Shown: piece after piece, positions 1 through 59,771 of the stretch
Position numbering within the stretch: position 1 is the stretch's first letter
How the letters are laid out: every line of letters starts with the position of its first letter
Origin: Gilvimarinus agarilyticus
Lineage (GTDB): Bacteria; Pseudomonadota; Gammaproteobacteria; Pseudomonadales; Cellvibrionaceae
Length of the DNA: 59,771 nucleotides
NCBI RefSeq assembly: GCF_000832015.1
Contig: NZ_JXCJ01000001.1
Coordinates: forward strand, 64,337-124,107
Direction: 5' to 3'
Notes under the pieces: model-generated
The model's input: only the letters and a program-made list of their open reading frames with translations
What the model was told of the DNA's origin: nothing
Database searches by the model: none
Translations under genes and position numbers: made by a program

Positions 1-2
1 CA

Positions 3-107
3 GGTGCCGGGGCCCTGGCGCTGTTGTGGTTAATTGCCACCTTTGCGATTGTTATTGGGGTCTTATTAATCGTGCTGGCCTTGCGGGTACGTAAACTCGC
101 GCTGTAA
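3..107 (+). CDS. C-terminal end of an HdeD-like (DUF308) membrane protein, partial
   Basis: The window opens inside a gene; 34 codons remain before a TAA. They encode one hydrophobic helix (LLWLIATFAIVIGVLLIV) followed by a short basic tail, RVRKLAL. This ending resembles the last transmembrane segment of HdeD/DUF308 acid-stress membrane proteins. The assignment rests on the tail only, so it is tentative. The gene ends at the hairpin terminator shared with the convergent fimX-like gene. Confidence 0.5.
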   Translation, partial: GAGALALLWLIATFAIVIGVLLIVLALRVRKLAL

Positions 108-142
108 ATGCCTGGCTACTCATTGTAGCCGGTATAGCTTAC

Positions 143-178
143 AAAAAAAGGCAGCCCACTACCGGGCTGCCTTTTTTG
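143..178. terminator. Bidirectional Rho-independent terminator
   Basis: An eight-bp GC-rich stem (GGCAGCCC / GGGCTGCC) with a six-base loop is flanked by an A-run on the left and a T-run on the right. It can terminate both the rightward HdeD-like gene and the leftward fimX-like gene. Confidence 0.9.
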
Positions 179-208
179 TGTGGCGATATTGCTTACATCG
201 CAACAGAG

Positions 209-2320
209 TTAGCCTTCCATATTAAAGTCGTAACTCATCGATTGGGTTGGCTCTTGCAAATAGTGCCCCTGAATGTAGTGCACCCCAGCCTGCCAAAGGG
301 TTGAGAGCACGCTGGCATTCTCAACAAACGGCACAATGGTAATTTTATCGGCCTCGTGCAGCTGTTCTAACAGCTGGGTTAGTGACTCGGGGCTTTCACT
401 TTTGCTCTGTACATCCTGCGTGAACGAGCCGTCGACTTTAATAAAGCCGGCATCCACATGCTTGAGCGTGTTAAAGGGGTTGAGCGAGCAGCCAAAGCTG
501 GAGATCGAAAGCTTGCTGCCGAGTTTTTCCAGGCCATTGTTAAGCGCTTTGGCGGCGTTAAGGTGATTAGTAATGTCCACCTCTTGGGCCTGAAAGACGA
601 TTGCATCGGGTGGCAGGCCTGCGGCTTTAAAGGCGACGCCCAACCACGCCACCAGTGAGCTGTCGCAAATGGATGAGTTGTTTAAATTAACAATTAATTT
701 GGTTTTGTTGCCGCGGCTGCGGTGCTCGGATAACAGCTTAATGGCTTCCAGAATTACCCAGCGATCAATCTTAATTCCAATGCCCGCTTGATGGGCAGTC
801 TCGATAAACTGGTTGGGTGAAACTTCTTCATTTTCGCTGTTTAGCAGGCGCAGTAATACTTCGTAGTACTCTTCCTCTGAGCCGCGCAAACTAATAATGG
901 GTTGAAACAAAAGGCGAAACAGATCGTTGTCTAGCGCGTTCTGTACGTCTTTTAGCATGTCGCGCTCTTGTTTTTCTTCCGCGCTGACGGGGGGCTCGTA
1001 CAGCAGCGCGCAGTTGTGCTCGTGCTCGCGCACCTGGTCGGCAGCGGTCATGGCTTGTTCAATGACCTGCTCGGCATTGCTGGAGTTTTCGTTAACCAGC
1101 GAGATACCAATGCTGGCGTTTAGCTGCAGTGTTTTACTGTTAACCTCGATGATGTGCTCGGCAATGATGGCGCACAGCTTTTCAGCTCGGCTGACGGTTT
1201 CACTGGCGGTGGTGGTGGTACTCAGTAGTGTAAAGGCACTGTCGCCAAAACGGGCCAGAGTCTCGCCTTCGGCGCTTTCACGGGTTAGCAGTTGCGCGAG
1301 GTCTTCGAGAGCAGCGTCGGCGCCGGTCATCCCCAGCTTGGCCTGGGCGGTATCGGCAAAATCGTCGATATCAATGTACAGCAGGCAACGGCTTTGCTCG
1401 TCGTCTATGCTGTCGATAATTTTTTCGGTATGTCTCAGGAAATAGCTGCGGTTATAGAGGCCGGTGATGCTGTCCTTCCATTTGGCTTCTTCCAGCTCTT
1501 TGGCCGAGACACCAGCGGCGGCCGCCGCTGCCGCTACGGAGGCTCCAGCCCGAGTGCCACGGGTTAAAAATTGCAGGCAGGGTTCGTCGTCGTAGCTGGC
1601 GTGGGCCACCTCCAGTGATACCTCGGTTTGCCCGCCGTCGTGGCGTAGGCCCTGAAAGCTCAGTGTGCTGGATTCGGCGTCGAGCCCTTTAAGGGTAAAC
1701 TCTTTCAAAAAGTTTTTAAGTTTGTCGTGATCGCTCTCAGCCACCATGTCCATGATGGGCATACAATCGATGTCGTCTTTGTCGTCGTAGCCGAACAGCT
1801 CGGCGAAAGATTCGTTGGCGTAGAGATAGAGGCCATCTTGCACGTAGGCAATGGCGTCGCGAGAGCTATCGAGCAGCGATTGCGCGCGGCGCTCGGACTC
1901 GCGCAACCGGCGGTCGGCAATGCGCTTGTCGTGGCGCTGAGCGCGATTGGCGAGCTCGCGGCTAATAACCAGCAGCAGGTGTTGGTCTTCATCTAGGCGT
2001 ACAACGTCAGCCGCGCCCACTTTAAGACCCTCGACAATGGCTTGGCTGGTCTCGTCGTCGGTCAGCAGTACGGCGGGGATGTCCTTGTTCAGACGACGAA
2101 TTTGCTGAATGGCAGCCGCCGGTGTCAGATTTTGGGTTTGGTCATGAGCGATCAGAATGTCCCATGCCTGCTCTTCGATCAGCTTGTTGAGTGACTCGTC
2201 ACTGGTTACATGCTGAGCGCGATTGGGGCGCCCGGCATTGTGCAGCATGCTGATTAAGCGCTCGGCTTCGGCTTGCGAATCGTTCAGGATGAGCAGGCGG
2301 ATCGTTTCATTGGGATTCAT
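209..2320 (-). CDS. fimX: FimX-like c-di-GMP receptor (REC-PAS-GGDEF-EAL, degenerate)
   Basis: A 703-residue protein with receiver-like (about 8-125), PAS (about 145-255), GGDEF (about 280-440) and EAL (about 455-695) domains. The cyclase motif is GDSAF (359-363) instead of GGDEF, and the EAL signature is EVL (487-489). Pseudomonas FimX also has degenerate motifs (GDSIF, EVL) and similar length; it binds c-di-GMP without making or cleaving it and drives type IV pilus assembly at the cell pole. An alanine run near residues 262-269 joins PAS to GGDEF. A large PilZ-domain gene lies 283 bp upstream on the same strand. Family assignment is firm; the pilus role is inferred by homology. Confidence 0.85.
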   Translation of the reverse strand: MNPNETIRLLILNDSQAEAERLISMLHNAGRPNRAQHVTSDESLNKLIEEQAWDILIAHDQTQNLTPAAAIQQIRRLNKDIPAVLLTDDETSQAIVEGLKVGAADVVRLDEDQHLLLVISRELANRAQRHDKRIADRRLRESERRAQSLLDSSRDAIAYVQDGLYLYANESFAELFGYDDKDDIDCMPIMDMVAESDHDKLKNFLKEFTLKGLDAESSTLSFQGLRHDGGQTEVSLEVAHASYDDEPCLQFLTRGTRAGASVAAAAAAAGVSAKELEEAKWKDSITGLYNRSYFLRHTEKIIDSIDDEQSRCLLYIDIDDFADTAQAKLGMTGADAALEDLAQLLTRESAEGETLARFGDSAFTLLSTTTTASETVSRAEKLCAIIAEHIIEVNSKTLQLNASIGISLVNENSSNAEQVIEQAMTAADQVREHEHNCALLYEPPVSAEEKQERDMLKDVQNALDNDLFRLLFQPIISLRGSEEEYYEVLLRLLNSENEEVSPNQFIETAHQAGIGIKIDRWVILEAIKLLSEHRSRGNKTKLIVNLNNSSICDSSLVAWLGVAFKAAGLPPDAIVFQAQEVDITNHLNAAKALNNGLEKLGSKLSISSFGCSLNPFNTLKHVDAGFIKVDGSFTQDVQSKSESPESLTQLLEQLHEADKITIVPFVENASVLSTLWQAGVHYIQGHYLQEPTQSMSYDFNMEG

Positions 2321-2603
2321 AGAGGTCTACTGCGCTCGCTATTCCACGGTTTTTATCGAGTGCCAGGTGTGTTTTGCTGCAAGGAAGAATTCCCCCCATT
2401 CGCTCGATATTTCGAGCCGGTAGTCGGCTACCGCTTGCAAACTGGCACTTATAGATGAAGAGGCAACTATATTACCCGAATATTCTCTCACCTCAACACT
2501 TGTACGCTGATTGGCATAAGCTTGCCATATCATGCGTTGAAAAATGCGACGAGATCGACGCTTTCATTACCCCTTCAGCTTACCTATTGTCGGGTGTGCT
2601 TGG

Positions 2604-4397
2604 TTACTCTTTTGTGTCCCACAGGGCGGCAAAATCTGTTTTGGGGCGTGCGGCCTCCTCTGTAACCGGCTCGGCGCTGGCCAGCACCTTATAGGTAAAC
2701 TGGCTGACAATGCCGGTAGAAAACAAGCGGCGCGTTAGCTGCAAGCTGGTAACAGCGCCGTCTTGGTAGAGCCTGATTTTTTGCATTTCGCGAAAGCTCA
2801 CGGCGTTTGTCAGTAAACTGGCCGGCTGGTTGGCGAGACGCTGGGCCGGCAGCGCCAGTACCCGCAGGTACTCGGCGTAGTCGCCGGTTTTTTGTACGAT
2901 GGCGGCCGCCGCTGGTTGCGCCTGAGGCGCGAGCATTTGCACCCCTACCTGAGTGGTGTTGCGCGCCTGCTGCACCCAGCGCACCGCCGCAATCCCCCAT
3001 TTATGTCGGCCGGGCTCGCGCACGCCGAGCAGCTCGCCCGCTTTGAGGCCAGCTGGGCTGGCGCCATGCCATTCGAGGCAGTAACCGCCGGCGCTGACAT
3101 CGATCACGGCGACTTTATCGATGGGGTGCTGGCCGCGATATTTGGCTCGGGTGGCGCGGCGAATATTCTCTTCCATGTTGGCAGTCGAGTGGGTGCCGCT
3201 TTGCAGGGCGGGCTTGGCCACATCAAAAGCCTCGCCCCAGGGGTCGGCGGCGCTGGGGCTGATGCGGTCTTTTAGCTTGAGGCTACGCTGTTTGAATATG
3301 CCCTCGCTGCTATCCTCTAGCCCTAACTCAGAGGGGCTCTTGAGGTACAGATTAAAAGGGGTTTCGTCGGCGCTGTAAAAATGTAGGTTGCCCAGCCCAA
3401 TTGTCACCTCAAGCTCGCCGTTGCCGGCATGGCGTGGGTAGCTGCGCTCGACGGTGCGCTGCCAGGCGGCCTGTAAGTGGCCGGTTAGCGCCGGCGACAA
3501 ACGTGTCGTGGCGTTCTCGGGTAAAGTTTGCAGGGTTTGGCATGCCGCGCTGCTGTCTAATACGCGAACCTCTTGACTGTTGTATAACGACAGGCGGCTG
3601 CGATACACCGGCGGTTTGTCTTGATCGAGCATCACGGCGTATAGGCCATCGGGCGCTTGATGATCATCGGGATAGAGCTGCGCTTTGGCGCTGAGTGACT
3701 CGAGCGATAGATAAAGGTTGTATAAGTCGTTTTGCCCCAACTGGTTGGGGCGGGCCGCGGCCAGTAATACGATGCGCAGATAGGCCTGTTTGATACTTGC
3801 GATACCCTGGTGGTTGGGCAGAGGATCGTCAACTTTAAACTCGGTAAGGCCGTTGCGCTCAGCCAGTAAATACAGCGTGTTTAGCTCGAGCCAAAGCTGC
3901 TTTATGGTGGGGGTATACAGCTGGTAGCTGCGCAGCAACAGTAGGCCCAGCCCGGTAATGGCCCGGTGAATTGCCCGGCCGCGTAGCTCGTCGTTGCTGC
4001 GCTCGGTAAAGGCAGAGCGCAGCGCGACCAGGTAGGCGTTACTCAGATGTTTTTGCAGTGCCTGAGCGATGACGGCGGCCTTGCGCGCGGGCTCGGGTAA
4101 GATCAAAGGCTGGTGCAAAAACGCTTTACTGAGCCCTTGGATGGCCACATGCACCGCCGGGCGTACTTGATCGAGTACATCCAGGTGGTTTTGGGCGCCG
4201 GTCTTGAGGCGCGCTAACTCGGGCAGCGCCGCATACAAAATGGCACTGATATAGCGTGTTTGCGTTAGTGGTTGGGCGTCAATCCACCGGGCAACATTAG
4301 CGCTTGTCGCACTTTTGCAAAAGCTGAGGCTTTTAAGATCTGGCTCTGGCAGTTTTAGCTGCGCCAGCAGTGCGTCGTTGGTTAAGGCTTCGTTCAT
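2604..4397 (-). CDS. PilZ-domain protein with a large helical N-terminal region
   Basis: A 597-residue protein. The first 400 or so residues are mostly helical and match no domain I can name. The C-terminal part carries a PilZ-like segment with the DVSAGG motif (the D/N-x-S-x-x-G c-di-GMP-binding signature) after a basic stretch, RRATRAKYR. No signal peptide or membrane helix is visible, so it is probably cytoplasmic. It lies upstream of fimX on the same strand; the 283-bp gap holds only a 64-codon ORF (2339-2533) with no recognisable features. Likely a c-di-GMP effector; its target is unknown. Confidence 0.75.
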   Translation of the reverse strand: MNEALTNDALLAQLKLPEPDLKSLSFCKSATSANVARWIDAQPLTQTRYISAILYAALPELARLKTGAQNHLDVLDQVRPAVHVAIQGLSKAFLHQPLILPEPARKAAVIAQALQKHLSNAYLVALRSAFTERSNDELRGRAIHRAITGLGLLLLRSYQLYTPTIKQLWLELNTLYLLAERNGLTEFKVDDPLPNHQGIASIKQAYLRIVLLAAARPNQLGQNDLYNLYLSLESLSAKAQLYPDDHQAPDGLYAVMLDQDKPPVYRSRLSLYNSQEVRVLDSSAACQTLQTLPENATTRLSPALTGHLQAAWQRTVERSYPRHAGNGELEVTIGLGNLHFYSADETPFNLYLKSPSELGLEDSSEGIFKQRSLKLKDRISPSAADPWGEAFDVAKPALQSGTHSTANMEENIRRATRAKYRGQHPIDKVAVIDVSAGGYCLEWHGASPAGLKAGELLGVREPGRHKWGIAAVRWVQQARNTTQVGVQMLAPQAQPAAAAIVQKTGDYAEYLRVLALPAQRLANQPASLLTNAVSFREMQKIRLYQDGAVTSLQLTRRLFSTGIVSQFTYKVLASAEPVTEEAARPKTDFAALWDTKE

Positions 4398-4492
4398 GCT
4401 ATCGCTTATTACTCTGAGGTTACCGTTATACTATAGCGGATGGTGCCTGATTGTGACGCACGCTATAACAAAACCAATAAAATACGGCGGCG

Positions 4493-5500
4493 TTATATGA
4501 CCGGCGTTTTGGATGGTTGGCCGGGAATCTCACGTACCAGCTTGGGTACTAAATACCCAGACAGGCTGTGAAGTAGCCCCTGATGCAACCGTCTTGCTTT
4601 TGCCTCGGGCACGTCAAAATGCGCCGCCCCCGAGACTTTGTCCAGTAAGTGTAAGTAGTAAGGTAACACACCGCAGGCAAACAGCCGCTCACTAAGCTCG
4701 CTTAGTGCCGCTTGCGAGTCGTTGACGCCCTTTAGTAAGACGGTTTGGTTGAGCAGCGTAACGCCAGCCTGGCGCAGTTGGCCGAGGGCGTGGGCTACCG
4801 AGCCGTCCAGCTCGCGGGCGTGGTTGGCGTGTATCACCAGGGTGTTGGCAAAGCGCGGTCGGGCCAGCCAAGCCAGGCATTCATCGGTAATACGCTCTGG
4901 CACGACAATCGGCAGGCGCGAGTGCACCCGCAGGCGCGTGATGTGCGTAATGTGGCTGATCTCGTCGGTTAGCCAGCTAAGGGTAGCATCGGGGGCATTT
5001 AACGGGTCGCCGCCGCTAAAAATCACCTCGTGAATACTGGAATCCGCCCGAATGTAATCGAGTGCCTGTTGCCATTGGGCGCGGCTGGGGCGGTTGTCCG
5101 CGTAAGGGAAGTGCCGCCTAAAACAGTAGCGACAGTTAATGGCGCAGCTGCCGGTAACTACCAGCAGTACCCGGCCCTGATATTTGTGCACCAGCCCGGG
5201 GTGCGGGTTGGTGGTTTTTTCGGCAAGCGGGTCGTGGCTGTAACCGGGCACAGCCAGCAGCTCGTCGCCAATAGGCAGCACCTGACGCAGCAGCGGATCG
5301 TCGATATTACCGGGCTCCATCCGTCGCACAAAGCTGCGCGGCACCCGCAACGCAAAGTCGTTACCGGCTAAATGGGCGGCCGGCAGTAGTGCCGGGTCGA
5401 GTTTGAGGAGCGAAAATAGCTCTTCTGGGGTGCGAATAACGTTTTTAAGCGCCTCTTGCCAGGTCTCGGTCTGCCATGTAGCGACGGTTCGATGTATCAT
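4493..5500 (-). CDS. epmB: EF-P beta-lysylation protein EpmB (lysine 2,3-aminomutase family)
   Basis: A radical-SAM protein of 335 residues. The 4Fe-4S cysteines form C-x3-C-x2-C at C119, C123 and C126 ([17 protein letters not shown]), and FSGGDPL follows, as in lysine 2,3-aminomutases. EpmB converts L-alpha-lysine to (R)-beta-lysine, which EpmA attaches to elongation factor P. The gene is divergent from efp, only 40 bp away, and epmA follows efp, so the whole modification system is in one place. The size matches Escherichia coli YjeK. Confidence 0.95.
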
Positions 5501-5540
5501 TGGCGCCTTTCAAATTCTGTTAATGATTACGAGAGGGGTT

Positions 5541-6113
5541 ATGGCCACCTATTCTATCAATGATTTCCGCACCGGTCTGAAAGTAATGCTAGACGGTGAC
5601 CCATGTAACATCGTTGAAAACGAGCTGGTAAAGCCGGGTAAAGGCCAAGCCTTTAACCGCGTTAAGCTGCGCAACCTGGCCACCGGCCGTGTATGGGATC
5701 GCACTTTTCGCGGCAGTGAGAGCCTTGAAGCCGCTGACGTGATCGACCGCGATATGGAGTACCTGTACAGCGACGGCGAGTTTTGGCACTTTATGGATCC
5801 GGAGTCATTCGACCAGTTTGCCGCCGATGCCAAAGCGGTAGCCGACGCTGCCAAGTGGCTGCGCGAGCAAGACAAGTGTGTAGTAACCCTGTTTAACAAC
5901 GCGCCTTTGGTGGTAACCCCGCCAAATCATGTCGAGCTGGAAGTGACTGAAACCGACCCGGGCTTAAAAGGCGATACCGCCCAGGGCGGCACCAAGCCCG
6001 CCACGTTAAGCACCGGCGCCGTGGTTAAAGTACCGCTGTTTATGAACGTGGGTGACGTGGTTCGCGTAGATACCCGCACCGGTGAGTACTTAGGCCGCGC
6101 CTCTAAAGACTAA
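5541..6113 (+). CDS. efp: Translation elongation factor P
   Basis: A protein of 190 residues that relieves ribosome stalling at polyproline stretches. Lysine 34 in KPGKGQAF is the residue beta-lysylated by EpmA with EpmB. The ATG at 5541 follows a good Shine-Dalgarno (GAGAGGGG, 5531-5538) and gives the standard length; an upstream in-frame extension to 5403 runs antisense through epmB and is not credible. epmA starts 3 bp after the stop, so the two are co-transcribed. Confidence 0.97.
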
Positions 6114-6116
6114 GCC

Positions 6117-7082
6117 GTGAGCGACTCATGGCAGCCGAGCTGCTCGCCCGCGTTATTAAAGGCGCGGGCGGCGCTCAACCATCACATACGCGAGTTTTTT
6201 AGCGCACGCGAGGTGCTTGAGGTCGAAGTACCGATTCTGGCCAGTACCTTTGTTACCGATCCGTTTGTCGAGCCGGTAACTGCCCACCACACGGGCCACA
6301 CCTATTATTTGCAGAGCTCCCCCGAATACGCCATGAAGCGCCTGCTGGCCGAGTATCGCCAGTGTATCTACGCGCTTACTAAGGTATTTCGCGCCGGCGA
6401 GAGCGGCTCGCGCCACAACCCAGAGTTTACTATGCTGGAGTGGTACCGCGTGGGGCTGGACGACCATCAGCTCATGACGGAAGTCGGTGATCTGGTGGCG
6501 CAGTTGATTCCCGAGCTGGCTATCCACAAGCTGAGTTACCGTCAGTGGTTTTACCGCCGCTGGCAGATTGACCCCCATGAGATCTCTTTGGCTGAGTTGC
6601 GCGTATTAGGCAAAAGCTTGATTGAGATCGACGACACCGGTTTGGACAAAGATGCCTGGCTGGATTTATTGGTCACCCATGAATTAGAGCCAGCGCTGCC
6701 CGTTGGGCTGACTTTTGTGCACGACTTCCCCGCCAGCCAGGCCGCGTTGGCCCGCATCGTGAATGATGCTAACGGCACACCCGTGGCGCGGCGCTTTGAG
6801 GGGTATTTGGCCACCGCGCCGGGCAACGCTATGGAGCTGGCCAACGGCTACTGGGAGCTAACGTGCCCAAACGAGCAGCGCCGGCGCTTTGCGCGCGATA
6901 TCGCCCGGCGCAGCGCGCTGGGTTTGCCCCAATATCCAGTGGATGAGCAACTGCTGGCGGCACTGGCCCACGGGCTGCCCGACTGCGCGGGTGTTGCCTT
7001 GGGGGTCGACCGGTTATTGATGCGCCAGCAAGGCTTGTCGCGCATCGGCGAGGGCCTGAGTTTTGAGTTTTCCCGCGCTTAA
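6117..7082 (+). CDS. epmA: EF-P--(R)-beta-lysine ligase EpmA (GenX/PoxA)
   Basis: A 321-residue paralogue of the lysyl-tRNA synthetase catalytic core that lacks the N-terminal anticodon-binding domain. It has class II synthetase motifs: motif 2 around FRAGESGSRHNPEF and motif 3 around GVALGVDRLLM near the C-terminus. It activates beta-lysine and transfers it to Lys34 of EF-P. The start is GTG at 6117, three bases after the efp stop, implying translational coupling. Confidence 0.95.
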   Translation: MSDSWQPSCSPALLKARAALNHHIREFFSAREVLEVEVPILASTFVTDPFVEPVTAHHTGHTYYLQSSPEYAMKRLLAEYRQCIYALTKVFRAGESGSRHNPEFTMLEWYRVGLDDHQLMTEVGDLVAQLIPELAIHKLSYRQWFYRRWQIDPHEISLAELRVLGKSLIEIDDTGLDKDAWLDLLVTHELEPALPVGLTFVHDFPASQAALARIVNDANGTPVARRFEGYLATAPGNAMELANGYWELTCPNEQRRRFARDIARRSALGLPQYPVDEQLLAALAHGLPDCAGVALGVDRLLMRQQGLSRIGEGLSFEFSRA

Positions 7083-7322
7083 CAAAATTGTGCAAAACAT
7101 TTTTTAAACGGCTTATTTTGCCTTAAAGGCTGCGCCAAAATGGCCTCGTGTCAAGCCCTTTTGTGCTTACAAAGCGGGCGTTATTGATTGCCAAGTGCTC
7201 GAATCTGTGCATTTTAAGCTGTTGATTTTGTTTGTGTTTTGCACTGTGTGAGAATCGCACAGTAAGCCCAGAGCCGGCGCTGCCGGTGGCTTTGAGCGGT
7301 TACGCAAAGCTCATGCACAAAG
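7083..7322. other. Non-coding stretch between epmA and the ppc regulatory region
   Basis: About 240 bp without a convincing ORF or a clear terminator with a U-run. It contains an imperfect dyad (CACTGTGTGAGAATCGCACAG around 7242-7263) of unknown meaning. The annotated ppc upstream elements begin just after it. Confidence 0.4.
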
Positions 7323-7345
7323 TTGTCCACAGGCTGTGTGGATAA
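7323..7345. promoter_or_regulatory. Inverted pair of DnaA-box-like sequences upstream of ppc
   Basis: TTGTCCACA (7323-7331, one mismatch from TTATCCACA) is followed after five bases by TGTGGATAA (7337-7345), the exact reverse complement of the consensus DnaA box. The pair lies about 25 bp upstream of the predicted ppc -35 element. No AT-rich unwinding region or further boxes are seen, so it is not an origin; it may be a DnaA-responsive promoter element or chance. Confidence 0.4.
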
Positions 7346-7367
7346 GCAAAATTACGCGGTCTTGGCG

Positions 7368-7397
7368 CTGACGTTAAGGGCGCGATTACCGTAAAAT
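7368..7397 (+). promoter_or_regulatory. Predicted sigma-70 promoter of ppc
   Basis: A -35 candidate CTGACG (7368-7373) and a -10 TAAAAT (7392-7397, five of six consensus bases) are separated by 18 bp. Transcription would start near 7404, about 100 nt before the ppc start codon. Confidence 0.5.
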
Positions 7398-7406
7398 AGA
7401 ACGTTG

Positions 7407-7473
7407 CCTCTGAATAGTAGAGCGGTGTTGTGGCCTTGGCGTAGGTTTGTGACACACCTGTATTATTCAGAGG
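7407..7473 (+). promoter_or_regulatory. Long hairpin in the ppc 5' leader
   Basis: CCTCTGAATA (7407-7416) pairs perfectly with TATTCAGAGG (7464-7473), and an inner GGTGT/ACACC can extend the stem. No U-run follows, so it is not a terminator. It sits at the extreme 5' end of the predicted mRNA, 34 nt before the ppc start. Confidence 0.5.
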
Positions 7474-7507
7474 TTCCTTTTACCTTTATTGGCTATGGAG
7501 ATAGTAG

Positions 7508-10123
7508 ATGCAACAGCTACCGGAAACCCTGCGGGAAAACGTCCGATTATTGGGCGAGCTGCTGGGCGAGACGATTCGCGAGCATGAAGGCGAAGAGCGT
7601 TTTGCCAAAATTGAAGATATTCGCCAGCTGGGCAAAAGTATCAACCAAAGCGAAGACGAAGACTCCAGCGCCTTGGTAGAGATGCTGGGTGAGCTGGACG
7701 ACAACGACATTCTGCCGATTGTCCGGGCGTTTAATCAGTTTTTGAACCTTGCCAATATCGCCGACCAAGAGTACGGCGCCAGTGCCGAAGCTGAGCCCGA
7801 AGACGGCTTAAAAACCATGGTGCTGGATTTTGCCGAAACCTACGGCAAAGAAAACCTAATTGAGGTGATGCAAAAACTCAGCATCGAGCTGGTGTTGACG
7901 GCGCACCCCACCGAGGTAACGCGTCGCACACTGATCCGTAAATACGATCAAATTGTTAACACTCTGTCCGATCAACAGCGCGGCAACCTGCTGTCGTTTG
8001 AAAAAGACAAAGTGGTGGGGCGGTTGCATCGTTTAGTGGAAGAGATGTGGAGCACCGATGAAATTCGCGGTGAGCGCCCAACGGCCGTCGATGAAGCCAA
8101 GTGGGGCTTTGCCGTTATTGAAAATAGCCTTTGGCAAGCCGTGCCAGATTTTATCCGGCATATGGACCGCATTTGTAGCCGCCATTTGGGCCAGAACTTG
8201 CCCATCGATTTACACCCTTTTAGCTTTTACTCCTGGATGGGGGGCGATCGCGACGGCAACCCCAACGTCACCCACGACGTTACCCGCGAGGTATTACTGC
8301 TGGGCCGCTGGATGGCCGCCGAGTTGTACTTAAGCGATGTGCAAAACCTGTACGGCGATTTAAGTATGCACGAAGCAAGCGCCGAGCTGCGGGAAGTTGT
8401 CGGTGACAGCGAGACGCCGTATCGCGATTATCTGGCCGGACTGCGCAGCCAGATTCAGGCGACCCTGGATTGGGCCGAGGCGACGTTAAAAGGGGAAGAG
8501 CCCTCGCGCCCGAAAAATCTGATCGAATCGCGCGACGATTTATTGGCCCCATTAATGATGTGTTATCGCTCATTAAAAGAGGTGGGCTTACCGCACATCG
8601 CCAACGGACCCTTGCTCGACACGATTCGCCGGGTGCACAGCTTTGGTATCAATTTAGTGCCGCTGGATATTCGTCAAGACGGTGAGCGTCACGTTAAAGT
8701 CATGGACGAGCTAACCCGCTATTTGGACATGGGCAGCTACTTTGACTGGAGTGAGGCCGAGCGTCAGGAATTCTTGCTCAAACATTTAAAAGACAAGCGC
8801 CCATTGTTGCCAGCTGAGTGGCCGGTGAGTGGCGAAGGTCGCGAAGTGCTGGCCACCTGCAAAGTCATCGCCGGCGAGCCGCGCGAAGCGCTGTCGCAGT
8901 ACATTATCTCCATGGCGCAACAACCCTCCGATGTTCTGGTTGTGGCACTGCTGTTAAAAGAGTGCGGCATGGGCTGGAATATGCCGATCGTACCTTTGTT
9001 TGAAACCCTGGACGATCTTGATCGCTCCGCCGAGGTAATGGAGTTGTTGTGGCAACTGCCTTGGTACAAAGAATACACCGATGCCAAGCAAACCGTGATG
9101 ATCGGTTATTCCGATTCGGCCAAAGACGCCGGGAAATTTGCGGCGACCTGGGCGCAGTATAAATCGCAAGAGCGCTTAGTGGCGCTGGCCGATCAGTATG
9201 GCATTGATTTGATTCTGTTCCACGGTCGTGGCGGCACCGTAGGCCGTGGTGGCGGCCCGGTAGAAAAAGCCATGGCCTCGCAGCCTCCGGGTTCGGTAAA
9301 AGGCAAGATCCGGGTGACCGAGCAGGGCGAGATGATTCGCTATAAATTCGGTTTGCCGAAAGTCGCCTTTAGCAGTTTCTCCACTTATGTGGCCGCTACC
9401 TTGCGCGCCACTATGGAACCGCATTCGGCGCCCACCGATGAATGGCGTGATTTAATCGAGCGCATGGCACAGGCCAGCCTCGAAGGGTACCGCCGTGTGG
9501 TGCGCGGCCATCCGCAATTTGTGCCTTACTTTCGCTCACTCACACCCGAGCAAGAGTTGGGCTTGTTGGCGCTGGGCTCGCGTCCGGCAAAACGTAAAGC
9601 CACCGGCGGTATCGAAAGCCTGCGCGCTATTCCCTGGGTATTTGCCTGGATGCAGGTGCGTTTAAACCTGCCTGCGTGGCTGGGTGCGCGCCAGGCCCTG
9701 GAGTTTGCCCTGGAGCAAGCCCCTGCTACCCTGAACGACATGGTCGACAACTGGCCGTTCTTTTCGTCGTTCCTGGATTTGCTGGAGATGGTGATCGGCA
9801 AGGCCGATGGCCCCATGGCCGCTTACTACGAAAAACAGTTGGTCCCCGAAGAGCTGCACCAGCTGGGGCAGCAAATGCGCGCCGACCTGGCCGCACTTGA
9901 GGTGCTGATTAATCGTATCAAGCGTCAGGACGAACTACTCGATTCCGACCCGATCCTACGTCAAACCATTAGCGTACGTAAGCCTTATATCGACCCGCTA
10001 AATTATTTGCAGGCCGAGCTGCTTAAGCGTCACCGCAGCGGCAAGCCCTTTAGTAAAGAGTTAGAGCGCGCACTTAAGGTAACCATGGCCGGTATCTCGG
10101 CGGGGATGCGTAATACGGGTTGA
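7508..10123 (+). CDS. ppc: Phosphoenolpyruvate carboxylase
   Basis: 871 residues, the normal bacterial length. It carboxylates phosphoenolpyruvate with bicarbonate to oxaloacetate, refilling the TCA cycle. Seen in the sequence: the catalytic-histidine motif LTAHPTEVTRRT (His133), SWMGGDRDGNPNVT (about 244-257), GYSDSAKDAGK, the glycine loop FHGRGGTVGRGGGP, and the conserved C-terminus SAGMRNTG. It is a single-gene unit with its own promoter and a strong terminator. Confidence 0.98.
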   Translation: MQQLPETLRENVRLLGELLGETIREHEGEERFAKIEDIRQLGKSINQSEDEDSSALVEMLGELDDNDILPIVRAFNQFLNLANIADQEYGASAEAEPEDGLKTMVLDFAETYGKENLIEVMQKLSIELVLTAHPTEVTRRTLIRKYDQIVNTLSDQQRGNLLSFEKDKVVGRLHRLVEEMWSTDEIRGERPTAVDEAKWGFAVIENSLWQAVPDFIRHMDRICSRHLGQNLPIDLHPFSFYSWMGGDRDGNPNVTHDVTREVLLLGRWMAAELYLSDVQNLYGDLSMHEASAELREVVGDSETPYRDYLAGLRSQIQATLDWAEATLKGEEPSRPKNLIESRDDLLAPLMMCYRSLKEVGLPHIANGPLLDTIRRVHSFGINLVPLDIRQDGERHVKVMDELTRYLDMGSYFDWSEAERQEFLLKHLKDKRPLLPAEWPVSGEGREVLATCKVIAGEPREALSQYIISMAQQPSDVLVVALLLKECGMGWNMPIVPLFETLDDLDRSAEVMELLWQLPWYKEYTDAKQTVMIGYSDSAKDAGKFAATWAQYKSQERLVALADQYGIDLILFHGRGGTVGRGGGPVEKAMASQPPGSVKGKIRVTEQGEMIRYKFGLPKVAFSSFSTYVAATLRATMEPHSAPTDEWRDLIERMAQASLEGYRRVVRGHPQFVPYFRSLTPEQELGLLALGSRPAKRKATGGIESLRAIPWVFAWMQVRLNLPAWLGARQALEFALEQAPATLNDMVDNWPFFSSFLDLLEMVIGKADGPMAAYYEKQLVPEELHQLGQQMRADLAALEVLINRIKRQDELLDSDPILRQTISVRKPYIDPLNYLQAELLKRHRSGKPFSKELERALKVTMAGISAGMRNTG

Positions 10124-10124
10124 T

Positions 10125-10170
10125 TTGGATGCTTGGATGCTTGGATGACGGTTCACGGGAAACGGTGAAC
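10125..10170. repeat. Short direct repeats and an inverted repeat after ppc
   Basis: Right after the ppc stop, TTGGATGC occurs in tandem two and nearly three times (10125-10147), followed by the inverted repeat GTTCAC / GTGAAC (10151-10170). They mark the edge between conserved ppc and the AT-richer islet and may be traces of insertion or slippage. Confidence 0.5.
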
Positions 10171-10206
10171 GGGGGGAGATGGCTATGGCTGTCTCCCCCT
10201 TTTTTT
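10171..10206 (+). terminator. Rho-independent terminator of ppc
   Basis: A G-rich arm (GGGGGAGA) pairs with TCTCCCCC across a loop of about 12 nt and is followed directly by a run of seven Ts. Confidence 0.85.
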
Positions 10207-10533
10207 GTTGGGGGAGTTTGACGTTGAATGTTCGGGGTCTGATGCTTTTGGGTATTTCGGCGAAGCGTTTTGTTTCACTTTGCCCGAGGGGTAATATTAA
10301 TAGAGGTAAGGTCTTTCTAAGTAATTCAATGGCTCAATGTAGCTTGTGCGACAGAATAAAGACAATTAACTTACGTATACTAATTGATAGTAGCTGAGCT
10401 AACCTTTCGGTAAGAATGTTACAAATGATGGTTTTCCCGCTTTTTCAAGCGCCTTTATTTCTAAGTTAATCCAGATTTGAGTGGGTATTGGTTGGTAGAA
10501 CAACCTGTCTAAGGCGCCTTAATTAGCTGTTAT
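10207..10533. other. AT-rich non-coding stretch at the start of an islet
   Basis: About 330 bp, visibly richer in A and T than the flanking genes and with no supported gene. The end (AAGGCGCC ... GCTGTTATATG just before the next ORF) recalls integron cassette junctions, but no complete attC site with paired core sites can be formed. Confidence 0.4.
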
Positions 10534-10800
10534 ATGGTTTTTAGTATGGAAGTGCTTTCTAATACGTTGCTAATAATTGGAATGGTGAGCGGTGGCGTTT
10601 TTACACCCCTTAGCATTTTCGTGCTTCATAGCTTTGAGAAAAAGCTTGGAAAGAGACCGCCAGCATTCAATTTTTGGCCATTCTATAAAGAGTTAAAGGA
10701 GGTCTACCCAAATGCTGCCAAGGTAGGATCGATTCTTGAGATCGCTTCAATGGCTTGTTTCGTAGCTTTCTTCGCAATTAATTACGTTGGCAAGCAGTGA
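10534..10800 (+). CDS. Small putative membrane protein, unknown function
   Basis: 88 codons with two hydrophobic segments, roughly residues 9-29 and 68-84, separated by a polar, basic stretch (EKKLGKRPPAFNFWPF). A two-helix inner-membrane protein is likely. I recognise no family. The first ATG has no clear Shine-Dalgarno; a second ATG (10546) is equally possible. Composition is more AT-rich than the neighbours, consistent with an acquired gene. Confidence 0.5.
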   Translation: MVFSMEVLSNTLLIIGMVSGGVFTPLSIFVLHSFEKKLGKRPPAFNFWPFYKELKEVYPNAAKVGSILEIASMACFVAFFAINYVGKQ

Positions 10801-10914
10801 GAGTCCGTAGTTTTTTACCCATATAACCAAACGTATCAGTACATCATCGCAAGGGAGATGAGGTGCGCGAAAAATCCGTCCATGTGCGCGGTGTTACATT
10901 ATAAAGAGCCATAC

Positions 10915-11435
10915 ATGACGTTATACATAGCATTCTTTCGCGGTTTAAATGTCGGTGGAAAAACATTATTCCAATGAAGGGCTTGACGGGGCTCATGGAG
11001 TCGTGTGGTTATCAAAATATTAAGACGTATATACAAAGCGGTAATGTTGTATTTTACGGTGTAAAGGAGCCGGGGTTAGATATCGTCTCTGCGGTTGAGC
11101 GTGAATATGGGTTTAAGCCGGATGTTTTGTTTCTGCAGAAGTCAGAGCTACTTGATGCTATCGAGCATGGGCCTTTCAACTCAGAAGAGGGTAAAACGTC
11201 GCATGTCTATTTTTGTAAAAAACCGAAACTGGATCAGAAAAAGTTGAAAAAGTATGCAGCCGAATCCGAAAGGTATCACCTCAGCGGTAACGTGTTTTAC
11301 TTGCATGCGCCCAACGGCATCGGCCGATCAAAACTAGTGGCTAATATAGAGTCGTGTTTAGGTTTAGGGACTATTGTGACAGGGCGAAACCTCAATACGA
11401 TTTACAAGGTTTTAGATATGGTGCGCAATGCCTAA
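10915..11435 (+). pseudogene. DUF1697 family protein, broken by a single-base frameshift
   Basis: The family's N-terminal motif is present from the ATG at 10915 (MTLYIAFFRGLNVGGK), but the frame then ends in TGA at 10975. The rest of the family sequence (PMKGLTGLMESCGYQN ... IQSGNVVF) continues in another frame from about 10971 to 11435. One extra A in the A5 run at 10959-10963 would restore a continuous protein of about 173 residues reading GGKNIIPMKGL, as expected for DUF1697. This is therefore decay, a homopolymer sequencing error or slippage-dependent expression. The biochemical role of the family is not established. Confidence 0.8.
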
Positions 11436-11501
11436 CAGTAGGCGCCAGAGGGAGTTTGGGGGCGGCGCTCTTTTGCGAAGAACTTTGCGAGGTACAGCAC
11501 T

Positions 11502-12017
11502 TTGACTCTTGATGGTAATGTATTGGTTTCGGTAAAAAAGGGAACCCTTACCTTCTTTTGCGGCAAGATGGGCGCCGGTAAGTCGACGCTGGCCCGGCAA
11601 CTTGCTGCCGAGCAAGGCGCTGTGTTGCTTAGTGAAGACGACTGGCTGGCGGCGCTTTATCCCAATCAGATATTAACCTTAGCGGATTATGTCGCGTGCT
11701 CGGCCCGGTTAAAAGCGCCGGTTAAAAAGTTGGTGCAGTCGATACTGCTGGCGGGTACGGATGTGGTGATGGATTTTCCGGCCAATACTCAGGCGCAGCG
11801 GGCGTGGCTGAGTGAGGTGTTTAGCGAGGTCGGGGCCGAGCATTGTTTGGTGTATATCGACTTGGCTGATGATGTTTGCCTGAAGCGCATCGAACAGCGC
11901 CGCCTTACTGAGCCCGGGCGGGCGCATACAGATACGCCGGAGATGTTTGCGCAAGTGACCCGCTACTTTGAGGTGCCGTCGCCTGCCGAAGGTTTTACTC
12001 TCAAAGTGTATGAATAA
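11502..12017 (+). CDS. P-loop kinase-like ATPase
   Basis: 171 residues with a Walker A motif GKMGAGKST (about 21-29) and a late RIEQRRLTEPGR segment resembling the lid of small P-loop kinases (COG0645, zeta-toxin-like fold). It probably phosphorylates a small molecule; the substrate cannot be read from sequence. The start is uncertain: TTG at 11502 has GAGG nine bases upstream and no better ATG lies in frame. No antitoxin-like partner is adjacent. Confidence 0.65.
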   Translation: MTLDGNVLVSVKKGTLTFFCGKMGAGKSTLARQLAAEQGAVLLSEDDWLAALYPNQILTLADYVACSARLKAPVKKLVQSILLAGTDVVMDFPANTQAQRAWLSEVFSEVGAEHCLVYIDLADDVCLKRIEQRRLTEPGRAHTDTPEMFAQVTRYFEVPSPAEGFTLKVYE

Positions 12018-12092
12018 TCCGTTTAATGGCTGCAGTAGAGGACTTTAGACGCTATTCTTAAGGCTCTTGGGTAATGCATCAAGGAGTGATCC

Positions 12093-12977
12093 ATGCGCTG
12101 GCAAAACCGCAGACGCAGTAACAATATCGACGATCGGCGTGGGCAGCGGGTAACGGGCACCCGCGCCGGTGGCGCACCTTTGCTGCGGCTGCTGCCGCTA
12201 TTGTTGGGGCGCAAAGGTGGCAAATGGATACTGCTTATTATTGGCGGTTTGTTTGTCGCCTCGTACCTTGGGGTGGATATCCCGTTTCTATCGGCTACCG
12301 GGCCGGCCGGCCAGCAAAGCGCTGCTTACCAACCCAGCGCCGCCGAGCAGGAGCTGGCGGAGTTTACCGCCGTGGTGTTGGCCGATACCGAGGACACCTG
12401 GACGCAGTTATTTCAGCAGGCTGGTCGCACCTATCAAAAGCCCACACTGGTACTGTTTAGCGGGGCAGTACAGTCGGCCTGTGGCCAGGCCAGCTCGGCG
12501 GTAGGGCCGTTTTATTGTCCGGCCGATCAGCAGGTGTATATTGATTTAAGCTTTTATCAGGATCTAAAAAAACGGCACCAGGCGCCGGGGGATTTTGCGC
12601 AGGCGTATGTGATTGCTCACGAGGTGGGCCACCATGTGCAAAATCTTCTGGGTGTCTCCAGGATGGTGAATCAGCGTCAGGCGCAAATAAATCAGGTGGA
12701 AGCTAACCAAATGTCGGTACGCCAAGAATTGCAGGCCGACTGCTTCGCCGGTATTTGGGGCCACTACGCAGACCGTTTTAGGCAGCTACTTGAGCCTGAT
12801 GATTTGAACGAGGCCTTGGTGGCAGCGGCCGCTATTGGCGATGATCGCCTACAGCGCGAAGCGCGCGGTTCGGTACACCCCGAGAGTTTTACCCACGGCA
12901 CCTCAGAGCAGCGCGTGCACTGGTTTAAAGTGGGCTTTGACAGCGGTGATATTGCCCGGTGCGATACGTTTAATTAG
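12093..12977 (+). CDS. ypfJ: Neutral zinc metallopeptidase, YpfJ family
   Basis: 294 residues. The N-terminus is arginine-rich with one membrane helix at about 45-60 (WILLIIGGLFVASYLG), then a periplasmic or cytoplasmic peptidase domain with the zinc motif HEVGHH (176-181) and the downstream QELQADCFAG, where the glutamate is the likely third ligand. This is the layout of the YpfJ/KPN_02809 family. Substrates are unknown. Strong Shine-Dalgarno AAGGAG before the ATG. It overlaps the convergent GFA gene by four bases. Confidence 0.9.
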   Translation: MRWQNRRRSNNIDDRRGQRVTGTRAGGAPLLRLLPLLLGRKGGKWILLIIGGLFVASYLGVDIPFLSATGPAGQQSAAYQPSAAEQELAEFTAVVLADTEDTWTQLFQQAGRTYQKPTLVLFSGAVQSACGQASSAVGPFYCPADQQVYIDLSFYQDLKKRHQAPGDFAQAYVIAHEVGHHVQNLLGVSRMVNQRQAQINQVEANQMSVRQELQADCFAGIWGHYADRFRQLLEPDDLNEALVAAAAIGDDRLQREARGSVHPESFTHGTSEQRVHWFKVGFDSGDIARCDTFN

Positions 12978-13393
12978 CGGGGGACATCGGTTTCGTCTGT
13001 CGGTCCTTGTGCACACTTAGGTGCTGTTAGGGCGGCCTCATACCAATGACCGCGCTCGGCCCAAAAAATATGATCTTGCGCTGCAAGGCTGGGCGAACGA
13101 TCGAGAGAGCCGGCTTGGACCACCCAAGTGGCATCGTCATCTAAATAGGGTGCCGGGCAGCCACAGGTTTTACAAAAACCGTGGCTAATTTTACGGCCGG
13201 GTACGGTGTACACGCTGATATTATTTTCACCACTTTTCCACCGTAGGGCGTCGCGTTTTATAAACAAATTTGCGACGTTCGCTGCCCCGCTTATTTTTTG
13301 ACACTGCTTACAGTGGCATAAATGAAACGCACTAAACTCATCGCGCACACTAAATTGTACCGCTTTACACAAGCACCCGCCGGAAATGTCCAT
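12974..13393 (-). CDS. GFA (CENP-V/Gfa) family zinc protein
   Basis: About 139 residues with the family cysteine pattern: GGCLCKAVQF, HCKQCQK and CKTCGCP. These bind zinc in the Gfa fold, named after the glutathione-dependent formaldehyde-activating enzyme; most members have no proven activity. The ATG at 13393 is preferred to a GTG four codons upstream. It neighbours a glutathione S-transferase gene on the same strand, which fits a thiol or electrophile-detoxification context. Confidence 0.8.
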   Translation of the reverse strand: MDISGGCLCKAVQFSVRDEFSAFHLCHCKQCQKISGAANVANLFIKRDALRWKSGENNISVYTVPGRKISHGFCKTCGCPAPYLDDDATWVVQAGSLDRSPSLAAQDHIFWAERGHWYEAALTAPKCAQGPTDETDVPR

Positions 13394-13443
13394 AGCTCTA
13401 CTCACATGCCTAACCGTGTTGGTTGGCGTGCCGGGGTGCTTGC

Positions 13444-14100
13444 CTACATTGACTCACTCATAGGCTTTAATACCGTTTTACCACTGGCACGCGATTGTAA
13501 TCTGTTGGCGTACTCTAACAGCTGCGGGTGATCTCTGACCAGATTAATGCTGGCTGGGGCGTCTTTGTTGTAGGCCAGCATAGGCGCTAGCATGGCATCG
13601 GCGAGGCTAAACGTATCCCCAACCAAATAGTTTTTATCGCCTAGCTGTTGGGCAATAATCTTCAGAGCGTTTTCGGCACTGGGGCGATTAGCGGTAATGA
13701 CATCCAGGCGCGGTTCGCCATTGTTGCCCTTTGGAAATACCAGCTCCAGCATAAACTGACGCACCACATAAAAATCAACGTAATGCGAAATTAGTGAGCA
13801 CCACTGATCTATGTGTGCTCGCTCCCATCCGTTGCCGCCCTGTAAAGTCTCGGGGCCAAAAGTGCGATCTAAGTAGCGGATGACGCTGGCGGTTTCACAC
13901 AGAGTGTTATTGCGGTGACGCACAATGGGTACTTTGCCAAAGGGGTGTAGTTTAAAGTGCGCCTCGCTGTGCATCTCAAACGGTTGCTTGTTAATGTTTT
14001 TTTGGTGTTGGTAGACGATGCCTTTTTCTTCACACACCAATGCCACTGTGCGCACAAACACACTAAATGGTGCTCCATATATTTGAACGATCTGGCTCAT
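13444..14100 (-). CDS. Glutathione S-transferase family protein
   Basis: 218 residues with a thioredoxin-like N-terminal domain (IYGAPFSVFVRTVALVCEEK), the conserved cis-proline region GKVPIV, the ETASVIRYL glutathione-binding motif, and an all-helical C-terminal domain with GDTFSLADAMLAPML. It likely conjugates or reduces electrophiles. The ATG at 14100 has Shine-Dalgarno AAGGAG; the longer ORF to 14166 runs into the mobile element and is rejected. Its upstream operator-like site (14278) matches one before the tetR gene. Confidence 0.88.
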   Translation of the reverse strand: MSQIVQIYGAPFSVFVRTVALVCEEKGIVYQHQKNINKQPFEMHSEAHFKLHPFGKVPIVRHRNNTLCETASVIRYLDRTFGPETLQGGNGWERAHIDQWCSLISHYVDFYVVRQFMLELVFPKGNNGEPRLDVITANRPSAENALKIIAQQLGDKNYLVGDTFSLADAMLAPMLAYNKDAPASINLVRDHPQLLEYANRLQSRASGKTVLKPMSESM

Positions 14101-14125
14101 GGCTGGCTCCTTACGATGTAGTAGG

Positions 14126-14250
14126 GGGCCTGTAAACACTAATTGAGTCCACCTGATGGAAGTCACTTTTGCATCCAGTTAGACCCCATGAGCGCAGCGA
14201 GTGCTTTGGGTCTCGGCAACAGATTGGATTCAATTAGTGTTAACAGGCCC
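14126..14250. mobile_element. MITE-like element with 26-27 bp terminal inverted repeats
   Basis: The left end, GGGCCTGTAAACACTAAT..., and the right end read on the other strand, GGGCCTGTTAACACTAAT..., agree over about 26 bp with two mismatches. The 125-bp element has no ORF; inside is a second dyad, AGACCC ... GGGTCT. The flanks share TAG, with one or two extra Gs at the left junction, so the target duplication could be TA or TAG but is not certain. It lies between the GST gene and its likely promoter/operator. A non-autonomous IS derivative is the best reading. Confidence 0.75.
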
Positions 14251-14277
14251 TAGAAGCGAGCCTAGCAATCACAACAG

Positions 14278-14293
14278 TATGTTCAAGAACATA
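14278..14293. promoter_or_regulatory. Palindromic operator upstream of the GST gene
   Basis: TATGTT-CAAG-AACATA is a perfect dyad with six-base arms and a four-base spacer. The same half-sites with the same spacing occur before tetR at 15853-15868. A -35-like TTGAAC for the leftward GST gene overlaps this site. Confidence 0.65.
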
Positions 14294-14305
14294 TTTTTGA
14301 GTGCT

Positions 14306-15748
14306 TTATTTTAATAAGGAGCCTAATAGCCCGCGCATAATTTTACGCCCAAAGCCACTGCCTAAACTGCGGGCGACACTCTTTAAGAAAGCCTCGCCGA
14401 CACTTTGCCGAGAGGATCTTGCGCGTGATTTTTTGGGTTTTACGGTTTCTTTTTCGGCTCGCTCAGCAAGCGATTTTTGCCGCTTTTGTAGTATCTCGTG
14501 GGCGGATTCAGGATCTACCGCTGTTTTATAGCGGGCCAGTAGGGGGTCGGCTGCAATCAGCGAGTTGCGTGCGCTTTTACTGATAGGGCCTATTTGCGAT
14601 CCTGGAGGCGCCATGGTAGTGCGCTCGACTACGCTGGGAATACCGCCCTCCTGTAGTGTTGATACCAGCGCCTCGCCGACGCCCAGCTCGGCAATCACTT
14701 GCTCGGTATCGAGTGCGGGATTGGGGCGAAACGATTGCGCGGCAACCCGCACCGCCTTTTTTTCTTTGGGGGTATAGGCGCGCAACGCGTGCTGGATACG
14801 ATTGCCCAATTGCGCGAGTACATCGTCGGGGATATCGCTTGGGCTTTGGCTAATAAAGTAAATGCCTACCCCTTTTGAGCGTATAAGCCGGACGACCTGC
14901 TCGATTTTATCGACGAATGCTTTGGGACAGTCTTTGAACAGCAAATGCGCCTCGTCAAAAAATAACACCATGACGGGTTTATCCGGATCGCCTACTTCGG
15001 GTAAGTTTTCAAACAGCTCGGACATTAACCAAAGCAAAAAAATAGCATAGGTTTTAGGGGTGTTTATCAGCGATCGGGCATCCAGTATATTGATGATGCC
15101 GTGGGATTTATCGGTGGATATCAAGTCCTCAAATTCGAGCGACGGTTCGCCAAAGAAATCCTCCAGTCCTTCTTGTTCCAGCAACAGCAGGCGCCGGCGG
15201 ATAGCGGCAATCGAGGCGGCGGAAATGCGGCCGTAGCTCTTCTGAATATCGGCCGAGTTCTCCTGAATGAAACTTAAGCTGGTTTTTAAGTCGTTTAAAT
15301 CCAGCAGTAAAAAACCCTGATCGTCGGCATAGTCAAAGATTATGCTGAGTATGGCCTCTTGCGTATCGTTTAAATCCAGTAGGCGCGACAGCAATTGCGG
15401 CCCTAGGTCCGATAGCGAGAGCCGAACAGGAATCCCGCGGGTTGCGGTTATATCCCAAAAACGCACAGGGTTGGCGTCAAAACTAAAATCCGGTATGGCC
15501 ATTTTTACCAGTCGGTGCTCGATTTTTTTATGCGGCTTCCCCGCACAGGCCAAGCCCGATAAGTCGCCTTTGATGTCCGTTAAAAAAACCGGCACCCCTA
15601 TACGCGAGAAGTGCTCGGCGAGCACTTGCATACTCACGGTTTTGCCGGTGCCGGTGGCGCCGGCGATTAAGCCGTGACGGTTAGCCAGGGCCGCCAATAA
15701 ACATACATTGCGGCCGTTAGTGCCGCCTAACACAAGTGGTGAAGCCAT
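14306..15748 (-). CDS. HerA-like DUF853 ATPase (YjgR family)
   Basis: 480 residues. Walker A GATGTGKT lies near the N-terminus (about 30-37), Walker B is VMVLFFDEAHLLF, and an arginine-rich NRIQHALRAYTP segment follows; the C-terminal tail is basic (KPKKSRARSSR). The family resembles HerA/FtsK motor ATPases, but unlike archaeal HerA no nurA nuclease gene is adjacent. Its function in bacteria is unsettled. It is divergent from the tetR gene and bounded on both sides by the same operator motif. Confidence 0.85.
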   Translation of the reverse strand: MASPLVLGGTNGRNVCLLAALANRHGLIAGATGTGKTVSMQVLAEHFSRIGVPVFLTDIKGDLSGLACAGKPHKKIEHRLVKMAIPDFSFDANPVRFWDITATRGIPVRLSLSDLGPQLLSRLLDLNDTQEAILSIIFDYADDQGFLLLDLNDLKTSLSFIQENSADIQKSYGRISAASIAAIRRRLLLLEQEGLEDFFGEPSLEFEDLISTDKSHGIINILDARSLINTPKTYAIFLLWLMSELFENLPEVGDPDKPVMVLFFDEAHLLFKDCPKAFVDKIEQVVRLIRSKGVGIYFISQSPSDIPDDVLAQLGNRIQHALRAYTPKEKKAVRVAAQSFRPNPALDTEQVIAELGVGEALVSTLQEGGIPSVVERTTMAPPGSQIGPISKSARNSLIAADPLLARYKTAVDPESAHEILQKRQKSLAERAEKETVKPKKSRARSSRQSVGEAFLKSVARSLGSGFGRKIMRGLLGSLLK

Positions 15749-15849
15749 AGGTCTACCTCAAAGAATAGTCGACTTTGACTATAGACCAGATTGCCTGCTT
15801 GTTTGTTGAATAGGCCCGGTCGCGCTGTTGTAGGGCTCGCAGTCGTCTA

Positions 15850-15871
15850 CAATATGTTAATGAACATATTG
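15850..15871. promoter_or_regulatory. Palindromic TetR-type operator over the tetR promoter
   Basis: CAATATGTT-AATG-AACATATTG is a perfect dyad with nine-base arms. It lies just upstream of a -10 candidate TATGAT (about 15882-15887) for the rightward tetR gene and in the region between tetR and the HerA-like gene, which suits autorepression. Confidence 0.75.
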
Positions 15872-15929
15872 TAAGGGGCGGTATGATACTGACCTAAACC
15901 TAAGGCTTAATTACTAGGAGCCGTACATC

Positions 15930-16496
15930 ATGGCATGGAGCAAAACTCACAAACCTCAGTCGCGGCAAGCCATTTTAACGGCCGCTGCCAGGCTGTTTAC
16001 CGAGCACGGCTACGAGCGGGTAGGCATTGATGAGGTGATGGCCGCCGCGGGCTTAACGCGCGGTGCGTTTTACTCGCACTTTGCTTCTAAATCGGCTCTC
16101 TATGCCGAGGCCATTGGTGTGGCCGCGATACGCGCGCGAGATCATATTCTAGAGCGTACCCCGGCAACTCCCTGTCTAACCGATATTGCCGATCGCTATT
16201 TGAGTCGCGAGCGTGCCGCTGGCGGCCCCGATCGCTGCCCGTTGGCATTTCTGGCGACGGATATTCATCTGCGTAACCAACAGGTGCGAGACGCCTATGC
16301 TCGGGTATTTAAAGGGTTTGTAAGCAATATCGCCGGTGCCGATAAGCGCGATGAGCAAGACACCAGTGCTTTGCAGGCGGCGGTATTAATGGTGGGTGGC
16401 CTGGCGCTTGCCCGGGCGCTGGGCGATGACCCTATTGGCGATCAGGTGCTGGCCGTGAGTAAGCAAGCCATTGCGCAATTAACGCGCAATAGTTAA
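15930..16496 (+). CDS. TetR/AcrR family transcriptional regulator
   Basis: 188 residues. The N-terminal helix-turn-helix is clear: RQAILTAAARLFTEHGYERV followed by GIDEVMAAAGLTRGAFYSHF (about residues 11-50). The C-terminal ligand domain is divergent, with CPLAFLATDI typical of the LysR-like/TetR_C subgroup near electrophile-response genes. It probably binds the palindromes at 15850 and 14278. It ends in a four-base overlap with the convergent ybaK. Confidence 0.92.
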   Translation: MAWSKTHKPQSRQAILTAAARLFTEHGYERVGIDEVMAAAGLTRGAFYSHFASKSALYAEAIGVAAIRARDHILERTPATPCLTDIADRYLSRERAAGGPDRCPLAFLATDIHLRNQQVRDAYARVFKGFVSNIAGADKRDEQDTSALQAAVLMVGGLALARALGDDPIGDQVLAVSKQAIAQLTRNS

Positions 16497-16969
16497 TTTT
16501 TCGATTGAGCAATTGGCGCAAACGTGGCGCCACACAAGCGGCTTAAATCGATGGGCGATAGCTCGATCTCTAAGCCTCTTTGTCCCGCGCTGATCAATAT
16601 ACACTCGTGATTATGGGCCGAGCTATCGATATAGGTTGGCAGGCGTTTTTTCTGCCCTAGCGGGCTAACGCCGCCCAATACATAGCCGGTACTGCGCTGC
16701 ACATCGGCCGGCTGCGCCATACTGACTTTTTTAACGCCAGCGGCGCGAGCCAATAGCTTTAAGTTTACGTTGCCACTGACCGGTACCAGCCCCACGAGTA
16801 ACGCCCCCTCCAGGCTCTGAACCACCAAGGTTTTAAACACTTTATCGGCGCTCACATTAAGCTTTTGCGCCGCCTCTAAACCGTAGGAGGCACTGCTTTC
16901 GTCGTGCTGATACTCGTGCAAAGTGAAGGGCACTTTGTGGCGGGTTAGCGTTTTTACGGCTGGTGTCAT
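16493..16969 (-). CDS. ybaK: Cys-tRNA(Pro)/Cys-tRNA(Cys) deacylase YbaK
   Basis: 158 residues, the normal size. It hydrolyses cysteine mischarged onto tRNA(Pro). Family motifs are visible: the lysine in ADKVFKTLVV, the LVGLVPVSGNVNLKLLA stretch and YVLGGVSPLGQKK with a glycine-serine loop. Convergent with tetR. Confidence 0.93.
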   Translation of the reverse strand: MTPAVKTLTRHKVPFTLHEYQHDESSASYGLEAAQKLNVSADKVFKTLVVQSLEGALLVGLVPVSGNVNLKLLARAAGVKKVSMAQPADVQRSTGYVLGGVSPLGQKKRLPTYIDSSAHNHECILISAGQRGLEIELSPIDLSRLCGATFAPIAQSKN

Positions 16970-17200
16970 GGGGCGAGCCTTGTTGCTGTGGCAATGGTGG
17001 CGGGGTAAACCTTTATGCTATGGCTTCGGATCATAACCGCAAATTGGGCCCCTCTCTAGGGGCACGCGATAAAGCGGCAGAGAGCCTATTGCCACAATTG
17101 ATCACAATTGCCCATCACAATGCCTTATTTAGTCGCGGAAAAGGCCGATTGTGCTGGTGTACTGCCTGTAATGACACTCATCAGTACAGGGAGATTCACA

Positions 17201-19339
17201 ATGGTTAATCAACAATGGCGAATTGCCGGGAGAATGTGGCGGTGGCTCGGTTTGGTTGTATTTTTCAGCTTTTGTACCCATGCCAGAGCCGGAGACGACT
17301 CTGGCCGGCTGGTAATAACGGCGGCGGAAGAGGGCACAGAGCTGCCCCAAAACCTTCAGGATGCACTGCACCTGCGCACTCACTTTGAGCTGGATGTGCA
17401 GGGGCTGCAGACGCGTGTGCTGGTGACACAAAGTTTTAAGAATCAAACCGAACAATGGGTTAACGGCACTTACACTTACCCGCTTGCCGAAGACAGTGCG
17501 GTAAGCCAGTTAACCATGGTGGTGGGCGAGCGCGTTATTGAGGGCGAGATTCAGGAGAAAGCTCAAGCGCAAAAAACCTTTGCCGCGGCAAAGGCGGCCG
17601 GCCAGAAAGCCACGTTAGTTGAACAGCAGCGGCCCAATTTATTTCGTCAGCAAATTGCCAATATAGCACCCGGTGAAACCGTCCGTATTAAGTTGGGGTA
17701 CAGCCAGCAGGTGTTGTACGAGGCGGGCGAGTTTCGCCTGCGTTTACCGCTGACGCTCACGCCGCGTTATATTCCGGGCAGCGTTATTCCGGGTGCCGTA
17801 GATGGCGACGTAGCGGCCGGGCAAAGCTTAACCACAGGGGTGAGTGGCTGGGCGCTGGCGACCGATCAGGTGGCGGATGCCGCTTTCATAACGCCCGGTC
17901 AGCAGCATCTGACGGCGGGCGAGACACTCAACCCGGTGACATTGTCGTTAAAGCTAAACGCCGGCGTGCCATTGGCGCAGGTGCACAGTGCCACTCATAA
18001 ACTGGATATTAATCAGCCCACCGGCGCGGATCAGGGGCAGCGCCAGATTCAGTTTGCGCGCGGTGAAGTGAGTATGGATCGCGACTTTGAAATTACCTGG
18101 CAGCCTCAACCACAAGCCGCGCCCGTGGCTGCGCAGTTTGTGCATCAATGGCAGGGTGACCGTTATGTGCAGTTAATGTTGATGCCGCCGCGCGATATCA
18201 ATGCCGCGCAAAAAATGCCGCGTGAGCTTATCCTGGTGGTTGATACCTCGGGGTCCATGGCCGGAGACTCGATTAAGCAGGCGCGTGCCAGTGCCTTGAT
18301 GGCATTGGATACCTTAACGGCACAAGATCGGTTTAATGTGATTTTGTTTGCCAGCGACACCCGCCCCTTGTTTGATCAGGCGGTGATAGCCAGCGATGCC
18401 AATGTGCAGCGCGCCCGTCAGGCACTTAAGCGTATGCACGCCGATGGTGGCACCGAAATGATGCCGGCATTAACCCGGGCATTTGATCACAAGGCAACCG
18501 AGCAACACTTGCAACAAATAGTGTTTGTCACCGACGGCAGTGTCGGTAACGAAGCGGCGTTGTTACAGCACATTCATCGCAACCTCGGCGATGCCCGACT
18601 GTTTACCGTCGCTATTGGTAGTGCGCCCAATCGTTTTTTTATGCGTCGTGCGGCTGATTTTGGTCGGGGCAGCTTTACTGAAATTGCCACGGCGGCGCAA
18701 ATCGAGCAGCGCATGGCCGGTTTATTACAAAAACTAAAAACGCCTCTGGTTAGCGATATTAGCATCGACTGGCCTCAGCCGGTGGAGGTGTTTCCCCGTC
18801 GAATTCCGGATTTATATTGGGGCGAGCCACTAGTGGTAACGGCAAAGCTAGCGCCTTGGCCAAGCCGATCGCAGCCGCTTATTACCGTGCGCGGCACCAG
18901 TGCGGGTAAAGCGTGGCAGCGTCAACTCCCATTAAGTATGGCAACTACGAAAGAGTTAAGTGACGCAAAATCACCGCCGCTGTTGGCGCAGCGCTTTGGC
19001 CGCGAGAAAATTGCATTTTTAGAAAACGAGTTTTACATCAATGGTCGCGATAGCGCCGATGATGCCCGCGAGAAAATATTGCCGGTGGCGCTTAATTATC
19101 AGCTAATGTCCCGCTACACCAGTTTAGTCGCGGTGGACAATACCCCGGCGCGACCGCCAGAAGTGTCGGCTCATGAGAAGGCGCTGAGTAATGCCATGCC
19201 CGCCGGCGCCACGATGCAGGCGGTCGGTTATCCGCAGACGGCGCTGGGTATCACCTGGCACTGGCTGTTGGGCACGCTGGCTTTAATGGGGTTAATCGCC
19301 TTTGCTACATGGGAGGTGCGCTATGTACGAGCCGCGTAA
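17201..19339 (+). CDS. Marine-type sortase target protein (VIT + von Willebrand A)
   Basis: 712 residues. A signal peptide (about 1-36, ending THARAG) leads into a VIT domain (about 50-175) and a vWA domain with the MIDAS motif DTSGSMA. The C-terminus is a sorting signal: YPQTA, a hydrophobic helix (WHWLLGTLALMGLIAFA) and a basic end. This is the architecture of the marine proteobacterial sortase target family, always found beside a dedicated sortase. The ATG at 17201 follows CAGGGAGA. The gene overlaps the sortase gene by 17 bp. The surface role is unknown. Confidence 0.9.
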   Translation: MVNQQWRIAGRMWRWLGLVVFFSFCTHARAGDDSGRLVITAAEEGTELPQNLQDALHLRTHFELDVQGLQTRVLVTQSFKNQTEQWVNGTYTYPLAEDSAVSQLTMVVGERVIEGEIQEKAQAQKTFAAAKAAGQKATLVEQQRPNLFRQQIANIAPGETVRIKLGYSQQVLYEAGEFRLRLPLTLTPRYIPGSVIPGAVDGDVAAGQSLTTGVSGWALATDQVADAAFITPGQQHLTAGETLNPVTLSLKLNAGVPLAQVHSATHKLDINQPTGADQGQRQIQFARGEVSMDRDFEITWQPQPQAAPVAAQFVHQWQGDRYVQLMLMPPRDINAAQKMPRELILVVDTSGSMAGDSIKQARASALMALDTLTAQDRFNVILFASDTRPLFDQAVIASDANVQRARQALKRMHADGGTEMMPALTRAFDHKATEQHLQQIVFVTDGSVGNEAALLQHIHRNLGDARLFTVAIGSAPNRFFMRRAADFGRGSFTEIATAAQIEQRMAGLLQKLKTPLVSDISIDWPQPVEVFPRRIPDLYWGEPLVVTAKLAPWPSRSQPLITVRGTSAGKAWQRQLPLSMATTKELSDAKSPPLLAQRFGREKIAFLENEFYINGRDSADDAREKILPVALNYQLMSRYTSLVAVDNTPARPPEVSAHEKALSNAMPAGATMQAVGYPQTALGITWHWLLGTLALMGLIAFATWEVRYVRAA

Positions 19340-19985
19340 CTCTTCGGTTAAACCACTGCCGCTTTGGCATCGCGGTCGGTTGGTCATTAGCGGGCTGTTG
19401 CTAGTGGTGCTTATTTGGCAGTGGGGCAGTGCCTTCGCCATCGAGGCAAAAGCGCAATTAGCCCAGGTATTAATTGAGCGTGCCTGGCAGCAAAAGCTTG
19501 ATGCTCCCGAGCTTGATGTCGCGCCCTGGCCATGGGCCGATACACAGCCGGTGGGGCGCTTGCAGTGGGTAGACGCCGCTGGCCGGGTGCGCAAAGATTT
19601 ATACGTACTGGGCGGTGGTCATGGCGAGGCGTTAGCCTTTGGCCCAGGATTAATGCAAGTGGGTGCGGGCAGCGGTAGTAGCGCGCGCGTTATAGGCGGG
19701 CACCGCGATACGCACTTTGCATTTTTACAGCAGCTACAAGGCGGCGAGGTGTTGCGCTGGCAGGCAAGCGACGGTCAGTGGCGCCGTTACGTTATTAGCC
19801 AGCGCAGTATTGCCGATGCCGAGCAGGGCGACTTATGGATCAACCCGGATGCCGACAGCCTGTGGTTAGTGACTTGCTACCCGTTTGATGCGGTACGCGC
19901 CGGCGGGCCACTGCGCTACGTTGTGCGTGCCGATAGTGTCTCTCTGGATGCAAGCTACGCACACAACCGCCGTTTTACCCTGTAG
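19323..19985 (+). CDS. Class GN sortase
   Basis: 220 residues with an N-terminal membrane helix (about 19-36) and the sortase catalytic residues: His127 in IGGHRDTHF, Cys185 in LVTCYPFDA and probably Arg198. It should cleave the PQTA signal of the upstream protein and attach it to an unknown acceptor. The ATG at 19323 follows GGGAGG at seven bases; it lies inside the end of the target gene, so the two are co-translated. Confidence 0.92.
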   Translation: MYEPRNSSVKPLPLWHRGRLVISGLLLVVLIWQWGSAFAIEAKAQLAQVLIERAWQQKLDAPELDVAPWPWADTQPVGRLQWVDAAGRVRKDLYVLGGGHGEALAFGPGLMQVGAGSGSSARVIGGHRDTHFAFLQQLQGGEVLRWQASDGQWRRYVISQRSIADAEQGDLWINPDADSLWLVTCYPFDAVRAGGPLRYVVRADSVSLDASYAHNRRFTL

Positions 19986-20020
19986 CTAAAGTACGAGTTT
20001 GCGCGGTAAAGCTGTAACGT

Positions 20021-20928
20021 TTATGGCGTGTCTTGCTGGCGAAGCAGTGGTTTCGCCAGTTCGGGCATGAGGGTTGGGTCGGGGTGTTTCAGCACGATAA
20101 TACGGGTGTTTTTATCGCGGATATGCCTAATGGTATCGCCAAAATATTGCTCGAGGAACTGTTCATGGCTGCCGTCTTGTATCAGTTGCTCAAATCCCTC
20201 GGCAATGCGGTGGGCCAGTTCGGGGTGTTTGCCGCTCACCTGGAACACCATCGCATGGGGGTAGTAAACGATCGGTTGTTCGGCAACGCTTAGTTCTGCT
20301 TTTAAGGGGCTTGCCGCGAGCTCTTGTTTTGCCTCAACGGCGCCCAATAACAAAGCATCAAAGCGGCCATAGTTAAGCATTTCAAACAAGTTGGTAAAGC
20401 GGCCGTTATCGTTTACGGTGTAGTGGTTAAAACGCAAAATTTTGGCGTCCTCCCAGCCTCGGCCCTGGCCTATTACTAAGCTGCGTAAATCATTGTCGGC
20501 CGCGGCTTTGGCAAAACGCTCGGCGTCGTTTGTGCGGATAATAGCGGAGCGATAACCAATAAGCCCCTTCATGGTTGGTTGGCGCACCAGCAGTATTTGT
20601 TGTTCGCGCGTGTAGTCGTCTTCGCGTAAACCCGAAACGTATACGTTGGCAAGTTCGCCATCGGCGATAACCTGCCGGCCGCGCTGGGTGCCTAGCGGGT
20701 CGTGCATTACACTGAGTTGATAGGGTGGGTAGTGTTGCTCGGTGCGCTCTAAGATGGCTTTGAGCAGAGCTAGCTCAAACTCCCCCCGGCCACTTTTACT
20801 GGCCCATAGTGACACACTCATAACGGGGGGTTGCTGCGCGCTGGTGTGTATGGTTCGGCGTACGCCACGGGTATGCCCAATAAACTAACATAAAAGCTAA
20901 GCCACAGTGTTAGCCGTTTAATGGCCAT
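20021..20928 (-). pseudogene. Periplasmic solute-binding-like protein, frameshifted at a G6 run
   Basis: From the ATG at 20928 a good signal peptide is encoded (KRLTLWLSFYVSLLGIPVAYA, then EPYTPARSNPP), but that frame stops with TGA at about 20818. The mature domain (SVSLWASKSGRGEFELALLK ... to 20021) is in the next frame. One extra base in the run at 20825-20830 would fuse them into about 302 residues, typical for this SBP_bac_3-like family (KGLIGYRSAII, YGRFDALLLG). Without that fusion the body has no export signal. Sequencing error, decay or homopolymer phase variation are all possible. Confidence 0.75.
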
Positions 20929-21103
20929 AGAGAGGTGAGTGGCGATTGATAAATACATAGCGTGGCTCGCTGCGCACTGTGCTGGTAGGCGGTTTGGTGA
21001 TGCGCTGCTATCGATAGTATAACGCGTCACGGCTTGGTGCAACCGGCGCGCAGGGCGTGCTATTAACACGTATAATTAAAATCTTTAAGCACAAGGAGAA
21101 GCT

Positions 21104-22861
21104 ATGTCGGCGCGGCGTCATCTACAGGGGTTGCAGGTTGCCAGTGCGCTGCGCGCCAGCTGCTTGCGCGAGCGCTACAGCCTGGATAAGTTTCGCGGTG
21201 ACCTTATGGCGGGCCTCACCGTGGGTATCTCTGCTATCCCGCTGTCAATGGCACTGGCTATTGCTATTGGCGTGCCGCCACAGCACGGGCTGTACACCTC
21301 GCTGGTGGCCGGGTTACTTATGGCGTTGTTAGGTGGCTCGCGCTATTCGGTGTCGGGCCCCACGGCGGCTTTTGTGGTGATATTACAACCGGTGGTGCAG
21401 GCTTACGGCTTACCCGGCTTACTCCTCACCACTGTGTTGGCCGGCGGTTTTATTTTACTGATGGCTGTTGCCCAGTTTGGCCGGGTGCTCAGTTATATTC
21501 CTCACACGGTTACCTTTGGTTTTACCCTGGGTATTGCGGTGGTGTTGGCCACCTTGCAGGTGCCCGATTTATTTGGCTTGGTTTTAACCGAACCACTGCC
21601 TGATTTTTTCTTTGCCAAACTGTGGGAGATCGTGCGCCATATCCCCACCATTCACTGGCCCACATTAATGGTAACCGCGGTATCGTTTGCCGTGATGTAC
21701 CTTTGGCCAAAATTAAAAATCCCGATTCCGGCCCATCTCATTACGCTGCTAGCGGGGGTGTTGGTGGCATTTTTACTATCGCATTGGGGGTACCCGGTGG
21801 CTACCATTGCCAGCTCGTTTGAGTTTCATGCCCACCCGGGGCATACCGCCTCAGGCATCCCTAATTTTTTGCCGCAGTTCGCTTTGCCCTGGCACGGGCT
21901 CGAGGGCAACTACTGGACTTTTGATATGTTGGGCGAGGTGTTGCCCCAGGCGTTAACCATTGCCCTGCTGGGGGCCATCGAGGCTTTGTTGTGCGCGGTA
22001 ATGCTAGAGCGTATGACGGGAAAGCGTTATCACGCCAACGCCGAGTTGTTTGGTTTGGGTGTGGGCAATATCGCAGCGCCTTTTTTTGGTGGCTTTAGCG
22101 CTGCGCCCGAGCTTGCCCGCTCCACCACAAATTTTCGCGCCGGGGCCGCCACACCGCTAGCGGCGGTTATTCACACCGGCGTTATTGGTATATGTTTGTT
22201 GTGGGCTTCGCCCTACCTCAAGCATTTGCCCATGGCCTGTATGGCAACCTTGGTGGTTATTGTCGCCTGGCGCATGTGCTATGGCCGACAAATTGTAAAT
22301 ACCGTGCGTACTGCGCCCACTGCTGACGTGGTGGTGTTTTTGGTGTGCTTCTCATTAACGCTGCTGGTGGACATGGTGGTTGCCATTGGCTCGGCTGTGG
22401 TCATTGCGGCGTTGTTGTTTATGCGCGATATCGCCGCTATGACCAAAGCGCGAGATATTACCAAAGCGCTTAAACATGTACCCCGGCCGTTGCCTGAGGG
22501 CTGGCGGGTTATTAAAATATCGGGCCCGTTATTTTTTGCCGCGGCCGATAAAATTTTTGCCGAGCTCGATGAGTTTGCCAAAGAGCAGCAAGGGTTGGTG
22601 GTGCATATGGACGGTGTGCCGCTGCTGGATGCCGGTGGCCTGGATGGCTTAACCGGGTTTATTACGCGCTGTAAAAAACGCAAATGCCAGCTGATATTTT
22701 CCGATATTCAGTTTCAACCGCTCAAGGCGATGGTGCGCGCCGGTATTAAAGCCGAAAACGGCAACTTTACGGTGTACCCTATTTTGGCCGATGCGCTGGA
22801 TGCCGTGCTCGATCAAGATCCACATCAGCCGCCGGTGACGGAGCCGACCGCTGAGAGTTAA
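21104..22861 (+). CDS. dauA: SulP family anion/dicarboxylate transporter with STAS domain
   Basis: 585 residues: a SulP transport domain with many membrane helices (about 30-435; SAIPLSMALAIAIGVPP and GGSRYSVSGPTAAFV are characteristic) and a cytoplasmic STAS domain (about 465-565; HMDGVPLLDAGGLDGL). The closest named relative is E. coli DauA (YchM), a succinate and C4-dicarboxylate carrier; sulfate or bicarbonate are alternatives. Clear Shine-Dalgarno AAGGAG at the start. Confidence 0.85.
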   Translation: MSARRHLQGLQVASALRASCLRERYSLDKFRGDLMAGLTVGISAIPLSMALAIAIGVPPQHGLYTSLVAGLLMALLGGSRYSVSGPTAAFVVILQPVVQAYGLPGLLLTTVLAGGFILLMAVAQFGRVLSYIPHTVTFGFTLGIAVVLATLQVPDLFGLVLTEPLPDFFFAKLWEIVRHIPTIHWPTLMVTAVSFAVMYLWPKLKIPIPAHLITLLAGVLVAFLLSHWGYPVATIASSFEFHAHPGHTASGIPNFLPQFALPWHGLEGNYWTFDMLGEVLPQALTIALLGAIEALLCAVMLERMTGKRYHANAELFGLGVGNIAAPFFGGFSAAPELARSTTNFRAGAATPLAAVIHTGVIGICLLWASPYLKHLPMACMATLVVIVAWRMCYGRQIVNTVRTAPTADVVVFLVCFSLTLLVDMVVAIGSAVVIAALLFMRDIAAMTKARDITKALKHVPRPLPEGWRVIKISGPLFFAAADKIFAELDEFAKEQQGLVVHMDGVPLLDAGGLDGLTGFITRCKKRKCQLIFSDIQFQPLKAMVRAGIKAENGNFTVYPILADALDAVLDQDPHQPPVTEPTAES

Positions 22862-22898
22862 GGTGTCCGGCTGCTGAAAGTTAAGGTGTAGAGTACCG

Positions 22899-23837
22899 TT
22901 ATATCGCCCGATACAATTGAATTTTCTTAACGCTGTCGTACAAAGCAAAAAGTGCATAGGCTGCCATGGCTAGTGCAATCGAAAGACTGCTTATGGCCCA
23001 CTGACTACTTGTCTCGCCCGTACCGATGACGATTGTCAGTGGTGCATCCCAGCCGTAAATCACCGCCATAATAATCAGCGATGGAATATACAGCGCCAGC
23101 TCTTCGATGATTTTACGCCGCGTCCAGTAAGGGAATAGTAATTTGCTTACTGCTAGCACAATGCTGCCCAGTAGCACGGCGTTAATCCAGGGCAGTAATG
23201 TTGCCCACTGATCGGAAAAAACAAATCCGATAGGATTGTCCCCCAAGCTTTGCGGTATCACGCGGTTTAACCACGCGGCAAAATATACGGTAACGACCAG
23301 CTCAAACGTCGTTGCTGTGCGGCTTATATAGTCGCCCTCGGCAATGACTTTAGGCAAAGACTCTGGCCGCCAGCGTGTAAAAATATCCGCGCGGCTGACT
23401 GATTCGCCCAGTAGGTAAAAAATTAAAGTAAGCCAGGCAAAACCGTACAGGCTTTTTTCCAAAATACTCCACAGCAGTTGCGGTAAAGCTTGCCATAGGC
23501 GCACTTCACCGGCTCCGGCAAAGGCGGCCACCATCAGGCACAGCTGCACGGCGGCGATGGCGATTACCATCCATTGCAGCAGTTGCCGGTAAATGGGAAA
23601 TAAGCTCTCGCTCACCAGTGTGGGGCGCGGTTGAAAGTCGGCCGCCACCAACATGGGGTGGCCGCGTTCGCGCAGTAGCGCCTTCAGCTCGTCATCGGTA
23701 AGTGGGCGGCCCAAAGATTCTTCGCGGTAATCGCGCTCGTCTTGTAAGTCGCTTAATAACTCGTCCGCCACATCGTTTCTAACACTGGCAGGCAAGTGGG
23801 ATTTAACCGCAAAAGTATAGCGCTCTAACCAGTTCAT
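22899..23837 (-). CDS. HAAS-domain membrane protein paired with PadR
   Basis: 312 residues. The N-terminal 70 form a HAAS-like helical domain (WLERYTFAVKSHLPASVRND ... LLRERGHP), followed by about six membrane helices. HAAS proteins are usually encoded next to PadR-like regulators, as here, where its ATG overlaps the padR stop by four bases. It may sense or transmit envelope state; no substrate is evident. Confidence 0.8.
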   Translation of the reverse strand: MNWLERYTFAVKSHLPASVRNDVADELLSDLQDERDYREESLGRPLTDDELKALLRERGHPMLVAADFQPRPTLVSESLFPIYRQLLQWMVIAIAAVQLCLMVAAFAGAGEVRLWQALPQLLWSILEKSLYGFAWLTLIFYLLGESVSRADIFTRWRPESLPKVIAEGDYISRTATTFELVVTVYFAAWLNRVIPQSLGDNPIGFVFSDQWATLLPWINAVLLGSIVLAVSKLLFPYWTRRKIIEELALYIPSLIIMAVIYGWDAPLTIVIGTGETSSQWAISSLSIALAMAAYALFALYDSVKKIQLYRAI

Positions 23838-24139
23838 GGTGTTGTCTCCGTAATATTGGCAAGCGCTTTATTAAGGCTCTGCCATTCCATATTCATGGCC
23901 ACTCGGGCAGAGTCTCCGGTTTTGGATAACCGATATACACGCCGTTTACGGCCCTCCTGCACTTGCCACTCGCTCTCGAGTAACGTTTGACTTTCTAATC
24001 GGCGCAGCAATGGGTAAAGTGTGCCTTCATCTACCTCGAGCCCCTGTTCTTGCAAAAAGCGTCGCAGCGAATAGCCATAGTGCGGCTGCACCAGTGCCTC
24101 CAGCACCGCCATCACTAGCAGGCCCCGGCGCAGCTCCAT
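23834..24139 (-). CDS. PadR family transcriptional regulator
   Basis: About 101 residues with the PadR winged helix: LVMAVLEALVQPHYGYSLRR, then VDEGTLYPLLRRLE and the basic wing EGRKRRVYRLSKTG. The ATG at 24139 starts MELRRGLL, the usual PadR opening; the longer ORF to 24238 would translate through the promoter and operators, so it is rejected. It probably represses its own operon with the HAAS gene through the tandem sites upstream. Confidence 0.9.
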   Translation of the reverse strand: MELRRGLLVMAVLEALVQPHYGYSLRRFLQEQGLEVDEGTLYPLLRRLESQTLLESEWQVQEGRKRRVYRLSKTGDSARVAMNMEWQSLNKALANITETTP

Positions 24140-24186
24140 GGTTAATTTGGTCAATCGGTCTGGATCGTCTGGCAAAATTCCACCTA

Positions 24187-24226
24187 TACTGTGTAGTGCA
24201 CAGTATATACTATGTGTCACACAGTA
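24187..24226. promoter_or_regulatory. Two tandem PadR-type operators
   Basis: Site 1 (24187-24205) is TACTGTG-TAGTG-CACAGTA, a perfect 19-bp dyad. Site 2 (24208-24226) is TACTATG-TGTCA-CACAGTA, one mismatch. Their centres are 21 bp apart, two helical turns, so two dimers could sit side by side on one face. Confidence 0.8.
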
Positions 24227-24238
24227 TTGTATTGTCAA
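24209..24238 (-). promoter_or_regulatory. Promoter of the padR-HAAS operon
   Basis: A consensus -35 TTGACA (24238-24233 on the minus strand), an 18-bp spacer and -10 CATAGT (24214-24209). The spacer and -10 are covered by operator 2, as expected for repression. Confidence 0.65.
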
Positions 24239-24305
24239 TAGGTTAATTGTGGCGGTTGAGTTATCGCGTAATCACAGGGGCCCCAGAGGGTAGGTTAACT
24301 GCGTG

Positions 24306-25280
24306 CTAGGCGCCTCTAATACCGTGGGCCTTAAATTGCGCGTAGGCCTTTTGTCCCGCCGCTAGAGCTAGTGCCTGAACCGCTCTGGGCGTAATAAGCG
24401 CATAGAGCTCATTGCCGTGCCAGTCCAGGGTGGCGATGATACTGGTATCACTCACGGGGTTCAGCGCGTTAATGGTGACGGCCAGGGTATTGGCAATACT
24501 GGAGGGGGTGGGTGGCTCGCGGGCGATGGAGACTTCGTGGGCATCGATACGAAGGCGATAAGTCGCCTCAGGCAGTGGGCCGCACTCCAGGCTATGACCG
24601 CGTACCAATACTTGCCCGTCGCCCGGCGGTTGATCCAGTGGCCATAGGGCGTAGGCGTTGTCTGGCTGCTCTAGAACGTGGTGTTTATGGGCCTCAGAGA
24701 TCGGGCAAAGGGTTTGGCTTTGCCATTGGTACAGCCAATCGCAAGTGGAGGCTAAATCGTGCCACTGATGACTGACGATAATGGCCGCGAGTTGCCGCTC
24801 GTGCGCCCAGCACCGCAGGCAGTTAAGGGCCTCGCGCGCGGCGTTGGCGTCTAGCGCCGAGACGGGCTCGTCGAGCAGTAATAAATGTTTAGCGCACATA
24901 AACGCGCTGAGCAGGGCGACCCGCTGGCGTTCACCACCGGATAAGGTGTCGGTGTATTGCGCCTGCAATGGGGTGATGTGCAGCTCGCGGGCATAGGCTT
25001 GCCAGTCGTCAAAGCCGTGCTGAGCGGCCAAGGTGGCGAGCATGGTGTGTACGGTTTGATTGGGCCACAAAGGCGCGCCTTGCACGGCCCAGCCAAGGCC
25101 GCGCTTATGTGTCGGATAGCTTAGTAAGTTAGGGCTTTGCGAACACTGTAAAAGCCCTTGCCGACCGCAGGCGGTGGCGGTTAATAACTGGGTTTTACCA
25201 CAGCCCGATGGGCCACTAATGCCCAGCCACTGCCCTGCCGGCCACTGCCAGTGATGGTCGTTTAACTTAAGCTGCCACAC
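24306..25280 (-). CDS. modC: Molybdate ABC transporter ATP-binding protein
   Basis: 324 residues: Walker A GPSGCGKTQ, signature LSGGERQR, Walker B LLLLDEPVSALDA, H-loop VSHQW, and a C-terminal TOBE/Mop-like domain (about 260-320, ANTLAVTINALNPVSDTS), which binds molybdate in ModC. It powers ModB/ModA uptake. Its start overlaps the modB end by 14 bp, so the three mod genes form one unit. Confidence 0.92.
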   Translation of the reverse strand: MWQLKLNDHHWQWPAGQWLGISGPSGCGKTQLLTATACGRQGLLQCSQSPNLLSYPTHKRGLGWAVQGAPLWPNQTVHTMLATLAAQHGFDDWQAYARELHITPLQAQYTDTLSGGERQRVALLSAFMCAKHLLLLDEPVSALDANAAREALNCLRCWAHERQLAAIIVSHQWHDLASTCDWLYQWQSQTLCPISEAHKHHVLEQPDNAYALWPLDQPPGDGQVLVRGHSLECGPLPEATYRLRIDAHEVSIAREPPTPSSIANTLAVTINALNPVSDTSIIATLDWHGNELYALITPRAVQALALAAGQKAYAQFKAHGIRGA

Positions 25281-25929
25281 GGTGGTGTCTCCGGTGTCGC
25301 TGCCAGCCGTAAAGCGCCACTAGCAAGACGAATGAGGCGGCCAACAAGCCGCCGGCAATACGATGGGCCTCGGCAAAGTTTAAGGTTTCTACCTCGTCGA
25401 ATAATAATATTGAGAGCACCTGAGTCTCGCCGGGAATATTGCCGCCTATCATCAGTACCACGCCAAATTCACCCACCGTATGGGCAAAGCCCAGTGCGCC
25501 TGCCATCACAAAAGCGTGGCTGGTGGCGGGTAAGACGATGCGTCTGAGCAGCTGCCAGGTATTGAGCCCCTGGCTGCGTCCCAGTTGCAGTAGGCGAGTA
25601 TCCAGTTGGGCGAAACTGGCGGCGAGCGGTTGCACCACAAATGGCAGCGAGTAAATGACCGAGCCAATCACCAGCCCGATAAAACTAAAGGCCAGCCCCG
25701 ACTGACTGAACTGCCCGATAGCGCCATCGGGTGCCAGTAATAACAACAGATAAAACCCCAGCACCGTGGGTGGCAGTATCAGCGGTAGCGCCACGACGGC
25801 TTCGGCCAGAGTGCGTAAATAGCGACCACGGCCCTGCGCCAGCCACCACGCCAGCGGTGTGCCGATAACGAACAGCACCAGTGTTGTCACCAGTGCCAGT
25901 TTGCAGGTAACCCAAATTGCGGCGTTCAC
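25267..25929 (-). CDS. modB: Molybdate ABC transporter permease
   Basis: 220 residues with five membrane helices and the permease EAA-loop region, LDTRLLQLGRSQGLNTWQLL. The size and FAHTVGEFGVVLMIGG are typical of ModB. It forms the inner-membrane channel. Its ATG overlaps the modA stop (ATGA). Confidence 0.93.
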   Translation of the reverse strand: MNAAIWVTCKLALVTTLVLFVIGTPLAWWLAQGRGRYLRTLAEAVVALPLILPPTVLGFYLLLLLAPDGAIGQFSQSGLAFSFIGLVIGSVIYSLPFVVQPLAASFAQLDTRLLQLGRSQGLNTWQLLRRIVLPATSHAFVMAGALGFAHTVGEFGVVLMIGGNIPGETQVLSILLFDEVETLNFAEAHRIAGGLLAASFVLLVALYGWQRHRRHHRVAA

Positions 25930-26630
25930 GGTGTAGCGGCTAAGTATCCGTTTTGTTGTATTAAGTGCTGAGCTTCAGCGCTAAGTAAAAAGCGTAAAAA
26001 CTCTGGCGCAGCGCCTGTGGTATCCAACACGCTGGCCGCTTGTGTTAACACCGGCGCGTGATCCAGCGAGTACCAGTGTAGCTCAGGCGCAAGAGTTTGA
26101 AAGCTGCTCGCTACCAGGGCGCATTCGGCGTTGCCGGTGGCGACAAATTGCAGCGCGCCGGCCACAGAGCCGGCTTGTACTTGTTTGGCTGTCATTGATT
26201 TGCCATATTGTTGCAGCCAGCGGGTGGCGGCGCGACCATAAGGGGCGGTGCGGGCATTGGCAAGCGCCAGGGTGTGGGCTTGGGTTAGTGCTTGAGCGCC
26301 AGAGCTGGCGGCAAACGCGCAGGCAGCCACGAGTTGCCCGCGGGCGTAGACGACGGGCTTGGCGCTTTTGGCGTTTGCATGCAGTGCCTGGGGGTAATCG
26401 GCATCGGCCGATAAAAACAACCCGAAGGGGGCGCCGGCGAGTATTTGCTGGGTAAGAGCGCCGGAAGGGCCGCTGGACAGTACAACCGAGGTATCGCTGT
26501 GTACTTGCCAGAGGGGCAATAGGGCTTCGAGCGTAGGCTTAAAGTTGCTTGCCACCGCTATGCGCAAAGGCTCGGCGGCCTGTAATTGGGCGGTCAAAAA
26601 AAGCAGCAGAGCGGCACTTAATATTCTCAT
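25926..26630 (-). CDS. modA: Molybdate-binding periplasmic protein
   Basis: 234 residues with a signal peptide (RILSAALLLFLTAQLQA). The start of the mature protein, EPLRIAVASNFKPTLEALLP, and SSGPSGALTQQILAGAPFG match the oxyanion-binding family. It delivers molybdate to ModBC for the molybdenum cofactor, needed by assimilatory nitrate reductase, whose substrate is imported by the nrt genes immediately upstream. Confidence 0.93.
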   Translation of the reverse strand: MRILSAALLLFLTAQLQAAEPLRIAVASNFKPTLEALLPLWQVHSDTSVVLSSGPSGALTQQILAGAPFGLFLSADADYPQALHANAKSAKPVVYARGQLVAACAFAASSGAQALTQAHTLALANARTAPYGRAATRWLQQYGKSMTAKQVQAGSVAGALQFVATGNAECALVASSFQTLAPELHWYSLDHAPVLTQAASVLDTTGAAPEFLRFLLSAEAQHLIQQNGYLAATP

Positions 26631-26641
26631 GGATACCTACT

Positions 26642-26687
26642 AATAGCGGTGGCGCCCAAGGTGTAACGAGCGCCAGTATCCGCTATT
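26642..26687 (-). promoter_or_regulatory. Two-tier hairpin just upstream of modA
   Basis: On the modA strand AATAGCGG pairs with CCGCTATT (outer stem, 8 bp) and TGGCGC with GCGCCA (inner stem, 6 bp), with a four-base bulge. It ends 11 bp before the modA ATG and has no U-run. It could stabilise the modABC mRNA or limit read-through from nrtD. It is too short for a Moco riboswitch. Confidence 0.5.
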
Positions 26688-26709
26688 GTGCCACAGAAAA
26701 CCGGTGTGA

Positions 26710-27561
26710 TCAGGCCGCGTGATGTTTGCTTTTGCCTGAGCTTCCGGCTGTGCCGCGGCGCGTTGCAATGGGCTCGACCTTGCGTTGTTTCTCGTACAAA
26801 AAGCGTAACACGGCGCTGCGGTAGTGGTTGTACTCAGGGTTGTCGGCTAGGGCCAGTCGGTCGCGCGGGCGCGGCAATTCGATATCGAGAATCTCCCCCA
26901 CAGTTGCGGCGGGGCCGTTGGTCATCATAACGATACGATCGGACAACAGTACCGCCTCGTCCACATCGTGGGTAATCATAATAACGGTGTTGCCCAAATC
27001 GGCCTGAATCTCCATGAGCGAGTCTTGCAGGTGCGCGCGGGTGAGCGCATCCAAAGCGCCAAAGGGTTCATCCATTAGCAGCACTTGCGGCTCCATAGCC
27101 AGGGCCCGGGCAATACCAACGCGCTGCTTCATGCCACCAGAGATTTCATCGGGTTTTTTGTGTAAGGCATGACCCATTTGCACCAGCTCCAGGTTGTGCT
27201 CGATCCACTCACGCATCTCGCGACGGCTTTTGCTGCGGCCAAATACTCGCTTAACAGCCAGCTCAACGTTCTGGTACGCGGTCAGCCATGGCAACAGCGA
27301 ATGGTTTTGAAACACCACGGCGCGTTCGGGGCCCGGCTCGTTAACCTCGCGGCCATTGAGCACAACGCCTCCGGTACTCGCTTGATATAAACCGGCGACG
27401 ATATTCAGTACGGTGGATTTACCACAACCTGAGTGCCCAATGAGTGATACAAATTCGCCTTTTTTAATTTTTAAATCGACGTCTTTGAGGGCACAAAAAG
27501 GCCCTTTCGGGGTTGGAAAACTGATGCCTACGCGGCTGAGTTCTAAATGTACATTGTTCAT
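26710..27561 (-). CDS. nrtD: Nitrate ABC transporter ATP-binding protein
   Basis: 283 residues: Walker A GHSGCGKST, signature ISGGMKQRVGIARALA, Walker B VLLMDEPFGALDALTR, H-loop ITHDVDEA. The sequence is of the nitrate/sulfonate/taurine subfamily, and with the nrtA-type gene it reads as nitrate. A Shine-Dalgarno GGAG precedes the ATG. A C-terminal NrtA-like domain, found in cyanobacterial NrtC, is absent. Confidence 0.9.
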   Translation of the reverse strand: MNNVHLELSRVGISFPTPKGPFCALKDVDLKIKKGEFVSLIGHSGCGKSTVLNIVAGLYQASTGGVVLNGREVNEPGPERAVVFQNHSLLPWLTAYQNVELAVKRVFGRSKSRREMREWIEHNLELVQMGHALHKKPDEISGGMKQRVGIARALAMEPQVLLMDEPFGALDALTRAHLQDSLMEIQADLGNTVIMITHDVDEAVLLSDRIVMMTNGPAATVGEILDIELPRPRDRLALADNPEYNHYRSAVLRFLYEKQRKVEPIATRRGTAGSSGKSKHHAA

Positions 27562-27570
27562 AGTGATCTC

Positions 27571-28557
27571 CTAACGCATCACAGCGTTCTTGTCCCAGTT
27601 AACCCGGCTTTGCAACAGCAGTAGGGCGCGATCTAATAAAAATCCAATAAAGCCGATCATTAGCACAGCCACACAAATTCGCCCTAGCGAGTCGGACGAA
27701 CCGTTTTGAAACTCATCCCATACAAACTTTCCAAGACCCGGGTTTTGCGCCAGCATCTCCGCGGCAATTAACACCATCCAGGCGATACCAAGTGACAGGC
27801 GTAGGCCGGTAAACATCATGGGGATTGAGGCGGGTAAAACGATGGTTTTAACGTGCGTAAGCCAGCCCAAGCGCAGTACCCGGCTAACGTTTTTTAAATC
27901 CTGGCCGATGCTGGCCACGCCGACAGCGGTGTTGACCATGGTTGGCCACAAGCAGCAAAGAGTAACGGTTACCACTGAGGTGATAAACGATTTGGCGAAC
28001 ATCGGGTCGTCGGTGACATACACCGCGCTCACCACCATGGTGACCAGCGGTAACCAGGCCAGCGGTGAAACGGGCTTAAAGATTTGGATAATGGGGTTGA
28101 GTGCACGGTACATGTTGTTACTTAAACCGATACAAATACCCAGCGGTATAGCAATTACTGTCGCCAATAAAAAGCCCGTCATTACCGTAATAAGGCTGGT
28201 AATAATCTGATCGAAAAATGTGGGGCGGCGGTTGAAGTCGCGCCATTTAATGTCGGCATCGGGATTGGCCGCTAATTTTTTTTCGTTACGCTCTTGTTGA
28301 CGCTCGTAAAAGGCCGCCTCGCGTTGGTTCTCGGCTTGGTGTTCACTAAGTAGGTTATGCCACTGCTGTTTGACTTCAACGGGCCCCGGAAACGTACCGA
28401 GCGACGTGTCGACTTGTTGCGCACCAATGTGCCATAACCCCATAAACAGTAGCAGCCCAAGAATGGGTAGAGCGACTGCCCGGCTAATGGCCAGCCATTG
28501 TGTTTTACCGAGATCGGTGTGTTGCCATTTTTGGCGAATTGCGATGGCAGGGTTCAT
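27571..28557 (-). CDS. nrtB: Nitrate ABC transporter permease
   Basis: About 328 residues. After one membrane helix (about 25-45) there is a long polar, charged insert (EHQAENQREAAFYERQQERN), then the permease domain with the EAA loop, VASIGQDLKNVSRVLRLGWL. The long N-terminal insert is typical of proteobacterial NrtB. The ATG at 28557 has Shine-Dalgarno GAGGAA; the longer ORF start is less likely. Nine bases separate it from nrtD. Confidence 0.9.
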   Translation of the reverse strand: MNPAIAIRQKWQHTDLGKTQWLAISRAVALPILGLLLFMGLWHIGAQQVDTSLGTFPGPVEVKQQWHNLLSEHQAENQREAAFYERQQERNEKKLAANPDADIKWRDFNRRPTFFDQIITSLITVMTGFLLATVIAIPLGICIGLSNNMYRALNPIIQIFKPVSPLAWLPLVTMVVSAVYVTDDPMFAKSFITSVVTVTLCCLWPTMVNTAVGVASIGQDLKNVSRVLRLGWLTHVKTIVLPASIPMMFTGLRLSLGIAWMVLIAAEMLAQNPGLGKFVWDEFQNGSSDSLGRICVAVLMIGFIGFLLDRALLLLQSRVNWDKNAVMR

Positions 28558-28608
28558 AACGGATTCCTCACAAACGGGCGCCGTTGCCGGCGCCACAGTG
28601 TTTAATGC

Positions 28609-30021
28609 TTACAGGGAGTCGTCGGCTTTTAAGCCAATGGTGAGTTTTTCCAGATAGGCATTGGGTTGGCTACCGTCGTAGGTAATGCCGTCGAGAAAAT
28701 CAGCCTGTGGTGGTTTGATGCCGGTTTCGCTGGCAAAGGCCGGAAACTCGTCTGCTTTAGCGGCGCCGTCGGCGATCAAGGCTTTGGCCGCAGTCGCGTA
28801 AATGTCGGGGCGATAAACCTTCTTCGCGGTATCTAAATACCAGGCGTCGTCTTTGTGCTCAGAGATTTGGCCCCAGCGGCGCATTTGCGTCAAGTACCAG
28901 ATGGCATCGGAGTAATAAGGGTAGGTGGCGTGGTAGCGAAAGAACACGTTAAAGTCTGGAACCTCGCGCTTGTCGCCCTTCTCGTATTCAAACGTGCCGG
29001 TCATGGAGTTTGCGATCACTTCGTAATCGGCGCCTACGTAATAGGGCTTGGACAAAATCTTAACCGCCTCTGGGCGGTTGGCATTATCGTTTGCATCCAG
29101 CCACTTAGCGGCACGAATAAGCGCCTTGGTTAAGCGTACCGTGGTGTTGGGGTATTGCTCTGCAAACTCTTTGGTAATGCCGAACACTTTTTCCGGATTG
29201 TTTTTCCAGATTTCGTAATCGGTAATAACCGGCACACCAATGCCTTTAAAAACGGCTTGTTGGTTCCACGGCTCGCCGACGCAGTAACCGTAAATCGTAC
29301 CGGCTTCCATAGTCGAGGGCATTTGCGGTGGCGGAGTTACGCTGAGCAGCGCATCGGCTTGTAGCTGGCCGGATGTGTCGCCTTTATGGGGTGCGTAATA
29401 GCCTGGGTGAATGCCACCCGCCGCCAACCAGTAACGCAGCTCGTAATTGTGCGTCGATACTGGAAACACCATGCCTAAATTAAACGGTTTGCCTTCTTTT
29501 TGGTAGGCATCCACCACCGGCTTAAGGGCGTCGGCTTTAATGGGGTGAACCGGTTTGCCATCGGCTCGCTTGGGAATGTTGGGTTTCATTTGCTCCCAAA
29601 TTTCATTGGAAACGGTAATGCCGTTGCCGTTTAAATCCATCGAGAAAGGCGTAATGATATGAGCCTTAGTGCCGTAGCCAATCGTTGCCGCCAATGGCTG
29701 GCCTGCCAACATGTGCGCGCCGTCCAGCTCGCCGGTAATAACCCGATCTAGCAATACTTTCCAGTTGGCCTGGGCCTCTAGCTCCACGTATAGTCCTTCG
29801 TCTTCGAAGTAGCCCTTCTCTAGAGCAATGGCGAGCGGTGCCATATCGGTGAGTTTAATAAAGCCAAACTTTAAGTCTTCTTTTTCGGGGTCGCCCACGG
29901 CCAAGCTTGGGCTGCTGATGCAGAAGGTGGCCGTAACCGCCAGCAGACACTTAGCGAATTTTTTACTGACCTTTTTTATCAATCGGGCCGACGGTAAGCC
30001 GGGTGCGTTGCGCTCGTTCAT
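28609..30021 (-). CDS. nrtA: Nitrate-binding periplasmic protein
   Basis: 470 residues with an N-terminal export signal ([24 protein letters not shown]). [20 protein letters not shown] and [15 protein letters not shown] are typical NrtA/CmpA motifs. It captures nitrate for NrtBD. The ATG at 30021 has Shine-Dalgarno GGAG, and the 5' leader (about 175 nt) contains ANTAR hairpins and a terminator. The export signal argues against it being the cytoplasmic sensor NasS. Confidence 0.93.
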
Positions 30022-30072
30022 AAAAGCTCCATCCGTTTTTTGTTTGAGGTTGCTTGCACTTGTTTGAGTAAT

Positions 30073-30113
30073 AAAAAAGGCGCACACCAAAGGCGACACG
30101 TAATTGTGCTGCC
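30073..30113 (-). terminator. Intrinsic terminator in the nrt leader
   Basis: GGC-A-GCAC pairs with GTGC-GCC (seven bp with one bulged A) and is followed at once by six Ts. It lies between the promoter and the nrtA start, so it ends transcription unless antitermination occurs. The flanking CAAAGGCG and CGCCTTTG can form a competing stem that involves the second ANTAR hairpin. Confidence 0.75.
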
Positions 30114-30119
30114 GTTGAT

Positions 30120-30157
30120 GGACGCCTTTGTCCGCTGCCTGTGACCGCCGTTGGCCA
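30120..30157 (-). promoter_or_regulatory. ANTAR (NasT) target: two hexaloop hairpins
   Basis: P1 (30157-30142): stem TGGCC/GGTCA around loop AACGGC. P2 (30133-30120): stem GGAC/GTCC around loop AAAGGC. Both hexaloops have A at position 1 and G at position 4, the defining features of ANTAR-protein RNA targets. P2 lies directly before the terminator. The nearby ANTAR gene is the obvious ligand. Confidence 0.85.
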
Positions 30158-30205
30158 GTGGCAGAAATTAATGGGCCGTTAAAATGCCGTTTGCACGCTT
30201 GTTAT

Positions 30206-30221
30206 TTCAATTGTCGTGCCA
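30206..30221 (-). promoter_or_regulatory. Sigma-54 promoter of the nrt operon
   Basis: TGGCACG-ACAA-TTGAA on the minus strand matches the -24/-12 consensus TGGCAC-N5-TTGCA, with one mismatch in the -12 element. It implies RpoN and NtrC control and a leader starting near 30197 that includes the whole ANTAR region. Confidence 0.65.
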
Positions 30222-30440
30222 GATATTAAATCGCCCATAATCGTGCAAGAAAATCATGCGTATAACCTATTTGCAGGGGTATATGCACAAGCCTGAGCCG
30301 GGCGGTTTTTTTTAAGGCACGGGTTTGTTCGTTTCTGGTGCGCGTGCGGATAGGGTTTGGCGATTACCGTTGGTGCAAAAGTGGGGCGCGGTGGTGCATC
30401 TGGGTGCGCGGCTGTGCTCTCGCCGCAGCTGGGGGGATCG
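30222..30440. other. Upstream control region between nasT and the nrt promoter
   Basis: No gene. It contains repeated TGGTGCA words (30370-30376, 30393-30399) and other GTGC/GCAC half-sites that could bind NtrC, but no full palindrome is seen. A hairpin-less T-run (30306-30313) is present. Confidence 0.35.
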
Positions 30441-31034
30441 CTAGGGTTGCAACAGTTGCTTGACGGATAATAATTGACGGGCCAGTTTGATCATGGGTAG
30501 TTGGTGTTGCATCGCTTGCCGGCGCAGTTGTTGGTAGGCGTCGTTCTCACTGCAGCCTCGGGTTTGCATTAGCATGCCTTTGGCTTTCTCGATGATGATT
30601 CGGTCGCTTAATTGCTGCCTGCACTGTTGCAGCTGCTGCTGTAGCTGTAGCGATTTTTGCTGTTGTTTGTGGGTAGCGGCCACTAGTAGGGGTAGGCTTC
30701 TGGCTGTTAAATCTGCACTGACGAAGTTGCTGGCGCCGGCGTCGATAGCGGCACAGGCATCTGGCTCGCTCGCTTGGTGGCAAATAATAATTGAGGTTAG
30801 CTCGGGGTTTGATAGCCGCGCAAGCCATAGGCTATTGGCAAATTCGCTCCAGCGATTGAGTTCGGCGACTAGTACCGTTGCCGTCGGGCAAAGCTCCGAG
30901 CTTTCGCTGAGGCTGTGACAGGCCAGCGGGCCATAGGTAGACGCCATTGGTTCTATGCAGGCTGCAAGACTGGTGGGGCCATCAACGGATGTTAGATATA
31001 GCAGCGTCACATGAAGCTCCTCAGGGTTAAGCAT
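30441..31034 (-). CDS. nasT: NasT-like ANTAR antiterminator
   Basis: About 197 residues. The first 120 look like a degenerate receiver domain: no clear phosphoacceptor aspartate in the expected acidic pocket. A coiled-coil rich in Q, L and K (KQQQKSLQLQQQLQQ) links to a C-terminal ANTAR domain (about 135-190; IIIEKAKGMLMQTRGCSEND, then AYQQLRRQAM). ANTAR proteins bind twin hexaloop hairpins, exactly what the nrtA leader contains. The ATG at 31034 is preferred to the TTG at 31094. No nasS-like gene is adjacent. Confidence 0.82.
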   Translation of the reverse strand: MLNPEELHVTLLYLTSVDGPTSLAACIEPMASTYGPLACHSLSESSELCPTATVLVAELNRWSEFANSLWLARLSNPELTSIIICHQASEPDACAAIDAGASNFVSADLTARSLPLLVAATHKQQQKSLQLQQQLQQCRQQLSDRIIIEKAKGMLMQTRGCSENDAYQQLRRQAMQHQLPMIKLARQLLSVKQLLQP

Positions 31035-31181
31035 AGGGTTGCCGTTGGTTAGAGCAAAAGGCGTACCATCGAGCCGTTTAAGACGGCTCCCCAAAGCGGT
31101 GCGTCGCAGGCAGTGCGAAACTGGCGAAAATGTGCGGGAGGGGTATACTCGAAGTGTCTAACCTATAAAGAGGCGCTGGCT

Positions 31182-32279
31182 ATGTACCAGAAAGCTTCAA
31201 CACGATTATTGATCACTGTATTATTTGGCGTTTGGTTACCCCTACTCATGGGGTGTAGTAACAACGCTATAAGCTGGCTGTTGCCGCCCTCGGACGAGGC
31301 GCTAGTGGCGCGCGCCCTAAGTGGCACGGCATTGGATATCCTGCACCAAACCCCCTCTGCGCGGATCTCTCCCGACGAGCTGCTGGCGTTAACGCCTGAA
31401 ATGGCTGTTTTTGCTGAACAGGCCGTGAGTGGCGTACGCGGTGATGCCGATCGGGTTAGGGCGCTGCACAATGCCTTGTTGATACCCGAGTCGGGCGGTG
31501 GGCGGGGCATCCGCTATGACACGACGGCGACCTACACGCCGGCCGAGGCTTTTCAGGTACGTCAGGCGAATTGCCTGAGCTTTTCGTTGCTGTTTGTGGC
31601 GATGGCGCGTCATGTCGGTCTGCGGGCTGATATTAACGATGTGTCTATCCCGCCAACCTGGGATCGGATTGGCGACAGGCTACAATTTATGCGCCATGTG
31701 AATGTTAAAATTAACCTGCGCCATCAGGTTGATTCGCTGGTGGTTGACTTAGATATGCGTAATTATCGTGCTTACTACCCACAAGAAACCATCAGCGATC
31801 GAACGGCCAAGAGCCAGTTTTTTAATAACCTGGCGATAGCCCCTGTTGATACCGCGGGTAAAACCCTGGCCAACCGCTTCTTTAATTTACAGCAGGCAAT
31901 TGAGCTCGATAGCCGCCAGAGTTTTTTGTGGAATAACCTGGCGGCGTTGTATCGGCGGCAGGGCCTCGTTGATTACGCAGAGGCACTTTACAGTGAGGCG
32001 CTGACGCGCAACCCGCAAGACTTAACGGCGATTCAAAATCTAAGCCAGCTCTATCGCCGTACCGGGCGTGATGATTTGGCCGCCGAGCTTGAAGCGGTGG
32101 CGCGCGAGTACCGAGAAGACAACCCGTATTATCAATACCGTTTGGCGTCAAAGTATTACCGCAACGCCGAGTATCAGCAGGCGGCGCAACGTATAGAAAC
32201 TGCAATTGAAAAGCACCCCGACGAACCCCTGTTTTATAAGCTGGCCGCCGATATTTACGATACCATGGCCAATGATTAG
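31182..32279 (+). CDS. Lipoprotein with transglutaminase-like and TPR domains
   Basis: 365 residues. Lipobox LLMGC near residue 25. A transglutaminase-like core follows, with Cys in RQANCLSF, His in RHVNVKI and Asp in VDLDMRNY as a possible triad. After it come about four TPR repeats (from NNLAALYRRQGLVDYAEALY to YNAEYQQAAQ-like repeats). Shine-Dalgarno AAGAGG at 31168 fixes the start. Such proteins probably act at the outer membrane on envelope substrates; the exact role is unknown. Confidence 0.8.
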   Translation: MYQKASTRLLITVLFGVWLPLLMGCSNNAISWLLPPSDEALVARALSGTALDILHQTPSARISPDELLALTPEMAVFAEQAVSGVRGDADRVRALHNALLIPESGGGRGIRYDTTATYTPAEAFQVRQANCLSFSLLFVAMARHVGLRADINDVSIPPTWDRIGDRLQFMRHVNVKINLRHQVDSLVVDLDMRNYRAYYPQETISDRTAKSQFFNNLAIAPVDTAGKTLANRFFNLQQAIELDSRQSFLWNNLAALYRRQGLVDYAEALYSEALTRNPQDLTAIQNLSQLYRRTGRDDLAAELEAVAREYREDNPYYQYRLASKYYRNAEYQQAAQRIETAIEKHPDEPLFYKLAADIYDTMAND

Positions 32280-32521
32280 AGCCGGCGGTTGAGCCGTGCG
32301 GTGGCTCCACGCGCGGGTTAGCCCCCGTTTAAGTCGACGCTTTTAGAGGAACTTGCCTCTTCCTAAATTGTCATATAAGTGTCTGAAGTATTGACGCCAG
32401 CCACGCGTATTTTTTACCTACACTGGCTTTACATAGACACAATGTGTACCCCCTTTAAAAGCGTTACACTTAGCCTGCTGTCCGGTCTGCTTAAACGCTT
32501 TTGCTTAGGATGCGTTCTCTT

Positions 32522-33460
32522 ATGATCCACTCATCAGGTAAATTGGTGCCGCTTACAGCAGCGTCGCGTACATTTCTGCGGCCCACGCTAAGGCTTTGGC
32601 GTAAGGCGCTGCTGGCCACCGGGATTGGTGCTTTGTCGCTGTTGGTGTCGGCGCAACCCGAGCCAATTGTCGGCGAGCCCGAGCTAACGGATACGGCCAA
32701 TACGGCCGAGGATTGCCTGATGCGGCTTAATGGCAGCCGGGCGCAAAGTTACGAACCGGCCTATCATCTGCCCGATGCATTTTCGATTTTAAGCTGGAAC
32801 ATTTACAAGGCGCAGAACGAGCATTTACTGCGCGATTTAACGCAGCTTAGCCAGAGTGTGGATATTGTATTGCTGCAAGAGGCGCTGGAAGACGAGCGGC
32901 TGGAAGCGCTTAAGCCCTACTGGCGGTTTTCGCCCGGTTATCAATCAGGCGATATGCAATCGGGGGTGATGACCTTGAGTCGCTGGCCCGCGGCGGTGCA
33001 CTGCCAGTTTACTCACGACGAGCCCTGGCTTAACACCCCTAAAGCAACCGGTGTTGTAGAGTACGTGTTGCAAAATGGTGAGCGCTTACTGGCGGTTAAT
33101 GTTCACGCCATTAATTTTACGTTAGGCACCAATGCCTACCGCGAGCAAATTGCAACGGTGGCTTCCTTAATGCGAGAGCATCAGGGGCCTATTATTTTTG
33201 CCGGCGACTTAAACAGTTGGAGCGATGCCCGCAATGAAGTGCTACAGGAGCTGTTAGAACCGTTGGGTTTAGTGGCGACCGAGTTTCCCGAGGATAACCG
33301 CACCTTGACCTTCGGTTTAGCACTGGATTATGTATGGTTGCGTGGTGTGACAATCAGTGCCGCTCGGGTGCCCATCTATGAAAGTTCGGATCACAACCCA
33401 TTGTTAGTGTCGCTGACAATGACTGCGCCCGAGGAGGCACACCATGTGGTACAAGATTAA
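32522..33460 (+). CDS. Endonuclease/exonuclease/phosphatase-fold protein
   Basis: About 312 residues. An N-terminal hydrophobic segment (ALLATGIGALSLLVSAQ) suggests export or anchoring. The EEP fold is clear: SWNIYKAQ, LLQEALED, VNVHAINF, AGDLNSWSD and the terminal DHNPLLVSL. It may hydrolyse phosphodiesters, including lipids or cyclic dinucleotides, at the envelope. ATG at 32522 has AGGA upstream; ATG 32510 is an alternative. It overlaps the next gene by 17 bp. Confidence 0.82.
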   Translation: MIHSSGKLVPLTAASRTFLRPTLRLWRKALLATGIGALSLLVSAQPEPIVGEPELTDTANTAEDCLMRLNGSRAQSYEPAYHLPDAFSILSWNIYKAQNEHLLRDLTQLSQSVDIVLLQEALEDERLEALKPYWRFSPGYQSGDMQSGVMTLSRWPAAVHCQFTHDEPWLNTPKATGVVEYVLQNGERLLAVNVHAINFTLGTNAYREQIATVASLMREHQGPIIFAGDLNSWSDARNEVLQELLEPLGLVATEFPEDNRTLTFGLALDYVWLRGVTISAARVPIYESSDHNPLLVSLTMTAPEEAHHVVQD

Positions 33461-33866
33461 TACACGTTTTGTGATTTATTTACTGTTGTGTTTTTTGACG
33501 TTGGGCGCTTATGCCGATACTCATTCCGATACCCCGACCGAGAGTAAAGACGAGCGCGAGGTAGCCTACCTGATCGATTTTGTTGGCAGCAGTGGTGCGA
33601 TATTTGTGCGCAATGGCAGTGAGCACAACGCACAAGAGGCGGCCGATCATTTGGCCATGAAGTACCGTCGTGCCGGACGTTACGCGAAAACGGCTGAGGA
33701 CTTTATCGATAACCTCGCCAGTAAAAGCTCCATCACGCGTAAGCCTTATATGATCATACTCAGCGACGGATCTGAAATTCCGTCCCGCGACTGGCTCTAT
33801 GGTGCCCTTAACGATTATCGTGAACAGCAAGCCATGCCAACCTCGCCGGACTCAATGGGGTATTAA
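33444..33866 (+). CDS. DUF5329 family exported protein
   Basis: 140 residues with a signal peptide (RFVIYLLLCFLTLGAYA) and a compact domain with FVRNGSEHNAQEAADHL, AEDFIDNLASKSS and the terminal W-LYGALNDYR. These match DUF5329. The function is unknown. It is co-transcribed with the EEP gene and followed by a membrane protein gene 8 bp later. Confidence 0.78.
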   Translation: MWYKINTRFVIYLLLCFLTLGAYADTHSDTPTESKDEREVAYLIDFVGSSGAIFVRNGSEHNAQEAADHLAMKYRRAGRYAKTAEDFIDNLASKSSITRKPYMIILSDGSEIPSRDWLYGALNDYREQQAMPTSPDSMGY

Positions 33867-33874
33867 CGTAAGGC

Positions 33875-34816
33875 ATGCCGCAAACCCAACGACCAGAGCG
33901 AGATAAACAAGCCTTAATTGCGGCGATGGAGCGCGGTGTAGACGAGTATTTTAGGGAGTGTCGCGCGCGAGTCCCCGGGTTTGTGAGACGGCACTTTCGC
34001 TACCCCGGTGCCTGGCAAACCAATCGCCGCGCGCTGGGGTGGGACCTGTTACGCGCACCGCTCAACCTAATCTGGGTACCTTTTTATTTAACGTTGCAAG
34101 TGCTTGCCTGGCTGAGTGAGCGGTGCCGCTTGTTGTGGCCCGCGCGTCAGCTACGTCGGGTGCCGAGCGGTATGCAAACCAATATCCAGCAGTATCTTGT
34201 GAGCTGCGCTGAGCGCGAGCTGTTACAGCGCGGGGCCGGCCAACACCGATTGCGCGAATGTGTAGTGGCGGCTATCGTCCAGTGCGAACATTTTACCGAG
34301 CTTGAGTTTGCCCAAGAGAGCGCGCTTGAGCAAAGTCTGGATGATGCCCTGGCTCAGTACGCACTGACACGAACCGCCAGTGCCGATATCAGCAATACCT
34401 TGTTCGCCACCTTGGCCGGGGCGTTTACGCTGCAAAAGTTTACCCCGGGCGGTATCGCTATCGGTATGACGCTGGCCAGTGTGGTCGCTAACCGCTGGGC
34501 GGCGTGGGACTTTTTTCTGGGGCCTGTGTTGGGTGGTTGGTATTACAGTGTATTTCCGGTGGCACCGCAGACGAGTTTAATTGTGCTCTCTACCGCTTCG
34601 GTAATGGCATTGATGGCAGTATTTGCCTGTTTTTCCGGGCTTATTTCTGATCCCGTGCAAAGCTTGCTGGGAGTTCATCAGCGCCGGCTTAGGCGCATGC
34701 TGGATAGTTTGGAGCGAGATGTGAAGCGGCGCACCAGTGGGAGTTTTCGGCCCAAGGACGCTTATTTAGCACGCTTAATGGATATTATTGATGCCGCGAG
34801 GGTGGGTGTGGTGTAA
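33875..34816 (+). CDS. Putative membrane protein, DUF6635-like
   Basis: 313 residues. The N-terminal motif GFVRRHFRYPGAW ... RRALGWDLLRAPLN recalls DUF6635, but I am not certain. Hydrophobic segments occur near residues 60-85, 170-195, 205-225 and 230-255. There is a basic C-terminal region. Last gene of a three-gene unit with the EEP and DUF5329 genes. Function unknown. Confidence 0.6.
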   Translation: MPQTQRPERDKQALIAAMERGVDEYFRECRARVPGFVRRHFRYPGAWQTNRRALGWDLLRAPLNLIWVPFYLTLQVLAWLSERCRLLWPARQLRRVPSGMQTNIQQYLVSCAERELLQRGAGQHRLRECVVAAIVQCEHFTELEFAQESALEQSLDDALAQYALTRTASADISNTLFATLAGAFTLQKFTPGGIAIGMTLASVVANRWAAWDFFLGPVLGGWYYSVFPVAPQTSLIVLSTASVMALMAVFACFSGLISDPVQSLLGVHQRRLRRMLDSLERDVKRRTSGSFRPKDAYLARLMDIIDAARVGVV

Positions 34817-34818
34817 AC

Positions 34819-34842
34819 GCCGGAGCCGTGAAAGGCTCCGGC
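34819..34842. terminator. GC-rich hairpin between convergent genes
   Basis: GCCGGAGCC / GGCTCCGGC, a perfect 9-bp stem with a six-base loop, lies between the ends of two convergent genes. No T-run follows on either strand, so it may be a Rho-aided or weak terminator. Confidence 0.5.
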
Positions 34843-34849
34843 AGTAGGG

Positions 34850-35983
34850 TTACGGCGAGCTTGGTTCGTCGGGCTGGATTGTTGTATGCAGCGCTTCGTC
34901 TAAGGTCTCTGGAGTGCTGTCTTCCTGGGGATCATCGACATTGATCTCGCGCATAAATATCCCCCAAAAAGCAATAAACAGCGCGGCAATCAAGGGGCCG
35001 ATCACAAAGCCGTTAATGCCAAACAACGCCATACCGCCCAGGGTTGAAAGCAGCACCAAATAGTCGGGCAGTTTAGTATCGCGCCCTACCAGCACAGGGC
35101 GCAGTAAGTTGTCCACTAAGCCAATTACTCCACCGCCGAAGGCGACTAAGATAATGCCATCGACATAATTACCGACCGCCAGCAAATAAATGGCGACCGG
35201 CCCCCAAATGATGGCCGCACCCACGGCGGGTAGTAACGAGGCAAACGCCATTACCACGGCCCACAACAGCGCAGCCGGAATACCCAGCACCCAAAAGATA
35301 AAACCGCCAAGTGCCCCCTGCACCATGGCGACCACCAGGTTGCCTTTTACGGTGGCACGGGTAACTTCGGCAAACTTTGAAAACAACAGGCGCTCGCGGG
35401 TATCGCCCATAGGCAAGGCGCGAATCATCAGCTCCAACAGCTGGTTGCCGTCGCGCAGTAAAAAGAAGGTGAGGTACAGCATAAGGCAAAAATTAAGCAC
35501 AAACTTAAAGGCATTTTGCCCAATGTTAAAGGTGTACTGGGCGATGTACTTGCCGCTGTTCATGGCAAAGTTTACCGCTTGCTGCTTTAGGTCATCGAGG
35601 TTTACGCCAAAACGCGCCAGCGTATTTTGTACGATAGGGAAGCTACTCTCGAACTGCTCAATTTTTTTTGCCGGGTCGATCTCGCCAGAATCTATTTGCT
35701 GATACAAGGAGGCGGCTTGGGCCACCACCGAGCTGACCAAAAAAATCACCGGAATAATGACGATGACAAGGCAAAACCCCAGGGTGATCAGTGAGCGGAT
35801 ATTAGGGCGATGTTTAAGATTGCTTAAAAAGCGCGATTGCGCTGGATAAAAAATAATAGCCAGTGCGCAGGCCCAAAATACGGGGCCAAAGAACGGCTGC
35901 AGAATCCATAAAAAAGCGATGGATACCAATATTAATAATCCGAGAAAGGATTTTAACTCGAGCGTTTTTCGCAGCTCAGACAT
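34850..35983 (-). CDS. AI-2E family (PerM/YdiK) membrane transporter
   Basis: About 377 residues with eight or so membrane helices in the family arrangement and the signatures FLLRDGNQLL, VVMAFASLLPAVGAAIIWGP and VGLVDNLLRPVLVGR. The family includes TqsA and Na+/H+ antiporter-like members; the substrate is unknown. The ATG at 35983 has GAGG seven bases upstream and is preferred to ones at 35995 and 36007. Confidence 0.88.
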   Translation of the reverse strand: MSELRKTLELKSFLGLLILVSIAFLWILQPFFGPVFWACALAIIFYPAQSRFLSNLKHRPNIRSLITLGFCLVIVIIPVIFLVSSVVAQAASLYQQIDSGEIDPAKKIEQFESSFPIVQNTLARFGVNLDDLKQQAVNFAMNSGKYIAQYTFNIGQNAFKFVLNFCLMLYLTFFLLRDGNQLLELMIRALPMGDTRERLLFSKFAEVTRATVKGNLVVAMVQGALGGFIFWVLGIPAALLWAVVMAFASLLPAVGAAIIWGPVAIYLLAVGNYVDGIILVAFGGGVIGLVDNLLRPVLVGRDTKLPDYLVLLSTLGGMALFGINGFVIGPLIAALFIAFWGIFMREINVDDPQEDSTPETLDEALHTTIQPDEPSSP

Positions 35984-36046
35984 TGGTGGCCTCATGGCGG
36001 TAAACACAGGGAGAATGGCACAGCGTTAGTGGCCGTGCCCGTTAGA

Positions 36047-36367
36047 TTATTCCGCGGCAGCGGCTTTAGTAGGTTGTGCCAGTAAAACAATCAGGGCGAT
36101 GGTACCTATCACCGGAATTAAGCTAATCAGTATCCACCAAGGTGAGAAGCCCGCATCGCGTAAACGGCGAACGGCAGCTGCAAGGCTGGGAATAAAGAGC
36201 ACGAGGCCGTAAAGCGAGCTGATGAAACCTATTTTAAGCAGAGACTCGACGACGACAATACCGAGAATGATTAGAAAGTTAACCAAGAAAAACATCCAGT
36301 ACTGAGTACGCGTCCAGCGGCCGGAAAAATCAACGTATTGGCGAAATGCCTGAATATAGTGTTCCAT
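36047..36367 (-). CDS. DUF805 membrane protein
   Basis: 106 residues with about three membrane helices. The family pattern is clear: FSGRWTRTQYWMFFLVNFL and AVRRLRDAGFSPWWILISLIP. Start ATG 36367 after GAGGA; the longer ORF is rejected because it runs into non-coding DNA. Function of the family is unknown. Confidence 0.87.
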   Translation of the reverse strand: MEHYIQAFRQYVDFSGRWTRTQYWMFFLVNFLIILGIVVVESLLKIGFISSLYGLVLFIPSLAAAVRRLRDAGFSPWWILISLIPVIGTIALIVLLAQPTKAAAAE

Positions 36368-36754
36368 AATTATCCTCGTCGTTATATGTGCCCAGCCTGA
36401 GTGGGCGGGGGAATCCTTTGGCGGCAGGCCTCGTGCTTGCCGCAGCGATATTCTCACCTATCGCTGCGATAGTGTCGACTGTTACTGACGGTTTATTGTC
36501 TGCCGCGGGGTGTTAAATAGTACGTGAATCCCCGACGCTTACGGTCGCGCTGAGACCAGCCGCGCGCCAGAGCGTTTGTGCGGCCCCGAAGCGGTAGTGT
36601 TGCAGGCTGAAGTTGGGCGTTATTGGTGCGCTTTAACGCCCATATCTGTAGCCCTAGCACAATATAGGCGCGACCAAAGCGGCCGTGCCGCGTTTGCGCA
36701 GGCTTACCTCTTGTAACTCACTGTTATAAAAAGCCTTTTATCACTTGTGTTGTT
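36368..36754. other. Non-coding region upstream of amtB
   Basis: About 390 bp, GC-rich, without a supported gene. It would hold enhancer sites for the sigma-54 promoter at 36755, but I find no clear GCAC-N7-GTGC palindrome. Confidence 0.35.
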
Positions 36755-36769
36755 TGGCATATATCCTGC
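36755..36769 (+). promoter_or_regulatory. Candidate sigma-54 promoter of amtB
   Basis: TGGCATATATCCTGCCT has GG and GC ten bases apart, as required for -24/-12 elements, though the -12 half is CTGCC rather than TTGCA. It is placed about 50 bp before the amtB ATG, giving a short leader. Confidence 0.55.
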
Positions 36770-36805
36770 CTGCAGTGAGCAGTGCTAACCGGATATGGGG
36801 CTTAT

Positions 36806-38134
36806 ATGAAACGATTGCGCAGTCATTCAGGGGTTTTGTTATTAACGAGTTTGGTGCTGTTGTTTAGCGCGTCAAATGCGAGTGCGGCCGACACCGGCCA
36901 AGCATCACTGGATACCGTGTGGATAGCGGTTGCCGCTGCGCTGGTGTTTTTTATGCAGGCGGGTTTTGCGTTATTGGAAAGTGGTATGGCCCGCAGTAAA
37001 AACGCCATCAACGTCATTATGAAAAATTACGCCGATGTGTGTTTGGGTTCGCTGGTATTTTGCCTGGTGGGGTTTGGGTTGATGTTTGGCGCAAACCCCA
37101 CGGGCTTTTTCGGCACCGATCACTTTTGGCTTAATCCGGCTTATGAGTGGGACTGGAGCGTGGTGTTATTTCAAACCATGTTTGCTGCCACGGCGGCGAC
37201 GATTGCCAGTGGCACTATGGCCGAGCGCACCCGTTTTGGCGGCTATCTGATTGCCGCCTGTTTGGTGATGGGTGTGCTTTACCCTGTGTTTGGTAGCTGG
37301 GTGTGGGGCAGTGCCTTTAGTGGCAGTGGTTGGTTGGCGCAACTGGGCTTTATCGATTTTGCCGGCTCAACGGTGGTTCATTCGTTGGGAGCCTGGGTGG
37401 CGCTGGCGGGCGCACTGGTGGTCGGCCCGCGTATCGGCCGATTTGCCAGCGATGGATCGCCACGGGACATTGCCGGGCACAACTCCAGCTATGTAGCCAT
37501 GGGCGGCTTTATTTTATGGCTGGGTTGGTTTGGCTTTAACGGCGGCAGTACGCTCGCGGCCGATGTTGCCATCGGTTTAATCAATTTAAATACGCACTTG
37601 TCGGCGTGTGCCGGCGCCGCTGGCGCGCTGTTAGCGTGCCGCCTGATCGGCGAGAAAGTAAAAGTTGCCCATGTTATTAATGGCAGCTTAGGTGGCCTTG
37701 TGGGCATTACCGCGGGCTGTGCCACTATGGACCCACTGTTTGCCATTATCACCGGTTTTATCGCCGGCATTGTTGTGGTGTTGGGTGCTCGGTTGTTGTT
37801 GCGCTTAAAAGTCGATGATGTAGTGGGCGCTATACCGGTACACGGCTTTGCCGGGGCGTGGGGCACTTTGGCGGCTGGCTTGTTCTATCGAGGTGATTTA
37901 TTTTCGATAGATTTGTTTGTGGTGCAGTTAACCGGCGTGTTGGTGTGTTTTGTGTGGGCGTTTATCGGTGCACTGATGATTTACGGGGGGATTAATGTTA
38001 TCTCGCCGCTGCGTGCCGAGCCGTTGCATGAGCAGCGTGGCTTGGATATTACCGAGCACGGTGAGATTGGCTATCCCGAGTTTGGCACCAGCAAAGCCTA
38101 TAACAGCCGCACACTTGAGGTGATGGAGCCATGA
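36806..38134 (+). CDS. amtB: Ammonium transporter
   Basis: About 442 residues. A signal-like helix (LLLTSLVLLFSASNASA) precedes 11 membrane helices. Amt motifs: FFMQAGFALLESGMARSKN, DFAGSTVVHSLGAW, FNGGSTLAAD and VHGFAGAWGTLAAGLF. It conducts ammonium under nitrogen limitation. The usual glnK partner is not adjacent; instead an unknown 218-residue gene overlaps its stop by four bases. ATG at 36806 follows ATGGGG. Confidence 0.95.
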   Translation: MKRLRSHSGVLLLTSLVLLFSASNASAADTGQASLDTVWIAVAAALVFFMQAGFALLESGMARSKNAINVIMKNYADVCLGSLVFCLVGFGLMFGANPTGFFGTDHFWLNPAYEWDWSVVLFQTMFAATAATIASGTMAERTRFGGYLIAACLVMGVLYPVFGSWVWGSAFSGSGWLAQLGFIDFAGSTVVHSLGAWVALAGALVVGPRIGRFASDGSPRDIAGHNSSYVAMGGFILWLGWFGFNGGSTLAADVAIGLINLNTHLSACAGAAGALLACRLIGEKVKVAHVINGSLGGLVGITAGCATMDPLFAIITGFIAGIVVVLGARLLLRLKVDDVVGAIPVHGFAGAWGTLAAGLFYRGDLFSIDLFVVQLTGVLVCFVWAFIGALMIYGGINVISPLRAEPLHEQRGLDITEHGEIGYPEFGTSKAYNSRTLEVMEP

Positions 38135-38787
38135 GTAGCGCGGCCGATCAAACTCTTAAGCGTCGTATTGTTTTTACCGCGCTGGCCGATTATTTAAGCG
38201 GCGAGCCCTTAATGCAGGCGCTTAATTTATGGGAGGCAAATTACGCGGCGAAACCCGTGTACGCGTTAAACGAATTTGTCGGTAAATTAGGTCAATATCC
38301 AGCCATCGCTGGCAAGCGCAAAGAGGTGATTCGTACGCTTTTGAGTTTAAGCCAAAACCCGGTGGGGTTACTGCCCGAGCCTAACCCTTTACACACTGCC
38401 TATAAAGTACCAGAACCCCCGGCGCAGGCAGCGTACCCTGAGCGTTTAGATAAGGTATTTGAGCACTTCTTAACGGCGCTGGAAGTGGTTATGCCGAGTG
38501 TCGAATTTGGCAAATTACGCCTGGATTTTTTATTGCGTTTGGATGATATGTCGCTAAACCCGGTCTTGAAGGCCTGTTTGCGGCGGTGGTTTGAATCTGA
38601 CGGCAGCGACAAAGCTTTTTCGGTGGTGTGTAGTGCGTCGGAGATAAGACGGGTTGTGAACCAGTTGTACGTCGCGCTGTGCGAGCAGTGCGGGCCGGTA
38701 AAAGCAGACGACACGTTAGAGGGAACGGTGATGTGGCTGGAGCGTAAACATCCGGCATGCGTGCGTGATATCCGGCGCTTTTTGTAG
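38131..38787 (+). CDS. Unknown protein translationally coupled to amtB
   Basis: 218 residues, no signal peptide or membrane helix; mostly helical (RRIVFTALADYLSGEPLMQA at the N-terminus, a proline-rich PEPPAQAAYPE linker in the middle, MWLERKHPACVRDIRRFL at the end). I recognise no family. Its ATG overlaps the amtB stop (ATGA), implying stoichiometric co-expression and a cytoplasmic role with AmtB or in nitrogen control. Confidence 0.65.
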   Translation: MSSAADQTLKRRIVFTALADYLSGEPLMQALNLWEANYAAKPVYALNEFVGKLGQYPAIAGKRKEVIRTLLSLSQNPVGLLPEPNPLHTAYKVPEPPAQAAYPERLDKVFEHFLTALEVVMPSVEFGKLRLDFLLRLDDMSLNPVLKACLRRWFESDGSDKAFSVVCSASEIRRVVNQLYVALCEQCGPVKADDTLEGTVMWLERKHPACVRDIRRFL

Positions 38788-38806
38788 CGCCGGATTCAGG
38801 CTGTCA

Positions 38807-40318
38807 TTACCAATTAAGTTGCGGCTCTGGGTAGTACTCGATGCCCATGGCATCCAGCATTGGCCGCAGGGCGTTAAGGCGTTGTAAAAACGCTTGGTAG
38901 TCGCGGTCGTCGGCACGGCTCCAGCCGAGCTCGGCGGTAACGGCAACCCGTGGCCACAGGCGGTTATCAGCGGCGCTGTCGGTGTGAACCAACTCTGACC
39001 ACATGGCCGACTCAATCCCGACGATTTGCTCGAAGTCTTCAGGCTTTAACTGATAGGCACGCTCCAGCGGTACGCCCTCTTTACGGCACCAGTCGTAAGT
39101 GTTGGGCTGGCCTTCATAATTGCCGTGATCAAAGTAGGTGTAAGAGCAAGGTGACAGAATCAACTGGTGGCCGCGATCCAGCGCCGGTTGAATATCGTAC
39201 TCATCGTTCCACAGTTGCAGCAATACGTCCGGGTCGTTATCGGCGACAGAACCCTCCTCCCAGGCAATGGCGGTACGACCTAGCTGATCGACAATGCGAG
39301 TCGCCCGCGCAATAAACTCAGGGTAGAGCGGATCTTTAATTTCGTCGCCGCCGATGTGGATATACTCCGACGGAAACAATTTTACGATTTCTGTCAGTAC
39401 ATCTTTAACAAAGGTATAAGTGGTCTCGGGGTCAGTTAAGCACAGCTTGCTAAAACCCACCTCTAAGCCGCTGTAAGGCGCCAGGTTAGTAACGTCGTCG
39501 CAGGCGAGTTCGTTGTACGAGGCAATCGCAGCCTGAGTGTGACCGGGCAGGTCGATCTCAGGCACCAGCGTTACGTGGCGGGCTTTGGCGTAGCGCACCA
39601 GCTCGCGGATGTCATCTTGCGTGTAAAAGCCACTGCGGCCACCTTTCACCGCGCTGGCTCCGCCAATCTCGGTCAGCTTGGGGTAGCCCTCTATCTCGAC
39701 GCGCCAGCCCTGATCATCACTTAAGTGCAGGTGCAAGCGGTTGAGTTTAAAGCTCGCCATGCGATCGATGTGCTGTTTTAGGTACTCAACTGAGAAGAAG
39801 CTGCGGGCCACGTCCAGCATATTGCCGCGCCAGCTATAAGTGGGGCTATCGGTAATGCTGAGGTTGGGTAACTGGTAGCTCGCCTGTACGGTGGCGGGCA
39901 GCAATTGGCGCAGAGTTTGTACCGCGTAAAACAAGCCGGCATCGGTATTGGCGCTCAAGACAATTTGTTGATCAATGTCCAGGCGGTAACCTTCATCGCC
40001 CAGGGCTGGCTCATCCACCAGATACAGCTGGATCTGAGTGCTGGCCGAGCTGTCTCGGGTAATGTCGAGCGTATCGAGTAAACCGTTAAGCGCCAGTGCC
40101 GATGTGGGTGTGCCGTCGGCGGCCTCTACGTGGACAACTTTGTTGAGCTCTAGCGTGCCCGGCATCGGGGTGACCGCATCGGGGTACGGAATCAAAGACA
40201 ATTGATTCGCTGATGTGCTGCTGGCGGAAGCGCTACTGTCCGGTGAGGTGGCTTTGTCCATATGGCTGCCACAGCCGGCAAGCAGGCAGGCTGCTACGGT
40301 GGCCAGTAATAGTTTCAT
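38807..40318 (-). CDS. Beta-N-acetylhexosaminidase, GH20 lipoprotein
   Basis: 503 residues. Lipobox LLAGC puts it in the outer membrane or periplasm. A GH20b domain (about 40-155) precedes the (beta/alpha)8 barrel. Catalytic Asp-Glu pair is IHIGGDEIK; HLSDDQGWRVEIEGYPKL and VPEIDLPGHTQAA are also conserved. It releases terminal GlcNAc or GalNAc, for example from chitin oligomers. The C-terminal region is shorter than in large GH20 enzymes. Confidence 0.93.
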   Translation of the reverse strand: MKLLLATVAACLLAGCGSHMDKATSPDSSASASSTSANQLSLIPYPDAVTPMPGTLELNKVVHVEAADGTPTSALALNGLLDTLDITRDSSASTQIQLYLVDEPALGDEGYRLDIDQQIVLSANTDAGLFYAVQTLRQLLPATVQASYQLPNLSITDSPTYSWRGNMLDVARSFFSVEYLKQHIDRMASFKLNRLHLHLSDDQGWRVEIEGYPKLTEIGGASAVKGGRSGFYTQDDIRELVRYAKARHVTLVPEIDLPGHTQAAIASYNELACDDVTNLAPYSGLEVGFSKLCLTDPETTYTFVKDVLTEIVKLFPSEYIHIGGDEIKDPLYPEFIARATRIVDQLGRTAIAWEEGSVADNDPDVLLQLWNDEYDIQPALDRGHQLILSPCSYTYFDHGNYEGQPNTYDWCRKEGVPLERAYQLKPEDFEQIVGIESAMWSELVHTDSAADNRLWPRVAVTAELGWSRADDRDYQAFLQRLNALRPMLDAMGIEYYPEPQLNW

Positions 40319-40630
40319 GCGTTTGCTCCAATTAAGTGCTGTTGGGCTAGTCTAGCCTACGCCGTTGCGTTTTGACGTTACGGTTTTGGCAAACAGCCGC
40401 AGCTCATTATCATTGAGTGGCTATTGTTGGAGGGCATTATGGTCGGCATTGCGTCCGCCTTGACGTATATCGTTTAGTTTTTTCGTCAGGCTCGCCGCTG
40501 CCGCTGCTGGCTCAGCCACGCAACCATAGATAAATGCCCGCCACAACGCAATAATACCCACAAGCATTGCAACGAATACTTACAGTTCTTTAATATTGTT
40601 GCTGATTATACGAATAAGAGAGGCACACCT
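40319..40630. other. Non-coding gap between the GH20 gene and a halogenase remnant
   Basis: About 310 bp, with no ORF of note. The last 20 bp carry AAGAGAGG before a GTG, an intact ribosome site for the decayed gene that follows. Confidence 0.4.
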
Positions 40631-40807
40631 GTGGCGCAAGCAGCCCCAATCAAAAAGTTTGTTATTGTTGGCGGCGGTGGGAGTGCTTCCCGGAGGACTA
40701 TAACCGTACCGTAGACGCGCTCGTTGCGCAGTGGCGCCAGTGCGATTGCCGTCGCCGCTCAGCCAAGTCATGATGAGTTTTTGCGTCAGTATTGTCCGGC
40801 GCCTTAA
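40631..40807 (+). pseudogene. Remnant of a tryptophan-halogenase-like gene
   Basis: A GTG start with good Shine-Dalgarno (AGAGG) opens AQAAPIKKFVIVGGGGSA, the FAD-binding start of flavin-dependent tryptophan halogenases (usual form K-K-I-V-I-V-G-G-G-T-A-G-W). An in-frame TAG follows at 40712. The same frame ends with [15 protein letters not shown], the usual C-terminus of that family, just before the dxs end. A third piece (FPEDYNRTVDALVAQW) is in another frame. About 450 internal codons are missing, so this is an internally deleted gene. Confidence 0.65.
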
Positions 40808-42693
40808 GGCGCCAGCTTACCGGCAACCGGCTCGTGCAGTTGTGCTAAGCGGGCCCGAACAGCGCTTTCGATACCGTTGGCGTCGAGCCCCTGCCCGGCA
40901 AGCTGGTCGGCTTGGCTGGCGTGGTTGACGAAGACATCGGCCAGACCCAGTTGCAACAACGCAGCCACTTGCCCACTGGCGGCCAGATATTCGGCAACCG
41001 CCGAGCCGGCTCCACCAGCGATGGCGTTTTCTTCGAGGGTGACGATCAGGCGATGGCGTTGGCAGATCTCATCGATCAAGGCTGTGTCTAATGGCTTAAC
41101 AAAGCGCATGTCACACAGGGTTGCGCCTAAGGTGTCGGCCACCTGACGGGCTGTTTTACATAAAGTGCCAAAACATAAAATCGCTACATCGCCGCCCTCG
41201 CGCCGGACAATACCTTTACCCAGTGGCAGCGCATTCATGGCCGGCTCGATACTCGCTCCGGTGCCTGTGCCGCGGGGGTAGCGTACCGCGCTGGGCCCCT
41301 TGTGGGTAAAGCAGGTGTACAGCAGCTGACGACACTCGTTTTCATCGCTGGGGGCGGCAATCACCATGTTGGGAATGCAGCGCAGATAGCTGATATCAAA
41401 ACTGCCGGCGTGGGTGGCGCCGTCTTCACCCACCAAGCCGGCGCGGTCGATGGCAAAAGTCACATCAAGTTTTTGCAGGGCCACATCGTGAATCAGCTGA
41501 TCGTAAGCGCGCTGTAAAAAGGTCGAGTAGATGGCGACCACTGGCTTTAAACCTTCACAGGCCATGCCGGCGGCTAGGGTAACGGCGTGCTGCTCGGCAA
41601 TGGCGACATCAAAAAATCGCTCGGGGTACTCGCGGGAAAACTCCACCATGCCCGAGCCCTCACACATGGCAGGGGTAATCGCATTAAGGCGCGGTTCCAG
41701 CGCGGCCATATCGCACAGCCATTGGCCAAACACCGCCTGGTACTTAGGCCGGTTGGCTACCGGCTTTTTCGGCGCCGGCTCCAGCTTGTTAAGCGCGTGG
41801 TAGCCCACCGGGTCTTGCTCGGCGGGCTCAAAGCCTTTGCCTTTTTGGGTGATGATATGCAGCAGTTTTGGGCCTTTAACGTTGCGCAGGTTGCGTAGGT
41901 AGCGCACCAGCGACGGTAGGTCGTGGCCGTCAATCGGGCCCACGTAGTTAAAACCCATCTCTTCAAACAGGGTGCCGGGCGAGACAAAGCCCTTAAAGTG
42001 CTCCTCGGTGCGCTTGGCAAATTCCCATGCCGAAGGGATTTTGGTCAGTACCTGTTTGCTACCCTCGCGCAGCGAGTTATAAAACTTGCTCCCCCAAATT
42101 TTGGATAAATAAGTGGCAAGGCCGCCCACGTTGGGTGAAATCGACATATTGTTGTCGTTGAGAATCACCAGTAAATCGGCATCGGTGTGGGCCACATGGT
42201 TGAGTGCCTCAAACGCCATGCCGGCGGTCATGGCGCCATCGCCAATAATAGCGGCGCATTTACGCTCGCCACCGGCTAGCGCCATGCCCAAAGCGGCACT
42301 GATTGAGGTGCTTGAGTGGCCCACGCCAAAGGTGTCGTACTCGCTCTCTTCGCGCTTGGGGAAGCCAGACAAGCCATCCTCTTGGCGCATAGTAAGTAAT
42401 CGCTCACGGCGGCCGGTGAGAATCTTATGGGGGTAAGTTTGGTGGCCTACATCCCACACTAAGCGGTCGTCTGGAGTTTGGTAGATATAGTGCAGGGCAA
42501 TGGTCAGCTCGACCACGCCGAGCCCGGCGCCAAAGTGCCCGCCGGTTTGGCCCACGCTATAGAGTAAAAACGCCCGCAGCTCGGCGGCAACGGTGGCGAG
42601 CTGCTTTTCTTTAAGCTCGCGCAGGTCCGCCGGCGACTCGATGGTGTCGAGTAGCGGGGTATCCGGGCGCTGTGTCGGGATCTCATTAAGCAT
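40804..42693 (-). CDS. dxs: 1-Deoxy-D-xylulose-5-phosphate synthase
   Basis: 629 residues, full length. Makes DXP from pyruvate and glyceraldehyde-3-phosphate, the first step of the MEP isoprenoid pathway and of thiamine and pyridoxal synthesis. Visible: thiamine-diphosphate motif [17 protein letters not shown] with [15 protein letters not shown], and [15 protein letters not shown] in the transketolase-like pyrimidine domain. It is downstream of ispA and xseB in the common order. Confidence 0.97.
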
Positions 42694-42767
42694 GGACGTA
42701 CTTTATCGTTTGCGGAAACCCGCCATTGTAGGTAGTTAGCTTCACACTGGCTAGAGGTACCCGGGAG

Positions 42768-43652
42768 TTAGTGGCTGCGCCGGATAACATATTGTGCAAT
42801 CAGGTGCAGCGGCTCAACATCGCCGTCGAGCTCGTCCAGTGCCGCCAGCGCCTCTTGGTGCAGCTCTTCGGCCCGCGCCTGAGCGGCTTTAAGGCCCAGC
42901 AATGACACGTAGGTCGGCTTATTGCGGGCGATATCGGCGCCCTGTTGTTTACCTAACGTAGCGGTGTCGGCGGTGACATCGAGGATGTCGTCGTGTACCT
43001 GAAACGCCAGCCCCACCGAGCGACTGTAGCGCGCCAGCGCATTGAGTTGAGCGGGGGAGGCTTCGCCAATCGTGGCGCCCATGGCGACACTGGCATCGAT
43101 CAGTGCACCGGTTTTACAGCGGTGCATGTGCTCGAGGCGGGTAATGTCCAGCTCGGTATCCACGGCGGCCAGATCGATTGCCTGACCGACAACCATCCCC
43201 TGCATCCCGGCGGCGCGGCTCAGACAGCGCATTAGCTGAACCCGGCTACTGTCACTGAGCGCCGGAGCATCGGCCAGTAATTCAAACGCCAGGCTTTGCA
43301 AGGCGTCGCCGGCGAGTATGGCGAGAGCCTCATCAAACGCAAGGTGGCAGGTAGGGCGACCGCGGCGCAGGTCGTCGTCGTCCATGGCCGGCAAGTCGTC
43401 GTGGATTAGGCTGTAGGCGTGGATCGACTCGATCGCGCAGGCGGCGATGTCGAGCGCCGGGTGGTCGGCGCCACCGGCCATGGCGCGATAACTCGCAAAC
43501 AACAACAGGGGGCGGATTCTTTTACCGCCACCGGCAAGGCTGTAGCGCATGGCCTCGGCGAGTTGGCTGCCGGGCGTGTCGGGTATTACTTGATTGAGCG
43601 CGGCATCCATTCGCGCGCGCAGGGCACTGGCATACTCGTTAAAATCAGTCAT
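42768..43652 (-). CDS. ispA: (2E,6E)-Farnesyl diphosphate synthase
   Basis: 294 residues. Two aspartate-rich motifs: DDLPAMDDDD (first) and DDILD (second), plus GGKRIRPLL and KTGALI. Condenses IPP units to farnesyl diphosphate for quinone and undecaprenol synthesis. Its ATG overlaps the xseB stop by one base (TAATG). Confidence 0.96.
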   Translation of the reverse strand: MTDFNEYASALRARMDAALNQVIPDTPGSQLAEAMRYSLAGGGKRIRPLLLFASYRAMAGGADHPALDIAACAIESIHAYSLIHDDLPAMDDDDLRRGRPTCHLAFDEALAILAGDALQSLAFELLADAPALSDSSRVQLMRCLSRAAGMQGMVVGQAIDLAAVDTELDITRLEHMHRCKTGALIDASVAMGATIGEASPAQLNALARYSRSVGLAFQVHDDILDVTADTATLGKQQGADIARNKPTYVSLLGLKAAQARAEELHQEALAALDELDGDVEPLHLIAQYVIRRSH

Positions 43653-43906
43653 TAACTGGCGCCATGGTCCTGAGGGTCGGTGTCAAATTCAGTTAGGCTG
43701 GGTTCGCCGTTTTGCTCGATCAGCATTTGCACCTGCTGCTCGGCCTGTTGCAAGCGAGTTTGGCAGTCGCGGGTTAGCTTTATGCCTTGCTCAAAGGCCG
43801 CCAGCGATTGCTCAAGGGTTAACTCGCCAGTTTCCATCTGCGCCACAATTGTTTCCAGCTCGGATAGCGAGGCTTCCAGATCGAGGCTTTTTTTCTTGGC
43901 GGGCAT
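43652..43906 (-). CDS. xseB: Exodeoxyribonuclease VII small subunit
   Basis: 84 residues with LEASLSELETIVAQMETGEL and LEQSLAAFEQGIKLTRDCQ, the helical XseB pattern. It partners XseA, which is not in the window, in single-strand DNA degradation. First gene of xseB-ispA-dxs. Confidence 0.94.
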   Translation of the reverse strand: MPAKKKSLDLEASLSELETIVAQMETGELTLEQSLAAFEQGIKLTRDCQTRLQQAEQQVQMLIEQNGEPSLTEFDTDPQDHGAS

Positions 43907-44151
43907 AGGGCAACCTGTTTTTGCAGTATAGAATTTGGGGTTATGTTCCAGCGTTGCTGGCCGATAAGTAACGATATGGCGGACGCTGTGGGTTCTTGTT
44001 GGCGGGCATTATACCGTTTGCGGGTGATCAGGTGCACTAGTGTCCGCGTCTAAACGGGTTACTATGGTGACTTGATACGGATTATGTGAGCAGATGCGCC
44101 GGCGATAGGGTTGTTTAACGCCTTAAACGCGGCAACAGTGAGGAGTGGCGA

Positions 44152-44919
44152 GTGGATTTAGCAACGCTGATCGGGCTGATCGGGGCCGTGGGCCTGATTA
44201 TTGTCTCGATGTTTATGTCGGGTGAGATCGGCATGTTTCTTAACGCGCCTTCGCTGGTGATCGTGGTGGGCGGCAGTGTGTTTGCGGTGATGGCAAAATT
44301 TGGCCTCGGGCACTTTTTAAGCGCGTTTAAAGTGGCGGGTAAAAGCTTCGTCAATAAAATCGATGATCCGCTGGACCTGATCGACGAGGTAGTGGCACTG
44401 GCCGATGCCGCGCGCAAAGGTGGGTTACTCTCACTCGAAGGGCGTGAGGTGGGCAATAATTTTTTGCAAAAAGGTATTCAACTGTTGGTGGATGGCCACG
44501 ACCCGGACGTAGTGCGGGTGATGTTGTCCAAAGATCGCTCTCTGGCCGAGCGGCGGCACAACAACGGCTCGGCGATTTTTGCCTCGTTGGGTGATGTGGC
44601 GCCGGCCATGGGCATGATTGGCACCTTGATTGGCCTGGTGGCAATGCTCGCCAACATGGACGATCCCAAAGCCATTGGCCCGGCCATGGCGGTGGCGTTG
44701 TTAACCACACTATACGGTGCCATGTTGGCCAACGCGGTGTTTTTGCCGATCGCCGATAAACTTCGGCTGCGCGCCAGTGAAGAGCACATGATAAAAAGTA
44801 TGATTATCGATGGCTTGCTGGCGATTCAAGCGGGGCAAAACCCGCGGGTGATCGACACCATGCTGCGCACCTATCTGCCCGAGCGCAAGCGCGACGTCGT
44901 CGATGCGGCGGATGGTTAA
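44152..44919 (+). CDS. pomA: Flagellar stator protein PomA (MotA family, Na+ type)
   Basis: 255 residues with four membrane helices. MDLATLIGLIGAV, VVGGSVFAVMAKFGLG and GDVAPAMGMIGTLIGLVAML match Vibrio PomA more closely than E. coli MotA. With PomB it forms the ion channel that turns the flagellar motor. GTG start at 44152 after AGGAG. The large cytoplasmic loop lies around residues 60-145. Confidence 0.93.
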   Translation: MDLATLIGLIGAVGLIIVSMFMSGEIGMFLNAPSLVIVVGGSVFAVMAKFGLGHFLSAFKVAGKSFVNKIDDPLDLIDEVVALADAARKGGLLSLEGREVGNNFLQKGIQLLVDGHDPDVVRVMLSKDRSLAERRHNNGSAIFASLGDVAPAMGMIGTLIGLVAMLANMDDPKAIGPAMAVALLTTLYGAMLANAVFLPIADKLRLRASEEHMIKSMIIDGLLAIQAGQNPRVIDTMLRTYLPERKRDVVDAADG

Positions 44920-44925
44920 TCAGCC

Positions 44926-45918
44926 ATGAATGTTGACGACGAAGATATCGGCGACGGCTGCGATTGCAAGCCGGGTTTGCCGGCCTGGATGGCAACCTTT
45001 GCCGATTTGATGGCGCTGTTGATGTGTTTCTTTGTGCTGTTGTTGTCGTTCTCTGAGATGGACGCCATGAAGTTTAAGCGCTTGGCGGGCTCTTTGGCCC
45101 AGGCGTTCGGGGTGCAGGCGGAGGTCTCAGTAAACGAAATTCCCAAGGGCACCAGTATTATTGCGCAGGAGTTTAGCCCCGGTAAGCCCGAGCCTACCCC
45201 CATCAATGAGATCAGGCAGCACACCGAGGATATCACCCAGATGAGTCTTGAGGTGCGCGACTCGCAAGAGTACGACATCGAGCGCGGCGAGCCCGATATG
45301 GATGACAGCGCGCGCGAGCGGCTAGAGCAAATTATGCAGGAGCTGGTGGCACAAACCCGCCGCGATGCCGCCGAGCTGGCCGATACGCTCAAAGAGCAAA
45401 TCGCCAATGGTGAACTAGAAATAGAAACCCGTGGCCGGCACATTATCATCCGCATACGCGAGAAAGGCTCGTTTGAATCGGGCACCGCAACCCTGGCGCC
45501 AGATTATTACGATGTTATCGATGAGATTCGCGCCGTACTGATGCTGAAGCCGGGGCGCATTGAAGTGCAAGGGCACACCGATAACGTGCCCATTAACTCA
45601 GCACGCTTTCGCAATAATTGGGATTTGTCGGCGATGCGTGCCGCCTCGGTCGCCTCACAATTGCTGCGCGGCAACTACCTTGAGCCGCGTCGCTTTGAAG
45701 TGTCGGGCTTTGCCGATACCCGCCCGCTGGCCAGCAATGATTCAAGCGCCAACCGCGCGCGTAACCGCCGGGTTGAAATTGTGATTCGCCAGGGCCTTGG
45801 CGAGGATTTAAACCAAGACGACATCCAGCTGTTGAAACAGCAGGGAGACGACATCAGCCGTAAATTGGATGTGGCGCCGCAATACTTGTTTGACCTGGAG
45901 CCGGAGGAGGTTTTTTAA
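44926..45918 (+). CDS. pomB: Flagellar stator protein PomB (MotB family, Na+ type)
   Basis: 330 residues. A short cytoplasmic head with CDCKPG, one helix with the ion-binding Asp27 (ATFADLMALLMCFFVLLLSF), the plug and linker with IPKGTSIIAQEF as in Vibrio PomB, and a C-terminal OmpA-like peptidoglycan-binding domain (EVQGHTDNVPI, NRARNRRVEIVI). These sequence traits favour a sodium-driven stator. It is six bp after pomA. Confidence 0.93.
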   Translation: MNVDDEDIGDGCDCKPGLPAWMATFADLMALLMCFFVLLLSFSEMDAMKFKRLAGSLAQAFGVQAEVSVNEIPKGTSIIAQEFSPGKPEPTPINEIRQHTEDITQMSLEVRDSQEYDIERGEPDMDDSARERLEQIMQELVAQTRRDAAELADTLKEQIANGELEIETRGRHIIIRIREKGSFESGTATLAPDYYDVIDEIRAVLMLKPGRIEVQGHTDNVPINSARFRNNWDLSAMRAASVASQLLRGNYLEPRRFEVSGFADTRPLASNDSSANRARNRRVEIVIRQGLGEDLNQDDIQLLKQQGDDISRKLDVAPQYLFDLEPEEVF

Positions 45919-45921
45919 CCT

Positions 45922-45939
45922 TGTACGATATGTCGTACA
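45922..45939. promoter_or_regulatory. GacA-box-like palindrome upstream of the small RNA
   Basis: TGTACGA-TATG-TCGTACA is a perfect 18-bp dyad and matches the GacA/UvrY upstream element TGTAAG-N2-AT-N2-CTTACA at all but two of the fixed positions. Its centre is about 65 bp before the predicted RNA start, as for Pseudomonas rsmY. Confidence 0.75.
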
Positions 45940-45983
45940 CGAAACTGTGACAAAGGCGACTATTTTGGCTGTGCTTAGGGGCG

Positions 45984-45989
45984 CATAAT
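45984..45989 (+). promoter_or_regulatory. -10 element of the small RNA promoter
   Basis: CATAAT (five of six consensus bases). No good -35 is found at 17 bp (TATTTT), consistent with a promoter that depends on an activator such as GacA. Confidence 0.55.
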
Positions 45990-45994
45990 AGCTC

Positions 45995-46186
45995 ACTGGA
46001 CACGAGCATATGGATCATGGCTGTTCAGAACGGACTTCCACGGACTGTCATAGGGACTATGGCGTAACACGGATTACCCACAAGGAGTGTGAGGCAAGGA
46101 ACAGACGGATCTCGCCGACTTTGAGCCCAAGGCTGGTCTCCATCCTGTAAAACCCGCAGCAGGCCCCCTTGCTGCGGGTTTTCTTC
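45995..46186 (+). ncRNA. CsrB/RsmY/RsmZ-type small RNA
   Basis: About 190 nt with no ORF, between pomB and an MFS gene. It contains nine GGA motifs (45998, 46012, 46032, 46042, 46054, 46071, 46084, 46098, 46107). Several are in hairpin loops: CATA-GGGAC-TATG (46049-46061), CACA-AGGAG-TGTG (46079-46091) and AGCAT-ATGGATC-ATG (46005-46019). Five fit AYGGAY. It has an upstream GacA-like box and a strong terminator. This is the layout of RNAs that sequester CsrA/RsmA. Family is inferred from features, not from a covariance search. Confidence 0.8.
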
Positions 46187-46190
46187 GTTT
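46149..46190 (+). terminator. Terminator of the small RNA
   Basis: AAAACCCGCAGCA pairs with TGCTGCGGGTTTT across an eight-base loop, a 13-bp stem followed by TTCTTCGTTTT. Confidence 0.9.
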
Positions 46191-46354
46191 TACTCTAGCG
46201 CTTTTCATTTAATCATTTAGTGTTTCGCCTTCGCTAAGCGGCCCAACTGCTTCCGCGCATAAAGACGGGTAAAGCTGGCCGGGTTTGTGCTGGCACTGTG
46301 TTTTAATGGTGTGAGTTTTGAGCGCGACGTATGAAATGACTCGCCTCTATTATT

Positions 46355-47803
46355 ATGCCAGCCACGCCACTCTCGCTTTTTACAAAAGGTCTCCGCTTGA
46401 ACAACAACGCACCTCTCCCGGAACAAAATGCCTCGCCCTGGCTGGTGTTACTGGTAGTTTGCCTTGGCGCTTTTGTTGCGCCACTGGGTATGGCCTCGGT
46501 GAATGTTGCGATCCCCTCCTTGGCAGAAGATCTGGGTGCCAATGCTGTACTGGTGAGCTGGATACCCACAGTGGTGTTGATCAGCAATATTATGTTTATG
46601 TTGCCCGCGGGAAAGTGCGCCGATTTATGGGGCCGTAAACGGCTGTTCTTTCTTGGGGTATGCGTTAATGCCGGCGCCACTGCGGTAGCATTTTTGGCCC
46701 AATCGATCGAGATGGTGCTGGTGTTGCGCTTTATTCAGGGTATTGGCTCGGCGATGATGTTTGCCACCAGTATGGCGCTGTTGATATCCGTGTTCCCCAC
46801 CGATAAACGCGGGTTGCCGCTGGGGTTAAATGCCGCCTGTGTGTATTTGGGGTTAACTCTGGCGCCGGCGTTGGGCGGTTGGGTGACCGAGGCTTTTGGC
46901 TGGCGTTTTGTCTTTTTGCTACCGCTACCCATTGCTGCGGTGGTGCTGAGCATCTTACTACGGGTTAAAGGCGAGTGGCACGGGAACCAGTCGGGCCGTT
47001 TTGATTGGCGCGGGGCGATATTATTTGCCGCCGTGGCGGTTTGTCTGGCACTGGGGTTGGCGGGGTTACCCGGTGCCGGGCACATTGCGTTGGTGGTGCT
47101 CGCCGGTATTTTACTGGCGCTGTTTGTTCGTATGCAGGCACGAGCGACGACGCCGTTAATCCGGGTGCAGATGTTTCGCGAATCAAAGTTGTTTTCGATG
47201 TCGCTGGCCAGTGCCTCACTGATGTACGCCAGTAGTTACCCGCTGGGCTTTATGCTGAGCTTATACCTGCAATACGTGCGCGGCTACAGCGCGGGCGAGG
47301 CGGGCCAAATTTTGTTGGTGCAGGCGTTGACCATGGCTTTTGTTGCACCTATCGCGGGGCGCTTATCGGATTTTTTACCGGCGCGTTGGTTGGCCAGTGC
47401 CGGTTGCGCTTGCACGCTGGCAGGCTTTGGTCTGCTCAGCACCTTGGACGCAACCACCGAGCGGGCCGACATTGCGTTGGCGCTACTGTTGATTGGTTTT
47501 GGATTTGGTTTTTTCTCCAGCCCAAATAATCACGTGGTAATGCATTCGGCGGCGCCGCATGAGGTGGGGGTGGCGGCCGCCACGCTGAATTTGTCGCGCG
47601 TGATGGGCAACTTAGTGGGGATGAGTATGGTGAATTTATTGGTGCATTGGCACTTAGGGGAACGCGCCATGAGCCGTGCGATTGCCGAACCGCTGCTGTT
47701 AACATTTCACCAGGCGATGAATTTAACTTTGTGCTTTTTACTGGCGGCGCTAGTGTTATCGTTGCTGCGCGGCGGCACCCGCGCCGCCGCAACCTCAGAG
47801 TAA
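46355..47803 (+). CDS. MFS transporter, DHA2 (EmrB/QacA-like) family
   Basis: 482 residues with about 14 membrane helices. ADLWGRKRLFF is the loop 2-3 signature, and GLTLAPALGGWVTEAFGWR is motif C of drug antiporters. It probably exports small hydrophobic compounds. The ATG at 46355 lacks a Shine-Dalgarno; a TTG at 46397 with AAAAGG seven bases upstream is a strong alternative start. Confidence 0.88.
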   Translation: MPATPLSLFTKGLRLNNNAPLPEQNASPWLVLLVVCLGAFVAPLGMASVNVAIPSLAEDLGANAVLVSWIPTVVLISNIMFMLPAGKCADLWGRKRLFFLGVCVNAGATAVAFLAQSIEMVLVLRFIQGIGSAMMFATSMALLISVFPTDKRGLPLGLNAACVYLGLTLAPALGGWVTEAFGWRFVFLLPLPIAAVVLSILLRVKGEWHGNQSGRFDWRGAILFAAVAVCLALGLAGLPGAGHIALVVLAGILLALFVRMQARATTPLIRVQMFRESKLFSMSLASASLMYASSYPLGFMLSLYLQYVRGYSAGEAGQILLVQALTMAFVAPIAGRLSDFLPARWLASAGCACTLAGFGLLSTLDATTERADIALALLLIGFGFGFFSSPNNHVVMHSAAPHEVGVAAATLNLSRVMGNLVGMSMVNLLVHWHLGERAMSRAIAEPLLLTFHQAMNLTLCFLLAALVLSLLRGGTRAAATSE

Positions 47804-47839
47804 GGTGCGGGCAGGCGGGTAATCGTGCGTGGTTAACGT

Positions 47840-49204
47840 TTACGCGTTGCCAATTAGCGTGTCGTACAAAATCCGTGTGGCCTGATCGGCAACGGTTTGT
47901 GAGACTCCCACATGAAAGCAAATTTGCGACGGGCTCTGGTCGATTAAATCGATGGGAATATAAGCCTCGCCCAAGGCGCTCAAGGCCTCGATTATGGGGT
48001 AGGAGTTGCGGTTAAGGCCTAACCCCACGGGCGTAATAACCGACAAGTTATACACCACGCGCATATTGTCTGGCTTTAGGCGCTTCTCAATCACCCGGCG
48101 CAAATCGTTAATGCTGCCCAACAAATCGTCTTTACTTACCAGCACCGCAATGTCGTCTTTGTCGGTGGGGTAATGGTACGTGTTAATGCCAAAGTCGTGA
48201 AAAATCTGCAGCAGTGAGGCGGTAAAACCTACCTCTTCACCCAGCATGTCTTTTTCGATGTGGATGTACGACATGTTATCCAGCCGGGCGATTCCCACCA
48301 CGCCCTCCTCAGGTACGCGCTCGTTTAAAATAAGCGTGCCGGGGTTTTCCGGGGCGTTGGTGTTGCGAATATTGATGGGAATTTTGCGGTCGCGGCACTT
48401 AAGCATCGCATCCAGGTGAAAAACGTTAAAGCCCTTGCTCGATAGCAGGCGAATTTCTTTAAAGGTTAACCGTGGAATCGCGCGCGCCTCGGTAATAATG
48501 CGCGGGTCGGCCTCGTAGACGCCGTTTACATCGGTCCAGTTTTCGTAGGTGTCGGCGTCCAGAGCGTAGGCGATTTCACCACCGGTTAAATCTGAGCCCC
48601 CGCGAGAGAAAACCGCGATATGGCCGTCTTCGGTCACCCCGTAAAAACCGGGGATAACCGATATGCCGTCGTATTCGGTAAGGCACTGTACGTTTTCGTA
48701 GGCCTGATCGAGGGTTTTTGCGGCGAGGAAATTGTCGCTGACCAGAAAACCGATGTTTTCGGGCAATTGCGCCTGGGCTTTTAAGCCGCTTTTATCCAGA
48801 TACGCCGCAATAATACGGGCGTTGTAGTGCTCGCCCCGTGAGGCCAAAAAGGCCACGCGTTTGTCGCCGCCGAGGTCAGTGTCTAAATCTTTGGTGAGCG
48901 AGGCGAGAATGTCTTTGTTATCGATTTTTAAGTCGCGCATGATGGCTGTGAATTTTTCGATCACAGCTTTGCGGCTGTCGTCGGCGGTAATTTCCTGGCG
49001 CTGGTTGTAAAAATGAATGCCCTTGGTGGCAATATTGATGAGATGGTCGGTGACCTTCTCTTCATTTTTATGGCTGCGCCCGGGGCCGGATACAACGATA
49101 ACGCGACGCTTTTTATCGCTCTGAACAATGTTTTTAACTTTGGTGATTTGCTTGGCATCGGCAACTGAGCTGCCGCCAAATTTACTGATAATAATATCTG
49201 ACAT
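47840..49204 (-). CDS. ask: Aspartate kinase, ectoine-type
   Basis: 454 residues. Starts with ISKFGGSSVADAKQ, the kinase motif; FSRGGSDLTGGEIAYAL is the aspartate-binding segment, and two ACT-like domains follow. The sequence is of the ectoine-linked Ask type. It makes aspartyl phosphate for the DABA branch. Downstream of ectB on the same strand, 107 bp apart. Confidence 0.88.
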   Translation of the reverse strand: MSDIIISKFGGSSVADAKQITKVKNIVQSDKKRRVIVVSGPGRSHKNEEKVTDHLINIATKGIHFYNQRQEITADDSRKAVIEKFTAIMRDLKIDNKDILASLTKDLDTDLGGDKRVAFLASRGEHYNARIIAAYLDKSGLKAQAQLPENIGFLVSDNFLAAKTLDQAYENVQCLTEYDGISVIPGFYGVTEDGHIAVFSRGGSDLTGGEIAYALDADTYENWTDVNGVYEADPRIITEARAIPRLTFKEIRLLSSKGFNVFHLDAMLKCRDRKIPINIRNTNAPENPGTLILNERVPEEGVVGIARLDNMSYIHIEKDMLGEEVGFTASLLQIFHDFGINTYHYPTDKDDIAVLVSKDDLLGSINDLRRVIEKRLKPDNMRVVYNLSVITPVGLGLNRNSYPIIEALSALGEAYIPIDLIDQSPSQICFHVGVSQTVADQATRILYDTLIGNA

Positions 49205-49311
49205 GGCGTCCTTCTGATGTGTCGTGGCGGCGGCCGGTAATCGTTAGGGCAATTGCCCAGCCGCCTGCAGTTCAAAGTGGTGCGGGCTTAGCGCCCTGTG
49301 CTAGCAAGACA

Positions 49312-50580
49312 CTACTGTCCGGTCATCATTTTGTCGCGTCGCTCGGATAGCACCTTAAGTGACTCGCGGATAATGCCAAGCCCCTCGTGCAGGAGGTCTT
49401 CATCGATGAGCAGCGACGGTAAGAATTTTAATACCTGATCGTCAGCGCCGGCGGTTTCGATAACCAGGCCACGCTCAAAGGCTTCGGCCGAGGTCTCGCT
49501 GGCCACACCATTGGGTAGCTCGAGTGCGTAAATCATCCCCAAACCGCGCACTTTGGGATCAAACTCAGGGAAGTCGGCGGCGATTTTTTCCAACTCGGTT
49601 TTCAGCAAGTTACCTTTGTACTCGACCGCTTTGGCTAAATCGTCGTTATCCCAAAAGTTTAGCGCTTGCGTGGCGGCAATAAAGGCCAGGTTGTTGCCGC
49701 GGAAGGTGCCGGTGTGCTCGCCGGGCTGCCACTGGTCGAGCTCAGGGCGCATCAGCAACAGCGCCATAGGCAGGCCGCCACCGATGGATTTGGACAGAGT
49801 GACCATATCGGGATGGATTCCCGCACGCTCGAAACTAAAGAAGGTACCGGTGCGACCATTGCCCACCTGAATGTCGTCGATTATCAGCAGAATATCGAAC
49901 TCGCGACAGACATCCTGTAGCCCTTTAAGCCACTCGATGCTGGCGACATTAACACCGCCTTCGCCCTGGACAGTCTCAACAATAATCGCGGCGGGCAAAT
50001 CGATACCGCTGCTGTTGTCTGAGAGAAACTTACGCAGGTAATCGATGGTGTTAACGTCTTCGCCTAAAAATCCGTCGAACGGCATAAAGGCGGTATTGGC
50101 GCGTGAACCGTAGGATTCATCTTTGTAAAAGTAATTGCCGGTAGCCGCGAGTGCACCCATGGTCAGGCCGTGGTAACCGTTGGTAAAGGCAATCACGTTG
50201 GAGCGCTGTTTAACCATGCGCGCCAGCTTTAGGGCGGTCTCTACGGCGTTGGTACCGGTAGGACCGGTAAACTGAACTTTGTACTGCAGGTTGCGCGGCG
50301 CCAAAATGGTATCGCGAAACTTTTGTAAGAAGGCGCGCTTGGCGATGGTGGCTTTATCCAGCCCGTGGACAATACCGTTGCGCTGTAGGTACTCAATGAT
50401 TGCCTCGGTAATCATCGGGTGGTTGTGACCGTAATTAAGAACACCGGCGCCAGCGAAAAAATCGATAAAGCGTGCACCGCTCTCATCAAACAGCTCAGAG
50501 CCCTGTGCCACGTCAAAGATTGTCGGAAACGAGCGTACATAACCGCGTACTTCTGATTCCATCTCTTCAAAAATTCTCAT
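49312..50580 (-). CDS. ectB: Diaminobutyrate-2-oxoglutarate transaminase
   Basis: 422 residues. RIFEEMESEVRGYVRSFP at the start and FTGPTGTNAVETALKLAR are diagnostic of EctB. PLP lysine is in TLSKSIGGGLPMA; the aspartate lies in IIDDIQVGNGRTG. It makes L-2,4-diaminobutyrate from aspartate semialdehyde, supplied by the adjacent aspartokinase. ectA and ectC, which normally flank it, are absent, so the end product here is uncertain. Confidence 0.94.
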   Translation of the reverse strand: MRIFEEMESEVRGYVRSFPTIFDVAQGSELFDESGARFIDFFAGAGVLNYGHNHPMITEAIIEYLQRNGIVHGLDKATIAKRAFLQKFRDTILAPRNLQYKVQFTGPTGTNAVETALKLARMVKQRSNVIAFTNGYHGLTMGALAATGNYFYKDESYGSRANTAFMPFDGFLGEDVNTIDYLRKFLSDNSSGIDLPAAIIVETVQGEGGVNVASIEWLKGLQDVCREFDILLIIDDIQVGNGRTGTFFSFERAGIHPDMVTLSKSIGGGLPMALLLMRPELDQWQPGEHTGTFRGNNLAFIAATQALNFWDNDDLAKAVEYKGNLLKTELEKIAADFPEFDPKVRGLGMIYALELPNGVASETSAEAFERGLVIETAGADDQVLKFLPSLLIDEDLLHEGLGIIRESLKVLSERRDKMMTGQ

Positions 50581-51049
50581 AGATTGCTCCTGCAGCTGTT
50601 GCTAAGTGTTAGGTCGAACGAATCAATCAGGGCAGAGGTGCCTCTGTTGACTCTAAACTCGGGGCCGGCTATTGGCTCCGGCGCCATACTGCCGTATTCG
50701 GCAGTATTTCTGTGCTTTGGGGGCTCAACGGCTTAGACCGGTGAATGTTGCGGTGTAACCTGAATACCGTTGGGCGTTCTATTACAAAAAGATCGATCTG
50801 CTGATTGGTTTGACTGTCAGCCGCATCGCAGCAAATGGCCGCTCCCGCTAGCGCACCAGTTACGTGCAGCTGCCGGGTTTGGTTCAAATTTGCGGGAGGC
50901 GCTAGGCCCCGCTTAATAATAGATGATAACAAGCGAGGCGGAGAAAAACTAATCAACCACTTGCGGCGGCGCTTTGCCGGCGTTAGTCATCACGTACAAT
51001 AGGGCCAAGAATTTATCGCAGTACCGCCCACGCAGGCGGCAGGAGCCGT
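50581..51049. other. Non-coding region upstream of ectB
   Basis: 470 bp with no ectA or other gene. It holds the palindrome at 50686 and a GC-rich dyad, GGGGCCGG / CCGGCGCC (50661-50684). Reverse-strand ORF 50669-50956 is low-complexity shadow. Confidence 0.5.
50686..50707. promoter_or_regulatory. Palindrome upstream of ectB
   Basis: ATACTGCCG-TATT-CGGCAGTAT is a perfect dyad with nine-base arms, about 105 bp before ectB. It may bind a regulator such as a MarR-type protein; the factor is unknown. Confidence 0.55.
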
Positions 51050-51664
51050 ATGAGTCAAAGTTATCAGGTGTTGGCCGAACCTTGTGAGTATCTTTATGAG
51101 GAGAAGCGCAGCACTTTTACCGCGGTGTTACAGCCTGCTCAAGAGCGAGAGGCGGCCTTAGCGCAGCTTGAGGCGATTCGTCGCGAGCGCCCCGGCGCAA
51201 GCCACTACTGCTGGGCCTATATCTTAGGCTCGGCCAGCCAGCCGCTTAGTATGGCGTTTAGCGATGATGGCGAGCCGGGCGGCACCGCCGGCAAACCTAT
51301 GTTAAGCGTACTGGAGCACCGTCTGGCGGGCGATTGTATGGCGGTGGTGGTGCGTACCTTTGGCGGCACTAAACTGGGGGCCGGCGGCTTGGTGCGCGCC
51401 TATGGTGCCGCCGTGTCGGGGGCGCTTGATTTGGCTCAGTGGCGCCAGATAACGCCGACCGTACCGGTGGCCATTGCGGTGGGTTTTGCCTTGGAGGAGC
51501 GCGTGCGACACAGTTTGATGCTGCGCGATATTGCGATTAGCTCGGTCAGCTACAGCAGCGAGGTAACACTGGTCGTTGATGTGCCGGAGCAAGCGCTGGA
51601 TACACTGAGCTCTGAGCTGGCCGAATTAAGCTCGGGCGCGGCGCGGGTATGGCCGGCACGATAG
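51050..51664 (+). CDS. yigZ: YigZ/IMPACT family protein
   Basis: 204 residues. FSDDGEPGGTAGKPML is the family signature, with VVVRTFGGTKLGAGGLVRAY. The fold resembles ribosomal-protein S5-like domains; the eukaryotic member IMPACT modulates translation. The bacterial role is not fixed. Single gene. Confidence 0.93.
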   Translation: MSQSYQVLAEPCEYLYEEKRSTFTAVLQPAQEREAALAQLEAIRRERPGASHYCWAYILGSASQPLSMAFSDDGEPGGTAGKPMLSVLEHRLAGDCMAVVVRTFGGTKLGAGGLVRAYGAAVSGALDLAQWRQITPTVPVAIAVGFALEERVRHSLMLRDIAISSVSYSSEVTLVVDVPEQALDTLSSELAELSSGAARVWPAR

Positions 51665-51911
51665 AGTACTTGTCGACCGCAAACAGTACCGAAAAGCCCA
51701 CAGTGTTAGGGGTTTACTAGGTAAATGAGTAAAAAAGGGGTACATTTGACATATTGTCGTCATATACAAAACACATTGTATAGCTAGGCTTGTGCCGAGG
51801 TGAGGTAGCGCAGTAAACCGCGTGAAACAACATAACCCATAACAGCAACGCAGTACCGAATAGATCGTTAACTATGCCGTAAGTAAGATTTGACTTACTT
51901 AGGAGGTATCG

Positions 51912-52472
51912 ATGGAAGCGCGGATTCTGAGGCTTAATATTGCCGGCCAGCCGATTGAGTGGTTGCACTGGCAAGATGCCGTTTGCTTATACGCCCGGGA
52001 CCTGGTGGCCTGGAGCTTGGGCGGCTCGGTGCGGCGGGTGCTGGGCGGTCATGCTCGCACCAGTGGCCTGCAGTCAGAGATTAACTTGCCCGCTATCATC
52101 GCCTGTGGTGGCAGTCGTATTGCCCGCTACCGGCAAATCCCCCCGTTGACCAATCGCGCCCTGTTTGCCCGGGATGATTATCTCTGTTTGTACTGCGGTA
52201 AAGAGTTTCCGCTGGGGCTCTTGTCGCGCGATCACGTTCACCCGGTAAGCCGAGGCGGGCGCGATATCTGGCGCAATGTGGTGACGGCCTGTAAGCGCTG
52301 TAATCAGCGCAAGGGCAGTCATTTGTTAGCCGATATCGATATGGAATTACTGGCCCTGCCTTTTTGCCCTAATAATGCCGAGTACCTCGCGTTGATTAAC
52401 TCCGATCGTATCCGCGGCGATCAAATGGAGTTTCTGCGCCCGCAGTTTTCCTCTCGCCGCAATTGGCACTGA
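51912..52472 (+). CDS. HNH endonuclease family protein
   Basis: 186 residues. The HNH motif is LSRDHVHPVSRGG ... WRNVVTACKRCNQRKG, with CLYCGK giving two zinc cysteines (four in total with CKRC). A family of small HNH proteins of unknown cellular function, widespread in free-living proteobacteria. AGGAGG precedes the ATG. Confidence 0.88.
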   Translation: MEARILRLNIAGQPIEWLHWQDAVCLYARDLVAWSLGGSVRRVLGGHARTSGLQSEINLPAIIACGGSRIARYRQIPPLTNRALFARDDYLCLYCGKEFPLGLLSRDHVHPVSRGGRDIWRNVVTACKRCNQRKGSHLLADIDMELLALPFCPNNAEYLALINSDRIRGDQMEFLRPQFSSRRNWH

Positions 52473-52550
52473 CGCGCCCACGCGCTAGAATCTCAGAACG
52501 ATTAATGTTTACCGTTGCGTCACTGGCGCGATGGTTGTTGTGAGGTTGGT

Positions 52551-53498
52551 ATGGCTGGTTTATCTCGTCGGCAATGTTTGCAGTGGGCCGGTGCTGTGCT
52601 GGGTGGTTCGGCGCTGGGGGTAAAGGCCGATGGGTTAACGCCTTCAGTGGCGCCATTTCATTTTGATATGTCTCTCGCCCAGTGGTCGCTCAATAAAGCG
52701 TTTTTTGATAAATCGCTAAGCACGTTGGATTTTCCGGCGGTGGCGCGCACCAGTTTTGACATTGGCGCAGTGGAATACGTTAATCAGTTTTTTATGGATA
52801 AAGCGCGTGATACCGCTTTTATTCGCGATTTAAAACAGCGTGCGGACGACCATAACGTTAAAAATTTATTGATTATGGTCGACGGCGAAGGCGATTTATC
52901 TACCGTCGATGAAAAGCGTCGCAAGCAATCGGTAAGCAATCATCACAAGTGGGTCGAAATGGCCTCGGAGCTCGGCTGCCACAGTATTCGTGTTAATTTG
53001 CACGGCAGCCGCGGCGCCGAGGATTGGCACCGGGCATCGCTGGCGAGCCTGCTGGAGTTGGCCGAGTTTTCTGAGCCCCTGGGTATTAAAATTTTGGTGG
53101 AAAACCACGGCGGCTATTCATCCCATGGTGCTAAGTTGGCGGCCGTTTTAAAAGCCGCCGATTCGCCTTATTGCGGCTCTATGCCGGATTTTGGTAACTT
53201 TTGTTATCAGCGGGAGTCGGGCGATTTGTGGGACTCGGCGTGCGTCAAAGAGTACAACCTCTATCAGGGGGTGGCCGACTTAATGCCCTATGCCGGTGCC
53301 GTTAGCGCTAAAACCTTTCGCTTTGACGAGCAGGGCAACGAACCCAATATCGATTACCTGCGTATCTTTGACATTATTAAAGCCTCGGGCTATAGCGGCT
53401 ATGTAGGCATTGAATATGAAGGGCACGACTTGCCCGCCGCCGAGGGGATCCGGTCTACCAAAGCATTGCTCGAGCGGGTGCGCACAGAACTTAGTTAG
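52551..53498 (+). CDS. Exported TIM-barrel sugar epimerase/isomerase-like protein
   Basis: 315 residues. A Tat-type signal (SRRQCLQWAGAVLGGSALG) begins the protein. The rest is an AP endonuclease 2/xylose isomerase-like barrel: HSIRVNLHGSRGAEDW, ILVENHGGYSSH, MPDFGNFC, VGIEYEGHDLP supply acidic and histidine metal ligands. Such exported proteins occur with 3-keto-sugar oxidation genes. The ATG at 52551 has GAGG upstream. Confidence 0.8.
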   Translation: MAGLSRRQCLQWAGAVLGGSALGVKADGLTPSVAPFHFDMSLAQWSLNKAFFDKSLSTLDFPAVARTSFDIGAVEYVNQFFMDKARDTAFIRDLKQRADDHNVKNLLIMVDGEGDLSTVDEKRRKQSVSNHHKWVEMASELGCHSIRVNLHGSRGAEDWHRASLASLLELAEFSEPLGIKILVENHGGYSSHGAKLAAVLKAADSPYCGSMPDFGNFCYQRESGDLWDSACVKEYNLYQGVADLMPYAGAVSAKTFRFDEQGNEPNIDYLRIFDIIKASGYSGYVGIEYEGHDLPAAEGIRSTKALLERVRTELS

Positions 53499-53520
53499 TT
53501 GGTCGCTCGGGTGGTTGCGG

Positions 53521-54402
53521 TTAGGGTGTCCGAAGCAAAGGCCAGTGAGCAACCGCTGTATTAAAAAAGCCGGATTCGCGATAGGCGCGCTGGATGGTTC
53601 CCCGGCGTCGCATCTGCGCCAGCCCACGCTCTAGTGCGGCAAGGTAGGCCGGCCCGCTCGGGTGCTGCCGGCTGACAATCCAGTGCCGCGAACCTTGCAA
53701 CGCCACCTTAATATTAGGAATGGGCACGAGCGTTACCCCCTCTGAGTGCAGTTGCATATCGTCACCCGCCTGAAACGGCGCGAGGGTGATGTCGCCACGC
53801 TGGGCGTGGAGCATACGCACAATAGAAACCCAGGTATTGGTCAAATGCACCTGCTTAAAGCCCAGCGCCTGCAGGGTCACCTGATCGGTTTTCCAATCGA
53901 GGCTGGTGACAGCGGTTAGCTCGCGCAGGGCCTCGGGGGTGGCAGCCAGAGCGTGCTGATTCTGCGGCGCGACATACAGCCCGACGATAAACTCACCATC
54001 CTCAATTACGGCGCTGCTAATAAATAGCTCATTGCGTAAATCCGCGGTATCGGCTCGCCAAACCAGTGCCCCCGAGCCTATAAGCTCTCCGTTGGCCACT
54101 TGGTGTAGGGTTCGCCGGTAAGTTTGCTCGCGCACGATGGCGATAGCCTGCTTAAATCCGCCCAGTTGCAGCGCCTGCTGCAACAGCACCAACTCTATGA
54201 CGTCGCGTCTAGCGCCGGCGCCGCCGTAAAAACGAATGGCAGCAATGTCACGGGCGCCGACAAAACGTTGGTAATCGGCAATGACGTCGGTTGTTGCCGC
54301 GATTTTTACCGGATGTTCAGGGGGGGAGGCCGGGTGGGCGGCGGCGCACAACAGGGCCGCTAAAATCCCGATAAAAAAACGGATCGCAAGAGGTCGTCGC
54401 AC
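53521..54402 (-). CDS. Periplasmic binding-protein-like domain protein
   Basis: 293 residues with a signal peptide (FFIGILAALLCAAAHPAS) and a type 2 binding fold: VIELVLLQQALQLGGFKQA, GELIGSGALVWRAD and a final GLAQMRRRGTIQRAYRESGF. It resembles the SBP_bac_3-like family without ABC genes next to it, seen often in Cellvibrionales. Ligand unknown. Confidence 0.75.
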   Translation of the reverse strand: MRRPLAIRFFIGILAALLCAAAHPASPPEHPVKIAATTDVIADYQRFVGARDIAAIRFYGGAGARRDVIELVLLQQALQLGGFKQAIAIVREQTYRRTLHQVANGELIGSGALVWRADTADLRNELFISSAVIEDGEFIVGLYVAPQNQHALAATPEALRELTAVTSLDWKTDQVTLQALGFKQVHLTNTWVSIVRMLHAQRGDITLAPFQAGDDMQLHSEGVTLVPIPNIKVALQGSRHWIVSRQHPSGPAYLAALERGLAQMRRRGTIQRAYRESGFFNTAVAHWPLLRTP

Positions 54403-54467
54403 GGCTTAGGCCTTTTGGGTGATCGCAAGCGGTTAATCGTAGTATAGCCCTCGAGGCGCACCGTCGC

Positions 54468-54824
54468 TTAGCTGTACACCACCTGCCCGCGATAAACCCG
54501 CAGCGGCCGCTTCGTTTCAGGCTCGGGGGCAGTGGGTTTCTCACTGCGCTGCTCCAGGCTCACTTGGCCGCGATACACTTTTGTTTGCGTTTTGGGTGAA
54601 TCGGTTTTAGCCGGCGTGCTCAGCCGCTCCGGCCAGGACTCTCCCGCCAGCTGCATTAATTCCTTAATTAATGTGCGAGTAATTGTGTCACGGGACACCG
54701 GGTAGTGTTGCGCCAGCTCGCTTAGTAGCTCGGGGTTTGCCAGTTTCACGCTGGGCTTTAAGTCGGATGGCAGGCGGCGGCGAACTTCCATAACAATATC
54801 GATCATGGGCTTACTGTAGTGCAT
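54468..54824 (-). CDS. Unknown protein with duplicated VYRGQV motif
   Basis: 118 residues, hydrophilic. A helical N-terminal part (SRDTITRTLIKELMQLAGE looks like a helix-turn-helix edge) is followed by a proline/lysine/threonine-rich tail with two copies of VYRGQV (KVYRGQVS about 83-90 and RVYRGQVV about 109-116). No family recognised. Possibly a DNA- or RNA-binding regulator. Confidence 0.6.
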   Translation of the reverse strand: MHYSKPMIDIVMEVRRRLPSDLKPSVKLANPELLSELAQHYPVSRDTITRTLIKELMQLAGESWPERLSTPAKTDSPKTQTKVYRGQVSLEQRSEKPTAPEPETKRPLRVYRGQVVYS

Positions 54825-55160
54825 AGGTTTGAACCTTCAGTGCCAGTGAGGGAGTAATTATCGGGGCGCGCGACAACCCGTACCTTTCGTAGGTAAAGCG
54901 GCTCTTAATCAGAGCAAGAGGTCAGAGCAAGATACCGGCCAACTGCTTAATAGCCCTGATTTTACGGCTATACTCAGTTTGCTTGCTAGATTATGGCGCA
55001 CCTCGCCGGGCACGGTGACCGATATGGTGCGTTATTAGGTGCGTTTGGCCGGCAGTGCAACGTTCGTACGCAAACAATACTTAACTTGAACGCCGGTATC
55101 GCTGGCTTATACTCCAAAATCGCCACAAACTCTAAGACTATAATGATAACTGTGAAGCTT
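54825..55160. other. Non-coding region before the large lipoprotein gene
   Basis: About 340 bp. A short dyad (TACCTTTCGTAGGTA, 54889-54903) is the only structure seen; no gene or clear promoter is assigned. Confidence 0.35.
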
Positions 55161-58100
55161 ATGTTCAAAACTCAGAACCTTACTCGTTACCTCTCGACCT
55201 TTAAATTATCCGCACTTGCCGCTGCCATTGCGCTGGCGGGTTGCTCGCAAGATGATTCGGCTGCAAAAACTGAGGCCGTCGATGCCCAGTTACCTGCGCC
55301 AGAAAGCGTCAGCGAGCCGGTAAAAGCCATTGCCATGACCGACGCTAAAATGGCCGAGCGAGCCAAGGCTATTCGCTCGCAGGTAAGCCTTGATTTGGCC
55401 GAGGGGCTGGATATGACTCTGTGGGCCTCGGAGGATTTAATGGCCGACCCGGTGGCGCTGAGTATGGATAACCAGGGTCGTGCCTGGGTTGCCATTACCC
55501 ATCGCAGCAACAACTCTGAGTTTGATATTAGGCCTTATCCCCACTGGCTAACCGACTCCATTGCGATGGAGAACAACGAAGATCGCCGCGAGTTTTTACA
55601 CAAAACCTTCGCCGCCGATAAAAACCTGACCGAAAAAGATGTGCCCGATCGCAATGAAGATGGCGTGCACGACTGGCAGGATCTAGCCGTGGTAAAAGAG
55701 CAGGTGTTGCAAGTGAGCGACACCACCGGGGATGGTCGCGCCGATCGTGCACAAACCTTTTTAGAAGATTTTAATTCAGAGATCACCGATGTGCTCGGTG
55801 GTATTTATTACGACAATCGCAGCAAAGATGTGTTTTTGGGGGTGGCGCCTAACGCCTGGCGCGTTACAGACACCAACAACGATGGTGTTGCCGACGAGAA
55901 GCAAGCCATATCCGACGGCTTTGGCGTACACGTAGGCTTTAGCGGCCACGGTATGTCAGGCATTGTCAAAGGCCCGGATGGTCGTATCTATTACGGTATC
56001 GGTGATATCGGTGCCAACATCACCGATGTGGATGGCAATCAATTTCCCTACCCTAACCAGGGGGTGGTGGTACGCAGTGACCCGGACGGCAGCAACTTTG
56101 AGATTTTTGCCCATGGGGTACGTAACACCCACGAATTTACCTTCGACAAGTACGGCAACCTGATCAGCGTCGACAACGACGGCGACCACCCGGGTGAGTT
56201 TGAGCGAGTGGTTTATTTGGTGGATGGCTCTGACTCGGGTTGGCGTATCAACTGGCAGTTTGGTAAGTACACTGACCCGAAAAACAACACCTACAAAGTG
56301 TGGATGGACGAAGACTTTTATAAACCGCGCTTTGAGGGGCAGGCCGCCCATCTTTTGCCGCCCATTGCGGCGTACCACGCCGGCCCCACCGGTATGGTCT
56401 ACAACCCCGGCACCGCCCTTAGCGAGCGTTGGGTGGATCACTTTTTTATTGTGCAGTACACCGGCTCGGCGCCGCGCTCAGGTATTAATGCATTTACCCT
56501 CGAGCCCGATGGCGCGGGCTTTGAGTTGGTCAGCGATGAGCCGTTTATGCGCGGTGTGCAAGCCACAGGCCTGGACGTTGGGCCCGAAGGCGCGCTTTAC
56601 GCCAGCGACTGGATTGAAGGTTGGGGGCGCAATGGTAAAGGCCGTATCTGGCGTTTAGATACCCCGGATACCGCCGCCTCTGAGGCCCGTGCCGATACGC
56701 AACAATGGTTAACCTCCGATTTCAGTCAGCACGATCTGAAAACCTTAACCGGCTTATTGTCCCACGCCGATATGCGAGTGCGCTCGGAGGCTCAGTTTGA
56801 GTTGGTCGATCGCAACGAGCAGGCCACCCTGGTGGCGGCGCTTAATAGTAGTGAGCAGTTAGCACGCATTCACGCCATCTGGGGTTTGGGGCAAATCGCA
56901 CGCGATCAGGCCGATGCCGCTGAGCCGTTACTGGCGTTGCTAGAAGATGCCGACCCGGAAATTCGCGCGCAAGCTGCCAAAGTCATTGGCGATGCGGCCT
57001 ATCAAGCGGCATTGCCGGCGTTGCTTGCAAATTTGCAGCACGACAATGCCCGGGTGCGCTTTTTTGCCACACAGGCACTGGGCCGTTTAGGCAAAAGCGA
57101 AGCAACAGCGCCGATCATCGCTATGCTTGAGACAAACAACGGCGAAGACGTGTACTTGCGCCAAGGCGGTGCAATTGCACTGGCGCGCATCGGCGATACC
57201 GAGGCCTTGTCCGCGCTCGCCTCGCATTCGTCCGAGGCGGTTCGAATTGCCGCTGTGGTTGCGCTGCGCCAACTGGCCAGCCCGGCCTTGGCTGAGTTTC
57301 TCGACGATGACAGCCAGTTTGTGGTGACCAATGCCGCCCGCGCCATTAACGATGATTTATTCGTCGATGACGCTTTGCCGGCGTTAGCCAAACTGTTGGG
57401 AGACACTCCTTTTAGCAACGAGCCCCTGGTGCGCCGGGTGATTAACGCCAATGCGTTTGTCGCCGATGCCGAATCGGCTAAGCGCTTAGCCGGTTACGCG
57501 GCTGACACCAACGCCCCGGCGGCCATGCGTGCCGAGGCGGTGGATGCTTTGGCCAACTGGGCCGAGCCCTCGGTGTTTGACCGTGTGAGCGGCCGCTACC
57601 GTGGTGAGCGCGAGGGCAATGGCGATGACGCCAAAGCCGCGCTGGCGGATGTGTACCCTAAACTGCTAAAAGATGCTGATACCAACGTCCGCGAGGCCAG
57701 CGTTAATGCACTAGGCGCCTTGGTGTACGCTGACGCGGCCGCCCGTTTAAACAGCATCCTCACCGAAGATGATTCGGCAGCGGTACGCAACGCCGCGCTC
57801 ATTAATTTGCAAAAGCTCGATTACGCTGACATGCAAAAAGCGATTTACAAAGCGCTGGAAGACAATTCAGTAACGGTGCGTATGACGGCGCTGGGCATGG
57901 TGCCGAGCCTGGATATTCCGGTATCCACCAAGGTAGATATGCACACCATTTTGCTGGCGCAAGGCTCGGTTACCGAGCAGCAGGCTGCACTAAAATCGTT
58001 GGCGCAAATCAAAGCCCCGGAGGCCGAGACTGTGTTAGCCGATCAGCTGCAACAGTTAATCGCCGGTGACATAGCTCCTGCGGTTAAGCTCGAGTTGATT

Positions 58101-58649
58101 AACGCCGCCGAAAACTCCGGCAGCGATGCGCTTAAGCAATTGCTTACCGAGTACGAAGCGGGTAAAGATCGCGACGACCCGATGCAGGTATACGCCGAGT
58201 CGCTCGCCGGTGGTGACCCCGAGGCCGGGATGGCGTTGTTCCGTTACAACAGCACCGCGCAATGTGTACGCTGCCACGTCGTGGGTACCCGCGGCAGCCG
58301 GGTGGGCCCCGAGCTTACTCACATTGGCCAGCAGCTAACCGAAGAGCAACTGCTAGAGGCGATGGTTGCTCCGGGGGCGCGTATCGCGCCGGGTTTTGGC
58401 CGCATTAGTGTAACTTTAACGGACGGCACAACGGTTGAGGGCTTATTTACCGCCGAGACTGATACCGCGTTGACGATTGAGTCCAGTGATGGAAAAGCGC
58501 AGCAGGTCGCGCGCGCCGAGATTGTCGAGCAAACCAATTCGCCCTCGGGTATGCCGCCCATGGGTTTGTTGCTGGATAAAACTCAGCTGCGTGATTTAGT
58601 GGCTTACCTCAGTAACCTCGATGGTGCCGAGGCGCCCGAGAGCCACTAA
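55161..58649 (+). CDS. Propeller-HEAT-cytochrome c lipoprotein (PVC-type dehydrogenase)
   Basis: About 1162 residues. Lipobox IALAGC at about residue 28. Then a beta-propeller dehydrogenase-like domain (about 55-510; HGVRNTHEFTFDKYG and AAYHAGPTGMVYNPGTA), HEAT-like repeats (about 520-1000, AIWGLGQIAR and similar) and a cytochrome c domain with CVRCH at residue 1035. This three-part layout is known from planctomycetes/verrucomicrobia. It probably oxidises sugars or other carbohydrates and passes electrons to the haem. ATG 55161 starts the most typical lipoprotein signal; ATG 55143 is possible. Confidence 0.85.
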   Translation: MFKTQNLTRYLSTFKLSALAAAIALAGCSQDDSAAKTEAVDAQLPAPESVSEPVKAIAMTDAKMAERAKAIRSQVSLDLAEGLDMTLWASEDLMADPVALSMDNQGRAWVAITHRSNNSEFDIRPYPHWLTDSIAMENNEDRREFLHKTFAADKNLTEKDVPDRNEDGVHDWQDLAVVKEQVLQVSDTTGDGRADRAQTFLEDFNSEITDVLGGIYYDNRSKDVFLGVAPNAWRVTDTNNDGVADEKQAISDGFGVHVGFSGHGMSGIVKGPDGRIYYGIGDIGANITDVDGNQFPYPNQGVVVRSDPDGSNFEIFAHGVRNTHEFTFDKYGNLISVDNDGDHPGEFERVVYLVDGSDSGWRINWQFGKYTDPKNNTYKVWMDEDFYKPRFEGQAAHLLPPIAAYHAGPTGMVYNPGTALSERWVDHFFIVQYTGSAPRSGINAFTLEPDGAGFELVSDEPFMRGVQATGLDVGPEGALYASDWIEGWGRNGKGRIWRLDTPDTAASEARADTQQWLTSDFSQHDLKTLTGLLSHADMRVRSEAQFELVDRNEQATLVAALNSSEQLARIHAIWGLGQIARDQADAAEPLLALLEDADPEIRAQAAKVIGDAAYQAALPALLANLQHDNARVRFFATQALGRLGKSEATAPIIAMLETNNGEDVYLRQGGAIALARIGDTEALSALASHSSEAVRIAAVVALRQLASPALAEFLDDDSQFVVTNAARAINDDLFVDDALPALAKLLGDTPFSNEPLVRRVINANAFVADAESAKRLAGYAADTNAPAAMRAEAVDALANWAEPSVFDRVSGRYRGEREGNGDDAKAALADVYPKLLKDADTNVREASVNALGALVYADAAARLNSILTEDDSAAVRNAALINLQKLDYADMQKAIYKALEDNSVTVRMTALGMVPSLDIPVSTKVDMHTILLAQGSVTEQQAALKSLAQIKAPEAETVLADQLQQLIAGDIAPAVKLELINAAENSGSDALKQLLTEYEAGKDRDDPMQVYAESLAGGDPEAGMALFRYNSTAQCVRCHVVGTRGSRVGPELTHIGQQLTEEQLLEAMVAPGARIAPGFGRISVTLTDGTTVEGLFTAETDTALTIESSDGKAQQVARAEIVEQTNSPSGMPPMGLLLDKTQLRDLVAYLSNLDGAEAPESH

Positions 58650-58667
58650 TCAAAGCTAAGCGTTAAC

Positions 58668-58709
58668 CCACAAAAAAAGCCGCCCTACGTAGGGCGGCTT
58701 TTTTTGTGG
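58668..58709. terminator. Perfect palindromic bidirectional terminator
   Basis: A perfect 42-bp palindrome, CCAC-A7-GCCGCCCTAC and its complement, with A- and T-runs on both sides. It serves the convergent lipoprotein and DUF1080 genes. Confidence 0.93.
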
Positions 58710-58746
58710 CTCGGTGAATGTATTGTTAAGAACCCGAGCGCGGGCG

Positions 58747-59610
58747 TTATCCGTCGTACAGGCAAGAGTCGGCGTTATTTTTTATAAAATATTCGCGGTA
58801 ATTGTTGGCTGTTTTATCCATACAGCCCGCTAGGTTTAATAGGCGTACGCGTCTAAAATCTGTCGGCGCGCTCTCGGCTTGTAGGGCGATGTAACCGCTG
58901 CCGTGAGCCGTGCCATCATCTAGTTGCAAGTTGGTGTACTGCATGACCGGTTCGCCGTTAACGCGGTGCACCGCCAGCTCACTGCCGTGGACTTCCAGTT
59001 GTACGGTTACCCATTGATCGCCGTGGTAGGTTTTACTGGATGAGTTGATGCAATGGTCTTTACGCAACTCGCCGTCCATCACCACCTGGGTTGCCGGGGT
59101 GCAAAGGTTGGCGGTCGAGCGCTCATCAGTGCCGTTGCCGCCTAATAACTGATACTCGACACTGAGTGGAAAATCCTGATCCAGTGCCATCGTTTCTGGG
59201 GCCTGAGTGTGGTACATCATGCCATTGTTGCGGTACGCCCAAGCGGGGCCATCGGTCACTTGCTCGCCAACAAAGCGGTACTCAACCTCTAAAATATAAT
59301 GCGAAAACGCGCGCTCGGTGTAAAAAATATGGCCGAAGCCGGCGTTTTCTTCAGGGAATTTTTGGTAGTGATCGTAGCGTATCTGCAACAAACCATCGGC
59401 GACCCGAAACGTATCTAAAGGGTTTTCGCCCAGCTCGGAGCCTTGAATCTTGATGCTCCAGGCATCCAGGTCTTTACCATTAAATAACTCGATCCAATCG
59501 CTATTCGCGGCAGTGCTGGCAGGGTCGGCATAGGCAAGTGTGCCTGGCAGCGAGCTGGCGGCAACAGCCAGCGTTAATGAGGTTATTAAAGCGGGCGCAC
59601 GTGTGGGCAT
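58747..59610 (-). CDS. DUF1080 (3-keto-disaccharide hydrolase) family protein
   Basis: 287 residues with a signal peptide (about 1-29). The concanavalin-like fold begins WIELFNGKDLDAWSIKI and continues GYIALQAESAPTDFRRVRLL. Family members cleave 3-keto-glycosides, matching the neighbouring dehydrogenase. The C-terminus adds a cysteine-bearing tail, GCMDKTANNYREYF, like a marine thrombospondin-type-3 motif. Confidence 0.85.
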   Translation of the reverse strand: MPTRAPALITSLTLAVAASSLPGTLAYADPASTAANSDWIELFNGKDLDAWSIKIQGSELGENPLDTFRVADGLLQIRYDHYQKFPEENAGFGHIFYTERAFSHYILEVEYRFVGEQVTDGPAWAYRNNGMMYHTQAPETMALDQDFPLSVEYQLLGGNGTDERSTANLCTPATQVVMDGELRKDHCINSSSKTYHGDQWVTVQLEVHGSELAVHRVNGEPVMQYTNLQLDDGTAHGSGYIALQAESAPTDFRRVRLLNLAGCMDKTANNYREYFIKNNADSCLYDG

Positions 59611-59771
59611 GTTGGTTATCCTTATTATTGCAGTTTTTGTGGGTATGACTCTGTTTTATGGGTAAAACAAAGGCTTAATATACACCACAAAAACGGCTCA
59701 AAGGGTGAACAAATGCAAAACCTCGCCGGGCGGTTTAACCGTCCAGCGAGTGATTCATGGCTCGCGAGGGG
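59611..59771 (+). CDS. Possible start of a gene running off the window
   Basis: An ATG at 59713 with AAGGG eight bases upstream opens 19 codons (MQNLAGRFNRPASDSWLARG) to the window end. The gap before it has no gene. Too short to assign; a nearly palindromic stretch (CTCGCCGGGCGGTTT / AACCGTCCAGCGAG) overlaps it and may instead be structural DNA. Confidence 0.25.

Follow-up and report, generated by a model that had tools for sequence, protein, structure and literature searches.

The intergenic region behind the stator genes of Gilvimarinus agarilyticus very probably encodes a GacA-activated RNA of about 190 nt, which would sequester CsrA/RsmA on its GGA motifs beside a longer CsrB-like RNA. 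In the window, that is, the whole 59.8-kb stretch of DNA analysed here, the unit from the GacA-type box to the terminator occupies 45922–46186 on the plus strand. The earlier note had read this region as a small RNA of the CsrB/RsmY/RsmZ type, and that reading is upheld: the box, its spacing, the GGA motifs and the terminator are conserved in the alignment of relatives, and homologues of both csrA and gacA are present in the genome. What was observed directly in the genomes is the gene anatomy, its conservation in the genus and the family, how rare the strict box is and where it lies, and the presence of gacA and csrA. Confidence in the functional kind, a Gac-switched CsrA sponge, is high, and confidence in the role of the 3' motif described below is low. 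No Rfam family matches at the locus, and the RNA is therefore considered a new family, of a functional kind that is already known. The features are as follows, all on the plus strand of the window.

44152–44919 (+): pomA/motA-type stator gene, neighbour (PF01618)
44926–45918 (+): pomB/motB-type stator gene, upstream neighbour (PF13677 and PF00691)
45922–45939 (+): GacA-type box (upstream activating sequence) TGTACGATATGTCGTACA, with two mismatches to TGTAAGN6CTTACA
45984–45989 (+): -10 element CATAAT, whose ATAAT columns are invariant in the genus alignment
45996–46186 (+): putative small RNA of about 190 nt, with both ends predicted from alignments and the models R1 and R2
45996–46062 (+): 5' extension, containing five of the nine GGA motifs, from alignments
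46079–46091 (+): hairpin H1, CACA-AGGAG-UGUG, with GGA in the loop, from fold energies against shuffles
46093–46116 (+): core GGCARGGA...ACGGA...GCC with two GGA, from the 39-sequence alignment
46123–46140 (+): hairpin H3 (GAGCC...GGUCUC), 5' of the 3' motif, from fold energies against shuffles
46141–46149 (+): near-invariant 3' motif CAUCCUGUA, the complement of ACAGGAUG, from the 39-member alignment
46149–46182 (+): intrinsic terminator of 15 pairs with the loop CCCC, followed by a T-rich stretch; stem pairs are changed on both sides among relatives

Based on the known Gac/Rsm pathway, GacA would bind the box and switch on transcription of an RNA that measures about 190 nt here and about 120 nt in most relatives. 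The GGA motifs would then sequester the translational repressor CsrA/RsmA, and the mRNAs bound by CsrA would thereby be released. The small RNA would do so alongside the second, longer CsrB-like RNA of the same genome. The family Cellvibrionaceae includes marine polysaccharide degraders and shipworm symbionts, and the RNA family described here provides candidate outputs of their Gac/Csr pathway. The alignment could be used to seed an Rfam family. A CSRNA_FIND prediction paper of 2006 reportedly may list candidates in related genomes.

The 18-bp palindrome, in which two differences from the GacA consensus had been noticed, is the only TGTANGN6CNTACA in the window, where three sites show two or fewer mismatches to the consensus. 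It is aligned in all eight genus members, and the distance from the start of the box to the end of the -10 element is exactly 68 bp in every one of them. With the start placed at about 45996, the centre of the box lies at about -66, in agreement with the approximately 65 bp given before. Judged from the sequence, a GacA box is thus located upstream of the promoter near the expected position of about -75; the consensus and the position are those given in the consulted parts of PMC4950607, PMC8523701 and PMC4353343. No sigma-70 -35/-10 pair was found on the plus strand of the locus, and no -35 element was recognised.

A strict box pattern was derived from these loci, so that the RNA locus fits it by construction, and it gives 2–5 sites per genus genome, 22 in total. 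Of 16 counts with the reversed pattern, used as a control, 15 give no site and the other gives 1. In each of the eight genomes, one strict site precedes the RNA and another precedes the longer CsrB-like RNA. The remaining six strict sites are in the window genome (G000) and in the genomes G004 and G005. Loose palindromes with two mismatches were rejected as GacA sites: the genome has 97, compared with 55 matches to the reversed pattern, and they are thus mostly noise.

Nine GGA motifs are present within 112 nt (45998–46109). The nine motifs in about 115 nt reported previously are the highest 115-nt count of the window on both strands: only one start has at least nine, and the next independent cluster has seven. 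In the 152-nt body, the nine motifs compare with a mean of 3.2 in mononucleotide shuffles (0 of 1000 reach nine) and 5.2 in dinucleotide shuffles (1.9% reach nine). The contexts of the GGA motifs give the same count of five fitting AYGGAY as before. The 5' extension is seen only in the window and in G005, the nearest relative, both of which are about 70 nt longer on the 5' side, and is missing from the six other genus members, in which the RNA is about 120 nt with 4–5 GGA. In these six short forms the 4–5 motifs fall within about 80 nt, a density that 6–45% of dinucleotide shuffles reach; for G005, with seven GGA, 16% of dinucleotide shuffles reach seven. The strong terminator that had been proposed is present, with 15 pairs rather than 13. 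No ORF of at least 60 aa is found inside the RNA on the plus strand, consistent with the earlier observation. Several GGA motifs, the lack of such an ORF, an intrinsic terminator and conservation in relatives are found together, as expected for a CsrA sponge.

The predicted structure contributes less. At least three GGA motifs had been assigned to hairpin loops; in the ensemble, a hairpin-loop position is firm only for the GGA at 46054, and four of the nine are unpaired at more than 0.6. The fold of the whole RNA is no more stable than those of shuffled sequences (z -0.79; 44 of 200 shuffles fold equally well or better), and the case therefore does not rest on folding energy. Among the local elements, H3 has a mean z of -1.36 against mononucleotide shuffles and is negative in every genus group. 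The energy of H1 is on average below shuffles (mean z -0.97), most strongly in genus g2 (z -2.6), although not in genera g12, g20, g29, g3 and g4. Stem sequences vary among genera while the pairing, compared by eye, is kept. In the core, the GG is invariant in 39 of 39 sequences; GGCAAGGA is exact in 11, and the remainder are close variants.

In DNA searches at the same sensitivity, the region is present in all eight genomes of the genus, including that of the window, and in none of 50 others. The parts conserved in the genus are the palindrome, the ATAAT of the -10 element, the GGCA.GGA core, the second GGA, a CATCCTG stretch and GCCCCCTTG in the terminator. Model R1, a covariance model without the box, was built from the eight genus sequences. 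It matches 39 of 144 family genomes, of which eight are its own sources and one (G102) is counted through a match judged false. Among the 40 R1 loci examined outside the genus, which include three organisms twice, 37 have a box of at least 9/12 in the 200 nt upstream, against 9% in shuffles, and 27 have one of at least 10/12, against 1%. The box lies 72–80 nt before the start of the R1 match in 32 of the 40. Scores below 9 are seen at L104 (8/12), at L148, which is the end of a coding gene and is judged false, and at L098, a long form with its box about 300 nt upstream of the R1 match. A score of 8/12 was not accepted as evidence, as 50% of shuffles reach 8.

In a box-first scan, a relaxed box pattern was searched downstream of 47 pomB records. 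A box is found in 24 of them, where 0.2 are expected from mononucleotide shuffles; these are 6 of 6 Gilvimarinus records and 18 of 41 others. At least four GGA (4–9) follow within 130 nt of the box in all 24. The organisms named among these include Gilvimarinus, Marinimicrobium, Teredinibacter, Exilibacterium, Aestuariicella, Pseudomaricurvus, Marinagarivorans and Candidatus Endobugula. Among the 23 negative records, one has only 53 bases to scan, and L093 has the RNA behind a box that starts with CGT and is missed by the pattern. The other negative records may lack the RNA or carry it elsewhere.

Model R2 was made from the 39 sequences of alignment A4, and uses sequence only because RNAalifold on A4 gave just six pairs, those of AUCCUGU. 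Five divergent or long loci were excluded from A4 (L104, L118, L092, L098, and L146, which is from the same organism as L093), all of which have CCTGT before the terminator. Also excluded were L148, the terminator-like match L082, an antisense match on L084, and the duplicates L106 (of L145) and L108 (of L154). R2 gives a match in 101 of the 144 family genomes, spread over 20 of 32 genera; these figures count model matches, with the box looked for at few R2 loci and about 39 of the 101 genomes having supplied the model sequences; 43 of the 144 give no match. In the order, 18 of 390 genomes match, and 16 of these are in the family. Four R2 loci were fetched for the box: three have it by the pattern, and the fourth (L240) has CGTGAGAAATATCTCACA, which the pattern misses.

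Two R2 matches close together are seen in each of four genomes (G105, G096, G104 and G106). In G105 (L239:594-1010), one of two that were fetched, two boxes lie 269 bp apart with a GGA-rich RNA behind each; the first RNA is short, and the second is a long form that measures about 330 nt from its box to the CATCCTGTGAG 3' end common to both. Another long form is seen in Pseudomaricurvus alkylphenolicus (L098, ~4166-4606), where the 3' motif is 387 nt from the box, which suggests growth by added GGA units.

The other components of the pathway are encoded in the same genomes. CsrA (PF02599) is found in all eight genus genomes, and the copy of the window genome scores 87.7 bits. Two of the eight have a further CsrA homologue that is more divergent (G001:C26:469404 and G003:C1:1263815; 47 and 53 bits, compared with 87). 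A single clear orthologue of E. coli UvrY, GacA, is present in the window genome (48% identity, 212 bits, the next 56). It lies just before a long uvrC-like frame, which was named uvrC from its reading and from the gene order in E. coli. The consulted part of the Teredinibacter turnerae genome paper mentions GacS, GacA and two CsrA and names no RNA locus (PMC2699552).

The second RNA behind a strict box is 237–423 nt with 14–22 GGA in the eight genus genomes, so that a short and a long Gac-type RNA are both present in each of the eight examined. In the window genome it is on the minus strand of L196 (G000:C1 ~1794200-1794630), about 420 nt with 22 GGA. The CsrB model gives it 34.6 bits in the window genome (gathering 71); in two other genomes, CsrB gives 23.2 bits and RsmY 29.0 bits. 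In the five remaining genus genomes, no Rfam match to this RNA is found at E 0.1.

Nowhere in the window does an Rfam family reach its gathering score. Among the models recommended in the earlier note, RsmY, RsmZ, CsrB, CsrC and TwoAYGGAY give no match at the locus in the eight genomes at E ≤ 10. RsmY (RF00195, cut-off 57 bits) matches neither the locus at E ≤ 10 nor the window genome at E ≤ 0.001. RsmZ (RF00166, cut-off 44 bits) matches none of five genus genomes, and exceeds its cut-off in all four order-mates that bear RsmY, presumably Pseudomonadaceae. CsrB (RF00018, cut-off 71 bits) was likewise rejected for the RNA locus.

The RNA resembles RsmY and RsmZ of Pseudomonas in having several GGA, an intrinsic terminator, csrA/rsmA and gacA in the genome, and a length of about 120 nt in most members. 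It differs from them in lacking a covariance-model match and in its 3' UCCUG motif, absent from the eight RsmY and RsmZ examined. According to the consulted part of PMC4950607, the GacA site of rsmY is about 75 bp upstream. With CsrB/RsmB and CsrC it shares the function class, and a separate CsrB-like RNA stands behind a GacA box in the same genome; the window RNA, with nine GGA, is shorter than CsrB. This length border is not sharp, because L239 from another genus includes a long form with the common 3' end. RsmW of P. aeruginosa is also a short RNA, with seven GGA, and binds RsmA; unlike the present RNA, it appears to be derived from a 3'-UTR, with a weak GacA site about 830 bp upstream (excerpts of PMC4950607). 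The CsrB/CsrC-type RNAs of Marinomonas mediterranea, also a marine gammaproteobacterium, share TGTAAGN6CTTACA and ANGGA motifs, and their expression depends on a two-component system; they are at other loci and are set apart by their description (excerpts of PMC8523701). In open-licence papers on Cellvibrionaceae, Cellvibrio japonicus, Gilvimarinus, Teredinibacter and Microbulbifer, as far as titles and the beginnings of abstracts go, no description of the RNA was found.

A distinguishing feature of this RNA is AUCCUGU, which precedes the terminator. It is exact in 34 of the 39 aligned members, and CCUG is kept in 39 of 39, from 12 genera. This conservation is partly ascertained, because the motif is part of both R1 and R2. 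The set obtained box-first is less biased in this respect, although it covers only relatives that have pomB and shares organisms with the R1 set: 23 of 24 have CCTG(T/C) before the terminator, the one without being Pseudomaricurvus alcaniphilus (L109), and 19 of 24 have CCTGT(A/G)A, with CCTGCA or CCTGTAC seen by eye in four Gilvimarinus. At the 3' end, TCCTG is absent from four RsmY, four RsmZ and E. coli csrB and csrC; one of the four RsmZ has it at the 5' edge. AUCCUGU is the exact complement of ACAGGAU, which we take to be a match to the CsrA SELEX site. The likeliest roles of AUCCUGU are masking of GGA sites and sequence-specific base pairing.

The first of these would be a refinement of the sponge reading, in which AUCCUGU pairs with the GCA-GGA of the core or with another GGA of the same RNA, and sets the number of CsrA dimers bound or marks the free RNA for decay. 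We consider this plausible, although somewhat short of an even chance. RNAalifold on the 39 sequences returns only the pairing of GCA.GGA with UCC.UGU, whose six pairs are each kept in at least 38 of 39, and the segment is mostly paired in single-sequence ensembles (anchored on an earlier CCUG in L076, L145 and L147). None of the six pairs shows a compensatory change in the 39 sequences, however; the pairing partners in the ensembles vary between species, and the pairing competes with the GGC/GCC closing stem. The permutation test is also weak: AUCCUGU gains 0.55 kcal/mol on average for its own fold, and a third of the permutations are equally stable. Self-pairing alone does not seem to explain the strictness of AUCCUGU, because permuting it changes the stability of the fold little. 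A purely structural element was not retained, given the weak support from RNAalifold and permutation.

The conservation, apparently stricter than self-pairing explains, suggests an intermolecular partner or a protein contact. It can be speculated, with considerable doubt, that the RNA is a two-headed regulator: the GGA motifs would soak up CsrA, and AUCCUGU, as an antisense copy of the CsrA site, would pair with or compete for the vacated ACAGGA sites on mRNAs or in its own fold. A narrower refinement of the sponge reading seems slightly less likely still, namely that the GGA motifs titrate CsrA and AUCCUGU pairs in trans with ACAGGA-type sites, either in the Shine-Dalgarno regions of CsrA target mRNAs or in the GGA repeats of the CsrB-like partner. 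The conservation in the aligned and box-first sets, the exact complementarity, the small effect of permutation, the lack of a 3' TCCTG in the known RNAs examined and the retention of the motif in the long tandem copy of L239 all favour pairing in trans, with the ascertainment counting against it. The CsrB-like RNA has 1–3 copies of ACAGGA in the other genomes but none in G005, which weakens AUCCUGU as an anti-CsrB segment. A conserved complement of a CsrA site, missing from the RsmY and RsmZ examined, is open to a mutational test.

The genes around the putative sponge RNA are MotA/ExbB-family and MotB-type stator genes upstream and an MFS transporter gene downstream; pomAB rather than motAB is the usage of the earlier note, and the assignment is at the level of families. 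In the window and in each of the seven genus-mates (8/8 Gilvimarinus genomes), the unit immediately follows pomB, with 3–62 bp from the pomB stop to the box in the genus and 5 bp in Marinimicrobium agarilyticum. In other genera it follows pomB directly, or follows pomB and a PilZ-type gene. The control of motility suggested earlier agrees with this gene order behind stator genes in several genera, but with nothing beyond it; a specific tie of the RNA to motility would be gene order only. The same proximity could mean that the RNA belongs to the transcript of pomAB or pomAB-pilZ, as a 3'-UTR element or a cis leader acting on motility or on the downstream MFS gene. This is very unlikely, as the RNA has its own box and -10 element at fixed spacing and its own terminator, and of 22 loci matched by R1 in other genera, each about 3 kb long, 11 contain pomB sequence, although pomB may lie just beyond the others. 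A small protein gene instead of a noncoding RNA is hardly credible: the 46-codon ATG frame at 46010–46148 is open in the window, but no frame of G005 gives a matching ORF and the stretch is mostly missing in the six other genus members.

The TwoAYGGAY model (RF01731, two AYGGAY hairpins, cut-off 43 bits) finds its matches elsewhere in the genomes, and the kinship proposed from the five AYGGAY motifs is not borne out. There are 6–24 matches per genus genome at E ≤ 0.001, at 93 places, not all of them over the cut-off. Four of these places (L034, L037, L040 and L048) look like a dispersed intergenic repeat. Either this RNA family is multicopy in the genus or the model catches a repeat.

The window genome has a third strict GacA-type box at G000:C1:3063953-3063970 (L032:354-371), without an adjacent GGA-rich RNA. 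Of three sites with one mismatch, the two that were read (G000:C1:3065044 and 2905261) show no GGA-rich RNA by eye. In two species, a GacA-type box is directly upstream of a gene for a small helix-hairpin-helix protein (PF12836), at L200:1501-1906 in G005 and L209:283-690 in G004. The protein is presumably ComEA-like, and its gene is a possible direct protein-coding target of Gac in these two species.
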